Assembly: GCA_024226255.1 (NCBI GenBank)
Contig: JAAELU010000748.1
Span: 1-53,019 of the forward strand
DNA from: a bacterium
Lineage (GTDB): Bacteria > Actinomycetota > Acidimicrobiia > Spongiisociales > UBA5794
Direction of reading: 5' to 3'
DNA length: 53,019 nt
Shown: piece by piece, positions 1-53,019 of the stretch
How the letters are laid out: every line of letters begins with the position of its first letter
Numbering within the stretch: position 1 is the stretch's first letter
Translations under genes and position numbers: made by a program
Notes under the pieces: generated by a model
The model's database searches: none
The model's input: the letters and a program-made list of their open reading frames with translations, nothing else
What the model was told of the DNA's origin: nothing

Positions 1-3000
1 AATGTCGTATTCGGCGCGGATCGCAGCGAACGTTTCGGCTTGTTTGACGGTGTCGACTCCCAGGTCGGCTTCGAGGTCCAGGTCGAGGTCGAGCATGTCA
101 GGTGGATACCCGGTCTGGCCGGCCACAATCTCGAGCACCTTCGCCGCCACCTCGTCGGATGCCGCTGTGTCGTCTTGGGCCACGGTCGCGGGAACTGTCG
201 GTGGTTCGGTAGTGATCGGCACGTCTTCGGAAACGACCGGCGCGGTCGCGTCCTGCAACGGGCGAGGCGGCGCCGCCATCTCAGAGCGCACGGCGGCGGC
301 GGGAATGGTTGACGGTGGTCCGGCATCGCGCACCCGCAACGTCCGCCGATCGACCTCGACGGTCGGACCGTCGAGTCCCGTGACGTCGGCCAACCACTGA
401 CTCCACCGGGCCGGGTCGACGAGTCGTGTCTCGAAGCCAAGCTCATCGGGTTCCGGATGGACGCCGTGCAGCGCCGGGATGTGCCGATACAGTGTCATGC
501 TGACCTGGGAACCGAATCCGGCGCCCAGCCGCAGGGCGTACTCGATCGGATACGAGCCACCGCGCGACAGGTTCAGATTGCCGAGCTCCGGATCGCTCAC
601 TCTGTGGTTGGGAACCGGAGGTACGATCCCGGTTTCGAGCGACTTGATCGCGAGAATGTCTTCGACTCCCGCACCCATGGCGTGTCCGGTGTAGCCCTTG
701 GTATTGGCGATCACGATCGAATCTGCCGAGCTACCAAAAACGTGCCGGAGCGAGTCCACCTCAGCCTGCGCACTGCCGCCGCGCGCCGGGGTGTATGTCT
801 CGTGCGAAACAAAGACAGTCTTGGGAGCGATTGTGTGTCGATCGATACCCCAGCGGTTTTCGGCCGTGGTGATCAGATCCTCCATGACCTCGCGGATGTG
901 GGACGGATCGAGTCGACTTCCGTGATAGGCCGAGTTGGCGACAACCGATGACAGCACTTCGGAAATCGGCTGGATGCCTCTGGCGGCCGCACTAGCGGGG
1001 TGTTCTATGACGATGGCGGCAGCCCCCATGCCGATGATCATGCCGTGGCGTCTGCGATCGAACGGAACTGCGGCCTCTTCCACGATCTCATCGGTCGCGG
1101 CGGCACCTACTGCCAGGAAACCCGATGCGAACCACTCGATCATGTGGTCCGTAGTGATGTCGTCGGCAGCCACGACAAGTACCCGCTCGCACCGTTGCGT
1201 TCTTATCCAGTCCTCGGCGATAGCGACGGCCTGAGTTGTCGAAGCGCAGGCGGCATTGATCTGGGTGTTGGGTCCGCGGGCGCCGATGTACTCGGCCATC
1301 TGCGAGTGCCCCATTGAGAGCGCTCGGAACAGGAACCGGCGATCGAACTCATAGCCGTCCGTTTCGAGCTGATGCTCGAGCTCGTGGACTCTGTGTTGCA
1401 GCTCTTCGGCCAGCAGGGCGCTCCCTCCTAGGTCGGCGAGCCTGGACTGAAGTGTCTTGTAATCCTCGAGCCTCTGTTTGAGTGTCTCGGACTCATAGAA
1501 GCTCTCCAGCTCGGTCATCAACGCGTCCACCCCAGGGAAGGCCGACGCAAAAATGACTCCCGTGGTGTCCCTGTAGGCCGCAGGGAGCAACCAGCGCTCC
1601 GGCAGCTTGGTTCCAGTAGTGGTGTCCTTGTAGTGCATGGCGAGCGGAATTCCGGCGTCGCGCAAAGCGTCGAGCCCGGCTCCAATTGCGAGCATCGTTG
1701 TCCGGTCGAGGGCGGAGACCCGGTCGGCTGGAAAACCGAACTCCTCTACGAGGTCGATTTCGCCCGACCTCCCGGCCAGCTTGATCACGTCTGCCTGGCT
1801 GTCGATGGTCTCGAAATGGCCACCGCCTGCCTCCGACTTGACCAGCCGGTTGATGTGCTTGTCCGCCACCTTCTGCCGGAATCTCAGCGGAATGGTGTCG
1901 ATCATCTGCTCGCCGGAAAGCAGCGCAGGGATCTTGTCGTCCCCGAAGACCCGCTTGCCGCCGGGCAGTCCGAGTCCGGCTCCGGTTACCGCGACCGGGC
2001 GTTGCGAGTCCAGTGCCGCCGGGCCGGCCGCCGGCGCAGCAGCAGATGACTCGGTGCCCGAGTAGATCTTGTAGCCCGTCGCGAGGAAGTCGGCGAACAC
2101 CTGGCCCAATTCTGTGAGCATCGCGGTATCGGCCGCGGCGCCTACGGCGGGTTCTGCACGGGGGCCGTCCGGCGCCGCGCTCGGCAGCTCGGCTGCCGAC
2201 GCCACGGGAGCAGCGGCTAGTGCGTCTGAGTCGGTCGCAGCCGCCGTGGTCGGGGGGACGGTTGCTGTTTGCGGTTTGGTTCCTACACCCATTCCCGCGG
2301 CGTACAAGCCGCACAGCGCATGGTTGAGGGTGACCACGTCGCCGAGCTTCGGGTGGTTGGTAAAGATGGCTGCGACGTCGGGGTCGTCGGCGAAGACATT
2401 CTCCACCAGTCCGTGCAGCGCCTTTTTGGGGCCGACCTCGACGAAGACCCGGCATCCGGCGTCGTAGAGGGTGCGGAGGCCGGTCGCAAACTGAACCGGA
2501 GAGGCGATTTGTTGGCCGAGGATGTCGATCATCCGTGATGTCACGTTCGGTCCCATCGGGTAGAACTCACCATCGACGTTTGCGACCAGAGGAATCGCCG
2601 GAGAGGCGAGCCGGAGGCGACCCAGGATTTCCCGCAGTGGCCCGCTGGCAGGGGCCACGATCTCGGTATGAAATGCGTGACTCACAGGGAGCGGCACGAC
2701 CTGGGCCCCCCTGTCCTTCAGGCGGCGCGAAGCCTTTTCAACGCCGGGCGTCGAGCCGCCGATGACCGCCTGCTGATAGCTGTTGAGGTTGGCTATGACC
2801 ACGTAGTCCTCGACATCGTTCACCACGTCTTCGATCTCGCTGAGAGGAGCAAAGACCGCCGCCATACGTCCGTTGTCTTCCACTTCGACGTGCGCCATTT
2901 CGCGGCCGCGTCCAGCCACAGCCTCGAGGGCGTCCTCAAATGGCAGCGCTTTGGCTGCGACGAGCGCACCGTATTCACCCAGGCTATGGCCCATGACCAT

Positions 3001-5076
3001 GTCGGGATGGACTCCGTATGCGCCCAACATCTCGGTCAGAGCCTGATCAACCGTCAGCACCGCCGGCTGGGTGATCTCCGTTTGGCGAAGCTCATTGGCC
3101 GCGACCTTGATCCCTGCTTCGTCGCTCGGGTCGGAGTACATGTAGTCAGACAGCGGCGCCCCGAGAATTGGTTCCATGATCTGATCGGCCCTGGCGAGCA
3201 CGTCGGCGACGATCGGCTCTTCGTGGCGCAGCGTCTCGAGCATGTTGACGTACTGCGACCCCTGACCGGTGTAGAGAAACGCGACCAGAGTCGGCCCGCC
3301 CTCGCCCAGGAACACGCCTTGATTGCGCAACGCCTTCCAGATAGCTGGATTGGCCGCTTCCAGCGCCTTGATGGCCTTGTCTCCCTTCGCGGCCAACTCA
3401 TCGGCCGATCCGTAGTCGATGGCAAGTCGCACCTCGGCACGGAGGTCATCCTCGGCGGGCGGTGCGGGCGGCGGAGCGGTGCCCGCGTGAGCGGCCGCGA
3501 CAATGGGTCGCAGCGCCGCGAGGACTTGCTCCTTCGTTGCGGCTCCGATGACCAAGGCACCGCGTAGCGGGTCCTTCAATCGATCGCCGGTGACCTGTGG
3601 CTGCGACTCCGGAAGCGCCACCGTCGCCGCTGACCCTCGCTCAACCTGTAGCCGACCGGGGATGTACTCCTCGAGGACAACGTGGAAGTTGGTGCCACCA
3701 AATCCGAATGCCGATACTCCGGCGGTTCTGACCTGGCCCGGCTGCGCTTTCCACTCGCGCAGTTCCTTGTTGATGAAGAGCGGAGAGTCACCGAAGTCGA
3801 TGTTTGGGTTGGGCCCGGTCTCGCCGAGGCTGGGCGGGATCAGTTTCTCGTCGAGGGCCTTGATGGCCTTCATCATGCCGGCGGCGCCGGCAGAGCTCTT
3901 GAGGTGGCCGATGTTCGACTTGACCGAGCCGAGCGGGATTGTTCCCGGCTTCAACTCCAGGCCGGAGAAGACCTTGCTGAGGCTGCTCACCTCGACCACA
4001 TCCCCAACTCTCGTCGAGGTGCCGTGGCCTTCGATGTAGGTCGCCTCGTTGGGCGTGAGATTGGCGTTGCGCCAGGCTCGGCTGACAGCAAATTCTTGGC
4101 CCACGGGATTGGGGGCGGTGATGCCCTTGCCCTTGCCATCGCTCGAGCCGCCGAGCCCGCGAATCACGGCGTAGATGTGATCGCCGTCTCGTTCCGCGTC
4201 TGCCAGTCGCTTGAGGAGGAACACCGCGGCTCCCTCGCCCATTACAAAGCCGTCGGCGCCTTCATGGTATGGCCGCGTTCCCGTAGGCGAGAGCGCCCCG
4301 ATCTTGCAGAACTTGATGAAACTGGGCACACCCATATTGGCGTCGACGCCGCCCGTGAGGACTGTGTCGTAGTCGCCTTGCTCGAGGCCCTCGATCGCAG
4401 CATCGATCGCGGCCAGGGCCGAGGCACACGCCGCGTCCACGACAAAGTTGGGCCCGTGGAAGTCGAACAGATTGGCCACCCGGCCGGCGATGATGTTGCC
4501 CAGCTCGCCCGGCATCGTGTCTTCGGTTATGTCCGGAAAGCGGCGCCGCACCCCGTCATGCATCTCTCCCACGATTGCCTGGCGGACGTCGTCATCGAGG
4601 TGCTGGAAGCTCGGAGCTTGGGTCAACTCCTCGGCGAACTCGGGGAAGTAGACACGCATGGCTGTCATGTAGTGGAGATCGCCGGCCATGGCGTTGCCGA
4701 GCACTACAGCAGTGCGGTCACCGTCGAGCGGCCGCTCGGGGTAGCCGTAGTCGAGGAGCGCCTCGCGGCACGCCATTACCGACCACTTCTGGGTGGGATC
4801 CATCGATTCGGCGACTTTTGGAGGAATGGGCAGGCGCCAGTCGAGCGGCGACCAGTCGTAGTCACGGACCCATCCGCCAATTGTTGAGTAGGTCTTGTCC
4901 TCAGCCTTGGGATCGGCGTCGAAATAAAGATCACGGTTCCAGCGATCGGGAGGGACCTCACTGATGGAGTACTTGCCTTGCTTCAAGTTCTCCCAGTAGG
5001 TCGGTGCATCCGGTGCATCCGGCAGCACCGCCCCCAGTCCGACGACCGCAACTGCTCGTTCGACCTTGTCAACCAT
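1..5076 (-). CDS. Multidomain polyketide/fatty-acid synthase, KS-AT-KS-ACP (C-terminus off the window)
   Basis: Open frame from ATG at 5076 to the left edge, 1692 codons with no stop; the ORF track omits it because it has no end in the window. Domains in order: ketosynthase 1 (about 1-460) with active-site Cys217 in DAACAS and the two histidines in EGHGTST and NIGHLKSS; acyltransferase (about 540-880) with GHSLGE (Ser698) and a HAFH motif, which in this family usually means malonyl-CoA; an Ala/Pro/Thr-rich linker; ketosynthase 2 (about 1025-1530) with Cys1277 in NAACAS and both histidines (VSHETYTP, TGHAMG), so it is not a chain-length-factor-like dead KS; and an acyl-carrier domain ending the window. 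The carrier motif reads LGVDTVKQAE, with Thr1676 where Ser normally carries phosphopantetheine. The layout recalls PfaA/HglE-like synthases. It lies 33 bp downstream of the acyl-CoA dehydrogenase and is probably cotranscribed with it. The product is unknown. Confidence 0.9.
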   Translation of the reverse strand, partial: MVDKVERAVAVVGLGAVLPDAPDAPTYWENLKQGKYSISEVPPDRWNRDLYFDADPKAEDKTYSTIGGWVRDYDWSPLDWRLPIPPKVAESMDPTQKWSVMACREALLDYGYPERPLDGDRTAVVLGNAMAGDLHYMTAMRVYFPEFAEELTQAPSFQHLDDDVRQAIVGEMHDGVRRRFPDITEDTMPGELGNIIAGRVANLFDFHGPNFVVDAACASALAAIDAAIEGLEQGDYDTVLTGGVDANMGVPSFIKFCKIGALSPTGTRPYHEGADGFVMGEGAAVFLLKRLADAERDGDHIYAVIRGLGGSSDGKGKGITAPNPVGQEFAVSRAWRNANLTPNEATYIEGHGTSTRVGDVVEVSSLSKVFSGLELKPGTIPLGSVKSNIGHLKSSAGAAGMMKAIKALDEKLIPPSLGETGPNPNIDFGDSPLFINKELREWKAQPGQVRTAGVSAFGFGGTNFHVVLEEYIPGRLQVERGSAATVALPESQPQVTGDRLKDPLRGALVIGAATKEQVLAALRPIVAAAHAGTAPPPAPPAEDDLRAEVRLAIDYGSADELAAKGDKAIKALEAANPAIWKALRNQGVFLGEGGPTLVAFLYTGQGSQYVNMLETLRHEEPIVADVLARADQIMEPILGAPLSDYMYSDPSDEAGIKVAANELRQTEITQPAVLTVDQALTEMLGAYGVHPDMVMGHSLGEYGALVAAKALPFEDALEAVAGRGREMAHVEVEDNGRMAAVFAPLSEIEDVVNDVEDYVVIANLNSYQQAVIGGSTPGVEKASRRLKDRGAQVVPLPVSHAFHTEIVAPASGPLREILGRLRLASPAIPLVANVDGEFYPMGPNVTSRMIDILGQQIASPVQFATGLRTLYDAGCRVFVEVGPKKALHGLVENVFADDPDVAAIFTNHPKLGDVVTLNHALCGLYAAGMGVGTKPQTATVPPTTAAATDSDALAAAPVASAAELPSAAPDGPRAEPAVGAAADTAMLTELGQVFADFLATGYKIYSGTESSAAAPAAGPAALDSQRPVAVTGAGLGLPGGKRVFGDDKIPALLSGEQMIDTIPLRFRQKVADKHINRLVKSEAGGGHFETIDSQADVIKLAGRSGEIDLVEEFGFPADRVSALDRTTMLAIGAGLDALRDAGIPLAMHYKDTTTGTKLPERWLLPAAYRDTTGVIFASAFPGVDALMTELESFYESETLKQRLEDYKTLQSRLADLGGSALLAEELQHRVHELEHQLETDGYEFDRRFLFRALSMGHSQMAEYIGARGPNTQINAACASTTQAVAIAEDWIRTQRCERVLVVAADDITTDHMIEWFASGFLAVGAAATDEIVEEAAVPFDRRRHGMIIGMGAAAIVIEHPASAAARGIQPISEVLSSVVANSAYHGSRLDPSHIREVMEDLITTAENRWGIDRHTIAPKTVFVSHETYTPARGGSAQAEVDSLRHVFGSSADSIVIANTKGYTGHAMGAGVEDILAIKSLETGIVPPVPNHRVSDPELGNLNLSRGGSYPIEYALRLGAGFGSQVSMTLYRHIPALHGVHPEPDELGFETRLVDPARWSQWLADVTGLDGPTVEVDRRTLRVRDAGPPSTIPAAAVRSEMAAPPRPLQDATAPVVSEDVPITTEPPTVPATVAQDDTAASDEVAAKVLEIVAGQTGYPPDMLDLDLDLEADLGVDTVKQAETFAAIRAEYDI

Positions 5077-5109
5077 TGTTAGTGCTCCTGGAGACGATTC
5101 TGTAGCGGT

Positions 5110-6765
5110 CTAATCCCGTTCGTAGATGGCGTCGGCCACCAAATCCATGTCTGCGATCAACCCGGACTGGGCCTGCTGGATGGCTTTGCTGCCGACCGCG
5201 GCTTCGAAGGCCGCGGCGTCGATTGAGCCCGCTGTGCCGGCGCCGAGCACCCATCGAGTTCCGTCCATAGCAACCTTGGCAGCGGCCTCTCTGACAAACA
5301 CGCGAGCGACTGCGGACTGGGCCTCGGGATTGAACCGTTGATCAGACTTCACCGGACTCGTTCCGGCTAGGGCTGCGGCGGCACGGCGACACAACGCTCC
5401 AGCCGATTCGACATAGGCCACGATTTCGCCGAGGCGGAACAACACGTGTTGATTCCTGGTCAGGCGGTGAATCCGGGCTTGTTCCATGACCTCGCTGAGG
5501 CCATGGAATGCGAGGGCGGCGATGTCGGCCCCGACAGTTGGGCTGTGGGCGGCCAGCGCCTCGAGTTCGTTCGCCTGGTCGTGGTAGTAGCCGCCGCGTG
5601 TCTTGAGATGCTGCTGCCACCGATCTCGAGCAATAGTCATCTCCATGATCTCTGAAGTGCCTTCATAGATGGTGGTGATCCGAACGTCGCGCTTGATCTT
5701 CTCCACCATGTACTCCTTGGTGTATCCATAGCCTCCGAGGGCTTGGATGGAGCTGTCGGCTGCGAGATTGCCGGCCTCGGTCGCCAAGTACTTGGCAATG
5801 GCACCTTCCGCGTTGAGGAGGTCTTCGCCGGCATCGAGCCGACTGGCTGTCTCCTCGATATAGGCCCGGCTGGCTTCGAGCCGCACCGCATGGGGCACGA
5901 TGAGCTTGTGCGTGTAACCCTGCTTGGTTGAGAGGGGTGCTCCACCTTGGATCCGCTCTTGCGAGTAGGGGATGGCGCGCTCGAGTGCCGCCCAGCCTGC
6001 TCCGAGCCCGAACGCGGCCACCATCAGCCGGGTATATCCAAAGACGGCTTGGGCTTGGATCAGTCCGAGTCCTTCTCGCTCTCCAACTAGCCGGTCGGCG
6101 TCGACTCGGACGTCGGTTAGAGAAAGGGCCGCGGTGTTCGAGGCGCGGATACCGTGTTTGTCCTCCGGTTTGCCCTTTTCGAATCCGTCGGTGTCGTGGT
6201 CCACCACGAACCATGTTGGCCCCCCCGGAGTGTTGGCGAGGATGGTGTACAGGTCGGCATACCCGCCGTTCGAGATCCACTGCTTGGCGCCGTTGAGCAA
6301 GTAGCCGACGGTCTTGCCGTCCTCCTCGATCGGTTTGGCTGTGGTTGTCAGAGCTCCCAGATCGCTCCCGGCAGCGGGTTCGGTGGCGCCATACGCCATG
6401 AGGAGGCCCTCCTCGGCGATGCGCGTCATCCAGCGCTGCTTCTGTTCGTCCGTGGCACCGAAGACAATCGGATCGCTCCCCAAGAACGTAGCAAACACAC
6501 CGGTAGCTACCCCGACGTCGATGCGCGCCAGCTGTTCGCAGATGCGGTACACATCGAAGGTGTCGGCGCCCATGCCGCCATAGGCTTCCTCGATGAAGAG
6601 AAGGGAAACACCGATCTCACCCAGCATCCGGCGAACGGTTTGCTCGGGAAATTCGTCTTTGGTGTCGAGCTCGAGCAAGTATTCGTCGCTCAGCTCATCG
6701 TGAGCGAAGTCCCGGATGGTGCTGAGCACAAGATTGAGCGTGTCGCGGTCGAGACCTTCCACCAT
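5110..6765 (-). CDS. Acyl-CoA dehydrogenase, extended (551 aa)
   Basis: FAD flavoprotein that should introduce a trans-2 double bond into an acyl-CoA and pass electrons to ETF. Family motifs are [16 protein letters not shown] (about 124-139, flavin/substrate region), GGYGYTKEY (about 344-352) and IYEGTSEI, whose Glu368 sits at the catalytic-base position of medium-chain enzymes. At 551 residues it is longer than the usual 380-400 and carries a helical C-terminal extension, as in very-long-chain enzymes. The gene is first in a minus-strand pair with the PKS (33 bp gap), so it may act on the PKS product or precursor rather than in ordinary beta-oxidation; that link is inference from position. 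The start is ATG at 6765; an AGGAGGAAG-type Shine-Dalgarno lies just upstream. Confidence 0.92.
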
Positions 6766-6904
6766 ACCGACTCTTCCTCCTCGGTTATGGTCAAAACTAA
6801 CGGCGGGATTCCAACCGTAACAGGGTCATTCGACCCGCTCCAATGGACTTCCTGGTGAGGGTCAGAGCAACGGGCGACCACTTCGTGTATCGCCATGATC
6901 GTCA

Positions 6905-7027
6905 GGAGACTGTTGAGTAAACGCTGTGGACGGGAACGGACCTGGCGGATCCGTTCCTTGGGAGTCACTGGGAACGCCTGCGGCGTTCCTTTCAACTCCA
7001 GGATCTGCGCGTTGTTCAACAGTTTCC
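6905..7027. repeat. Nested inverted repeats in the divergent promoter region
   Basis: The 353 bp between the acyl-CoA dehydrogenase and the nitronate-monooxygenase-type gene hold no credible gene. They contain an outer imperfect inverted repeat (GGAGACTGTTGA at 6905-6916 against TCAACAGTTTCC at 7016-7027, one mismatch in 12). This encloses two inner hairpins: GGAACGGA/TCCGTTCC, and GGAACGCC-TGC-GGCGTTCC. The arrangement could be a cruciform operator, a small structured RNA or the remnant of a MITE-like element. No transposase and no target duplication were seen. Confidence 0.55.
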
Positions 7028-7118
7028 GAGGCGTAGTGCACCAGGTTCGCCTAGTGTCAGATCGTCCCACGGAGGCGGAATGTCTCTGTCGCCAGATCGG
7101 GTCGGTTGATCCTCCACC

Positions 7119-8573
7119 ATGAGCGCCGTTACCCCGCTACCCCGAATAATTCAGGGAGGGATGGGTGTTGCCATCTCCGGCTGGGAGCTTGCCAACGCAG
7201 TCGGTCGTCGCGGCGAATTGGGAGTCGTCTCCGGAACGATTCTCGAGGTAGTGATGGCACGGCGCCTTCAGATGGGAGACCGCGGAGGTCCGGTCCGGCG
7301 GGCGCTTGCTGCGTTCCCTTTCCCGGATGCCGCCGAGCGGATTCTCGATACCTACTTCGTGCTCGACGGTAAGGACCCGGAGAAGCCTTTCAAGAACGTC
7401 CGAACATTCACGGTGGATCCTGAACCGGCCCTGCAGGAGCTGACGGTGGCGGCGAACTTTGTCGAGGTCTTTCTGGCCAAGGAAGGCCACAACGGCCCCA
7501 TCGGGATCAACTACCTGCGCAAGATCGAGCTGCCCATTCTGTGCTCGTTGTATGGGGCGATGCTCGCCGGCGTCGATTTTGTGATCATGGGGGCAGGCAA
7601 CCCAAAGGATCTGCCCCACATCATCAACCGGCTGACCCGCAACGAACCTGTGGAGCTCAACCTGCGGGTCCAAGGCCTGAATTCGGCCGACGCTGACGTC
7701 GCAGCTCACTTCGATCCTGCGGCCCTGCATCGAGGCCGACCACCGACCATCAAGCGTCCCGACTTCCTAGCGATCGTGGCATCGGTTGACCTAGCCAAGG
7801 GCTTGGCAACCATGGATGAGCCCCCCGATGGCTTCGTTGTGGAGGCGCCGAGCGCGGGCGGCCACAATGCTCCACCGCGTGGCCCACGTCGATTGGATGC
7901 GTTGGGTCAGCCCGTATATGACGAGCGCGATGATGTCGATCTCGAGCAGCTGCGCTCAATCGGCCTTCCCTTCTGGTTAGCGGGATCGTATGGAACACCG
8001 GAAGGATTCCGGCGGGCCCGCGCCGAACAGGCGGCTGGGGTTCAACTGGGCACAGCTTTCGCTTTCTGCGAGGAGTCGGGGATGGCTCCAGAGCTAAAGG
8101 AACAGGTCATCGCCGACCTCGCTGCCGGCAAGCTCGATGTTCGCTCCGATTGGAGGGCATCCCCGACCGGGTTCCCCTTCCGGGTGATCCAGTTGCCCGG
8201 TTCGCTGTCCGATGACGAGGTTTACGAGAGCCGGCGTCGGGTGTGCGACTTGGGGGCGCTGCGGGTGCCTTACAAGACCGAGAATGGGAATATCGGTTAT
8301 CGCTGCCCGGCGGAGCCGCTGCGGGCCTACACGGACGTCAAGGGGGGCCGAATCGCGAATACCGATAGCCGGGTGTGTCTGTGCAACGGGCTGTTGGCGA
8401 CTGCCGGCCTGCCCCAATACCGTGCCAAAACGGCTGGTGTGGAGCCGCCGGTGGTAACCGCGGGATCTGACTTCGATGGTGTCAGAGCGTTGATGGGGAA
8501 GGTGCGGCCCGGCGACAGGTCATATCGGGCTGCCGACGTCATCGACTACGTGTCGGGTGAGGACGCCCGATAG
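7119..8573 (+). CDS. Nitronate monooxygenase / FabK-PfaD-type FMN flavoprotein
   Basis: TIM-barrel flavoprotein of the 2-nitropropane dioxygenase family, 484 aa, longer than FabK (about 320). Evidence: the N-terminal IIQGGMGVAISGWELANAV, which is the typical first strand and FMN-phosphate loop; EAPSAGGHNAPP (about 242-252) with His249 at the conserved GGH position; and a Cys-rich C-terminal third (VCLCNG). Relatives are nitronate monooxygenases, enoyl-ACP reductases (FabK) and PfaD, the trans-acting enoyl reductase of polyunsaturated fatty-acid synthases. Divergent placement next to a PfaA-like synthase favours an enoyl-reductase role, but this is inference from context. The start is ATG at 7119; no strong Shine-Dalgarno is visible. 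Confidence 0.85.
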   Translation: MSAVTPLPRIIQGGMGVAISGWELANAVGRRGELGVVSGTILEVVMARRLQMGDRGGPVRRALAAFPFPDAAERILDTYFVLDGKDPEKPFKNVRTFTVDPEPALQELTVAANFVEVFLAKEGHNGPIGINYLRKIELPILCSLYGAMLAGVDFVIMGAGNPKDLPHIINRLTRNEPVELNLRVQGLNSADADVAAHFDPAALHRGRPPTIKRPDFLAIVASVDLAKGLATMDEPPDGFVVEAPSAGGHNAPPRGPRRLDALGQPVYDERDDVDLEQLRSIGLPFWLAGSYGTPEGFRRARAEQAAGVQLGTAFAFCEESGMAPELKEQVIADLAAGKLDVRSDWRASPTGFPFRVIQLPGSLSDDEVYESRRRVCDLGALRVPYKTENGNIGYRCPAEPLRAYTDVKGGRIANTDSRVCLCNGLLATAGLPQYRAKTAGVEPPVVTAGSDFDGVRALMGKVRPGDRSYRAADVIDYVSGEDAR

Positions 8574-8609
8574 GGAAGGTTGGGCGCTCGGTGGGATCCC
8601 CTTGGGCCT

Positions 8610-8737
8610 CGTACTTCGTATTGCGTACTACGGCGTATTCCGGGAGTGGGCGCGGCTCTTCTTACAACTTCGATGGGAAGCTCAGGCGCACGGATAGGTG
8701 TGCATAACTTCCGGTCGGCAATACGTAATACGGGGGA
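8610..8737. repeat. Intergenic TACG-rich repeat (CGTATTGCGTACTACG type)
   Basis: The 289 bp between 8573 and the tRNA cluster contain two patches of the same TACG-rich motif: CGTATTGCGTACTACG (8618-8633) and, about 100 bp on, CAATACGTAATACG in opposite orientation (8719-8732). The patches can pair. Similar patches occur after ndk (22684-22743) and after tdk (29169-29247). No gene is supported here. Confidence 0.5.
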
Positions 8738-8819
8738 GCCTCCGAATCGACCTCACCCGGCCCGCGTACCCGCCGAGGATCTCACGCCCGCGTCAGGCCG
8801 CGCTACGTGTCTTTCGCGA

Positions 8820-8847
8820 TTAGCTCACCAAATGACCCAACTATCCT
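8820..8847 (+). promoter_or_regulatory. Possible promoter of the tRNA cluster
   Basis: TTAGCT (8820-8825), 16 bp, then TATCCT (8842-8847), ending 15 bp before the mature 5' end of tRNA-Gly. The -35 is a weak match to consensus; the call rests mainly on position and spacing. Confidence 0.3.
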
Positions 8848-8862
8848 CTACGCCGCGCCTTC

Positions 8863-8933
8863 GCGGGTGTAGCTCAATGGCAGAGCCCCAGCCTTCCAAG
8901 CTGGTTATGCGGGTTCGATCCCCGTCACCCGCT
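8863..8933 (+). tRNA. tRNA-Gly (anticodon TCC)
   Basis: Complete 71-nt cloverleaf: acceptor GCGGGTG pairs with CACCCGC, D-arm TAGCTCAATGGCAGAG, anticodon loop CTTCCAA reading TCC, and T-arm GCGGGTTCGATCCCCGT. CCA is not encoded. First of three adjacent tRNAs. Confidence 0.96.
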
Positions 8934-8955
8934 CCGGTCCCGGATGGACCGAGCT

Positions 8956-9028
8956 GCCCCCGTAGCTCAGTGGACAGAGCAGGAGCCTTCTAAGCTCTTG
9001 GCCGAGGGTTCGAATCCTTCCGGGGGCG
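8956..9028 (+). tRNA. tRNA-Arg (anticodon TCT)
   Basis: 73-nt cloverleaf: acceptor GCCCCCG pairs with CGGGGGC, the anticodon loop reads TCT (CTTCTAA), and the T-loop is GGTTCGAATCC. CCA is not encoded. It lies 22 bp after tRNA-Gly. Confidence 0.95.
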
Positions 9029-9059
9029 CCGCTCTCCCGAGCTAAATTGGGGGAGACAT

Positions 9060-9135
9060 GGTGGCCGTAGCTCAGTTCGGTTAGAGCACCTGGTTGTGGT
9101 CCAGGAAGTCGCGGGTTCAAATCCCGTCGGCCACC
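9060..9135 (+). tRNA. tRNA-His (anticodon GTG)
   Basis: Acceptor GTGGCCG pairs with CGGCCAC, with the extra G(-1) at 9060 opposite discriminator C, as is typical of tRNA-His. The anticodon loop TTGTGGT reads GTG and the T-loop is GGTTCAAATCC. CCA is not encoded. The track ORF at 9096 begins inside this tRNA, so its first 46 codons are not real protein. Confidence 0.96.
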
Positions 9136-9233
9136 CCAAGGAGGCCGGTCCCTCGCCTCGAGCGAGGGACCGGCCCAACTTTGTAATCCCAGAGCGCACA
9201 TTCGATAGTGCGATTCCCAGAGTGAGGACACCG

Positions 9234-10676
9234 ATGCAGACCGAGTTGACCGAGGCGGGGCCATACGAGCAGATGCTCAAGCTCACGCTGGAAGAGTCCG
9301 AGCTCGAAGGGGCCAAGGACAAGGCAGCTCGCAAGCTGTCGATGGACATGAAGATCAAGGGATTCCGCCCCGGCAAGGCGCCCCGCGCCATGGTCGAGCG
9401 CATGGTCGGCCCCGCCAACCTGCGTTCGGAGGCCATCGACGAGGCGCTCCCCGAAGCGGTTACCGGTGCCCTCCGCGAATCGGAGCTGTCGCCGGCCACC
9501 ACGCCCCGGGTCGAGGACATTCGTGATCTTGACGACGGTGGCGTGGAAATCGACATCCGCATCACCATGTGGCCTGAGACAGAGGATGTCCCCGATTTCA
9601 CCGGCCGCACGGTCGAAGTCGAGTTGCCGACTGTCGAAGACTCCGAGGTCGAAGACCAAATGGAGCGACTCCGTAGTCAGTTTGCCGAGCTCGAAGACGT
9701 CGCGCGCGCCGCAGCCGAGGGTGACTTCGTGATGATCAACGTTGCGGCTTTCAACGGAGATGTCGCAATCGACGATGCATCCGCCGACGACCTTCTCTAC
9801 GAGGTGGGCTCCCAGTCGTTCTTTGGCGGCCTCGACCAGCTCGTGACCGGCGCCAGCGCCGGTGACATCCGCAAGGGGCCCGGGCTCCTTCCTCAAGGGT
9901 TTACCGACCACGAGGGCGAAGTGACACTCAATGTCCTGGTCAAGGGAGTCAAGGGCAAGCTGCTCCCCGACGTTAGCGACGACTGGGTGTCCGATATCAC
10001 CGAGTTCGAGACGGTGGGTGAGCTCAACGAGCAGTTCGAGAAGAACCTATACGCGATGAAGTTGAACACAACCGGCCAACAGTTCCGAGAGAAGCTTCTC
10101 GACGAGGCGATCGGGGAGTTGGACGTCGAGGTTCCAGAAGCGCTCATTGATGCCGAGATGGAAGCCTCCTTGCACAACATGGCCCATAGCCTCGAACAGC
10201 AGGGGATTGACCTCGCGAACTACCTGCAAATCACCGGTCAGGATCAGGAGTCCTTTATCGCCGAAGTGAGGGAACGTGCCGTGGACGCCATCAAGACCAG
10301 GATCCTCCTCGAGGGCATCGCCTCCCGTGAAGAGATAACGGTCGAGGAGGAGGAGCTGACGGGCGCGATCGAAGGCTTTGCCGCCCAGTCGGGCCAGGAG
10401 ATCGAAGAGGTGAAAGTCGCTCTGGCACAGAGTGGTCAAGTAGTAGCACTGGCGGGTGATATCCTTCGCAGGAAGGCGCTGAACCATATCCTGGAGCAGG
10501 CCAGCCCTGTAAACGCAGATGGAGAGCCGGTGGACTTGACTCCGCCGGGCTTCGAAGCCGAAGAGGACGAGGCCGCAGACGAGGAAACGGACGGCGCCGT
10601 TGCTAGCTCAGAGCAGGTCAATGAGGACCAACCAGAGACGAGCACTGCAGAAGATGAAGATTTGGCCGATGAATAG
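9234..10676 (+). CDS. tig: Trigger factor (ribosome-bound chaperone, peptidyl-prolyl isomerase)
   Basis: 480 aa from ATG at 9234, preceded by GTGAGGA; the longer track ORF runs back into tRNA-His. The ribosome-binding N-domain carries the tail-docking signature GFRPGKAPR (about 44-52). A central FKBP-like segment follows (around GDFVMINV and FFGGLDQLVTGASAGD, about 163-215), then the long helical C-domain and a very acidic tail rich in E, D and A (about 440-480). It acts at the ribosome exit on nascent chains. Upstream of clpP and clpX (40 and 12 bp gaps), it forms the classic tig-clpP-clpX unit. Confidence 0.97.
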   Translation: MQTELTEAGPYEQMLKLTLEESELEGAKDKAARKLSMDMKIKGFRPGKAPRAMVERMVGPANLRSEAIDEALPEAVTGALRESELSPATTPRVEDIRDLDDGGVEIDIRITMWPETEDVPDFTGRTVEVELPTVEDSEVEDQMERLRSQFAELEDVARAAAEGDFVMINVAAFNGDVAIDDASADDLLYEVGSQSFFGGLDQLVTGASAGDIRKGPGLLPQGFTDHEGEVTLNVLVKGVKGKLLPDVSDDWVSDITEFETVGELNEQFEKNLYAMKLNTTGQQFREKLLDEAIGELDVEVPEALIDAEMEASLHNMAHSLEQQGIDLANYLQITGQDQESFIAEVRERAVDAIKTRILLEGIASREEITVEEEELTGAIEGFAAQSGQEIEEVKVALAQSGQVVALAGDILRRKALNHILEQASPVNADGEPVDLTPPGFEAEEDEAADEETDGAVASSEQVNEDQPETSTAEDEDLADE

Positions 10677-10716
10677 GTACGGGTCGGAGCGCCCAGTAAA
10701 TGCCCAGGAGTAAACA

Positions 10717-11325
10717 ATGAGCTATCTCGTACCCACAGTTGTGGAACAAACCCCTCGTGGTGAGCGCGCTTTCGACATATACAGCCGCCTTCTCAAAGAA
10801 CGTATCGTCTTCCTGGGTACCCCAATCGACGACGGCGTCTCCAATGTGATCATGGCCCAACTGCTGCACCTCGAGGGCGAAGATCCCGACAAGGACATCT
10901 CGATGTACATCAACTCGCCGGGTGGCTCCACTTACGCCCTGATGGCCATCTACGACACGATGCAGTTCGTCAAGCCCGACGTCGCCACCTATTGCATGGG
11001 CCTGGCCGCCTCGGCTGCGGCCGTGCTTCTTGCCGGCGGTGCCAAGGGCAAGCGCTTCGCACTGCAACACTCGCGGATCATGCTCCACCAGCCGCACGTG
11101 TCGGGCGTCGGAGGCCAAGCCACCGATATCGAGATTCATGCTCGTGAGATCCTCAAGACTCGCGAGGAAATCAACGTCATCCTCCAAGGGCACACCGGGC
11201 AAGAACTCGAGAGGGTTCAGGATGACACAGAACGCGACTACTGGCTCAGCGCCGAAGAGGGTGTCGAGTACGGTGTCATTGACGAGGTTCTCTCGTCACG
11301 TTCTTTGGAAGCCGTCGCAAACTAG
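10717..11325 (+). CDS. clpP: ATP-dependent Clp protease proteolytic subunit
   Basis: 202 aa serine protease. The catalytic triad is readable: Ser99 in GLAASAAA, His124 in RIMLHQPH and Asp174 in TERDYW. The sequence starts [26 protein letters not shown], typical of ClpP with a very short propeptide. AGGAG lies 6-10 bp before ATG 10717. It assembles into a tetradecameric chamber fed by ClpX, encoded 12 bp downstream. Actinobacteria usually have more than one clpP; only one is seen here. Confidence 0.97.
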
Positions 11326-11337
11326 GGAGACGCGAGC

Positions 11338-12609
<1,272 letters not shown>

Positions 12610-12614
12610 AGCCC

Positions 12615-12650
12615 AGATGTGAGATGTGAGATGTCAGATGTGAGACATCC
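12615..12650 (+). repeat. GATGTGA short tandem repeat
   Basis: GATGTGAGATGTGAGATGTC followed by AGATGTGAGACATC, directly after clpX. The repeat supplies both candidate starts of the next ORF (GTG 12619, ATG 12631), so the first residues of that ORF are repeat-derived. It is a third flavour of short intergenic repeat in this window, beside the CAGAAGTCAG and GTATCACG types. Confidence 0.5.
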
Positions 12651-12966
12651 GGCGTTCGGGTTCGTTGTTCGATGGGCGTCGTTCGCCATCCTGCTATTCG
12701 TGCTTGTCACGTGGCTTTGGATCGACGTCACAACGGATTGCCTCATCAACACTCGTGATTACGCGGGCTGCCCTCGACACCTCCCAGCGCCACTGCGCGT
12801 GTTCTTTCCGTACGGATTCGTGATCGTGGTGCTCTTGGGGGCGCTGGCTGCGCGATCGAGGTTGGCCACGGCCGTGCTGATGGCGGGGATTCTCGTCGTT
12901 GTACTCTCCGTCCTCGGTGGCCTGGAGTGGTGGTTAACGGGGGACTTTCTGCTGGGCTACCTCTAG
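12631..12966 (+). CDS. Small hypothetical membrane protein, three TM segments
   Basis: 111 aa from ATG 12631; the track start GTG 12619 adds MRCE. The family is not recognised. Three hydrophobic stretches are visible: about 10-30 (FAILLFVLVTWLWIDV), about 58-77 (YGFVIVVLLGALAA) and about 83-105 (AVLMAGILVVVLSVLGGLEWW). Two cysteines lie between TM1 and TM2. No Shine-Dalgarno is evident and the start lies in a repeat, so the translation start is doubtful. The hydrophobic pattern and the hairpin directly after the stop argue for a real gene. Confidence 0.45.
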   Translation: MSDVRHPAFGFVVRWASFAILLFVLVTWLWIDVTTDCLINTRDYAGCPRHLPAPLRVFFPYGFVIVVLLGALAARSRLATAVLMAGILVVVLSVLGGLEWWLTGDFLLGYL

Positions 12967-12986
12967 CCTGGGACGGCTGTCCCGGG
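12967..12986 (+). terminator. Hairpin directly after the small membrane ORF
   Basis: CCTGGGAC-GGCT-GTCCCGGG: an 8-bp stem (one wobble pair) starting at the base after the TAG stop. No T-tract follows, so it is a GC-rich actinobacterial-type terminator at best. Confidence 0.45.
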
Positions 12987-12989
12987 AGG

Positions 12990-13430
12990 AGCGCGTCCAT
13001 GACAACGGCCGGCAGCCAAACGTCCCGAGTAGCGGAGGAACGAGAAAAACATTGCCGCGCGGAGTAAGGCGCGGATTCACGGTTTACGTGCAGTTGTGAT
13101 GCGCCGCCGCTGACCAATGTGCGTTTGGATGTTCACCACCGCGTCTTGCGCTGATCTCGCGTCTCCGCGGCCCCCTCCGAGGCTCGTTCCTCGCCTCACC
13201 TCCCCCAAGAATTGCCCGCCGAGGACGGCGTGCAACGGGGGAGGAAACTGACGTGCTGCCTTTGAGGTTCAGTTATGGGACCGTGCGCTCGCCAGAGGGC
13301 GGGGTTCAGGCTGCATCGCGCAGTCGCCCCTCGGCATCGGTGCATCGTGCCGTCACTGCCGCGTTATCAGGAGGCCGCACAGTCACCGCCGCGTCTTCAG
13401 GGGCGCCGAGCCGTCACCGTTGGTGTTGTC
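12990..13430. repeat. Left repeat array flanking the flotillin block
   Basis: No supported gene in about 440 bp. Reading on the minus strand away from the flotillin stop there are three components. First, four copies of a GGTGACTGTGCG-like motif spaced 29-31 bp (13311-13420). Second, a hairpin with CCTCCCCC/GGGGGAGG ends (13199-13244), followed by GGCGAGGAACGAG and a G-rich run (to 13167). Third, the 16-mer CTCGGGACGTTTGGCT (13014-13029). The same three components occur in the same outward order on the plus strand to the right of the amidohydrolase. Confidence 0.6.
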
Positions 13431-15077
13431 CTAGGGCTCAAGCTCTCCGGCTTCAGGCTCATCCGCTTGGGCGAGAGCCTCCACGATCTCCTTGCGGATC
13501 GCTGGGTCTGACAGGGCTTCGCGAATCGAACTCACGACTGTCCTGCGAATCTCTTCCGGGTCGGCCGATCCGTTGCCGGGGGAACCGGCGAGGTTGGTCA
13601 GCAGGCCGTCTAGACCGAAGGTCTTGAGCACACTCATTGCGGTGCCAACGGCAGTCGGCACCGATGTGCTGAGCCGCTCCAAGGTTCCTCCGCCGTCGCC
13701 TCCACCGGAGTCGATCATCATGATGCTGTCGATCTCGCCGAACGGCGCCGCGGCGGCTCCGACTACCGACTCGAGTGCTGGGATGAGTTGCTGGAGGAGT
13801 TGAACCCGCTCGGCGCGCTCATCCATGACGAGCATCGCCTCGGCCAGCTCCCGCTGACCGGCTGCCTGGGCGCTCAGCAGAGCACCGGTGCCGTCGGCCT
13901 CTGCCATCCGTTTGGCTTTGTCACCTGCCGCCTCGGCTTGCAGCTCTGCCAACTTGGCTGCAGCCAAAGCGGTCTGGGCTTCGGCGTCGCCCTGTCCCTC
14001 GAATACCGCGGCGGCCTTCTCGGCCGCAGCCTGTGCCCGAACGGCTTCGGCTCGCGCTTCAGCCGCCTTCACCGTGGTGATCTTGGCTGCCTCGGCGTCC
14101 TCTGTTGCCTTGAGCCTGGCAGCGGTGGCTTCCGCTACGACATCGACCTCGAGCGCCTTGGTGCGGGTTTCGAGTCGGGCGGCCTCTAGAGCCAACTTGG
14201 CCTGCATCTCGCGTTGCTCGACCGCAACCTGAGCCTCAACAACGGCCTGTTGCGCTTCAGCGTCGGCCAACGGGCCGGCCTGCTCCGTACGAGCTCGCTC
14301 GGCTTCCGTTTCGGCTCGTGCCATGGCTAGGCGCACATCTCGATCGCGCTCAGCCTCGGCGACTTTGGCAGCCGCTTCTGCCTCCGCCTCTTGGGCTTCA
14401 CGGTCGGCCTGCGCCTTGGCGATCCGGGCTCGCTTCTCGGCAGCAGCGACATCCTCTTCCGCTTGAGCCACAGCGTCGGCGACCCTCTTCTTGCCAAGGG
14501 CATCAAACAGTCCGGCATTGTCACTGATCTGCTGAATCTGGAACGACATGACCCGCATGCCGAACTGGCGGTACTCAGCGTTGGCGGCTTCGGTCAGGTT
14601 CTCTTGGAGGGTGGCGCGGTCCTGATTGAGCTGCTCCGGCGTCATATTGGCAACCACACCGCGGATTTGCCCGATGAGGACCTCGCGGACGGCAGCGTGG
14701 ATTTGATCGGGTGTGTAGTGCAGGAAGTTGGTGGCCGCGGTGACGGCCGACTCCTCATCCATGCCGTACCCGATCACGGCGACACCATCGATTGATACCT
14801 GGACGTTGTCGCCTGCAAAGACGTCGGTGAGTTGTACGGCAACCGTCATCGGTTTGAGGGACATCCAGTCGACCTGGTGCATCAAAGGGATACGGATGCG
14901 ACGCCCACCGCGCACATAGCTGACGTTGCGCTGGGAGTCGCCAGCGCCAGACGATCCGCCACCGGTGAACACGGCCAGCTCATCAGGCGGAACCTTGACG
15001 ATCAGCTTGGCGATCGAATAAACGGCGAGCAGAAGGCCACCAACGATGGCTGCCGCTGCGATTAGGACTGGGTTCAC
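13431..15077 (-). CDS. Flotillin-like SPFH-domain membrane scaffold protein
   Basis: 548 aa from GTG 15077, with GGAGG placed 5 bp upstream. One N-terminal membrane segment (about 4-28), then an SPFH/PHB domain (about 30-200; RGGRRIRIPLMHQVDWMSL, with YRQFGMRVMSFQIQQISD near its end), then a long Ala/Glu/Lys/Arg-rich coiled coil (about 200-430) with repeated EA and QAE heptads, and a flexible Gly-rich and acidic tail. This is the flotillin/FloT layout; such proteins oligomerise at the inner membrane face and organise membrane domains. The neighbouring nfeD-like gene lies 24 bp upstream on the same strand, the usual flotillin partner. Confidence 0.88.
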   Translation of the reverse strand: MNPVLIAAAAIVGGLLLAVYSIAKLIVKVPPDELAVFTGGGSSGAGDSQRNVSYVRGGRRIRIPLMHQVDWMSLKPMTVAVQLTDVFAGDNVQVSIDGVAVIGYGMDEESAVTAATNFLHYTPDQIHAAVREVLIGQIRGVVANMTPEQLNQDRATLQENLTEAANAEYRQFGMRVMSFQIQQISDNAGLFDALGKKRVADAVAQAEEDVAAAEKRARIAKAQADREAQEAEAEAAAKVAEAERDRDVRLAMARAETEAERARTEQAGPLADAEAQQAVVEAQVAVEQREMQAKLALEAARLETRTKALEVDVVAEATAARLKATEDAEAAKITTVKAAEARAEAVRAQAAAEKAAAVFEGQGDAEAQTALAAAKLAELQAEAAGDKAKRMAEADGTGALLSAQAAGQRELAEAMLVMDERAERVQLLQQLIPALESVVGAAAAPFGEIDSIMMIDSGGGDGGGTLERLSTSVPTAVGTAMSVLKTFGLDGLLTNLAGSPGNGSADPEEIRRTVVSSIREALSDPAIRKEIVEALAQADEPEAGELEP

Positions 15078-15101
15078 GGTGTCCTCCGGGACTTCAGATG
15101 T

Positions 15102-15692
15102 CTATATGTCTTCTAAGAATGAGAATTCGTCGACAACCACGTGTTCGGCCGTCGACAGCAGGACAAGGACCTGCTTGCCCGCCGCCACTTCGTGGTCTTT
15201 GTGGTTCGATCGGGCGTCGCGGCGCACCACCATGCCATGGGGATCGGTGAACTGCACCGTCCCGACTCCGTTGGCAGGGATTCTGACTACGACCTCAGCC
15301 GTCAGCCCGCTATAAGACTCCACAGCCTGCATGTCGTCGCCCTGTTGCGACTTGAGCATCGGAAAGAGGAACTTGACGGCCAACGCCCACAGAGCGACTC
15401 CGACGAGGATCGACAGCAACCACACGGCAATAGCGGAGTACCCATTGGTCGTGGTTGCCCAGCCAACAAAACCGAAACCGACAGCACCGACGGAAAGGCC
15501 CTTGATGCTGACCCACTCGAGGATCCCCCCACCGACGGCCCCGCCATGAACGTCACTATCTAGGTCTGCCTCGAGATCGACGTCTATGTCCGCATCCATG
15601 TCGAGGTCGGCATCGTCAGCGCCAAGGAAGGCTGATACAACTAGGAGGACCATCCCGACCGCGCCGATGACCAGGAATGTGTTTGCCGCCAT
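15102..15692 (-). CDS. NfeD-like membrane protein
   Basis: 196 aa from ATG 15692. The track start at 15740 is rejected: AGGGAGG sits 9 bp upstream of 15692 and overlaps the spacing needed for the other ATG (15701). One N-terminal TM (about 4-22), then an unusual Asp-rich stretch (GADDADLDMDADIDVDLEAD) ahead of a two-helix hydrophobic region (about 60-115) and a C-terminal small beta-barrel (about 125-190; GLTAEVVVRIPANGVGTVQF). NfeD proteins are encoded beside flotillins and are thought to work with them at the membrane. The acidic run could bind cations or face the periplasm; that is inference. Confidence 0.75.
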   Translation of the reverse strand: MAANTFLVIGAVGMVLLVVSAFLGADDADLDMDADIDVDLEADLDSDVHGGAVGGGILEWVSIKGLSVGAVGFGFVGWATTTNGYSAIAVWLLSILVGVALWALAVKFLFPMLKSQQGDDMQAVESYSGLTAEVVVRIPANGVGTVQFTDPHGMVVRRDARSNHKDHEVAAGKQVLVLLSTAEHVVVDEFSFLEDI

Positions 15693-15827
15693 TCTCGACA
15701 TCCTCCCTAGGCGCACCCCGGTAGCTTCTGACCTCGCCAATTCTAGTGCCGACCGGGATCCTGCAATCCGGACGGGTTACCAAGAGCCGGGGCCAGAGCG
15801 TCGGCGGCGAACTGAGTCGGGCCGGTC

Positions 15828-17042
15828 TCAGCCTTTGACGCTGGCGCCGTTCTTCCAGATGTGGGTTACCCGGTCCGGGTCGCCCCACGGCGCCCAATCC
15901 TCGAGCGGGTTGAAGTCCACGGCGATCACGTCGGCGTCGTAATCCTCTTTGAGTTGGCCGGAAAGTGGCGCCTGACCCCCGAGTGTCTCGGGCCCGTTGG
16001 CCGTCGCTGCCTCCAACGCGTCGAGCGGGGGAAGTCCAGCATTGATGAGGAGGGCGATCTCGGCGGTGCAGCGGTTGTACATCTCGCCGCTGACGATGAT
16101 GTCCGTGCCGGTCGCCATCTTGACTCCGGCAGACACCGCGATCTTCATGGCCCGTTCATGGTGCTCGGCCACCATCTTGCCCTTGCGGAACGCATAGGCC
16201 GGGAGCCGTTCCTCCATCTGAAGCAACTCGTGGATGACGAACCGCGTCGGCACCAGGATCGCTCCGGTTTCGACCATAGCCTCGGCCGCCTCTTCGTCTA
16301 GGTAGGAGCCGTGCTCAATGGTGGTCACGCCGGCCTCGAGTGCAGCCATGATTCCGGGCTTTCCATGGCAATGAGCCGCCACTGCGCGTTCGGCCCGCCC
16401 GGCCTCATCGACGATCGCCTTGAGCTCATCGCCTGAGAACTGTTGATGGATGGGGTGGTCGATCTCGCTCATCACGCCGCCGGAGGCGCAGATCTTGATG
16501 ACGGCGGCACCGCGCCGCAGGTTCTGGCGCACCGCCTTGAGGGCTTCCGGAACTCCGTCGCAGATCAACCCGACCGTATCGGGGTGACTCGTCACAAAGT
16601 CGAGGGGATAGGCGTGGACATCGGCATGACCGCCGGTCGTCGACAAGATGCGGCCTGCGCCGTAAATGGATGGACCCACAATCGAGCCGTCATCGACGGC
16701 GTGCCGAAGGTCGATCCCGAGGCCGCCCACTTCACGGACTGACGTGACTCCGGCGGCCAGCATCGCAGCCATGTCCCGAGTGGCGCGAGCACCTCGGGTC
16801 GCCGTTGGATTGCTCAAAGCGCCGGGCAAAACGTCGGGGTCGGTCATTCCAAAGAAGTGCCCATGGCATTCCCAAATCCCGGGCATAACAGTCGCCACCG
16901 AAACCACCGAGTCGGCGGCCGGCGCCGCGTCAGTAGGCCCGGCGTACGCGATACGCGATCCCTCCATCACAACGGAACCATCGGCGATCGGATCACCACG
17001 GCCAGGAACAAGCAGCGCAGCATCAATGCGGGTAGAAGTCAT
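15828..17042 (-). CDS. Metal-dependent amidohydrolase (prolidase/imidazolonepropionase-like)
   Basis: 404 aa. Amidohydrolase-superfamily metal ligands in order: HGH (about 60-62, ECHGHFFG), a Lys that is probably carbamylated (VIKICASGG, about 185), AAHCHG (about 222), IEHGSYL (about 243) and the Asp of ATGTDI (about 310). The barrel is followed by the usual small beta-domain piece (ADVIAVDFNP). Many close relatives cleave Xaa-Pro dipeptides or cyclic amides; the substrate here is unknown. There is no signal peptide, so it is cytoplasmic. It lies 135 bp upstream of the nfeD-like gene on the same strand, so it could be its own unit or head a three-gene operon. Its upstream region carries a CAGAAGTCAG repeat. 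Confidence 0.87.
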   Translation of the reverse strand: MTSTRIDAALLVPGRGDPIADGSVVMEGSRIAYAGPTDAAPAADSVVSVATVMPGIWECHGHFFGMTDPDVLPGALSNPTATRGARATRDMAAMLAAGVTSVREVGGLGIDLRHAVDDGSIVGPSIYGAGRILSTTGGHADVHAYPLDFVTSHPDTVGLICDGVPEALKAVRQNLRRGAAVIKICASGGVMSEIDHPIHQQFSGDELKAIVDEAGRAERAVAAHCHGKPGIMAALEAGVTTIEHGSYLDEEAAEAMVETGAILVPTRFVIHELLQMEERLPAYAFRKGKMVAEHHERAMKIAVSAGVKMATGTDIIVSGEMYNRCTAEIALLINAGLPPLDALEAATANGPETLGGQAPLSGQLKEDYDADVIAVDFNPLEDWAPWGDPDRVTHIWKNGASVKG

Positions 17043-17060
17043 GGAAGAAGAATAAGGCCC

Positions 17061-17098
17061 CAGAAGCCAGAAATCAGAAGTCAGAAATCAGAAGTCAG
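17061..17098. repeat. CAGAAGTCAGAAATCAG tandem repeat
   Basis: Five imperfect copies of the 8-10 bp unit CAGAAGT/AAT, 18 bp upstream of the amidohydrolase start. The same unit forms both arms of the hairpin after rodA (28440-28506). Function unknown; because of its position it could affect the amidohydrolase promoter. Confidence 0.55.
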
Positions 17099-17131
17099 CA
17101 ACGAAAGGGCCCGCTTCACCTCCGTCTCGGC

Positions 17132-17201
17132 GGCGACTGTGCGCTGCACTGATCACGCAAGGTGACTGTGCGATGTCTTGCAGCCGCGTGGTGACTGTGC
17201 G
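17132..17201 (+). repeat. 29-bp-period repeats of GGTGACTGTGCG
   Basis: GGCGACTGTGCG at 17132 and GGTGACTGTGCG at 17161 and 17190, spaced exactly 29 bp. The 17 bp between copies are not conserved. A mirror-image set of four looser copies lies beyond the flotillin stop (13311-13420). Only 12 bp are conserved per unit and no cas genes are present, so this is not CRISPR. Confidence 0.6.
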
Positions 17202-17275
17202 ATCACCGGTGCGTCGCCGCCCGCTTGTCAGAGCCCGTCGTACAAAGCGGAGAGCGGCGGCGCAAACGTTGTTCT

Positions 17276-17340
17276 CTCCCCCCGTCTGACTCCGCTTTGG
17301 GAGGCAGACGGGGGGAGTCGCCGAGGAACGAGGCGGAGGG
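17276..17340 (+). repeat. Perfect 13-bp-stem hairpin plus GAGGAACGAG motif
   Basis: CTCCCCCCGTCTG (17276-17288) and CAGACGGGGGGAG (17305-17317) form a perfect 13-bp stem with a 16-nt loop. GCCGAGGAACGAG and a G-rich run follow. The same hairpin-then-GAGGAACGAG order is found, inverted, at 13167-13244. Between 17042 and 18261 I see no supportable gene. Confidence 0.6.
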
Positions 17341-17410
17341 GGGAAGCGAAGGCAGTAGACAAAGAGAACGTTGCGTCCTGGTACCAAGTGGCCGCGAGCC
17401 GAGAGCCCGC

Positions 17411-17542
17411 GGCGGTTGGGTGTCCGCCTACCCGTGTTGCGGTTTGCTGGGTCCCTCCGCGACACCCTCCGTTCCCGGCCCAGAGCGGCCGGGCCACCTC
17501 CCCCAAACGTTGCCCGCCGAGGACAGCGTGCAACGGGGGAGG
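17411..17542 (+). repeat. Dispersed structured repeat, copy 1
   Basis: About 105 bp (17411-17519) align at roughly 80% (by eye) with the reverse complement of the right edge of the window (52913-53019), sharing GCTGGGTCCCTCCGC and CCACCTCCCCCAAACGT. Two hairpins lie inside: CCCGGCC/GGCCGGG (17474-17493), and a CTCCCC...CGTTGC/GCAACG...GGGGAG stem (17497-17542). Both stems are kept in the other copy with different, compensating bases. The second hairpin alone also occurs at 13199-13244. Confidence 0.65.
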
Positions 17543-17600
17543 AGACACATTCGCAACCTCCTCACTCCTCACTCCTCCTCCTCCACTCCTCTGACCAGGT

Positions 17601-18260
17601 AACTAGTCACCGTGACACACCAACGTATGTGCCTGTACTGGGGCATCTATGTACCTGATACTCGTCATGTCAGCGCAACTCTCTCCTGTGTTGACAGGCC
17701 GCAGGCTTTTGCGGGCCAAGTCCGGTTCGGGCAAGCAGGGGGAACTGGGGTGAGCATCCCCGGGGGCAGCGCTCCCGGGGGGCACATCTTTCGATGAGAG
17801 GTCTGGGAAGGCACAAGTTCGGGTGAGCGGTGGGGGCAAGTACCGCTCACCAGGGGGAAAGAGAGACCCGGGGTCCGTCCCGGGTCTTCTCGCGTCTCCG
17901 GTGCGTCGCGGTGGCCCGTCGGGCGGTTGGGCGCTGCGTCTCTCCGGCCAGCGGCGTCCCTGGCGTCTGCTCGGGACGTTTGGCTTTCTGCTTATGGCGA
18001 CCACGTTTGGGGGAGGGCCTCACCCAAACCCCTCGTCCTTCGCCTCGACGCATCTGCCGATGCTGCTCGGGACGTTTGGCTATCGGCGTGGATTCGGGTC
18101 GCGTTCTGGGGGCCTCACCCAAACCCCCCGCGGCCTTCGTTGTGCGTCCTACCCAGGAACACCGCTGACTCGGAGATGCGCGACCGCCACCAGTCCGACG
18201 GACCACTACAATCACGCCACCGAAGGCGGAGTTCCGCCGAGGCGAAAGGTCGCGAGATGA
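17601..18260 (+). other. Long hairpin-rich leader upstream of valS
   Basis: About 660 bp without a supportable gene. Three strong hairpins follow one another: CCCCGGGGGC-AGC-GCTCCCGGGG (17758-17780), GGTGAGCGGT-10 nt-ACCGCTCACC (17822-17851) and AGACCCGGG-6 nt-CCCGGGTCT (17864-17887, terminator-like). Then comes an imperfect direct duplication (17967-18032 and 18063-18127), both copies starting CTGCTCGGGACGTTTGGCT and ending GGCCTCACCCAAACCCC. A TTGACA lies at 17693. It could be an attenuator for valS or a separate RNA. I could not match it to a T-box or a known riboswitch. Confidence 0.4.
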
Positions 18261-20879
18261 GTGGTCACGATGAAGCCAACGTACGAACCGCACGACATCG
18301 AAGCGCGCTGGTATCCGATCTGGGAAGAATCCGGATCCTTTCGACCTGAACTGAACCCCGATGGTGATCCATTCACCATCTCCATTCCTCCTCCAAATGT
18401 CACCGGCGTTCTTCACATGGGCCACGCTCTCGACGGTTCGATTCAGGACGCCATCATTCGTCGCAAGCGGATGCAGGGCTACCAGGCGCTGTGGCTGCCA
18501 GGGATGGACCACGCCGGGATCGCCACGCAGAACGTCGTCGAACGTGAGCTCGCCAAAGAGGGGATGACCCGTCACGACCTGGGCCGCGAGAAGTTCATCG
18601 AGCAGGTTTGGGCCTGGAAGGCTACGTCCGGGGGCACAATCACCAAGCAGATGCGGGCCATGGGGTTCTCATGCGACTGGTCGCGGGAGCGCTTCACCCT
18701 CGATGAAGGTCTGTCTGCTGCGGTCCGCGAAGTGTTCGTCACACTCTATGAAGAGGGCTTGATCTACCGGGGCAATCGCATCATCAATTGGTGTCCCCGC
18801 TGCCACACGGCCATCTCCGATATCGAGGTGGAGTATCAGGACGAAACCGGCACCCTGACGCACATTCGTTATCCCTTCAGTGACGGCGACGGCGACGGCT
18901 ACGTCGAGGTGGCCACAACCCGTCCAGAGACCATGCTCGGCGATACCGCAGTCGCAGTCCATCCCGACGACCCGAGGTACGCCGGCGCCATCGGGCGCAC
19001 CGTCCGCCTGCCGCTCATGGACCGTGACATCCCCATCGTTGCCGATGATGCCGTCGAGATGGAGTTCGGCACCGGTGCAGTCAAGGTGACCCCGGCTCAC
19101 GACCCCCTCGACTTCGAGATCGGCTTGCGTCACGACCTTGAACCGATCCGGGTCATCGATACCGAAGCCAACATCACACCTGCCGGCGGCCGCTTTGCCG
19201 GTATGGATCGGTTCGACGCCCGGGCCGCCGTTGTCGAAGCCCTTGGTGAGCTCGGAGTGCTCGGCGAAATCGAGGACCATCACCACTCGGTCGGGCACTG
19301 TTCGCGCTGCAAGACCGTCATCGAGCCGATGCTCTCATTGCAGTGGTTCGTAAAAGTGCAACCTTTGGTGACGCCCGCGATTGCGGCGGTCAAAGATGGC
19401 CACAGCCGCTTTGTCCCCAAACGGTGGGAGAACAGCTACTTCCCTTGGATGGAGAACCTGCGGGATTGGACGATCAGCCGCCAGCTCTGGTGGGGACACC
19501 GGATCCCGGCTTGGTATTGCAACGACTGCGACAAAGTCATCGTCACCAGAGAGGATCCGGTCGACTGTCCCGATTGTCACGGCACGGTCTACGAGGATGA
19601 GGACGTGCTCGACACTTGGTTCTCTTCGGCACTGTGGCCGTTCTCGACGCTTGGCTGGCCCGAGCAAACCGAAGACCTAGCAACCTTCTACCCGACGAGC
19701 GTGTTGGTCACCGGCTACGACATCATCTACTTCTGGGTGGCGCGGATGCTCAAGATGGGCATCCACTTCACCGGCAAGGCACCGTTTGCCGATATCGCTA
19801 TCCACGGCATGGTTCGTGCCGAGGACGGCCGCAAGATGTCGAAGAGCCTGGGCAACTCGGTCGATCCGCTCGAGCTGGTCGACGAATACGGGGCCGATCC
19901 GTTGCGCCTGTCCCTGCTGCAAGCCGCTGCCCAGGGTGAGGATGTGCCCTTCAGCGAGGAATGGGTCGACGCGGCGCGTCGTTTCGGCAACAAGCTGTGG
20001 AATGCACTGCGTTTCGCAGTCGAACACGTTGGCATCAGCGACGTGCCGGCGAGCGAAGGCTACCCGGCCGATCCGCCGCCGCCGGAGCAGTGGATCCTGT
20101 CACGGCTCCACACCGTGACGGCCGAGTACGACGCCCTCCTCGATGAGTACAAGTTCTCCGACGCGGTAGCGCTCATCTACAACTTTGCTTGGTCTGAGGT
20201 CTTCGATTGGTACCTCGAGATGGCCAAGACGCCGCTCAAGGACGAGTCGCGCTCCGAGGTCACCAAGCAGACGCTTGGCGTCGTCCTGCGCGATCTCCTC
20301 AAATTGCTCCACCCCCTGATGCCGTCGGTGACCGAAGAGCTCTGGTCAGAGCTCGTTGGCGATGGCCTGCTCATCGCCGCCGCATGGCCGCAACCGCCGG
20401 CCCACGAGGTCCCGGCGGGCGTCGGCGACCTCCAAGAGCTGATTATCGGCCTGCGTCGTTTCCGGGCCGAGCACAACCTCGGCGCTAGGAAGCTGGCGCT
20501 GGAGGTCGACCATTCGGGCGGTACTAGTGCCGAGTGGTGGATGGAACAGCTCAGCGCGCTCGGCCGCGTCGACGCGACCGTAACTCGGGCAAGCATCGAC
20601 ACAAAAGCTCAAATCGGCCGTGCCCACATCTCCGCGGGAGACATCCATGCCTACATCCCGCTTGAAGGTGTCATCGACCCTGAGGCCGAGTGCCCCCGTC
20701 TCCGCAAAGCGATCGCGGAAGCTGAGGGCATGCTCAAGGCAACTGAGGGCAAACTCGCCAACAGCAACTTTGTGGAGCGGGCCCCCGACGAGGTCGTCGC
20801 CAAGGAGCGCGCCAAGGCGGCCGAATTCACGGCGACACTGGAGCGCTTGCAGGGGCAGCTCACCGAGTTGGGCTGCTGA
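18261..20879 (+). CDS. valS: Valyl-tRNA synthetase
   Basis: 872 aa class I synthetase that charges tRNA-Val. HMGH (52-55, the HIGH signature) lies in PPPNVTGVLHMGHALD and KMSKS at 525-529. The CP1 editing domain (about 190-330) includes TTRPETMLGDTAVAV and the catalytic domain contains DVLDTWFSSALWP. The anticodon-binding domain and the C-terminal coiled coil (about 805-870) are complete. The start is GTG 18261 with AAAGG 11 bp upstream; ATG 18270 is an alternative. folC follows after 3 bp, as in other actinobacteria. Confidence 0.97.
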   Translation: MVTMKPTYEPHDIEARWYPIWEESGSFRPELNPDGDPFTISIPPPNVTGVLHMGHALDGSIQDAIIRRKRMQGYQALWLPGMDHAGIATQNVVERELAKEGMTRHDLGREKFIEQVWAWKATSGGTITKQMRAMGFSCDWSRERFTLDEGLSAAVREVFVTLYEEGLIYRGNRIINWCPRCHTAISDIEVEYQDETGTLTHIRYPFSDGDGDGYVEVATTRPETMLGDTAVAVHPDDPRYAGAIGRTVRLPLMDRDIPIVADDAVEMEFGTGAVKVTPAHDPLDFEIGLRHDLEPIRVIDTEANITPAGGRFAGMDRFDARAAVVEALGELGVLGEIEDHHHSVGHCSRCKTVIEPMLSLQWFVKVQPLVTPAIAAVKDGHSRFVPKRWENSYFPWMENLRDWTISRQLWWGHRIPAWYCNDCDKVIVTREDPVDCPDCHGTVYEDEDVLDTWFSSALWPFSTLGWPEQTEDLATFYPTSVLVTGYDIIYFWVARMLKMGIHFTGKAPFADIAIHGMVRAEDGRKMSKSLGNSVDPLELVDEYGADPLRLSLLQAAAQGEDVPFSEEWVDAARRFGNKLWNALRFAVEHVGISDVPASEGYPADPPPPEQWILSRLHTVTAEYDALLDEYKFSDAVALIYNFAWSEVFDWYLEMAKTPLKDESRSEVTKQTLGVVLRDLLKLLHPLMPSVTEELWSELVGDGLLIAAAWPQPPAHEVPAGVGDLQELIIGLRRFRAEHNLGARKLALEVDHSGGTSAEWWMEQLSALGRVDATVTRASIDTKAQIGRAHISAGDIHAYIPLEGVIDPEAECPRLRKAIAEAEGMLKATEGKLANSNFVERAPDEVVAKERAKAAEFTATLERLQGQLTELGC

Positions 20880-20882
20880 ACC

Positions 20883-22202
20883 GTGTCAATCAGTCCCCAT
20901 CTGATCGAAACCTATGACGAAGCGGCCGCCTTCTTGGACGCGCGGATCGGTCTTGGCGTGAAGCCGGGCCTAGAGCGAATCGCCGCCGCGATGGACGTGC
21001 TGACCGATCCCCAGGCGTCCTACCCGACGATCCATGTGGCCGGTACCAATGGCAAGACGACGACGGTTCGACTGCTCGACAGCATTCTCACCGCCTCGGG
21101 AATCCACACCGGTACCTATGTCTCGCCCCACCTGCACTCGGTAGAACGCCGCTACAGCTTGGCGCTCGAGCCACTCGATGAGGACACATTCCGCCAAGCA
21201 GTCGCCGATGTTGCTCCCTTCATCGAGCACTACGAGACGACTTCTGGCGAGAAGCTGACCTATTTTGAGACCACGGTCGCCATCGCCTATCAGGCCTTTG
21301 CCGCCGCCGGAGTCGACGTTGCCATCGTTGAGGTGGGCCTGGGCGGGCGGCTCGATGCGACCAATGTTGTTGAGGCCGCCGTCTCCGTTATCACCGGCAT
21401 CGCAATGGATCACATGGAGTATCTGGGTGACACCATCCCGCTGATCGCCGCCGAAAAGGCGGCCATCCTCAAGGAGGACGGCCTTCTGGTGACTGGTCCG
21501 CTGCCCCCTGCGGCTGAGGGGGCCATAACCGCACAGGTTGCCGCCACCGGGTCCAAGTGGATGCGATCCGGGAGCGACTTCGCCCTCACGGATTCGTTCC
21601 GGGCGGTTGGCGGCTGGCATTGCACCGTGGACGGACTCCACGCCGTGTACGAGGATCTGTACCTGCCGTTGCATGGACGGCACCAGGTCGACCACTTGGC
21701 CACCGCGATCGCGGCCGCGGAGGTGTTCCTCGATCAGCCGATCGAGCAGGAGGCCCTGGTGAATGCATTGGCTCAGGTCACCTCGCCAGGTCGACTGGAA
21801 ATCGTGGGCCGCCGCCCGCTGGTGCTCATCGACGGCGCCCACAATGCGCAGGGCCTTGACGGCCTAGCCCAAACAGTGAACGACGAATTCCCAGACACCG
21901 ACCGGGTCCTCGTGGTCGGCTTCCGCGGCGAGCGAGATGTCACCGAGTTGCTCAAGCCACTGTCCGGCCTTTTCGACGAGGTCATCGTGACTGAAGCGGC
22001 AGACAAGATGGCGATTCCCGCCGCCGACGTCGTGGCAGGAGTTCGGGCTGCATTCGGCCCGGATGTCTCGATCGAAACTGCAACGCCGGTGTCGCAGGCG
22101 CTAACGGAGGCGCTCCACCTCGTTGGCGAGGATGACATGGTGGTCGTGACAGGCTCGCTGTACGTGGTCAGTGATGCCCGTGATCGGATGCTTACCGACT
22201 GA
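20883..22202 (+). CDS. folC: Folylpolyglutamate/dihydrofolate synthase
   Basis: 439 aa, Mur-ligase family. ATP loop HVAGTNGKTTTVRLLD (about 51-66); the family segment YFETTVAIAYQAFAAAGVDVAIVEVGLGGRLDATNV is split over about 121-164; and the GIAMDHMEYLGDTIPLIAAEKAAI segment is typical of FolC. It adds glutamates to folates and may also make dihydrofolate. GTG start at 20883, three bases after the valS stop, so translation is probably coupled. Confidence 0.95.
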   Translation: MSISPHLIETYDEAAAFLDARIGLGVKPGLERIAAAMDVLTDPQASYPTIHVAGTNGKTTTVRLLDSILTASGIHTGTYVSPHLHSVERRYSLALEPLDEDTFRQAVADVAPFIEHYETTSGEKLTYFETTVAIAYQAFAAAGVDVAIVEVGLGGRLDATNVVEAAVSVITGIAMDHMEYLGDTIPLIAAEKAAILKEDGLLVTGPLPPAAEGAITAQVAATGSKWMRSGSDFALTDSFRAVGGWHCTVDGLHAVYEDLYLPLHGRHQVDHLATAIAAAEVFLDQPIEQEALVNALAQVTSPGRLEIVGRRPLVLIDGAHNAQGLDGLAQTVNDEFPDTDRVLVVGFRGERDVTELLKPLSGLFDEVIVTEAADKMAIPAADVVAGVRAAFGPDVSIETATPVSQALTEALHLVGEDDMVVVTGSLYVVSDARDRMLTD

Positions 22203-22269
22203 CTCTGCCCGTCGCGGTTTCGCTACCATCCGGCGCTGCAACTTCCACCAGAACATGAGGCTCTAATCG

Positions 22270-22674
22270 ATGGCTGTCGAAAACACTTACGTCATGGTCA
22301 AGCCGGACGGCGTAGCTCGCGGGCTCGTCGGCGAGGTAATCGGCCGACTCGAGCGCAAAGGGCTGAAGCTCGAAAAGATGCGCATGCTCACGATCACAGA
22401 GGAACTGGCCGGCCGCCACTACGGCGAGCACGTGGACAAGCCGTTCTTCGGTGACCTCGTTGAGTTCATCACGAGTGGTCCCGTAGTGGCGATGCAGTGG
22501 TCGGGCGAGGGCGCCGTCGCTGTCGCCCGTACCTTGATGGGTGTTACCAACCCCGCGGAGGCGGCGCCCGGCACGATCCGCGGCGACTACGGCCTCGAGA
22601 TCACGTTCAACATCATTCATGGCTCAGACAGCGTCGAGAGCGCTGAGCGCGAGCTCGGGATATTCTTCGGGTAA
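22270..22674 (+). CDS. ndk: Nucleoside diphosphate kinase
   Basis: 134 aa, full length. [20 protein letters not shown] at the N-terminus and catalytic His117 in NIIHGSDS, which carries the phosphate between NTP and NDP. It lies 67 bp after folC. A long perfect inverted repeat follows the stop and probably ends this unit. Confidence 0.97.
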
Positions 22675-22683
22675 GAAGGCTCT

Positions 22684-22743
22684 GTAGCCCGTATCACGTA
22701 TCACGTAGCACGAGAATCAGTCGTGATACGTGATACGGGCTAC
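22684..22743. terminator. Perfect 22-bp inverted repeat after ndk (GTATCACG type)
   Basis: Arms 22684-22705 (GTAGCCCGTATCACGTATCA...) and 22722-22743 are exact reverse complements over 22 bp, with a 16-nt spacer. Each arm is itself built from tandem GTATCAC units, and another GTGATAC follows. It starts 9 bp after the ndk stop. No T-tract follows. Terminator or processing hairpin made from a repeat. Confidence 0.65.
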
Positions 22744-22828
22744 GTGATACCCAACTTTCCTTTGGTGCCTAGCAACCGCGGATGTCTACACTTACGAATT
22801 CGCGAACTCGACCTCTAGAGGGTTTCTG

Positions 22829-23860
22829 TTGAACGACATCTTCTCCTTTACCAGCCGTGACATGGCGATCGACCTCGGTACCGCAAATACCCTGGTCTTT
22901 GTGCGCGGTATGGGCATCGTTCTCAACGAGCCATCGGTGGTTGCGATCAATACGCGCGACAATCGACCACTCGAAGTGGGAATGGAAGCCAAACGAATGA
23001 TCGGACGCACGCCGTCCTACATTCAGGCCATCCGGCCGCTGCGCAACGGGGTGATCGCTGACTTCGATATCACCGAGAAGATGCTGCGCTACTTCATCGA
23101 CAAAGTGAAGACCGGTCGATTTGGCACCAAGCCGCGGATCGTTATCTGCGTGCCGTCCGGAATCACCGCCGTCGAGCGTCGGGCGGTGGAAGAGGCCGCT
23201 TATCACGCTGGGGCGCGCCGGGCGTACACGATTGAGGAACCGATGGCTGCAGCTATCGGAGTCGGACTGCCCGTCCACGAGCCGGCCGGCTCGATGGTTG
23301 TCGACATGGGTGGAGGGACCACCGAGGTCGCCGTTATCTCACTGGGCGGCATCGTTGTCTCCAAGAGCATCCGCATCGGAGGAGACGAGCTCGACGAGTC
23401 GATCATTTCCTGGGTGAAGAAGGAATACAATTTGATGCTCGGCGAGCGCACCGCCGAGCAGGTCAAGATGGCCATCGGATCTGCCTTTCCGTACGAGGAT
23501 GAGCCCGCCGCGGAAGTCCGGGGACGCGACCTCATCACGGGGCTTCCCAAGACGATCGTTCTTTCGAGCCACGATGTGCGTGAAGCGATCGAAGAGCCAA
23601 CCCAGTCGATCGTCGATGCGGTCAAACTGACTCTCGACAAGACGCCGCCGGAGTTGGCCGCCGACATCATGGAGCGCGGCATCGTGCTCACCGGCGGTGG
23701 CGCCCTGTTGCGAGGGCTCAACCAGCGCCTCGCCAACGAGACCGGCATGCCGATCATTACGGCTGACCGGCCGCTGCAGTCCGTGGTTCTTGGTTCCGGC
23801 GCCTGCCTCGAGGAGTTCGAGGTCCTGCACGTCGTTCTGCAGTCGAGCGGTCGGGGATAG
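22829..23860 (+). CDS. mreB: Rod-shape determining actin homologue MreB
   Basis: 343 aa. Actin-fold phosphate loops DLGTANTLVFVRG (about 14-26) and VVDMGGGTTEVAVISLGG (about 157-174), the adenosine motif GIVLTGGGALLRGL (about 284-297), and EEPMAAAIGVGLPV. TTG start at 22829 after AGAGGG. It forms membrane-associated filaments that position the elongation machinery encoded downstream. Head of mreB-mreC-mreD-mrdA-rodA. Confidence 0.97.
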   Translation: MNDIFSFTSRDMAIDLGTANTLVFVRGMGIVLNEPSVVAINTRDNRPLEVGMEAKRMIGRTPSYIQAIRPLRNGVIADFDITEKMLRYFIDKVKTGRFGTKPRIVICVPSGITAVERRAVEEAAYHAGARRAYTIEEPMAAAIGVGLPVHEPAGSMVVDMGGGTTEVAVISLGGIVVSKSIRIGGDELDESIISWVKKEYNLMLGERTAEQVKMAIGSAFPYEDEPAAEVRGRDLITGLPKTIVLSSHDVREAIEEPTQSIVDAVKLTLDKTPPELAADIMERGIVLTGGGALLRGLNQRLANETGMPIITADRPLQSVVLGSGACLEEFEVLHVVLQSSGRG

Positions 23861-23912
23861 CCGGCTGCGCGCAGCCCACCCGGCTGCCTAGTCCCGCCCC
23901 CCGATAGGCACC

Positions 23913-24803
23913 ATGGAGTCATTCCGAAGATTCGACCGCTCCACCTCCCTGTTCATCGGCCTTTTGATCGTGTCATTCCTCGTGGCGACGGTCGACGTTC
24001 GCTCCCAAGGCGCCGGGATCGGTGACACGCTGCGAGACGGCACTCAGACCCTGTTCGCTCCACTCCAGGATGCAGTTTCGATCGTGACTCGCCCGATCGT
24101 GGGATTTGTCGACGGCATTTCCAACATTGCCGGGCTTCGTGAGGAGAATGAACGGCTGCGTGACCAGGTCGGCGAGCTCGAGGCCCAGGTGCAAGATGTT
24201 GTCGGCCTGCAAAACCGGCTCGAGGAGCTCGAGAGAATCAACGGCCTCGACCCGCCGGGAGACCTGCTTGCGATCACCGCCAGCATCTTCTCTGTGGGGG
24301 TTACCGGCTTCGACCATATTCGTTGGATCGATCGCGGATCTGATAATGGCGTGGTCCCCGGCCACACCGTTGTCGACGAGGACGGGCTGGTGGGCCGCGT
24401 CGACTTTGTCACCGCCACGCGGGCTCGAGTCCGCCTGATCAGCGACCCCCGCAACGGCGTCGGTGTGCGCGATCTCGTTACCAATGAGACCGGCGTGGTC
24501 GAGGGGCAGGGGTCCGGTCTCTTGCGGCTGCGGATGTTCAATGCCCAGGAATCGGTCGAGGAAGGCCACCTCATAGTCACGCAGGGCGGGCGTTACGCTC
24601 CGGGCATCGTCGTAGGGCGAGTCGCCGAGTCGGCGTCCTCGGAGGCCGGTTTCTCGCTGATCACGGATGTGACTCCAGCCGTCGACTTCACACGCATCGA
24701 CTTTGTGAAGGTCATCGTTGGCTGGCTGCCGAGCGAATTTGCCGCTCCCGACGAGCCGAGCGACCCGATTCCTGAGCTTCCCGATCCCTTCGAGGGGAAC
24801 TGA
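23913..24803 (+). CDS. mreC: Rod-shape determining protein MreC
   Basis: 296 aa. Short cytoplasmic start (MESFRRFDRS), one TM (about 12-28), a coiled coil (about 70-110; LREENERLRDQVGELEAQVQ) and a two-barrel periplasmic region (about 115-270; SIFSVGVTGFDHIRWIDRGSDNGVVPGH). It links MreB to PBP2 and RodA outside the membrane. It lies 52 bp after mreB, and its stop overlaps the mreD start (TGATG). Confidence 0.95.
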   Translation: MESFRRFDRSTSLFIGLLIVSFLVATVDVRSQGAGIGDTLRDGTQTLFAPLQDAVSIVTRPIVGFVDGISNIAGLREENERLRDQVGELEAQVQDVVGLQNRLEELERINGLDPPGDLLAITASIFSVGVTGFDHIRWIDRGSDNGVVPGHTVVDEDGLVGRVDFVTATRARVRLISDPRNGVGVRDLVTNETGVVEGQGSGLLRLRMFNAQESVEEGHLIVTQGGRYAPGIVVGRVAESASSEAGFSLITDVTPAVDFTRIDFVKVIVGWLPSEFAAPDEPSDPIPELPDPFEGN

Positions 24804-25312
24804 TGACGGGTAGGCACATCATCTATGCCCTCTTGCTGTCTGTGGCCGGTCTGCTCATTCAGACAACTCTGTTTGGAGAAAGCAGGATCAATCCTTTCGG
24901 CGCGGCTCCCAACGTCGTGCTGTTGCTGATCATTGTCAGCGCCGCACATCTCGAGGCAGAGCCTGCCCTGCTCGTCGCATTCACGGCCGGACTACTGATG
25001 GACCTGCTCGGGGGTTCGACGATCGGGATGTGGGCCATCTCGTTCCTCGTGGTCGCCTACGTGACCCTGCGGGTCCGGCGCCGCATCGATGATGGCCTCC
25101 TCGTCGTGGCCGCAGGAGTGCTGGGCCTCTCGGTCCTGGGGCAAGCGGTATTTTCGATCATCGGTACTCTGTTTGGGCAACAGGTGTTCGCCGATCCCGG
25201 GTGGTACCGCCAAATCGTGCTTCCGTCTCTGTACAACATCGTCTTAGCCATCGTGCTAATCCCAATCGTGTCGCGGATAATGGGCGGCAGCGACACCAGG
25301 CGGCTGGTGTGA
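24803..25312 (+). CDS. mreD: Rod-shape determining protein MreD
   Basis: 169 aa integral membrane protein with about five hydrophobic segments (HIIYALLLSVAGLLIQTTLF, APNVVLLLIIVSAAH, LLVAFTAGLLMDLLGG, WAISFLVVAYVTLRV, ILVLGQAVF-like and IVLAIVLIPIVS). The GLLMDLLGGSTIGMWA stretch matches the MreD core. ATG overlaps the mreC stop; mrdA starts one base after its stop. Confidence 0.92.
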   Translation: MTGRHIIYALLLSVAGLLIQTTLFGESRINPFGAAPNVVLLLIIVSAAHLEAEPALLVAFTAGLLMDLLGGSTIGMWAISFLVVAYVTLRVRRRIDDGLLVVAAGVLGLSVLGQAVFSIIGTLFGQQVFADPGWYRQIVLPSLYNIVLAIVLIPIVSRIMGGSDTRRLV

Positions 25313-25313
25313 G

Positions 25314-27278
25314 ATGAACCTCGGTTGGCGACTCGGTGCTTTGGCCCTCACTTTCGCGGTGCTCTTTGGAGTGCTGGCTCTGAAGATGTGGACGATCCAG
25401 GTGACCGCGACGTCGACCTTTGTTGAGGCGGCCCAGAACAATCTGGTGAAGTTCGTCGAGACGCCGGCGCCTCGGGGCCAGATCCGAGACATCAACGGCA
25501 ATCTGCTCGCCGATAACCGCAATGCGCGGGTGGCCGTGATCGAGGGAGCACTCGTCACCCGTGGCGGAGAGGACCTTCTGGTTCGGAACCTGGCGGCTTT
25601 CTCGGGACGTCCCGCATCGGAGATCAAGGAGCTCGTCGATGAGGCCCGGCGCCGCGGCGACCGCATCGAAGTCGTCAGTGAGCTGACCGACGAACAGGTC
25701 GTTTTCCTTTCGGAGCACCATGAGGACTTTGTTGGGGTCCGCATTGTCGACACGCCGGTACGGGTGTATGTCGACGGCAAGCTGGCAGCCGATGTCATTG
25801 GATATATCGGCCGGCCCAACGCCGACGACCTCGAGAAGCCGGGCGTCAAACCAACCGACGTACTTGGCAAGGCGGGCGTAGAGCGCCAGTACGACGGGGT
25901 CATTCGTGGCGAGTCGGGTCGCATCGGCTATCGCATCAATGCCCGCGGTGAGATTCTCGCCCAACTCAGCGAGGACCTGCCGTCGCCGGGAAGCACGGTG
26001 TACCTCACGATCGACAGTGAAGTGCAAACGATTCTCAACTCGTCGCTCGAACAAGGTTTGCTCAACGCCCGCGAGCAATATCGCGTTGGGGGTTGTGTCC
26101 CCGGCGATGAGGACATTGGCTGTCCGGTGCGTGCCGTTGGCCTGGTGCTCGACGCTACCGATGGGGCTGTTGTTGCCATGTCGTCCGTCCCGTCGTTCGA
26201 CCCCAACATCTTTGTAGAAGGAGTCTCCGAGGATGAGTGGGCCCGCCTCAATTCGCAGGCGGTATTCAACAACTTCGCCATCCAAGGTCTGTACGCACCG
26301 GCGTCAACATTCAAGACGGTCGCATATGTCGCCGCCTTGGAGGAAGGGATCTTTCCGCAAGACGTCACCCACGATGAAGACAACGGTTACATATGCGACG
26401 GCCTTCTCGAATTCCGGTTCAACGACGGCAGTCCGCAGCTCTATCGCGACTGGTTGGCCGGCGGTCATGGCGCAATCAACCTGCATGACGCCCTCCACCA
26501 GTCGTGTGACCTCTACTTCTGGGAGATCGCGCTCAAGGTGTGGAGCGGGCGTGGCACCGAGTTCGAGCAGGACTTGCTTCAGCAATGGGCTCGGAAGTTT
26601 GGCTTCGACTCGCAGACCGGCATCGATCTCCCCTTCGAGCGCGGCGGGCTGATCCCCGACCAGGAGTGGTTCGACAATGCGCAGGTAGAGACACCCCTCC
26701 TGGTGCGTGACACCCCGTGGGCCGGTGGTGACGTGATGAACATCGTCATCGGGCAGGGTTCGGTATTGGCCACCCCACTACAGATGGCGAATGCGTATGC
26801 GGCCATGGTCAACGGCGGCACGCTGTGGCAGCCCCGGGTGGTCGATCACGTCGAAACCGCCGAGGGAACAATCCTCCCGAACACGCCGGTCGCTGTCAGG
26901 GACATCGGCATGGATGACAGGACAATTCAGCTACTGCGCCGGGATCTGCAGCAGGTCATCAACGGTCCTAGCGGAACGGCTCGCACGGCGTTTGCCGACT
27001 TCGGCGACAACGTCGAACTCGTCGGCGGCAAGACCGGTACCGGGGAGGTCATCAAACGCAACGAAGACAATGCCGACGAGATCCTGCGAGACGTCGACGA
27101 CGCCCTCTTCGTCGGTGTCGCTCCGATCAACAACCCCAAGTATGTGGTTGTGATTGTGATCGAGCGGGGCGGCTCCGGAGGCCGCTTCGCCGCCCCAATT
27201 GCGGCACGGGTACTCCAGTTCCTACTCAACGGAATCGAGGGCGTCTCTGACGTCGGTTCCGGTGCGGAAGCCGACTGA
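25314..27278 (+). CDS. mrdA: Penicillin-binding protein 2 (elongasome transpeptidase)
   Basis: 654 aa class B PBP. N-terminal TM (about 5-24), pedestal/dimerisation domain with APRGQIRDINGNLLADN (about 51-67), then the transpeptidase domain: nucleophile Ser331 in STFK (331-334), SCD (397-399) as the second motif and KTGTGE (573-578). SxD in place of SxN is normal for PBP2-type enzymes. It cross-links peptidoglycan for lateral growth together with RodA, whose start overlaps its stop (TGATG). Confidence 0.95.
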   Translation: MNLGWRLGALALTFAVLFGVLALKMWTIQVTATSTFVEAAQNNLVKFVETPAPRGQIRDINGNLLADNRNARVAVIEGALVTRGGEDLLVRNLAAFSGRPASEIKELVDEARRRGDRIEVVSELTDEQVVFLSEHHEDFVGVRIVDTPVRVYVDGKLAADVIGYIGRPNADDLEKPGVKPTDVLGKAGVERQYDGVIRGESGRIGYRINARGEILAQLSEDLPSPGSTVYLTIDSEVQTILNSSLEQGLLNAREQYRVGGCVPGDEDIGCPVRAVGLVLDATDGAVVAMSSVPSFDPNIFVEGVSEDEWARLNSQAVFNNFAIQGLYAPASTFKTVAYVAALEEGIFPQDVTHDEDNGYICDGLLEFRFNDGSPQLYRDWLAGGHGAINLHDALHQSCDLYFWEIALKVWSGRGTEFEQDLLQQWARKFGFDSQTGIDLPFERGGLIPDQEWFDNAQVETPLLVRDTPWAGGDVMNIVIGQGSVLATPLQMANAYAAMVNGGTLWQPRVVDHVETAEGTILPNTPVAVRDIGMDDRTIQLLRRDLQQVINGPSGTARTAFADFGDNVELVGGKTGTGEVIKRNEDNADEILRDVDDALFVGVAPINNPKYVVVIVIERGGSGGRFAAPIAARVLQFLLNGIEGVSDVGSGAEAD

Positions 27279-28432
27279 TGGCGCTCACTGCCCGCCGCAC
27301 CGAGCCGGTCACAATCCTGCAGAGAGAGCGGGCTCTGCGGCCCGACATGTTTCTGATACTGCCCTACCTGGCGCTTGCCGCGCTGGGAATCGTCATGGTG
27401 TACACCGCGTCGGCGCCCCGCAACGAGCTGCTCGGCCTCGATCCGGCATCAACCGTGCGTCGCCACATCGTTTTTGTCCTCATCGGTTTTGCGGTCTTCA
27501 TAGCGTCGTCGCTCATCGGCGGGCGCACATTGCGCAGTCTCTCGATCCCTTTCTATATGGGATCTCTGCTGGCATTGGGGATCGTGTTGAGGTGGGGTCG
27601 CGAGCTCAAGGGCGCCCAGCGGTGGATCCAGATCGGTCCCCTCCAATTACAGCCGTCGGAGTTCGCCAAAGTTGCTGTGATCCTCGCTCTGGCCGTATTG
27701 CTGGCCAACGCCGGCAATACTCTGCGCTGGTTCCACATTGGTCGCGCCGTCTTGCTGGTCGGGGCGCCCGCCATCCTGATCTTCCTGCAGCCCGACCTCG
27801 GAACGATGTTGGTCTTTGCATTCGCCTCGGTGGTGATGATGTTTGTCGCCGGCACCACCCTGCGTCAGCTGGCGTTCATTGGCCTCGCCGCTGTGGTGAT
27901 GGCGGTGGCCCTGTTTCAGGTTGGGGCGATCGAGGAGTATCAGATCGCCCGGGTTACGTCCTTTCTCGACGGAGCCGGAGACGAGGAGGACGCTGACTAC
28001 AACCAGCGGCAATCAGAGATTGCGATCGGGTCGGGCGGATTCTTTGGCAAGGGTCTTTTTGGCGGGACCCAGACCAACCTGTCGTTCGTACCAGAGCAGA
28101 GTTCCGACTTCATCTTCACGGCGGTGGGGGAGCAACTTGGCTTTGTCGGCGGCTCCATCGTTCTGGGCCTCTACGTGATGATCGTGTGGCGACTACTCGT
28201 GGCCGCCATCAACGGTCGAGAACGCTTCTCGCAACTGGTCGCGATCGGAATCGCCTCGCTGCTGGTTTTTCACGTCTTCGTCAACGTGGGAATGACCTTG
28301 CGGCTGCTGCCCGTCACCGGGCTTCCGTTGCCCTTCCTCAGCGCCGGGGGCACATTCTTCATCGCCATGAGCCTGGCGCTCGGCTTGGCCCACAGCGTGT
28401 GGATGCGGCGATCGCCGGTTCCGGACGAATAA
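27278..28432 (+). CDS. rodA: SEDS glycosyltransferase RodA
   Basis: 384 aa polytopic protein with about ten TM segments. SEDS-family motifs are QPSEFAKVAVILALAVLLAN (about 125-144), FLQPDLGTMLVFAF (about 167-180), QSEIAIGSGGFFGKGLFGGTQ (about 243-263) with FVPEQSSDFIFTAVGEQLGF after it, and GLPLPFLSAGGT near the end. It polymerises glycan strands for rod growth with PBP2. Translation overlaps mrdA. A large repeat-derived hairpin follows the stop. Confidence 0.96.
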   Translation: MALTARRTEPVTILQRERALRPDMFLILPYLALAALGIVMVYTASAPRNELLGLDPASTVRRHIVFVLIGFAVFIASSLIGGRTLRSLSIPFYMGSLLALGIVLRWGRELKGAQRWIQIGPLQLQPSEFAKVAVILALAVLLANAGNTLRWFHIGRAVLLVGAPAILIFLQPDLGTMLVFAFASVVMMFVAGTTLRQLAFIGLAAVVMAVALFQVGAIEEYQIARVTSFLDGAGDEEDADYNQRQSEIAIGSGGFFGKGLFGGTQTNLSFVPEQSSDFIFTAVGEQLGFVGGSIVLGLYVMIVWRLLVAAINGRERFSQLVAIGIASLLVFHVFVNVGMTLRLLPVTGLPLPFLSAGGTFFIAMSLALGLAHSVWMRRSPVPDE

Positions 28433-28439
28433 GAGGAAG

Positions 28440-28506
28440 GAAGTCAGAAGCCAGACGTCAGAAGTCAGATAGGGGTTCTGACTTCTGACGTCTGATTTCT
28501 GACTTC
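28440..28506. terminator. 30-bp inverted repeat after rodA (CAGAAGTCAG type)
   Basis: Arms 28440-28469 and 28477-28506 pair over 30 bp with two mismatches around a 7-nt loop (TAGGGGT). Each arm is made of GAAGTCAGA-like tandem units, the same unit as at 17061-17098. It lies 8 bp after the rodA stop, so it is a probable transcription end point, although no T-tract follows. Confidence 0.65.
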
Positions 28507-28549
28507 CCGGCCACGGCTCGACAGAAACTCCCTCTGCTATGTTGCTCCT

Positions 28550-29167
28550 ATGCATCGACGCGCTGGTCAAGGATGGATTGAAGTCATTGCGGGGCCGATG
28601 TTTTCTGGGAAATCAGAGGAATTGATCCGCCGTATTACCCGCTATCAACTCGCTCGGGTTCCGACCCAGGTCTTCAAGCCGGCGTTGGATATCCGTTACG
28701 CGGTCGGTGAAGTTGTGTCGCACTCACGCCAGAAGACGGCGGCGATGCCGGTCGAAACCAGCGACGATCTGCTCAAAGCGGTGGACGAGCGCACTGTGGT
28801 CGTTGGCATTGACGAAGGCCAGTTCTTCGACGATGGCCTGGTCGACGTCGTGACTATGTTGGCGGGTGCCGGCAAGCAGGTCATCATCGCCGGACTGGAC
28901 ACTGATTACCTTGGCCGTCCTTTCGAGCCGATTCCCTCTCTGATGCTCAAGGCCGAATACATCACCAAGAGCCTTGCCGTCTGTCATCGCTGCGGAGGGC
29001 CCGGAGTGTTCACTCAACGTGTGGTCGACTCCGATGAACTGGTGGTCCTCGGCGCCACCGACTCCTACGAGGCACGATGCCGTCGCTGTTGGGACCCCGA
29101 AGAGCCCCAACAGGACACCCTGGCGATCGACCTGACCGAAGCCGCGAGCCAAGAAGCCGCTGTTTGA
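28550..29167 (+). CDS. tdk: Thymidine kinase
   Basis: 205 aa type II thymidine kinase. P-loop GPMFSGKSEELIRRI (about 13-27), catalytic region GIDEGQFFDD (about 86-95; Glu as base), lasso region with a zinc ribbon (CHRCGG ... CRRCW). It phosphorylates thymidine for dTTP salvage. It stands alone between two repeat-bearing intergenic regions. Confidence 0.95.
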   Translation: MHRRAGQGWIEVIAGPMFSGKSEELIRRITRYQLARVPTQVFKPALDIRYAVGEVVSHSRQKTAAMPVETSDDLLKAVDERTVVVGIDEGQFFDDGLVDVVTMLAGAGKQVIIAGLDTDYLGRPFEPIPSLMLKAEYITKSLAVCHRCGGPGVFTQRVVDSDELVVLGATDSYEARCRRCWDPEEPQQDTLAIDLTEAASQEAAV

Positions 29168-29168
29168 A

Positions 29169-29548
29169 GCCGTACCGAGTAGCACGTACGGCAGTTGGGT
29201 GTACCTGTACTGAATTCGTGTTACGTGATGCGTGTTACGGGATACGACGACGCACCGTTTGCTGAAGTTGTGGTCAATCGTGTCCGATACCATCAACAGG
29301 AGCACATAAAGCATGTGCTACTCTGAACTTCCGATCGGGTCGCGTCCGCGCGGCCACCTCTGAACGGCCAAGGACACCCATGCCGAACCTTTGTGTTCCG
29401 CTGCGTATGACAACATCGCTTCGAGTTACGTTGGTCCTTTCCCTCGCCGTCTCCGGGGTTTTCCGATCGTCACATGACCAAGACGCCGCCCTCTCGACCG
29501 GATGTACTCGTCCGCGCCCGAGTTCGGCGTCCCATAAGGAGCTTTTTA
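29169..29548. repeat. tdk-RNase E/G intergenic region with TACG-type repeats
   Basis: About 380 bp without a supported gene. Hairpin GCCGTAC-10 nt-GTACGGC (29169-29192) follows tdk. Then come CGTGTTACG units (29217-29247) of the same flavour as the repeats at 8610 and 22684. A small inverted repeat GCACAT-AAAGC-ATGTGC (29302-29318) abuts TACTCT (29319-29324), a possible extended -10 for the downstream RNase gene; no clear -35 is seen. Confidence 0.4.
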
Positions 29549-31174
29549 ATGGCACTATTCCGCAAGAAAGCTGCCCGAGTTGTTCGGCGCAGCGACGCGG
29601 TCGAAGAGAGAATTGTTCAAAACGTCGGCGACAAGACAGTTACGGTGCGTCGATTCAAGGCGCAGCCCGAGGCTGAAGCGGCCCCCAAGGCCCAACAGCA
29701 GAAGCAACGCCAGTCCCGTTCCGGCGGCAATTCCACAAAACCTCGTACCGGCAATCGGCAGAAGCAGAAGCCGCGCAGTCAGCAGTCGCGCAATCAGAAG
29801 TCGCGTCAACGCAGTGATCAGGGCACTCGGACTCAGCGGCGACCTCGGCCCCATCTCGAGATCGTTCAGCCTCCTGAGACGGCCCGCAAGCAGATGCTGG
29901 TGCGCTCGAGCCCCCATCAGACGCAGATCGTGGTCCTCGAAGGCCCAGTGCTTGTCGAGCACTACGTCGCCCGTTCCGATCAGAAGTCGTTGGTCAACAA
30001 CGTCTACATGGGCAAGGTGCGCAATGTGTTGCCGGGCATGGAGGCGGCATTCGTTGACTTCGGTGAAGGCAAGAACGGGGTTCTCTACGCCGGAGACATC
30101 AACTACGAGGAATTCGAGATCGAGGGCAAGAAGAAGCGCATCGAGATGGCCCTCAAGCCAGGCGACGCGGTTCTAGTCCAGGTAGTCAAGGACGCAATGG
30201 GCCACAAGGGCGCCCGCCTCACCAACCAGATCAGCCTGGCGGGGCGCTACTTGGTGCTGTCTCCGGACGCTGACGTGCGGGGTATTTCGCGCCGGCTGTC
30301 GGACGACGAGCGGCGCCGTCTCCGCGAAATCGTTGGCGAACTTCGGCCCAAAGGTATGGGCGTCATCGTTCGCACGGCGGCCGAAGGCGCTTCCCGTGAC
30401 GATATCGAGGCTGACATCGCACGCCTCCTCGAGATCTGGAAAGACATCGAGGGGAAACGTGACAAGGTGACCGCCCCAGCGCTCTTGTACAAGGAGCCAC
30501 CGCTGGTGCTGCGCGTCATCCGGGAGAACTTCACCAAGGATTTCCGTCGCTTGCTCATCGACGATGAGAAGACATACAAGAGTGTTCTGAAGTATCTCGA
30601 GGGTACTGAGGCCGATCTCAAGAGCAAGGTGCAGAAGTACAACGACGAGCTGTCCATCTTCGAGCGGTTCCATGTCGAGGATCAGCTGCGCAAGGCATTG
30701 GATCGCAAGGTGTGGTTGCCTTCCGGCGGCCACATCGTCATCGATCGCACCGAGGCGCTCACCGTCATCGACGTGAACACCGGCCGCTTCGTTGGCCGCA
30801 GCAACCTCGAAGAGACGGTGCTGCAGAACAACCTGGAGGCGGCCGAAGAGGTCGCTCGCCAGCTCAGGCTGCGGGACATTGGCGGCATCATCGTGATCGA
30901 CTTCATCGACATGGAGGTCCTCAAGAACCAGGAGCAAGTGCTGTTGCGGTTCCGCGAGCATCTCGCCAAGGACAAGATGCGCACTCAGGTGTTCGACGTC
31001 TCCAACCTCGGCCTGGTCGAAATGACCCGCAAGAACGTGTCGGCGGGGCTTCTGGAGAGCTTCTCGGACATCTGCCCGACATGTTCGGGCCGGGGAATTC
31101 TGCTGCATGAGGACGCGGCCGCCACTGGAGCTGAGATCTCCGCAGTGGCCGATGCATCGGACTCCACCGAGTAA
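29549..31174 (+). CDS. rng: Ribonuclease E/G family endoribonuclease
   Basis: 541 aa from ATG 29549 (MALFRKKAARVV), chosen because AAGGAG lies 7 bp upstream; the track start 29474 lacks a site. N-terminal basic, Gln/Arg/Ser-rich low-complexity region (about 40-105) of probable RNA-binding use, S1 domain (about 135-225; NVYMGKVRNVLPGMEAAFVDFGEGKNG), and the catalytic DNase-I-like domain with Asp408 (VIDVNTG) and Asp451 (VIDFIDM), 43 residues apart as in E. coli RNase E. The zinc-link is CPTC (509-512). It ends soon after, without the long RNase E scaffold. Role: mRNA turnover and rRNA processing. Upstream of rplU-rpmA-obgE, the usual actinobacterial order. Confidence 0.93.
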   Translation: MALFRKKAARVVRRSDAVEERIVQNVGDKTVTVRRFKAQPEAEAAPKAQQQKQRQSRSGGNSTKPRTGNRQKQKPRSQQSRNQKSRQRSDQGTRTQRRPRPHLEIVQPPETARKQMLVRSSPHQTQIVVLEGPVLVEHYVARSDQKSLVNNVYMGKVRNVLPGMEAAFVDFGEGKNGVLYAGDINYEEFEIEGKKKRIEMALKPGDAVLVQVVKDAMGHKGARLTNQISLAGRYLVLSPDADVRGISRRLSDDERRRLREIVGELRPKGMGVIVRTAAEGASRDDIEADIARLLEIWKDIEGKRDKVTAPALLYKEPPLVLRVIRENFTKDFRRLLIDDEKTYKSVLKYLEGTEADLKSKVQKYNDELSIFERFHVEDQLRKALDRKVWLPSGGHIVIDRTEALTVIDVNTGRFVGRSNLEETVLQNNLEAAEEVARQLRLRDIGGIIVIDFIDMEVLKNQEQVLLRFREHLAKDKMRTQVFDVSNLGLVEMTRKNVSAGLLESFSDICPTCSGRGILLHEDAAATGAEISAVADASDSTE

Positions 31175-31268
31175 CGATTTCGGCCGGGGCCTGGTGTGAC
31201 TATCATGCCAAGGCACTTCGAGCGTGTCGTGTGCAGTTTCGCGACGCCGCTCCCATTCGGAGGAAACC

Positions 31269-31646
31269 ATGTACGCCATCATCCGCGCAGGCGGTAAACA
31301 AGCGAAGGTTCGCGAGGGCGACGTCATCGACGTCGAGCGAATCAAAGAGTCCGGCGAAGAGATCACCTTCACGCCGTTGCTGCTCGTTGCCGAAGATGGC
31401 AGCGTCGTGTCCGATCGCGCCAGCCTCGACAAGGCCAAGGTCGAAGCCAAGGTGCTTGGCGAGAGCCGCGGCGAAAAGATCGACATCTTCAAGTACAAGA
31501 ACAAGACTGGCTACCGGCGCCGTCAGGGTCATCGCCAGACATACACCCGCATCGAAGTGACCAAGATCTCAGGGCCTAAGAAGAAGGCCGCGGCGAAGAA
31601 GAAGAAGACCAAGGCCGAGGACATTCCGGCCGAAGAGGAGGCGTGA
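31269..31646 (+). CDS. rplU: 50S ribosomal protein L21
   Basis: 125 aa from ATG 31269 with GGAGGAAACC directly upstream; the track start 31224 is too early. MYAIIRAGGKQAKVREGD and the end of the core, GYRRRQGHRQTYTRIEVTKI, are typical of L21. It carries an extra Lys/Ala/Glu tail of about 22 residues (KKKAAAKKKKTKAEDIPAEEEA) beyond the usual 103. rpmA follows after 3 bp. Confidence 0.97.
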   Translation: MYAIIRAGGKQAKVREGDVIDVERIKESGEEITFTPLLLVAEDGSVVSDRASLDKAKVEAKVLGESRGEKIDIFKYKNKTGYRRRQGHRQTYTRIEVTKISGPKKKAAAKKKKTKAEDIPAEEEA

Positions 31647-31649
31647 GCC

Positions 31650-31901
31650 ATGTCAAAGACCAAGGCAAGCGGTTCATCTAAGAACGGCCGCGATTCAGCA
31701 GCACAAAGGCTCGGCCCGAAGGCTTTTGACGGCCAGTTCGTCACCGCCGGTTCGGTACTCGTTCGCCAGCGGGGCACTCGTATCCACCCCGGTGACAACG
31801 TCGGCAAGGGCAGCGACGACACGCTGTTCGCCAAGATCGACGGCACCGTCCTCTACGGCTCACGCCGCGGGCGCCGCCGCGTCTCTGTAGCCGCCGAGTA
31901 G
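31650..31901 (+). CDS. rpmA: 50S ribosomal protein L27
   Basis: 83 aa. [20 protein letters not shown] and [22 protein letters not shown] match L27. The N-terminal arm that reaches the peptidyl-transferase centre reads [16 protein letters not shown] rather than the common AHKKGxGS; this may be a lineage trait. Three bases separate it from the rplU stop. Confidence 0.97.
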
Positions 31902-31948
31902 GGCACCGGGCGGCCCACCGCTCTGGTCAGTTCCCAGAGGGCATCATT

Positions 31949-33211
31949 TTGTTCGTCGATCGGGTCCGAATTCAGGTCCGCGGAGGAGCAGGTGGCGCCG
32001 GCGTTGCTTCGTTTGTTCGTCGCAAGGGAATGCCGCGCGGCAAGCCGTGTGGTGGCTCCGGCGGCCACGGGGGCGATGTGATAGTCACAGCCTCGGCGCA
32101 CACATCTTCTCTTCTCAAGTTCTCCCGGCAGCCTCACTGGACGGCCGGCGATGGTGCCCATGGCGAGGGCGACTTCAAGCACGGCAAGCTGGGTGATGAA
32201 CTTCGCGTCGACGTGCCCCTTGGCACCATGGTCTACGACGAAGACGACAGGCTGATCGCCGATCTCGTCACGGAAGGCCAGGAGGTCATCGTTGCCCGTG
32301 GAGGACGTGGCGGGAAGGGCAACGCCGCCTTCGTAGCTCCCGAACGTCGCGCCCCGACGTTTGCCGAGCAGGGTGAATACGGCGAGGCAGTTTGGATCGC
32401 TCTCGAACTCAAGCTGATCGCGGACGCCGCGCTGATCGGCTTCCCCAACGCGGGGAAGTCGACCCTGATCTCACGCGTCTCGGCCGCCAAACCGAAGATC
32501 GCCGAATACCCGTTTACGACACTCGAGCCCAACTTGGGCGTGGTGTCGTTCGGCGACCGCGAGTTCGTGCTTGCCGATATTCCGGGCCTCATCGAAGGTG
32601 CCGCCGATGGCAAAGGGCTCGGGCATGAGTTCCTTCGCCACACCGAGCGGGCCCGGGTGCTCGTCATCCTGCTCGATCCATCGGAACTCCAGCAGGCCAG
32701 CTACCAGGAGCAGCTGTCCGTACTGCTCAACGAGTTGGAAGCACACTCGCCCGACCTGGTGACTCGGCCCTACCTGGTCGCACTCGCCAAGATCGACACG
32801 CTCGACGATCTAGACGAGCCGACGGCATGGGCGGCGGCCGCCGATATCAAACTGTTCCCGATCTCCAGTGTGAATGGAGTTGGGCTCGAAGAGCTCATGT
32901 ATGCGCTGGCCGATGAGGTGGAAAGGCACGTACGGGAGGCTCCCGACCGTGAGGGTTTTGTTCTCCATCGACCGTTGCGAGCCTCGTACTCGATTGCGCG
33001 CCGGGACGGCACGTGGGTTGTCAGCGGCCGAGCCGCCGAGCGGGCGGTCAACTTGTCAGATCTCACTGTGCCGGAGGCAGCCGACTACTCGGCCAAGCGC
33101 TTGGCATACTTGGGCGTCGATGCCGCCTTGGAGGCCGCCGGCGCCGAAGCCGGTGACGAGGTCCGGATAGGCGACATCGTCTTCACGTATACGCCGGGCG
33201 AGCTGGGCTGA
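31949..33211 (+). CDS. obgE: Obg GTPase
   Basis: 420 aa. Glycine-rich Obg fold at the N-terminus (VRGGAGGAGVASFVRRKG, CGGSGGHGGDVIV), G domain with G1 GFPNAGKST (about 166-174) and G3 DIPGLIEGA (about 209-217), then an OCT domain at the C-terminus (about 345-420; VNLSDLTVPEAADYSAKRLAYLGVDAAL). TTG start at 31949 after GAGGG. Role: ribosome assembly and stress control. Its stop overlaps the proB start (TGATG). Confidence 0.95.
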   Translation: MFVDRVRIQVRGGAGGAGVASFVRRKGMPRGKPCGGSGGHGGDVIVTASAHTSSLLKFSRQPHWTAGDGAHGEGDFKHGKLGDELRVDVPLGTMVYDEDDRLIADLVTEGQEVIVARGGRGGKGNAAFVAPERRAPTFAEQGEYGEAVWIALELKLIADAALIGFPNAGKSTLISRVSAAKPKIAEYPFTTLEPNLGVVSFGDREFVLADIPGLIEGAADGKGLGHEFLRHTERARVLVILLDPSELQQASYQEQLSVLLNELEAHSPDLVTRPYLVALAKIDTLDDLDEPTAWAAAADIKLFPISSVNGVGLEELMYALADEVERHVREAPDREGFVLHRPLRASYSIARRDGTWVVSGRAAERAVNLSDLTVPEAADYSAKRLAYLGVDAALEAAGAEAGDEVRIGDIVFTYTPGELG

Positions 33212-34290
33212 TGCGTCGTCCTGCTGCACATGGACGGCCAATCGTCGTGAAGGTAGGTTCGTCGAGCCTCTCGGCGCCGGGGACGGGGCTCGATATGGAC
33301 GCGGTGACCCGAGTGTGTACCCAGGTTGAGACGTTGTGGGGGAGCGGCCGACCTACGGTGCTGGTGTCTTCAGGAGCAGTATCAGCGGGCTTGCCGGCTT
33401 TGGGCCTGACCGCGCCCCCCGCCGACCTGCCGAGTTCGCAGGTGGCGGCTGCCGTTGGGCAGAGCCGCTTGATGGAAAGCTACGGGGTCGAGTTCGGCAA
33501 GGTGGGCCGGGTCACCGGCCAGGTCCTGCTCACCCGCGACGTTTTGGCCAGGCGCCAGCAGTATCTCCACGCCCGCGAGGCACTGGAACGGATGCTCGAC
33601 CTGGGCGTCGTTCCAATCGTCAACGAAAACGACACGGTGGTCGTGGACGAGTTGCGCCTCGGTGACAACGATCGGTTGGCTGCGATCGTGGCCCACCTGG
33701 TCGACGCCGCCATGCTGATCATCCTCACCGACACCGCCGGGCTCTACTCGAGTGACCCTCGCCTCGCCCCTCAGGCTGAACTGATCAGCGCAGTCGTCGC
33801 CACTGACGAAATCCTCGACGACCTTTGGAGCACCTCGAGCAAAGGTGTGCTGGGTTCCGGGGGAGTGGCCACGAAGATAGCGGCGGCTCGAATGGCTGCC
33901 TGGTCTGGCATACCAACCGTGATCGCCCCCGCTGATGATGTCGCGGTCACGTTGAGCGCAGCGACCGGTGACGAGGTCGGAACCTGGGTCGAACCGCACC
34001 AGACGAAGCTCCCATCTCGCAAACTGTGGATTGCCTTCGGATTGCCTGCACAGGGACGGCTGACCGTCGACGCCGGCGCTCGCAGGGCGATCGTGGACGG
34101 CGGCGGCTCGCTGCTGGCAGTAGGTATCGACGCCGCTACTGGCGAGTTCACACCGGGCGACGCCGTCGAGGTCTTCGACGAAGCTGGAGCACTGATTGGC
34201 AAGGGCCTGTCTCGGATGACGGCAAAGGAAGTCAGAGCCGGACTGGACGGCCCGGTAATCCACCGCGACGACCTGGTCGTGCTTGTCTAA
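33211..34290 (+). CDS. proB: Glutamate 5-kinase
   Basis: 359 aa. The amino-acid-kinase domain (about 1-255) has VVKVGSSSLS, VSSGAVSAGL, NENDTVVVDELRLGDNDRLAAIVA and GVLGSGGVATKIAAARMA. The C-terminal PUA domain (about 275-355) starts around GRLTVDAGARRAI. First step of proline synthesis. Its TAA stop directly abuts the stop codon of the convergent F420-type gene, so there is no room for a separate terminator. Confidence 0.96.
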   Translation: MRRPAAHGRPIVVKVGSSSLSAPGTGLDMDAVTRVCTQVETLWGSGRPTVLVSSGAVSAGLPALGLTAPPADLPSSQVAAAVGQSRLMESYGVEFGKVGRVTGQVLLTRDVLARRQQYLHAREALERMLDLGVVPIVNENDTVVVDELRLGDNDRLAAIVAHLVDAAMLIILTDTAGLYSSDPRLAPQAELISAVVATDEILDDLWSTSSKGVLGSGGVATKIAAARMAAWSGIPTVIAPADDVAVTLSAATGDEVGTWVEPHQTKLPSRKLWIAFGLPAQGRLTVDAGARRAIVDGGGSLLAVGIDAATGEFTPGDAVEVFDEAGALIGKGLSRMTAKEVRAGLDGPVIHRDDLVVLV

Positions 34291-35211
34291 CTAGCCAAGG
34301 ATCTCTAGGGCCTCTGCGGCCAGTTCCGCATTCCTTGCCACGAGCTGGAGGTAGACACGCGACACACCGGCGGCTTCGAACTGGCCGAAGCGGTCCTTGT
34401 GTTCTTCCCACGTCTGGAACGACAACCCACGCTCTTCCCACGAGTTGCGGATCTCGGCCCCGCTGCGTCCACTGTCGCCCTCCATGCGAACCAAGTTGTC
34501 GTTGATCTCAGCGTCGGTGTGTCCACTGACAATCGGAGCCGATGTGGTCACCATCAGTTTGCCGGGATCCCGCCCGACGGACTCAGCTGCGGCGTGAGCT
34601 CGTTCAACCCTCTCGGCAATGGCCTCCGGCTCGACCCCGGCCATCGAATACTCCCCGCCGTACGTTCCAGCGAGGCGCGGCGTGCGCTTCGGACCGCTGC
34701 CGCCCACAAGGATGCGGAGGTCTTTGCGGGCTTTGGGCTCGTATCCCAAGCCCTTGAAGCGATAACGCTCCGACTCGAAACCCTCTTCGGGTTCGTCGAA
34801 GAATTGGCGCAGGTAACCAAGCGCATCCTCGAGCATCCCGAACCGTTCGGAGCGGTCCGGGTAGGGGATTCCGAAGTAGCCGTGTTCATCGTCGTGCCAC
34901 CCAGTGCCCAGGCCGAGGACGAAGCGGCCTCCCGACAACTCATCGATCGTGATCGTCGCCTTGGCATAGAAGGCCGGGTGACGGAACGTAATTGGCGACA
35001 CCAGCATCACAATTTCAATGCCGCTCGTATCGCGTCCCAGTGCGGCGGCCTGCACGTAGCTGTCATAGACGGGCGCAACGTAGCGGTCGTCGTTGTTGCC
35101 ATATAGGTAGTGGTCGGCCAGCGAAACCGCAGCGGCACCGGCACCCTCACAGACGCGGGCGATTTTCAGAACGTGGTCGTAGTCCCCAACCACTTGCAGC
35201 GCATATTCCAT
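34291..35211 (-). CDS. F420-dependent LLM-class oxidoreductase
   Basis: 306 aa luciferase-like TIM-barrel protein. Evidence: MEYALQVVGDYDHVLKIARVCEGAG with ADHYLYG early; VSPITFRHPAFYAKATITIDELSGGRFVLGLGTGWHDDEHGYFG (about 90-133), the core LLM signature; and ILVGGSGPKRTPRLAG. Such proteins in actinobacteria commonly use coenzyme F420; the substrate is unknown. Third gene of a minus-strand run after the AsnC-type regulator and the MOSC protein (82 bp gap), convergent with proB. Confidence 0.85.
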   Translation of the reverse strand: MEYALQVVGDYDHVLKIARVCEGAGAAAVSLADHYLYGNNDDRYVAPVYDSYVQAAALGRDTSGIEIVMLVSPITFRHPAFYAKATITIDELSGGRFVLGLGTGWHDDEHGYFGIPYPDRSERFGMLEDALGYLRQFFDEPEEGFESERYRFKGLGYEPKARKDLRILVGGSGPKRTPRLAGTYGGEYSMAGVEPEAIAERVERAHAAAESVGRDPGKLMVTTSAPIVSGHTDAEINDNLVRMEGDSGRSGAEIRNSWEERGLSFQTWEEHKDRFGQFEAAGVSRVYLQLVARNAELAAEALEILG

Positions 35212-35293
35212 GAGTCGAGAGGCTAGCGAGGCTTGAACAGCATTCCGCAGCTGATGCGACCCACCGGCTCAAGTCTGTGCGGCACGAGGCTCA

Positions 35294-35953
35294 CTACGTT
35301 TCAACGGTTTGCGGTTTCCTGACGGGTTCCGGCGCCGGAGCTGTGAACACCCGGTCGCCGGGCCGCACCGTCACCGCGTCTTGTCCTTCATCGAGAACAA
35401 GTAGAAAGCCCCGTCGGCCTCGACCTAGGAAGCGCAGAGTCTCGCGCAGCTCATCCTTCGGCATCTCGACGTGTTGGTTCTGAGCGCAGAACTGACTGAA
35501 TTCGACGCAGGGTGCGGCGAAGCTGACGAAGCTCAACCTCGCCAAATCGCTGGTGTCCTGGTTCTCGATCTCCACAAAGCCGTGTATGTCTTCGGGCCAA
35601 ATCTCGCGTGGTGTGTCGATGACTATGTTTTCGCCCGCAATGCCGTCCACCATGTGCGCTCCGAACTTGGAGCGCATCGATTCGTAGTGTGACGTGAATC
35701 CGATGCACACCAAGTCGTCATCGTCGTATGCCTTGCGTGGGTGACTCAGATGATGCACGTCAAGCACATGTGTGCCGTCTGCGAGCGTTGCCTCAATTCC
35801 CTTCGAAGTGATGACCAGCCGGTCAACCTCGACTCGGCGGCTCGAGTCGTAGAAGGAACCGGTGGGCGTGTCCGGGCGGTCGATGATGAGGCCTTCTGGT
35901 TGAACCTGAACCACCGCTACCTCCCCAAGTTGGTTGGCTCGTCGGTTTCGCAT
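35294..35953 (-). CDS. MOSC-domain protein
   Basis: 219 aa. GENIVID (about 108-114), FVEIENQDTSDLARLSFVSFAAPCVEFSQF with the conserved Cys of MOSC domains, RGFLLVLDEGQDAVTVRPGD and a final VFTAPAP suggest the MOSC beta-barrel used for sulphur carriage from pyridoxal or molybdenum enzymes. Start at ATG 35953 with AAGGA upstream. It lies 9 bp after the regulator gene, so the two are cotranscribed. Target unknown. Confidence 0.7.
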   Translation of the reverse strand: MRNRRANQLGEVAVVQVQPEGLIIDRPDTPTGSFYDSSRRVEVDRLVITSKGIEATLADGTHVLDVHHLSHPRKAYDDDDLVCIGFTSHYESMRSKFGAHMVDGIAGENIVIDTPREIWPEDIHGFVEIENQDTSDLARLSFVSFAAPCVEFSQFCAQNQHVEMPKDELRETLRFLGRGRRGFLLVLDEGQDAVTVRPGDRVFTAPAPEPVRKPQTVET

Positions 35954-35962
35954 CGTGGTCCT

Positions 35963-36451
35963 TCAGTTGTGGCGAATCGGCGGAATGCCCCACGCATAGG
36001 TTTGTTTGGTCAGCTTGAGATACGTGTGAGCCTCCAGAGACGAGATTCCCACGAGTCCGCGCAGGTCGGCCATGACCTCTAGGAGGTGATCGTTGTTGGC
36101 GCACAGGACTTCGACCAGAAGGTCGAAGCGGCCGGCCGTCATCACTACGTACACGGCGTATTCACGTTTCCCGATTTCGTCGCTGAGCGCCTCGATGTCT
36201 CCGTCGACTCTCAGACCCACCATCGCTTGAACCGTGAAGCCGATACGCAGTGGGTCCGTAATCGCAACGATCTCCAGGACGCCGGATTCGATCAGCCGAT
36301 TGACCCGCAGTCGAATTGCCGCCTGGCTCAGCTCGATCCCCTTCGCCAGGTCGGCATAGTTGGCGCGCCCGTTTAACTGGAGCGCGGCAATGATGTCGAG
36401 ATCCCGCTCATCGACGTCGGGCGTCCTGGATGCGTCGTTGTTCTGAACGAT
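35963..36451 (-). CDS. Lrp/AsnC-family transcriptional regulator (apparent ATC start)
   Basis: The track lists only the last 86 residues from an internal ATG (36223). In the same frame the reading continues upstream through a complete winged-helix domain (DERDLDIIAALQLNGRANYADLAKGI, then LSQAAIRLRVNRLIESGVLEIVAI), giving 162 aa, normal for the family. The C-terminal RAM domain follows (TAGRFDLLVEVLCANNDHLLEV). Between the upstream in-frame TGA and this domain there is no ATG, GTG or TTG. The best start is ATC at 36451, with AAAGGAG 8 bp upstream. It is divergent from the aminotransferase gene and next to a promoter module that recurs before the aldehyde dehydrogenase, so it probably controls the amine cluster. 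Confidence 0.85.
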   Translation of the reverse strand: MVQNNDASRTPDVDERDLDIIAALQLNGRANYADLAKGIELSQAAIRLRVNRLIESGVLEIVAITDPLRIGFTVQAMVGLRVDGDIEALSDEIGKREYAVYVVMTAGRFDLLVEVLCANNDHLLEVMADLRGLVGISSLEAHTYLKLTKQTYAWGIPPIRHN

Positions 36452-36482
36452 GGCGGCTTCTCCTTTCGAGTTTCTGTAGGTT

Positions 36483-36582
36483 CTCAGATTTCACTACTTT
36501 TGTCGCCCCATTTCTACTATTTGATCAGCAACAGGGTGAATTAGCTTGCGGATGGTTCGATTCCCGTGCTATCAATAGCAGC
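36483..36582 (+). promoter_or_regulatory. Promoter module, copy 1 (before the aminotransferase)
   Basis: CTCAGATTTCACTACTTTTG at 36483-36502 (shared block runs to 36504), 41 bp, then -35 TTGCGG (36546-36551), 18 bp, -10 TATCAA (36570-36575). The same blocks with the same 41- and 18-bp spacings recur at 40615-40707. The leader would be about 43 nt before ATG 36625. The conserved upstream block is a candidate operator for the adjacent AsnC-type regulator. Confidence 0.65.
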
Positions 36583-36624
36583 ATTGCGAATTCTGCTCGT
36601 GTTGACGAGTGATTGAGAGGGCCG

Positions 36625-37989
36625 ATGACAGCCAATATCAGTCCGGATCGTGTCGCCGAACTCACGAAGTCGATGGAGGAGGCGTTGCGGCTCCGTACTC
36701 GTCGCTCTGGAGAGTTTGTCGAGGAAGCCAAGCAAGTCCTTCCGTCGGGGGTTGCATCGTCCTTTCAAGAGAACTCACCCCATCCCATCTACATCGTCGA
36801 AGGCCAGGGTTCCAAGGTCACCGACCTCGACGGCAACGAGTACAGCGACTTCCACAACGGTTTCGGGGTGATGGTCGTCGGCCATGCTCACCCCGTCGTG
36901 GCCGCCGCCATCGCCGAGACAGCCAAGAAAGGGACCCATTTCGCGGCACCCAACGAAGGTTCCGTGACAGTCGCTCGCGAGCTGTCTCGCAGGTTTGGGC
37001 TTCCCAAGGTGCGGTTCTCAAACTCCGGTACCGAAGCGACGCTGGATGCGATTCGTTTGGCCAGAGCGTTCACCGGCAAAGATGGACTGATCAAGATTGA
37101 GGGTTCCTACCACGGCCATCACGATGCCGTGATGGTCTCGGTGCATCCCGACCCTGAGAAGATGGGACCACGGGCCCATCCGATTTCTGTTCCGCAGTCC
37201 GCCGGCATTCCGCAGGCGCTCCTGGACATGACGGTCGTCGTACCGTTCAACGACCCGGACGCCCTCGACGCGGCACTCACGGCGAACAACGACATCGGCA
37301 CAATGATCATCGAGCCGATCATGCTGAACATCGGAGTCGTGCCGCCCAATGATGGCTATCTGCAAGCAGTCCGCGAGATCACCCGCAAACACGGCGTGAT
37401 ATTGATTTTCGACGAGGTAAAGACCGGGGCGACTGTCGCCGCCGGCGGTGCGGTGGAGAAATACGGAGTAGCCCCGGACCTCGTCGCCTTGGCCAAGGCG
37501 ACCGGCGGCGGGACACCCATCGGGGCGGTTCTCGGTACCGAGGAGATCATGGCTCAGATCTCAGAAGGGACTGTCGCGCAGATCGGAACCTTCAACGGCA
37601 ACCCGCTCACGATGGCAGCGGCCGAGGCGACGTTGCTCAGCGTGCTCGATGCGGATGCTTATGTCGGGCTCGACCGGATCGGCGGGCGGATACTCGCCGG
37701 CTGCCAGGACGTGTGTGATCGTTACGGGCTGCCGGCCTACGCAGTGGGGGTCGCCTCGAAAGGTTGCGTGATGTTCGCCAGCGATCACGTCGTCGACTAC
37801 AGGTCCTACGTCGAGCACTTCGACGACAGTCTCAACTACCTCGGTTGGCTTTATCACATGGTCAATGGGGTCTATATGACGCCGGGCGCCGACGAACAGT
37901 GGACTCTCTCGGTGATGCACAGCGACGCCGAGATCGATCATTACGTCGCAGTATTCGAGGAGTTCGCCCGGGACATCACGAACGGATAG
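36625..37989 (+). CDS. Class III PLP aminotransferase (glutamate-1-semialdehyde-aminomutase-like)
   Basis: 454 aa from ATG 36625 (GAGAGG 4 bp upstream; the track adds four codons to a TTG). Fold-type I motifs: NSGTEATLDAIRLARAFTG (about 133-151), SYHGHHD (about 161-167), DEVKTG (about 263-268) and PLP Lys291 in ALAKATGGGTPIGA. It resembles GSA aminomutase, but in an amine-catabolism setting it more likely transaminates an amino-acid or amine intermediate. First gene after promoter module 1, divergent from the regulator, with a 110-bp gap before the dehydrogenase. Substrate not determinable. Confidence 0.88.
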   Translation: MTANISPDRVAELTKSMEEALRLRTRRSGEFVEEAKQVLPSGVASSFQENSPHPIYIVEGQGSKVTDLDGNEYSDFHNGFGVMVVGHAHPVVAAAIAETAKKGTHFAAPNEGSVTVARELSRRFGLPKVRFSNSGTEATLDAIRLARAFTGKDGLIKIEGSYHGHHDAVMVSVHPDPEKMGPRAHPISVPQSAGIPQALLDMTVVVPFNDPDALDAALTANNDIGTMIIEPIMLNIGVVPPNDGYLQAVREITRKHGVILIFDEVKTGATVAAGGAVEKYGVAPDLVALAKATGGGTPIGAVLGTEEIMAQISEGTVAQIGTFNGNPLTMAAAEATLLSVLDADAYVGLDRIGGRILAGCQDVCDRYGLPAYAVGVASKGCVMFASDHVVDYRSYVEHFDDSLNYLGWLYHMVNGVYMTPGADEQWTLSVMHSDAEIDHYVAVFEEFARDITNG

Positions 37990-38099
37990 GAGATGCTGCG
38001 AGCTGTTGCTCTGGGAATCATTGTGAGACGCAGGAATGGTTCCGGGGCTGAGCGCCCGAGTGACACACCGCCCGAATTTCGAATGGAAGGACGTCGCAA

Positions 38100-40553
38100 A
38101 TGAGCACTGAGCTGCCGGATCGCGCTCAGGTAGTGATCGTCGGCGGAGGCGTGATCGGTGCCAGTGTCGCCTATCACCTGACGAAACTCGGTTGGACCGA
38201 TGTTGTTCTCATAGAGCGCGACAAACTCACGTCCGGCACTACCTGGCATGCGGCCGGTCTCATCGTATCCGGCGGCATGACGACCGAGACCTCGGCGTGG
38301 ATGGCGCGGTACACCCGCGAGCTCTACGAGGTGCTCGAGGAGGAAACGGGACTCTCGACCGGATTCAACCCCATTGGTTATCTGCAGACCGGAGCCACGC
38401 CAGACCGTATCGACAAGCTGCGGCGTGAGGCCGACTTCTTGCGGTGCGTCGGCATCGAGCGCGAGGAAATCTCACCCGCCGAGGTGCAGAATCTTTGGCC
38501 AATACTCGATGCGAGTGACGTAATGGCGGGGTTCTATACCGCCAACGAGGGTCAGGCCGATCCGGCCAATTGCGCTATGTCGCTTGCCAAAGGGGCGCGG
38601 ATGGCGGGTGTGCGGATTATCGAAGACACTCCGGCGACCGGATTCGTCATTGACAAAGGTCGGATCAAGAGCGTCAAGACTAAGCGGGGCGACATCGAGT
38701 GTGAGCATGTCGTCAACTGCGCCGGCGCGTGGGCGCGCCAGCTTGGAGCGATGGCAGGCGTCTCGGTCCCGCTTCAGGCCGCCGAACACGCGTACTTGAT
38801 CACGGACCAGATCGAAGGCATCGAGGTGATGCCGATCCTGGAGGACCCCGACCGCTACGCCTACTACCGCGTGGAGGCCGGGGGGTTGATGGTCGGGCTA
38901 TTCGAGCCGCTGGCTGCTCCCTGGAGCGTCAAGGGTGTTCCCGAGGACTTCAGTTTCGGCGAGATTCCGAATGATTGGGATCGGCTGGCTCCGTTCCTCG
39001 AGAGTGCCATGGAGCCGCTTCCCGTGCTGCAGGAAGTGGGCGTGCGCAAGCTGTTCACCGGGCCCGAGAGCTTCACGGCGGACAACGGCTCGCTGATGGG
39101 TCCGGCGCCGGAGGTGGAGAACTTCTGGGTCGCTGCCGGGTTCAACTCGCTCGGCATCCTGCTCGGCGGCGGCGCCGGCAAGATCATGGCGCATTGGATG
39201 GTTGAGGGACTACCGCCGGTTGATGTGACCGAGGTCGACATCGCCCGTGTGCACCCTTACGAAGCCACCCCACGCTTCCGTAGCGACCGGACGGTTGAGC
39301 TGCTGGGCAGACTCCACTCGACAGGCTCCTGGCCGCACTCGCAGCCCATGCGAGCGCGCAACGCTCGGCGGTCGTCGCTGCACGATCGCCTGGGCGCCGC
39401 CGGAGCCCACTTCGGCGTCTCGGCCGGTTGGGAGAACACTGAGTGGTTCGCTCCACCCGGCGCCGAGATTCCACACGAGCGCTCGTACCGACGACAAGCG
39501 TGGTGGCAGTACCACGAGGCGGAGCATCACTCGACCCGCAACGATGTCGCCCTCTTTGACATGTCTTCGATGTCCGACTTCCTCGTTGAGGGGCCAGATG
39601 CCGAACGTCTGCTGAATCGACTCAGCGGCAACAACGTCGCTGTGGAGCCCGGCCGTTGTGTCTATACGCAATGGCTGAACACAGCCGGCAAGGTGCTCGC
39701 CGATCTGACCGTCACCAGGCTCACCGATGTGAGCTTCATGGTGGTAGTGGCCGAGGGATTCCACCGGCGTGTCGACATGATGATGCGGCGCGCCATCGGC
39801 CCAGATGACCGCGTATCGATTCACGATGCGACATCCGGTATCACACTCATGAGTGTGCAGGGACCCAAGTCGCGGGATCTGCTGTCGAAGATCACGGATG
39901 CCGACCTCTCCAATGAGTCGTTCCCGTACTTCACGGCACAGCAGATTGACCTCGAGTTTGCGGTCGGTTGGGCGTTCCGCATGAGTTTTGTCGGCGAGCT
40001 TGGCTGGGAGCTGCTGGTTCCGACCGAGTTCAGCCTTGGCGTATACGACGCCTTGGTGCGAGAGGGGGCGCCATTCGGTCTCGCCCATGCCGGAATGGCC
40101 ACTCTCGAGAGCGCACGGACCGAAGCTGGACGCAAGGACTACGGACTCGACATGGAGAACACGGACTCGCCTCTCGAGGCAGGTCTTCGCTTCGCTATTG
40201 ACTTCGACAAGCCCGGGGGATTCGTCGGGCGCGACGCGCTGCTCAAGGACATCGAGGCTGGGCCCCTGAAGGCGCGGTTGGTTCAGTTCCTTCTCGAAGA
40301 TCCTGAACCGTTGCTTTTTGGAGAGGAGCCCATCTATCGAGACGGCGAGAGAGTGGGATATCTCCGCTCGGGCAACTACGGCCATACGCTCGGCGCTGCG
40401 ATGGGCTTCGGATACGTCGAGGATGAAGACGGTGTCACCCCTGACTACGTGAAAGCAGGTCGCTACGAGATTCAGGTCGCCGGCGAGATGATTCCCGCCA
40501 AAGCTTCGCTGCGGCCGATGTACGACCCCAAGGGCGAGCGCGTTCGGATGTGA
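38100..40553 (+). CDS. Dimethylglycine/sarcosine dehydrogenase-like FAD and folate enzyme
   Basis: 817 aa. N-terminal FAD-binding DAO domain (VVIVGGGVIGASVAYHLTKLG, about 11-31) with LTSGTTWHAAGL, whose His50 matches the site of covalent FAD attachment in dimethylglycine dehydrogenase. Then a linker domain and a C-terminal GcvT-like domain (about 450-810; LFDMSSMSDFLVEGPDAERLLNRL, GFVGRDALL) that binds tetrahydrofolate and takes the methyl group as methylene-THF. It should oxidatively demethylate an N-methyl amine or amino acid; choline or betaine breakdown products are natural candidates. GGAAGGA lies upstream of ATG 38100. Confidence 0.88.
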   Translation: MSTELPDRAQVVIVGGGVIGASVAYHLTKLGWTDVVLIERDKLTSGTTWHAAGLIVSGGMTTETSAWMARYTRELYEVLEEETGLSTGFNPIGYLQTGATPDRIDKLRREADFLRCVGIEREEISPAEVQNLWPILDASDVMAGFYTANEGQADPANCAMSLAKGARMAGVRIIEDTPATGFVIDKGRIKSVKTKRGDIECEHVVNCAGAWARQLGAMAGVSVPLQAAEHAYLITDQIEGIEVMPILEDPDRYAYYRVEAGGLMVGLFEPLAAPWSVKGVPEDFSFGEIPNDWDRLAPFLESAMEPLPVLQEVGVRKLFTGPESFTADNGSLMGPAPEVENFWVAAGFNSLGILLGGGAGKIMAHWMVEGLPPVDVTEVDIARVHPYEATPRFRSDRTVELLGRLHSTGSWPHSQPMRARNARRSSLHDRLGAAGAHFGVSAGWENTEWFAPPGAEIPHERSYRRQAWWQYHEAEHHSTRNDVALFDMSSMSDFLVEGPDAERLLNRLSGNNVAVEPGRCVYTQWLNTAGKVLADLTVTRLTDVSFMVVVAEGFHRRVDMMMRRAIGPDDRVSIHDATSGITLMSVQGPKSRDLLSKITDADLSNESFPYFTAQQIDLEFAVGWAFRMSFVGELGWELLVPTEFSLGVYDALVREGAPFGLAHAGMATLESARTEAGRKDYGLDMENTDSPLEAGLRFAIDFDKPGGFVGRDALLKDIEAGPLKARLVQFLLEDPEPLLFGEEPIYRDGERVGYLRSGNYGHTLGAAMGFGYVEDEDGVTPDYVKAGRYEIQVAGEMIPAKASLRPMYDPKGERVRM

Positions 40554-40614
40554 GTGCTGCTGTTGGTCCTGGGCGTCGGGCTTCCCCAGCTACCAGAAAC
40601 AGGACAACGTATTG

Positions 40615-40715
40615 CTCAGATTTCGCTACTTTTGTCCCCTCTCAGTTGCCGATTGGGCAAAAAAGTCTGACTTTCGCTTGCGGATGGCTCGATTCACCTG
40701 CTATCAATACCCCAT
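40615..40715 (+). promoter_or_regulatory. Promoter module, copy 2 (before the aldehyde dehydrogenase and pot operon)
   Basis: CTCAGATTTCGCTACTTTTG at 40615-40634 (shared block runs to 40636), 41 bp, -35 TTGCGG (40678-40683), 18 bp, -10 TATCAA (40702-40707). Only a few bases differ from copy 1 inside the blocks, while the 41-bp stretch between them has diverged. It lies in the 380-bp gap before the aldehyde dehydrogenase; the leader would be about 220 nt. Nothing else in the gap is recognisable. Confidence 0.65.
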
Positions 40716-40933
40716 TGTGAATTCCTGTCGATTCGCTGAAGGTGACACGAACCGGCTGCCGGTGGCTGCGGGCAAGCTTGGGTATCAACAGCTCCCTCAC
40801 AGTTCGACCACGGGATTCCTCACCTCGCCGACAGTTTCGATCCGAATCATCGCTCCGTCGGAAGATCTCTCGGAGGCGCACGCGTGACCCAGCCGGCGCC
40901 TTCGACGTAATCGTGAAAGGAAGTGGATCTCGC

Positions 40934-42358
40934 ATGGACCTGCGCAACTACATCGGAGGGGAGTGGCGACCGTCGTCAGACGGAGCTACCGAGCAAGTCC
41001 TGAATCCCGCCACTGCAGAGTCTTTGGGAGCCGCACCTGCAAGCACGCCGGCCGACGTGGACGCGGCAGTCAAGGCTGCTGCCGCTGCGTTCCCGGAATG
41101 GTCTGACAAGACGCCGCGGGAGCGATCCGAAACCATTTTCAAAATCGCCGATGTGATCGAGGCCAACCTTGATGAGCTGGCGAAGCTCGAGATCGCCAAT
41201 GTCGGCAAGCCCGTCTCAATCATCGAATTCGAATTCGATCTCACGCTCGACAACTGGCGCTTCTTTGCGGGAGCGGCCCGCCACATCGAGGGCAAGGCGG
41301 CGGGCGAGTACTGGACCGACGCCACGTCGTACGTGCGACGCGATCCGCTTGGGGTCGTCGCCGCGATAACGCCGTGGAACTACCCGCTGAACATGGCGAC
41401 CTGGAAGTTGGGCCCGGCTCTGGCTGCTGGGAACACGATTGTCCTCAAGCCCTCAGAGGTGACCCCGCTGACCGCCGTCCGCCTTGCCGAGCTGTTGGAA
41501 GACGTACTGCCCCCGGGAGTGCTCAATGTTGTATGCGGGACCGGTCCGGTTGTCGGAGAGGCAATGTCGGCGCATCCCGATATCGCCATGATCTCGATCA
41601 CCGGCAGCGTTGGGGCGGGAAGAGCGGTAGCACGCACAGCTTCCGAGACCCTCAAGCGGGTCCACCTCGAACTCGGGGGCAAGGCTCCAGTTGTTGTCTT
41701 CGACGACGCTGATGTTGGTGCAGTCGCCGAAAAACTCAGAGAAACAGGCTTCTACAACTCAGGCCAGGATTGCACAGCTCCGTGCCGTGTGATTGCGACT
41801 GCTGGTGTCCATGGCGATCTCGTGGATGCTCTCGAGGACCAGGTCAGTCAGATCAGCGTCGGTGATCCCACCGATCCCGATGTGGAGATGGGACCGCTGG
41901 TTTCGGCAACGCAACTCGATCGTGTCTCGGGTTACGTGGATCGGGCTGTGGCCGAGGGTGCCAAGGTGGTGCGTGGCGGTAATCGTCTCGACGGTGTCGG
42001 CTACTACTACGAGCCATCTCTGATCACAGTCGCCGACCAGAAGTCGGAGATCGTTCAGCGCGAGGTCTTCGGGCCCGTCATCACCGTGCAGAGCGCTGCC
42101 GACGAGGCCGAGGCCCTGGCTTGGGCCAATGATGTCGACTACGGACTGGCGGCATCGGTCTGGACCAGAGACGTCGGACGTGCCATGCGGATGTCAAAGC
42201 GGCTTCGGTTCGGGGCGGTGTGGGTCAATGACCACATCACGATTGTCTCCGAAATGCCCCATGGCGGATTCAAGAATTCGGGCTACGGCAAGGACATGTC
42301 GGCGTACGCTCTCGAGCACTTCACAGAGGTCAAGCACGTGATGATCAACCATGCGTAG
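40934..42358 (+). CDS. Aldehyde dehydrogenase (betaine/aminobutyraldehyde-type)
   Basis: 474 aa from ATG 40934, preceded by AAAGGAAG. The track start at 40742 reads through the promoter leader and is rejected. NAD-binding segments [22 protein letters not shown] and FTGS-like SITGSVGAG, general base Glu246 (ELGGKAP) and nucleophile Cys280 ([12 protein letters not shown]), 34 residues apart as usual. Close in style to gamma-aminobutyraldehyde or betaine-aldehyde dehydrogenases, fitting its place at the head of the potABCD operon. Confidence 0.9.
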
Positions 42359-42394
42359 TAGGGAAGTTTCATCGAACGTCGGAGGAGTAGTCGA

Positions 42395-43474
42395 GTGACC
42401 GCAAGTACCGCTGCTGTTGGCATCCACGGTGTCACCAAGAGGTTCGGTGAGGACGTCGTGGCTGTCGACGACATCGACCTCGAGATTCAGGACGGCGAGT
42501 TCTTCTCCCTTCTCGGTCCGTCGGGTTGCGGCAAGACCACAACGCTACGAATGATCGCCGGTCTCGAATACCCCACAGCGGGCAGCATTCGCATCTTCGG
42601 CGAGGAGATGGGGCTCAGGCCGCCCAACAAGAGACCGATCAACACCGTGTTCCAGTCCTATGCCCTGTTCCCTCACATGAACGTCGAGGACAACATCGGA
42701 TTCGGGCTGCGGATGCAGAAGGTGGAGAAGGCGGAAGTCAGCTCCAGGGTGGGGGAGGCCATCGATCTGGTCAGACTCACCGGGTTGAATAGTCGACGGC
42801 CGGGTGAACTCTCGGGCGGCCAGCAGCAACGTGTTGCGTTGGCGCGCGCTCTTGTGAATCGACCCAAGGTTCTCCTCCTGGACGAGCCGCTCGGAGCGCT
42901 CGACCTCAAGCTCAGGCAGACGATGCAGCTCGAGTTGAAGGACATTCAGAGCAACGTTGGCATCACCTTTGTCTACGTGACTCACGACCAAGAGGAAGCT
43001 CTGACCATGTCTGATCGGATCGGTGTGATGAACCACGGACAGCTTGTTCAGGTCGGTCGTTCCGAAGACATCTACGAGTTTCCGAGCAATATGTTCGTGG
43101 CTGGCTTCGTCGGCGAAATGAGCTTCCTGCCAGGCGAAGTCGTCGAAACTGGATCGGTTCGCCTTGCCGGCGGGGAGGTCGTCCGCGCAAGAACCGACTC
43201 GAGCCCCGGGACGAGCATCACCCTCATCCTGCGGCCCGAGAAGCTTCACCTGTATGGAGAAGTCTCCGAGGTCCCTCCTGGCCGCAACGTCCTGAACGGC
43301 TCCGTCTCGAGGAGGACCTTTTACGGGAACTCGCTGTCCTACGAAGTCGAGCTCGGTGCGTCAGGCTCGTTCGATGTGCAGGTCGAGAACGTACCCAGCC
43401 AGACTCGCTGGGACGTGGGCGACAAGGTGGTTATCGACTTCCACCATGAGGCTGCATCGGCGTTGGCCGAATGA
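42395..43474 (+). CDS. potA: Spermidine/putrescine-type ABC transporter ATPase
   Basis: 359 aa from GTG 42395 (GGAGGAG upstream). Walker A GPSGCGKTTTLRM (about 47-59), Q-loop VFQSYALFPHMNV, signature LSGGQQQRVALARAL (about 141-155), Walker B LLLDEPLGALD, H-loop YVTHDQEEA, and a TOBE domain in the last 110 residues. It powers import by PotB, PotC and PotD encoded next; its stop overlaps potB (ATGA). Confidence 0.93.
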   Translation: MTASTAAVGIHGVTKRFGEDVVAVDDIDLEIQDGEFFSLLGPSGCGKTTTLRMIAGLEYPTAGSIRIFGEEMGLRPPNKRPINTVFQSYALFPHMNVEDNIGFGLRMQKVEKAEVSSRVGEAIDLVRLTGLNSRRPGELSGGQQQRVALARALVNRPKVLLLDEPLGALDLKLRQTMQLELKDIQSNVGITFVYVTHDQEEALTMSDRIGVMNHGQLVQVGRSEDIYEFPSNMFVAGFVGEMSFLPGEVVETGSVRLAGGEVVRARTDSSPGTSITLILRPEKLHLYGEVSEVPPGRNVLNGSVSRRTFYGNSLSYEVELGASGSFDVQVENVPSQTRWDVGDKVVIDFHHEAASALAE

Positions 43475-44376
43475 CGCTGACCGACGAGCGGAAGCCCTCC
43501 GAGGAGGAGGCGGCAAACCCCGAACTGGAACGCGGGGCCGAACGACGCGAGGCGTGGCGCGGTTTTCTCCATGCTGTTCCTGCATACGCGTATTTGATTG
43601 TGTTCTTCGTGCTACCGCTGGTCATCGTGTTTGTCTTTTCCTTTGCCAGCCGGGGCCGAACCGGGAGGCCCTTGCTAGAGGACTGGAACGTCGACGGATG
43701 GGCCAGACTCACTGACCCGCTGGTGAGAACCATTGTGGGCCGGTCCCTTCTGGTAGCGGTCATGAACACGGTCTTTTGTCTCGTCATCGGATACGCCTTC
43801 GCCTACTGGATCGCGACTCGACGGAAACAAAGCACACGGACCCTCCTGTTGATCCTTGTCCTCATTCCGTTCTGGTCGAACTTCCTGGTTAGAACTTACG
43901 CGTGGCGGATGTTGCTCGACTCGGACGGCTACATCACTCAGCTTGGCGAATTCACCGGGCTGTGGGGCCGCACGCTCTTCACCCTGCCCGCGGTTTTTCT
44001 CGGCCTGTTGTATGGGTACCTGCCGTTCATGGTGCTCCCCCTTTATGCCGCTATTGAGCGGATCGATTGGAGCCTGGTGGAGGCCGGTAGAGATCTGTAC
44101 GCCTCCGGCGTGAAGGCTTTCCTTCGGATCACCTTGCCTCTGTCGCGTCCCGGGATTATTGCCGGATCGATTCTCGTGTTCGTTCCCAGCCTCGGCGCCT
44201 ACGTGACGCCTGACATACTCGGCGGGGCGAAGACGACGCTGTTGGGGAACTTCATCGTCACCCAGTTTGGTGCGGCGCGCAATTGGCCGTTTGGCTCAGC
44301 ACTATCCGGGGCAATACTGATCGTGATGCTGCTGGCCACGATCCTGTACTTCCGTACCGGAGGGAGGACGGTATGA
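43471..44376 (+). CDS. potB: Spermidine/putrescine-type ABC transporter permease B
   Basis: 301 aa with six predicted TM segments (for example AYLIVFFVLPLVIVFVFSFA at about 32-51). The EAA loop EAGRDLYASGVKAFLRITLPLSRPG (about 206-230) docks on PotA. An unusually charged N-terminal tail (MTLTDERKPSEEEAANPELERGAERRE) precedes TM1. It overlaps potA by 4 bp and potC by 4 bp. Confidence 0.92.
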   Translation: MTLTDERKPSEEEAANPELERGAERREAWRGFLHAVPAYAYLIVFFVLPLVIVFVFSFASRGRTGRPLLEDWNVDGWARLTDPLVRTIVGRSLLVAVMNTVFCLVIGYAFAYWIATRRKQSTRTLLLILVLIPFWSNFLVRTYAWRMLLDSDGYITQLGEFTGLWGRTLFTLPAVFLGLLYGYLPFMVLPLYAAIERIDWSLVEAGRDLYASGVKAFLRITLPLSRPGIIAGSILVFVPSLGAYVTPDILGGAKTTLLGNFIVTQFGAARNWPFGSALSGAILIVMLLATILYFRTGGRTV

Positions 44377-45179
44377 CGTCACGTCACGCCGCTTCGGGCC
44401 GCACGCGGACGGATCGTTGGCTCTCCTTGAACGGCTGGTTCGTATTTGCGTTTCTGTACCTGCCGATCCTGGTGGTCATCGTGTTCTCGTTCTCGGGAGC
44501 GGCCAATGTCGGCACGTGGGGCGGGTTTTCCCTCCGTTGGTACCGGCGGTTGGCTGGCAATGAGCAATTGCTGGCCTCGCTCGAGAACTCACTGTGGGTT
44601 GCTCTGTATTCAACGATCGTTGCCACTGTGTTTGGTACCGCGGCGGCGCTCGCCCTGGATCGTTACCGACGCTGGGCGAGTCGCGGCACGTTCGATGCCA
44701 TCCTGTACCTGCCTGTCATCATTCCCGACGTGACGATGGCCGTGATGCTTCTGCTGTGGTTCACCCAGATCGGGTTGCCATTGGGGCGGGCATCGATCAT
44801 CTTGGCCCATATTGCCTTCAATATCTCGTTCGTGGCGATCGTTGTCCGCGCCAGGTTGGCCCACATGGATTCGTCGATGGAAGAGGCTGCGGCCGATCTC
44901 TACGCGACCCGGTGGCAGACCTTCCGCCGTGTGACGTTGCCACTGATCATGCCGGGCGTTCTCGGTGGGGCACTACTCGCCCTGACCCTCTCTTTGGACG
45001 ATGTCGTGATCACGAGCTTTGTCCAGGGCCCCGGATCGACGACGCTGCCCGTCCATGTCTTCGGGCTCATCAGGCGTTCGGTAACTCCAGAGATCAACGC
45101 CGTCTCTACTCTGATGGTGACCGCATCCATGATTCTTGTTTTTTCATCTCTAGCAATACAACGTCGAGGAGAGAACTAG
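44373..45179 (+). CDS. potC: Spermidine/putrescine-type ABC transporter permease C
   Basis: 268 aa from ATG 44373, which overlaps the potB stop (ATGA). The track start 44283 would overlap potB by 94 bp and is rejected. Six TM segments, WYRRLAGNEQLLASLENSLWVAL typical of PotC, and EAA loop EEAAADLYATRWQTFRRVTLPLIMPG. Partner of PotB. Confidence 0.92.
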   Translation: MTSRHAASGRTRTDRWLSLNGWFVFAFLYLPILVVIVFSFSGAANVGTWGGFSLRWYRRLAGNEQLLASLENSLWVALYSTIVATVFGTAAALALDRYRRWASRGTFDAILYLPVIIPDVTMAVMLLLWFTQIGLPLGRASIILAHIAFNISFVAIVVRARLAHMDSSMEEAAADLYATRWQTFRRVTLPLIMPGVLGGALLALTLSLDDVVITSFVQGPGSTTLPVHVFGLIRRSVTPEINAVSTLMVTASMILVFSSLAIQRRGEN

Positions 45180-45188
45180 GAGGAATAG

Positions 45189-46322
45189 ATGAAACGTTTA
45201 CTGATCGTAATGGCTGCCCTCGCCCTGGTGGCAACGGCATGCGGAGGTGGGAGTGACTCCCAGGCTTCGGCCGATGATTGCACGCTTGGCCAGACCGACG
45301 GCGATCTCAATCTGTACAACTGGACCGAGTACATCCCGACCGGGTCATTGGCCGAGGAGGCCGAGGTGACCGACCTCATCGCCGCCTTCGAGGACGAGTT
45401 CGGCGTGAATGTGGTGCTTACCGAGTACGACTCCAACGAGACGATGCTCGCCCAGATTGACGCCGGTGTGGCCTACGACGTCGTCGTGCCATCGGACTAC
45501 ATGGTGTCGATCATGCGGTCGGATGACCTGCTCGTGAAGCTCAATCCGGACACAGTCCCCAACATGGCAAACATCGCCGACGAATTCACCGCTCTGCCGT
45601 ATGACCCGGGGAACCTGTACTCCGCTCCGTACCAATGGGGCACCACCGGAATCGGCTACAAGTACGGCGAAATCGATGATGAGAACGGCGTCTCGTGGGG
45701 CGTGATCTTCGACCCGGCGATGAATGCCGACAATACGGGCTTCATCTCATTGCTCGACGACGAGCGTGAAACGATGGGGGCAGCCCTCATCTACCTGGGC
45801 TACTCCCTCAACACGACGAGTGAAGCTGAGGTCGACGAAGCGGCGGCTCTGATTAAGGCGACCAAGGACCGGATTGCGGCCTTCTCGTCAGCCGGGTACT
45901 GGGATCTGCTGACCAGCGGCGAGACGATGGTCTCGCAGGGATGGAATGGCGACTTCCTGGCGGCCTACGACGAGGCGTCGACCGACGAATACGACGCCTA
46001 CGAGGACTTCGGCTACGCCATCCCGACGGAGGGCGCCGCGGCCTGGGTCGACACGATTGCCGTTCCGGCAACGGTGGAACATCCGTGCACCGCACAGACG
46101 TTCATCAACTTCATCCTCGACGCTAAAAACGGCGCGACGCTGACCAACTACAACTACTACGCCAGCCCCAACGCGGCGGCGGAGGAGTTCATTTGGGAAG
46201 ACATTCTCGAATGGGAAGCCATCTATCCGCCGGATGATGTGGTGCAGAGGCTCGAATTCTTCGAGGATCTCGGCGACTTCGGCACCTATTACGCAGATGC
46301 GTATTCAGCTGCCAAGAGCTGA
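45189..46322 (+). CDS. potD: Polyamine-binding lipoprotein of the ABC transporter
   Basis: 377 aa. Signal peptide with lipobox LVATAC (Cys18), so it is anchored outside the membrane. The mature part shows LNLYNWTEYIPTG (about 39-51) and VVPSDYMVSIM, hallmarks of PotD/PotF binding proteins. Many acidic residues. AGGAGG lies just before ATG. Last gene of the pot operon, followed by a strong hairpin. The ligand (putrescine, spermidine or another amine) cannot be read from sequence. Confidence 0.92.
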   Translation: MKRLLIVMAALALVATACGGGSDSQASADDCTLGQTDGDLNLYNWTEYIPTGSLAEEAEVTDLIAAFEDEFGVNVVLTEYDSNETMLAQIDAGVAYDVVVPSDYMVSIMRSDDLLVKLNPDTVPNMANIADEFTALPYDPGNLYSAPYQWGTTGIGYKYGEIDDENGVSWGVIFDPAMNADNTGFISLLDDERETMGAALIYLGYSLNTTSEAEVDEAAALIKATKDRIAAFSSAGYWDLLTSGETMVSQGWNGDFLAAYDEASTDEYDAYEDFGYAIPTEGAAAWVDTIAVPATVEHPCTAQTFINFILDAKNGATLTNYNYYASPNAAAEEFIWEDILEWEAIYPPDDVVQRLEFFEDLGDFGTYYADAYSAAKS

Positions 46323-46343
46323 ACGCACCCTGAGGCTCGAAGA

Positions 46344-46372
46344 AGAGGGCCGGTCCCCTGGACCGGCCCTCT
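46344..46372 (+). terminator. Hairpin terminator after potD
   Basis: AGAGGGCCGGTC-CCCTG-GACCGGCCCTCT: a perfect 12-bp GC-rich stem with a 5-nt loop, 21 bp after the potD stop. No T-tract follows. Confidence 0.75.
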
Positions 46373-46427
46373 GGGAGCCTGGTTGTGCTGTCCGTTTAGG
46401 AGTTGACTGCTAGCCACCGGAGGCCAT

Positions 46428-48440
46428 ATGCCACGCGACCCCCGCTTCGACGTACTGTTTGAGCCCGTCCAGATAGGTCCGGTCACTGCGCCGAACCGCT
46501 TCTATCAGGTGCCCCATTGCACGGGTATGGGGTATCGACGCCCGCAGACCCTCGCAGGCTTGCGTGGGGTAAAAGCTGAGGGCGGCTGGGGCACTGTGTG
46601 CACTGAATACTGTTCGATCCATCCTTCGTCAGATGACGAGCCGTTCCCATCTGCTTCGTTGTGGGACGACGAGGATATTCGAGCCCTTGCCCTCACCGTT
46701 GACAGCATTCACGCCCACGGCGCCATTGCCGGTGTCGAGCTGTGGCACGGCGGCGCCGCAAGCGCCAACCACTATTCGCGGGAGGCGCCGCTCGGCGTGT
46801 CCTCGAGGCCGGCCGGCGTCTACGACCCGGTACAGACCAGGGCGATGGACAAGTTCGACATCAAGCAGCTGAAGAATTGGCACCTCGAAGCCGCTAAGCG
46901 GGCCCAACGAGCTGGATTCGACATCGTCTATGTCTATGCCGCCCATTGGTATCTGCTGCGCCAGTTCCTGTTGCCATCAAACCGGCGCAGCGACGAATAC
47001 GGCGGATCGCTGGAGAATCGAGCCCGTTTGCTCAAAGAGCTGATTATCGAGACCAAAGAGGCCGTGGGCGATACGTGCGCCGTCGCCGTCCGCTTCTCCG
47101 CCAGCACCGGGGGAGAGGACGACAACCAGGACACCGCCGAACCCCGGGCGATGATCGAGATGCTGGGCCATCTTCCGGACCTCTGGGACATAACGGTTCA
47201 CGACTACAGCTACGAGATGGGGACTTCTCGCTTCGTCAAAGAGGCCGGGCTCGAAGCAACGATGTCGTGGGTCAAGAGCGTCACCGATAAGCCGGTCGTC
47301 AGCGTTGGGCGGCTCACTTCGCCCGAGACGATGCTTCGTCTGGTTCGCCAGGGCGTTGTCGACCTCGTGGGTGCGGCCCGTCCGTCGATCGCCGATCCGT
47401 TCATCCCGCAGAAGATCGCCGAGGGTCGCGAAGACGAGATCCGAGAGTGCATCGGATGCAACATCTGTTACAGCGGGGATCAGACGGGTACCCCGATCCG
47501 CTGCACGCAGAACCCGACGATGGGCGAGGAGTGGCGCAGAGGTTGGCATCCGGAGCGGATTCCCGCCAAGGCCTCAGATTCGTCGGTTCTCGTCGTAGGC
47601 GGTGGGCCAGCGGGGCTCGAAGCCGCCGTCGCCCTGGGCAAGCGGGGTTACCAAGTCACCCTCGCCGAGGCTCGCACCGAACTCGGCGGCCGTGTTAGTC
47701 GCGAATCTTCACTCCCCGGGCTCGCCGAGTGGGCCCGCGTCAGAGACTATCGACTCGTTCAGCTGTCCAAGCTTCCCAACGTCGAGTTCTTTCTCGATAG
47801 CGTGGTTGATGAGGCACAAATCCTCGAGTTCGGCGCAGATTATGTGGCTTTGGCAACGGGATCGAAGTGGCGTCATGACGGAATGGGCCGCTGGCTCGAG
47901 GACCCAGTCCCCGGCTGGGAGGGCCCCACTGTCCTTACCCCCGACGACATCATGGCCGGCGAGATGCCGACCGGTCCCGTTGTGGTCTACGACGATGACC
48001 ACTACTACATGGGTGGTGTCATCGCCGAGAAGCTGCAGCGTGCCGGGTGCGAAGTGACCCTGGTGACGCCGGCCAACGAGGTCTCGACGTGGACAACACA
48101 CACCGATGAGCAGTACCGAATCCAGCAGCGACTACTAGAGCTCGACATCGCGCTCGAGACGGGTATCACGTTGGCCGCAGTGAATGATGACGCCGCAGTC
48201 TTGGAGTGTGTCTACACCGGGCGTACCCGCGAGGTTGCGGCAGCCGCGGTCGTGATGACGACTTCCCGGCTTCCCCAGGACGAGCTGTATCACGCCCTCG
48301 TCGACCGGATAGCCATTGAGCGGATCGGCGACTGCGATTCGCCCGCCACGATCGCCAGAGCCGTCTACGCCGGACACCGCTACGCCCGCGAGATGGACGG
48401 CACGCAGCCGAGGGAGCTTGTGTTCCTCCGCGAGAGATAG
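46428..48440 (+). CDS. Trimethylamine/histamine-dehydrogenase-family iron-sulphur flavoprotein
   Basis: 670 aa from ATG 46428 (CGGAGG upstream). The N-terminal Old-Yellow-type FMN barrel has NRFYQVPHC, whose Cys31 matches the Cys of TMADH that binds 6-S-cysteinyl-FMN, and YAAHWY with the active-site His173. The 4Fe-4S site is Cys341, 344, 347 and 359 (CIGCNIC...C). The C-terminal nucleotide-binding domains start at VLVVGGGPAGLEAA. Length and order match TMADH (729 aa), although the C-terminus is shorter. Of the TMADH substrate bowl Tyr60, Trp264 and Trp355, only the Tyr is kept (Tyr61); the Trp355 position is Asp351 and the Trp264 loop is shortened and changed. The substrate is therefore probably not trimethylamine. 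It would pass electrons to ETF; no ETF gene is in the window. Confidence 0.88.
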   Translation: MPRDPRFDVLFEPVQIGPVTAPNRFYQVPHCTGMGYRRPQTLAGLRGVKAEGGWGTVCTEYCSIHPSSDDEPFPSASLWDDEDIRALALTVDSIHAHGAIAGVELWHGGAASANHYSREAPLGVSSRPAGVYDPVQTRAMDKFDIKQLKNWHLEAAKRAQRAGFDIVYVYAAHWYLLRQFLLPSNRRSDEYGGSLENRARLLKELIIETKEAVGDTCAVAVRFSASTGGEDDNQDTAEPRAMIEMLGHLPDLWDITVHDYSYEMGTSRFVKEAGLEATMSWVKSVTDKPVVSVGRLTSPETMLRLVRQGVVDLVGAARPSIADPFIPQKIAEGREDEIRECIGCNICYSGDQTGTPIRCTQNPTMGEEWRRGWHPERIPAKASDSSVLVVGGGPAGLEAAVALGKRGYQVTLAEARTELGGRVSRESSLPGLAEWARVRDYRLVQLSKLPNVEFFLDSVVDEAQILEFGADYVALATGSKWRHDGMGRWLEDPVPGWEGPTVLTPDDIMAGEMPTGPVVVYDDDHYYMGGVIAEKLQRAGCEVTLVTPANEVSTWTTHTDEQYRIQQRLLELDIALETGITLAAVNDDAAVLECVYTGRTREVAAAAVVMTTSRLPQDELYHALVDRIAIERIGDCDSPATIARAVYAGHRYAREMDGTQPRELVFLRER

Positions 48441-48455
48441 GCCGCCAGCAGACTC

Positions 48456-49835
48456 CTAGCGCAGCAAACGCCACATCCACTGCGCCAGCCTGGACTCGCG
48501 GCCGGACCGCGACTCCGACCGGTCGGCGGCTCCCATCACGCGAAGGGCTCCGTTGATTTCGAGCCAGCGAATCGGTTCCGGCTCCCATCGTCGCGATTGG
48601 TGGCCGACCCACGGAAGATCTATCCGATTCGACTCGGTGCCGGTGATCAAGTCGGCAAGCGTGCGACCAGCGAGGTTCGATGCTGCGACCCCCTCGCCCA
48701 CGTAGCCGCCGGCCCAGGCGAGCCCAGTCGCTCGGTTGAGGCCGACTGAAGGGAACCAATCGCGAGGTACGCCGAGAACCCCGCCCCACCGGTGGGTGAT
48801 CTTGGTCCCTTCGAGGACGGGCAGCAGGTCGACCAGCGTCTCGAAGATGCGGTCGTGGATGCGTGACCGGTGCTCGATCGAAGCGTCGATTCGGGATGCG
48901 AAGCCGTAAGGGGCGCCCCTGCCGCCAAATGCAATTCGACCGTCGGCCGTTCTCTGGCCGTAGATGACCATGTGCCGTTCGTCGGCGAAGGTCTGACGGT
49001 CCGCCAGCCCAATCTCATTCCACACCGATTCGGGCAGCGGCTCCGTGGCCACCATCAGTGAGTAGAGCGGCGCCAGGGTCCGGGCATGTCCGGCGAGGGA
49101 GCCGGTGTAGCCCTCGAGGGCGCGCACGATGATCTCGGCGCGGACGATGCCTCGGTCGGTGACAACCCTTCCCGGCTCGATGCTGGTGACGGCAGTCTGC
49201 TCGACAATCGTGCCGCCGGATCGTTCCACCGAGTCGGCAAGACCGCGAACCAGTCGTGCGGGGTCGAGTGCCGCGCTGTGAGCAAAGAACATCCCACCAA
49301 CGGTGTCGGTTCCTCTTATGTGTCGGCGGGCCTCAGCGGCATCGACGATTCGAAGGTCGTCATCTGAGAGTCCGAAGGCCTGATGCTGGTGGTCGACCTC
49401 GCCGCGTTGGCGCGCCAGGTGAGCCGGACCACGGGCGAGTCGAATTGTGCCGCCTTTGGCGAAGTGGCAGTCGATACTCTCACGTTGCGCGACATTGCCC
49501 ACCTCGTCAACCGTCGCGAACAGCTCGTGCAGGAAACGGCGGGCAGCAGCATTGTCGGTGGCGTCCTCATGTCGATCGGGCCCGGCCGCGATCTCGCCGA
49601 TGCACCAACCACCGTTGCGGCCCGACGCCCCAAAGCCCACGATCTCCTTTTCGATCACGAGAATCCGCAGAGTCGGGTCCAGTTGGAGCAAGTAATAGGC
49701 GGTCCACAGGCCGGTGTAGCCGCCGCCGACAATGGCGACATCGACCGTGGAATCGCCGTCCAGGCTCGGACGGGGGTCGAGTGATCCGGGGAATCCGTCG
49801 AGCCATAGTGATCTGTTTCGGTAGTCGACGGTCAT
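48456..49835 (-). CDS. FAD-dependent amine oxidoreductase (PuuB/DAO-like), first of two
   Basis: 459 aa. FAD-binding VDVAIVGGGYTGLWTAYYLL (about 31-50), ASGRNGGWCIGE (about 70-81), typical of gamma-glutamylputrescine oxidase-like flavoproteins, and a C-terminal GLAWAGGYVGEGVAASNLAGRTLADL flavin-contacting segment. The N-terminal 30 residues (SLWLDGFPG) also fit PuuB relatives. Probably oxidises an amine or N-modified amino acid to aldehyde or imine plus reduced FAD. Third gene of the minus-strand unit, 28 bp after its paralogue, and convergent with the TMADH-like gene (15-bp gap). Confidence 0.85.
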   Translation of the reverse strand: MTVDYRNRSLWLDGFPGSLDPRPSLDGDSTVDVAIVGGGYTGLWTAYYLLQLDPTLRILVIEKEIVGFGASGRNGGWCIGEIAAGPDRHEDATDNAAARRFLHELFATVDEVGNVAQRESIDCHFAKGGTIRLARGPAHLARQRGEVDHQHQAFGLSDDDLRIVDAAEARRHIRGTDTVGGMFFAHSAALDPARLVRGLADSVERSGGTIVEQTAVTSIEPGRVVTDRGIVRAEIIVRALEGYTGSLAGHARTLAPLYSLMVATEPLPESVWNEIGLADRQTFADERHMVIYGQRTADGRIAFGGRGAPYGFASRIDASIEHRSRIHDRIFETLVDLLPVLEGTKITHRWGGVLGVPRDWFPSVGLNRATGLAWAGGYVGEGVAASNLAGRTLADLITGTESNRIDLPWVGHQSRRWEPEPIRWLEINGALRVMGAADRSESRSGRESRLAQWMWRLLR

Positions 49836-49863
49836 GGGATCAACCGCGGGGTGTGGCGGATCC

Positions 49864-51270
49864 TCACGAATCGAACCCCACTCCGAAACGGTCGAGCAGG
49901 CTCAGCCACGGTCCCCGTTTGCCGTCACGACGGTCGGCCCGTTGGATCGCTCTTCTCGTGAGTTGAACCCCCGCCCACCGGACAGGTTCGGGGGGGAAGG
50001 GGAGTGGCTTCTTTCGAACCATCTCGAGCTCGGTGAGCTCGGTGGTTCGCCCTTGAACCAAGTCGAGCGCGACCCTGGCACCGAAGCGACTGGCGCCCAC
50101 CCCCAGTCCTGTGTAACCGGCGACCCAGGCAAGTCGTCCCTGGTGGGAGGTTCCCCACGTCGCGGAGAACTTGGTTGTCGTCGCGATGGGTCCGCCCCAG
50201 CGGTGGCTGAACCCGACCCCTTCAAGCTGGGGGAACGTGGCGAAGAAGTGCTCAGCCAACGCGCTGTGGGTTTCCTCACTTTGGTCGTGCTTTGGGTCGA
50301 GGCCGTTGCCGTAGTGATAGGTAGCGTCATAGCCGCCCCACAGGATGCGGTCGTCCTCGGTCATGCGGTAGTAGTGGAACTGGTTGGAGACATCCCCGAC
50401 ACCCTCTCGACCCTCCCAGCCAATTGCTGTCAACTGCTGGGCATTCAGCGGCTCGGACATCAGAACGTGGTCGTAAACAGGTATGACGTAGCGGCGCTGG
50501 CGCGAAACTGGGTTCGGGTAGGCGTTGGTCGCCATCACCACGCGCTCGGATCGCACCGAGCCCTCTGGGGTGACGACGTTGAGTGCTGTCCCATCACGGC
50601 TGATGCCTGTGGCAGGAGAACGTTCGTAGATTCTGGCGCCGAGTGACTCTGCGGCGGTACGCAGTCCCCAGCACAATCGCGCAGGGTCGACCAACGATGT
50701 GTCATTGCGACGAACCAATCCGCCGAGGTATGTCGGCGAGTTGACTCGGGAGCGTGTTCCCTGAGCATCGAGGAGTTCCATGTCATTGCCGGCGGCACGA
50801 TGGGTTGCGAGGCTCTCGGCCAGCTCGTCGAGGTGCCACGCTTCGGTTGCGACGCCGATCTCGTGGGTCCGTCTGAAATCGGCGCTGATTTGGTGCCGCT
50901 CGATGGTGGCCTCGATCGCGTCGAGATTGGCACGACCCAGACGGAGCAGCGTCTCGGTAGCGGTGGGCCAATGAGCGAGGCCGTTCTCGAGGCCGTGGGT
51001 CAGCGAACTGTCGCAGAAGCCGCCGTTGCGCGAGCTGGCTCCGAAGCCGCACCGATCACTCTCGAGAACGACGACCCGAATCCCAGGTTGGTCCTCGAGG
51101 GCCTGGATCGCGGCCCACAGACCGGTGAAGCCTCCTCCAACCACTGTGAGGTCTGCAGTGTCTGGTCTCCGCAACGTAGGCGCCGGCGCCGGAGCGTCGG
51201 CCCGGTCACTCCAGAACACCGCAGGTTTGGCACCTGCGAGTGCCCGCTGCGCCCAACTGTTAGTGGCCAT
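49864..51270 (-). CDS. FAD-dependent amine oxidoreductase (PuuB/DAO-like), second of two
   Basis: 468 aa from ATG 51270. The track start at 51363 runs into the aldehyde dehydrogenase; GTG 51294, overlapping that gene's stop as GTGA, is the main alternative and would add eight residues. FAD-binding ADLTVVGGGFTGLWAAIQAL, FGASSRNGGFCDSSL and a C-terminal AWVAGYTGLGVGASRFGARVALDL segment. It aligns with the next gene over its whole length but is clearly diverged. Same family as PuuB; the substrate is unknown. Lies between the aldehyde dehydrogenase and the paralogue in one unit. Confidence 0.85.
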   Translation of the reverse strand: MATNSWAQRALAGAKPAVFWSDRADAPAPAPTLRRPDTADLTVVGGGFTGLWAAIQALEDQPGIRVVVLESDRCGFGASSRNGGFCDSSLTHGLENGLAHWPTATETLLRLGRANLDAIEATIERHQISADFRRTHEIGVATEAWHLDELAESLATHRAAGNDMELLDAQGTRSRVNSPTYLGGLVRRNDTSLVDPARLCWGLRTAAESLGARIYERSPATGISRDGTALNVVTPEGSVRSERVVMATNAYPNPVSRQRRYVIPVYDHVLMSEPLNAQQLTAIGWEGREGVGDVSNQFHYYRMTEDDRILWGGYDATYHYGNGLDPKHDQSEETHSALAEHFFATFPQLEGVGFSHRWGGPIATTTKFSATWGTSHQGRLAWVAGYTGLGVGASRFGARVALDLVQGRTTELTELEMVRKKPLPFPPEPVRWAGVQLTRRAIQRADRRDGKRGPWLSLLDRFGVGFDS

Positions 51271-51290
51271 CTGTGGTGGTGGCTGCGGCG

Positions 51291-52730
51291 TCACCGGACA
51301 TTGCCGATATCGATGACAAGGGTCTGTGGGTCGGTGAACTCTTCGATACTCCCGCGACCCCACCCAGTATCGGTGCCGGCGGCCCCACCGAACGGTTGGA
51401 ATGTCTCCCAGAAATCGGTCGAATCATTGATCACAACCGTGCCGGAGCGAACCCGATCGGCATACCAGAACGCTCGTTGCAGGCTCGATGTGAATACAGC
51501 TGCTTGCAGTCCAAGATGGGTGCGGTTTGCCAGAGCAACGGCGTCGGTGTCACTAGCTACCGACAGAATCGGCAGTACGGGACCGAAAGTCTCCTCGGTA
51601 GAGACTGCTGCCGCCTCGGGAACTTGGTCGATGATGGTGAATTCGTAGTAGAGGTCTGTTGGGAATCCTTCGGCTCGATGCCCGCCCGCCACGATGGACG
51701 CCCCGCGGTCGGCCGCATCGGCTAGGTGCCGGTCCATTTTGGCGGCCGTGGGTTCGTTGCAGAGCGGACCCAGATTGGTGGCCTCGTCGAATGGATCGCC
51801 GAGCTTGACCTGCTTGGCGGCTCGTAGGGCCAGCTCGACAAACTCGTCGTGAACCTCGTCAACCACGATGACTCGCTCCGTAGCGCAGCACACCTGTCCG
51901 GCGTTGTAGTGGGCGCCGTACACGGCCAACTCGGCGGCCTTCTCGACATTGGCGTCCGCGGTGACGACTGTGGGCCCGTTGCCGGACATCTCCATTATTG
52001 ACCGCTTAATGCCCATCTGAGAGATGATGCGTCGACCGGTCTCAGATGAACCAGTGAAACCAATGGCGTCGATACCATCGTGCGCGACCAGCTGTTCCCC
52101 GATCTCGGCGCCGCCTGGGATTATCGACACGAGTCCCTTCGGCACACCGGCAGCATCGAAAGCTTCGGCCAACTTGAGCAGGCCCCACGAGGTGAATTCA
52201 GGGGGTTTGACGATGACGGCGTTGCCCGTAGCCAACCCGGGTCCGACGTATTCCAGCGGAATCGTGACTGGAAAGTTCCAGGGGGTGATCGCGGCCCAAA
52301 CGCCGATCGGCCGGTTGAAAGTGAACATCCGTTTATTGCGGTCCGTGGTGGGTATGACCCTGCCTTCGAGTCGCTTGACGTCCTCAGCGGCGTTGATGAA
52401 GTACTGGTTCGCCTCGGCGATGTCGTCGATCGACTCGGCGTGATAGGGCTTCCCCTGTTCGAGCGTCTGGATCCGAGCTATTTCGGCGACACTCTCACTG
52501 ACTGCATCGGCAATCCGGTGCATGAGAGCGGCCCGCTCGAAGGCCGACCAGTGGCGGAATTCGTCCTGAGCCACCCTGGCTGCGGCGACAGCTCGTTCGA
52601 TGTCGGCGGCGGAGGCCAACGGCACATTGGCGATATGTTCGCCCGTGGCGGGACTGACAAGTTCGTGGAAGGTTTCGCCGGTTCCTTCGGTCCACTCGCC
52701 ACCGATGTACAGCTTCAGGTTCTCGGCCAT
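51291..52730 (-). CDS. Aldehyde dehydrogenase, NAD(P)-dependent
   Basis: 479 aa. TPWNFPVTIPLEYVGPGLATGN (about 149-170), GFTGSSETGRRI (about 224-235), Glu247 in MEMSGNGP in place of the usual ELGG context, and nucleophile Cys281 in GQVCCATERV, 34 residues on. It would oxidise the aldehyde released by the two oxidases encoded downstream (minus-strand order: aldehyde dehydrogenase, oxidase, oxidase). GAGGA lies 5 bp before ATG 52730. It differs clearly from the other aldehyde dehydrogenase at 40934, so the two are not a recent duplication. Confidence 0.9.
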   Translation of the reverse strand: MAENLKLYIGGEWTEGTGETFHELVSPATGEHIANVPLASAADIERAVAAARVAQDEFRHWSAFERAALMHRIADAVSESVAEIARIQTLEQGKPYHAESIDDIAEANQYFINAAEDVKRLEGRVIPTTDRNKRMFTFNRPIGVWAAITPWNFPVTIPLEYVGPGLATGNAVIVKPPEFTSWGLLKLAEAFDAAGVPKGLVSIIPGGAEIGEQLVAHDGIDAIGFTGSSETGRRIISQMGIKRSIMEMSGNGPTVVTADANVEKAAELAVYGAHYNAGQVCCATERVIVVDEVHDEFVELALRAAKQVKLGDPFDEATNLGPLCNEPTAAKMDRHLADAADRGASIVAGGHRAEGFPTDLYYEFTIIDQVPEAAAVSTEETFGPVLPILSVASDTDAVALANRTHLGLQAAVFTSSLQRAFWYADRVRSGTVVINDSTDFWETFQPFGGAAGTDTGWGRGSIEEFTDPQTLVIDIGNVR

Positions 52731-52742
52731 GGGTTCCTCACG

Positions 52743-52754
52743 TCTCTCGAGAGA
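52743..52754. promoter_or_regulatory. 12-bp perfect palindrome upstream of the aldehyde dehydrogenase
   Basis: TCTCTCGAGAGA, centred 18 bp upstream of the ATG of the minus-strand aldehyde dehydrogenase. Possible operator for that unit. It shows no resemblance to the promoter modules at 36483 and 40615. Low confidence because a single short palindrome can arise by chance. Confidence 0.25.
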
Positions 52755-52805
52755 ATCTACTACTGGACTCCTTGCCCATCGAGTCCCGCCCCAGCTACTA
52801 GGTTT

Positions 52806-52824
52806 CTCCCCGCGGAGTGGGGAG
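52806..52824. terminator. Short GC hairpin
   Basis: CTCCCC-7 nt-GGGGAG in the intergenic region at the right end. It could end a transcript entering from outside the window, or be part of the repeat region. No T-tract. Confidence 0.3.
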
Positions 52825-52890
52825 TTGCCACGTGTTCAACCGCTCTGAGCGAGATTCCACGCGCTCGTACGGAGGTGGCGCCAAGAACAT

Positions 52891-53019
52891 TCTCCTTCTC
52901 CGTCGAACGACGAAGTCGGGCGACGTTTGGGGGAGGTGGGCTGCCCTGCGGGCAGCTTGGGAGGGGGTTGCGGAGGGACCCAGCAGACCGCAGCAAGCTG
53001 CAGCGGACATCCAACCGCC
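52891..53019 (-). repeat. Dispersed structured repeat, copy 2 (cut by the window edge)
   Basis: The reverse complement aligns with 17411-17542. Shared blocks are GGCGGTTGG, TGCTGGGTCCCTCCGC and CCACCTCCCCCAAACGT. Hairpin 1 is GCTGCCC-TGC-GGGCAGC (52940-52956), at the position of CCCGGCC/GGCCGGG in copy 1. Hairpin 2 has CGTCG/CGACG (52901-52905, 52921-52925) where copy 1 has CGTTGC/GCAACG. The stems therefore differ in sequence but not in pairing. The element continues past the window. Confidence 0.65.

Follow-up and report, generated by a model that had tools for sequence, protein, structure and literature searches.

RAYT transposases account for many of the REP-like repeats of bacteria. The MITEs of bacteria, among them ERIC/RU-1 and Correia, are intergenic, 100 to 300 bp long, bounded by imperfect terminal inverted repeats and without an open reading frame; pneumococcal BOX elements are modular intergenic repeats of interchangeable structured blocks; and the attC site of integrons is an imperfect hairpin with unpaired bases on one side. 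In the account of Di Nocera and colleagues, REPs are hairpins of 20 to 40 bp tagged GTAG or CGTC, often arranged as head-to-head dimers and situated between convergent or co-directional genes, and the CGTC type is described there as having no transposase (PMC3733652). Long REP hairpins with a bulge appear in a study of Y1 enzymes (PMC6006769), IS elements are reported to target REPs (PMC1525189), the size of RU-1 is also given in PMC2759123, and RepRanger lists one Acidimicrobium by candidate counts (PMC12306157).

Here, we describe a real, fold-conserved repeat of the Acidimicrobiia with established copy number, architecture, covariation, intergenic placement, lineage-specific presence, and insertions of other hairpins and of one IS. 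It is probably a mobile palindromic DNA repeat, new and REP/REPIN/MITE-like, and in the literature found, which comprised open-licence papers only, it is undescribed. The source is contig JAAELU010000748.1 of assembly GCA_024226255.1 (lineage Acidimicrobiia; Spongiisociales; UBA5794; 4.99 Mb in 778 contigs, 90.7% complete), and the whole contig of 53,019 nt is called the window below. A sequence-only reading of the window had pointed to two inverted copies at 17411-17542 and 52891-53019, each with two hairpins, and to a third, partial copy at 13199-13244. Both main copies are present, and their stem letters at the two hairpins are as quoted: in the 5-Mb genome, BLAST aligned 52917-53019(-) to bases 1-106 of the query at 77% (E 4.5e-15), and 17411-17470 matches 52960-53019 in inverted orientation without gaps (82% over 60 bases). 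The third copy exists on the plus strand but is not partial, being a whole A arm. This first description covered the right (A) arm alone and overlooked an inverted B arm to its left, with which it forms a composite of about 275 bp, in the order reverse-complement B arm, spacer and A arm (rcB-spacer-A). The features in the window are as follows.

17273..17547, plus strand: complete composite (rcB-spacer-A), from nhmmer arms and a 36-row composite alignment; BLAST 83% to the consensus
17273..17383, minus strand: B arm (nhmmer E 1.5e-17)
17276..17317, minus strand: outer hairpin of the B arm, here a perfect palindrome that has lost the usual CAA bulge
17320..17334, no strand assigned: inner hairpin of the B arm, GCCGAGGAACGAGGC module
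17384..17420, plus strand: spacer between the arms
17421..17547, plus strand: A arm, the repeat originally reported (nhmmer E 1.6e-23)
17474..17493, plus strand: inner hairpin of the A arm (hairpin 1), CCGGCC module type
17497..17542, plus strand: outer (terminal) hairpin of the A arm, which contains hairpin 2; covarying stems and a one-sided CAA bulge
17128..17272, plus strand: left extension common to some copies, with GGTGACTGTGCG repeats and a further hairpin block
13130..13248, plus strand: A arm without a recognisable B partner (nhmmer E 3.7e-17)
52891..53019, minus strand: A arm truncated by the contig end within the element (nhmmer 52891-53009, E 1.1e-18)

In the source genome, 49 BLAST matches to a 137-base stretch were obtained (40 scored of 97 first-look candidates), and a 22-letter pattern allowing up to 3 mismatches occurred at 73 places, while its reversed control occurred at 5; the repeat is thus dispersed in high copy number and not a product of chance. 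An iterated nhmmer profile search (E < 0.001) over 62 stretches, 187 kb in all, around the matched places gave 130 arm hits, four of them in the window. Head-to-head arm pairs (n = 36), all set by hand in the orientation rcB-spacer-A, have this single fixed arrangement, with a spacer of about 40 bases in most. A match to at least one other flank of the same side was found for 24 left and 9 right flanks, each out of at most 36. The GGTGACTGTGCG repeats are common to many left flanks of the element and recur about every 29 bases; in the window they were seen at 17132-17201 and 13376-13387. Several copies come to within a few bases of the end of their contig. Several contigs, including the window itself, end inside a copy, and copies at contig ends may explain assembly breaks.

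The terminal hairpin consists of a 7-bp outer stem, a 4-base bulge on the 5' side, a 6-bp middle stem, a C.T mismatch and a 4-bp tip stem. Of the 130 arm hits, 102 were retained as distinct arms of full length, and 96 distinct 52-mers remained; L006:1380-1431, whose stem is deleted, was excluded from the alignment (A1). Relatives contributed 35 of 43 rows after eight ragged or displaced ones were dropped by eye, and the alignment used for counting holds 130 rows from four genomes, 95 of them from the source genome. RNAalifold on A1 shifted the register of a G run and returned a weaker structure, and the hand-drawn structure was used for all counts. Paired cells amounted to 93.0% in the 130 hairpins and 80.9% in shuffled alignments, a percentage that the choice of structure favours and that row selection may raise slightly. 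Cells changed on both sides numbered 313 (106 in shuffles) and the covariation score was 0.372 (0.150 in shuffles); none of 500 shuffles reached this count, score or percentage, and one reached the 11 of 17 pairs with change on both sides, contrasts that are inflated by kinship among copies. The number of further pair types was reached by 81 of 500 shuffles. Registers slid along the alignment were at most 58.7% paired and scored no more than 0.113. The outer stem also covaries between the arms (CCT/AGG in A, CTC/GAG in B). Compensatory pairing at hairpin 2, proposed from two copies, is therefore upheld in the larger alignment. Long-range pairing between the inner feet of the arms had no such signature by eye, their variable letters in the source-genome alignments showing no joint change.

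Covariation can also be produced by template switching without any recognition of the fold, and such switching is documented as repairing stems in one mutational step (PMC8794818). This raises the possibility that pairing is upheld mainly by replication template switching in quasi-palindromes and that the repeats are passive or dead. The compensatory changes at the middle triplet are whole triplets of nine perfectly complementary kinds (perfect pairing in 83 of 130 rows, not in 47), and in three copies, the B arm of the window at 17276-17317, C716 B and C182 A, the bulge has been removed exactly, leaving a perfect palindrome; because of these three copies, template switching probably contributes to the upkeep of the stems. 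However, 124 of 130 rows retain a CAA or CAG bulge and 114 of 130 a C.T mismatch, both of which unchecked template switching should have erased, and the terminal sequence and the identity of the A and B arms are conserved across genera. We therefore regard a mainly mutational origin as somewhat unlikely. A one-sided bulge and a mismatch kept to this extent are what recognition of a folded strand would require.

In contrast to hairpin 2, hairpin 1 did not bear out the claim of compensatory change. The two stems compared there belong to two common and different modules: among 59 A arms, the inner hairpin is of type GCTGCCC in 22, CCGGCC in 15, GCCTCGC in 11 and other types in 11, and B arms have mainly three further types. 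Since the main types do not grade into each other, the contrast at hairpin 1 is a swap of whole hairpins. The objection that the stems might be independent insertions thus holds in part for hairpin 1, as module swaps, but not for hairpin 2. A second hairpin family of 78 bp has 22 matches in the source genome, with copies in the window at 17967-18035 and 18058-18134; a reverse piece of it was noticed at 13008-13033. By reading of the flanks of 20 of these 22 matches, 6 were assigned to the loop of a terminal hairpin, 6 to the foot of an inner hairpin of the composite and 8 to sites elsewhere. Insertion of hairpin into hairpin suggests a route by which modules arise and hints at folded DNA as the substrate. 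It is tempting to speculate, as an unlikely extension of this idea, that mobile DNA hairpins form an ecosystem in which they enter one another's loops. The composite would then be built from separately mobile modules by a mechanism that depends on the fold and acts on single-stranded or cruciform DNA; an enzyme, or none dedicated to it, would drive this process, with the bulged terminal hairpin as the recognition signal.

Pairing could be kept in RNA or in DNA. An RNA-selected strand should favour G.U pairs. Stem mismatches in the 130 terminal hairpins comprised 74 G.T and 76 A.C (24 and 60 when the two pairs beside the bulge are left out), and neither arm showed a clear excess of G.T (G.T/A.C of 38/49 in A and 36/27 in B), whereas 40 tRNA genes from these loci, identified with software that is itself biased towards paired stems, gave 51 G.T and 3 A.C. 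At the Rfam gathering score the window contains three tRNAs alone, and 17043-18262 searched at E values up to 5 returned sub-threshold chance hits only. The orientation of the element relative to co-directional genes is mixed (2 same, 5 opposite). The near equality of G.T and A.C, the inverted arms within one unit, the occurrence in all gene orientations and the lack of an Rfam match make it more likely that stem pairing is kept at the DNA level, and an RNA-level fold is unsupported. On the same grounds a structured non-coding RNA made from the composite, acting in cis or in trans, appears decidedly unlikely, despite the strong covariation and an enrichment downstream of genes that would place it in 3' UTRs. 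Of the two options in the sequence-only reading, a REP-like repeat with preserved pairing, outside any Rfam family matched, is supported, and a functional structured RNA is not.

None of the 130 arms lies inside a gene predicted by our home-made gene calls. By the same calls, intergenic regions with the element (n = 35) comprise 16 convergent, 13 co-directional and 6 divergent ones, and regions without it (n = 38) 5, 25 and 8, respectively, so that convergent regions are enriched (16/35 versus 5/38; Fisher p 0.004). This bias, together with three orthologous sites occupied in both species compared (see below), would be expected if the host had domesticated the repeat as a bidirectional transcription terminator or a stabiliser of mRNA ends, after an old mobile element had spread it. 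However, divergent intergenic regions carry the element too, such as that of 17273-17547 upstream of valS, the hairpins have no T tracts, and selection against insertions into promoters gives the same convergent bias. We consider such domestication improbable.

Two genomes of the same genus have no element at the valS site of the window; their intergenic region is without the window bases from about 17055 to 17600. The copy at 13130 has no counterpart in relative G002, where blastn finds nothing in the corresponding gap, which holds other sequence. Four loci entered the orthologous comparison with G002, candidate pair C140/L116 being left out: C382/L118 and C698/L109 have composites in the same gap and the same orientation, C380/L114 has elements in the same gap and opposite orientation, and C470/L107 shows reciprocal empty sites, with the elements in different neighbouring gaps. 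This mixed occupancy fits mobility combined with hot spots or long keeping; with three of the four loci occupied in both species, two in the same orientation, it could also mean long vertical keeping with a function. No transposition event was seen, and none of 27 composites had a target-site duplication of at least 5 bp.

Several other features were observed. At 17721-17900, the leader preceding the valyl-tRNA synthetase gene (18261) shows conservation in those same-genus relatives that were compared. Before the gene, it carries a GC hairpin and a hairpin resembling a terminator, and a search at E up to 5 gave no convincing match in Rfam; the leader is a possible uncatalogued attenuator. An intergenic repeat with a 14-base period (GAAGTCAGAAATCAG-like) occurs at 12609-12651, 17056-17112 and 28426-28507 and is palindromic at 28439-28507, and a long intergenic palindrome with 39-nt arms, CGTATCACGTATCACG, spans 22675-22759. 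Two 37-base copies, 89% alike, lie 4.1 kb apart at 36541-36577 and 40673-40709. In relative G002, clpX (G002:C105:11681-12917) appears as two overlapping open frames, owing to a frameshift or an assembly error.

A covariance model of the terminal hairpin matched 8 of 138 genomes of the order at E 1e-4, and the source genome alone among a phylum sample of 396 genomes at E 1e-5, both searches using filters that lose weak matches. The eight carriers are the source, three genomes of the same genus, one of another genus of the family and three in two other families; in the carrier of the other genus, composites stand in tandem every 200 to 270 bases. Carriers within the genus share the rcB-spacer-A arrangement with those from other genera and families of the order. 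Among named records, the pattern occurs in the uncultured Acidimicrobiaceae MAGs CAMYIJ and CAMYJM, and also in JAHEJX. BLAST with the composite matched 12 of 60 relatives (source included), outside the genus mostly in the inner-hairpin region alone, and these matches were not counted. Viral contigs gave 0 matches to a narrow pattern, and plasmids gave no match. The repeat is confined to a few genera.

Like REPs, REPINs and BIMEs (GTAG and CGTC superfamilies, PMC3733652), the composite is a GC-rich intergenic palindrome in many copies, forms inverted head-to-head heterodimers around a spacer, of largely fixed length in the 36 composites, shows a convergent bias and is a target of IS elements. 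It differs from them in its length, its two hairpins per arm, the fixed asymmetry of A and B and its modular inner hairpins. Its dimeric hairpins, long bulged hairpins and convergent placement, all as in REPs (PMC3733652, PMC6006769), would suit a genuine REP of the GTAG type that a RAYT (Y1 HUH) transposase moves, and a GTAG does stand on the B side of the spacer, about 10 bases further from the hairpin foot, in many source-genome copies and in some relatives' copies, not in others. However, no unpaired GTAG or GTGG adjoins the foot of these terminal hairpins at a distance of 0-2 nt, the flanks there reading CAC and GAGAC. The domain PF01797 (Y1, including RAYTs), the IS200/IS605-type transposase suggested as a check, had 0 matches in the source genome, which is about 91% complete, in a search whose control responded in 5 of 14 genomes, and is absent from seven of the eight carriers, source included; the sole hit, in G012, has no hairpin beside the gene. 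A GTAG REP is therefore highly improbable. CGTC REPs, which also lack a transposase, have a stem of 8-9 bp, a loop of 4-5 nt and the CGTC tag, whereas the terminal hairpin has stems of 7, 6 and 4 bp with a bulge and a mismatch and no tag at its foot.

Other transposases were considered as mobilisers. A Y2 (IS91-type) enzyme was found as one open frame in the source genome (G000:C21:8-439), with no element adjoining, and not in the seven other carriers, a weak negative because the control responded in 0 of 14 genomes. IS110-type elements occur in six of the eight carriers. The one that adjoins an element (C215; L217 1101-2410, G000:C215) is itself an insertion in a B arm, whose outer hairpin it splits, paralleling REPs as IS targets (PMC1525189); a relative's IS110-type locus, L209, has a hairpin match nearby. 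Across the Y1, Y2 and IS110 loci read in G000, no arm flanks a transposase of these families except for the one IS110 element inserted into an arm.

With MITEs, the composite shares a size within 100-300 bp, and thus under about 500 bp, imperfect terminal inverted repeats (GTCTCTCCCCCCGT / ACGGGGGAGGAGAC), an intergenic location and the lack of an open reading frame, including one for a transposase. Unlike ERIC/RU-1 and Correia, it has internal covarying hairpins, and neither a target-site duplication nor, among the Y1, Y2 and IS110 loci read, a parent IS was detected. Its modular, interchangeable structured blocks liken it, by description, to BOX elements, and the terminal hairpin, imperfect and with unpaired bases on one side, recalls attC. 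An integron attC was rejected: no RYYYAAC/GTTRRRY core was recognised by eye, the hairpins form inverted pairs and no cassette array was seen.

On balance, we favour, with moderate confidence, a dispersed, non-coding and non-autonomous palindromic DNA element that is moved by recognition of its fold, an Acidimicrobiia counterpart of REPINs or small MITEs. Its unit is made of two diverged inverted arms, each combining a terminal hairpin that is bulged with an inner one that can be exchanged. The terminal hairpins may be recognised as folded DNA, either single-stranded or cruciform; an enzyme acting in trans, other than a detectable Y1/RAYT transposase, would copy or move the composite, which would then survive where it does least harm, between the 3' ends of genes. 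Against this mobile-element reading speak the failure of the searches to find a mobilising gene, the absence of duplications of at least 5 bp in the 27 composites and the lack of any observed transposition event.

An order of Actinomycetota thus keeps a larger, asymmetric and fold-conserved dimer across genera without a detectable RAYT, and other hairpins and an IS enter this composite at its hairpins. This makes testable what moves palindromic repeats when no RAYT is present.
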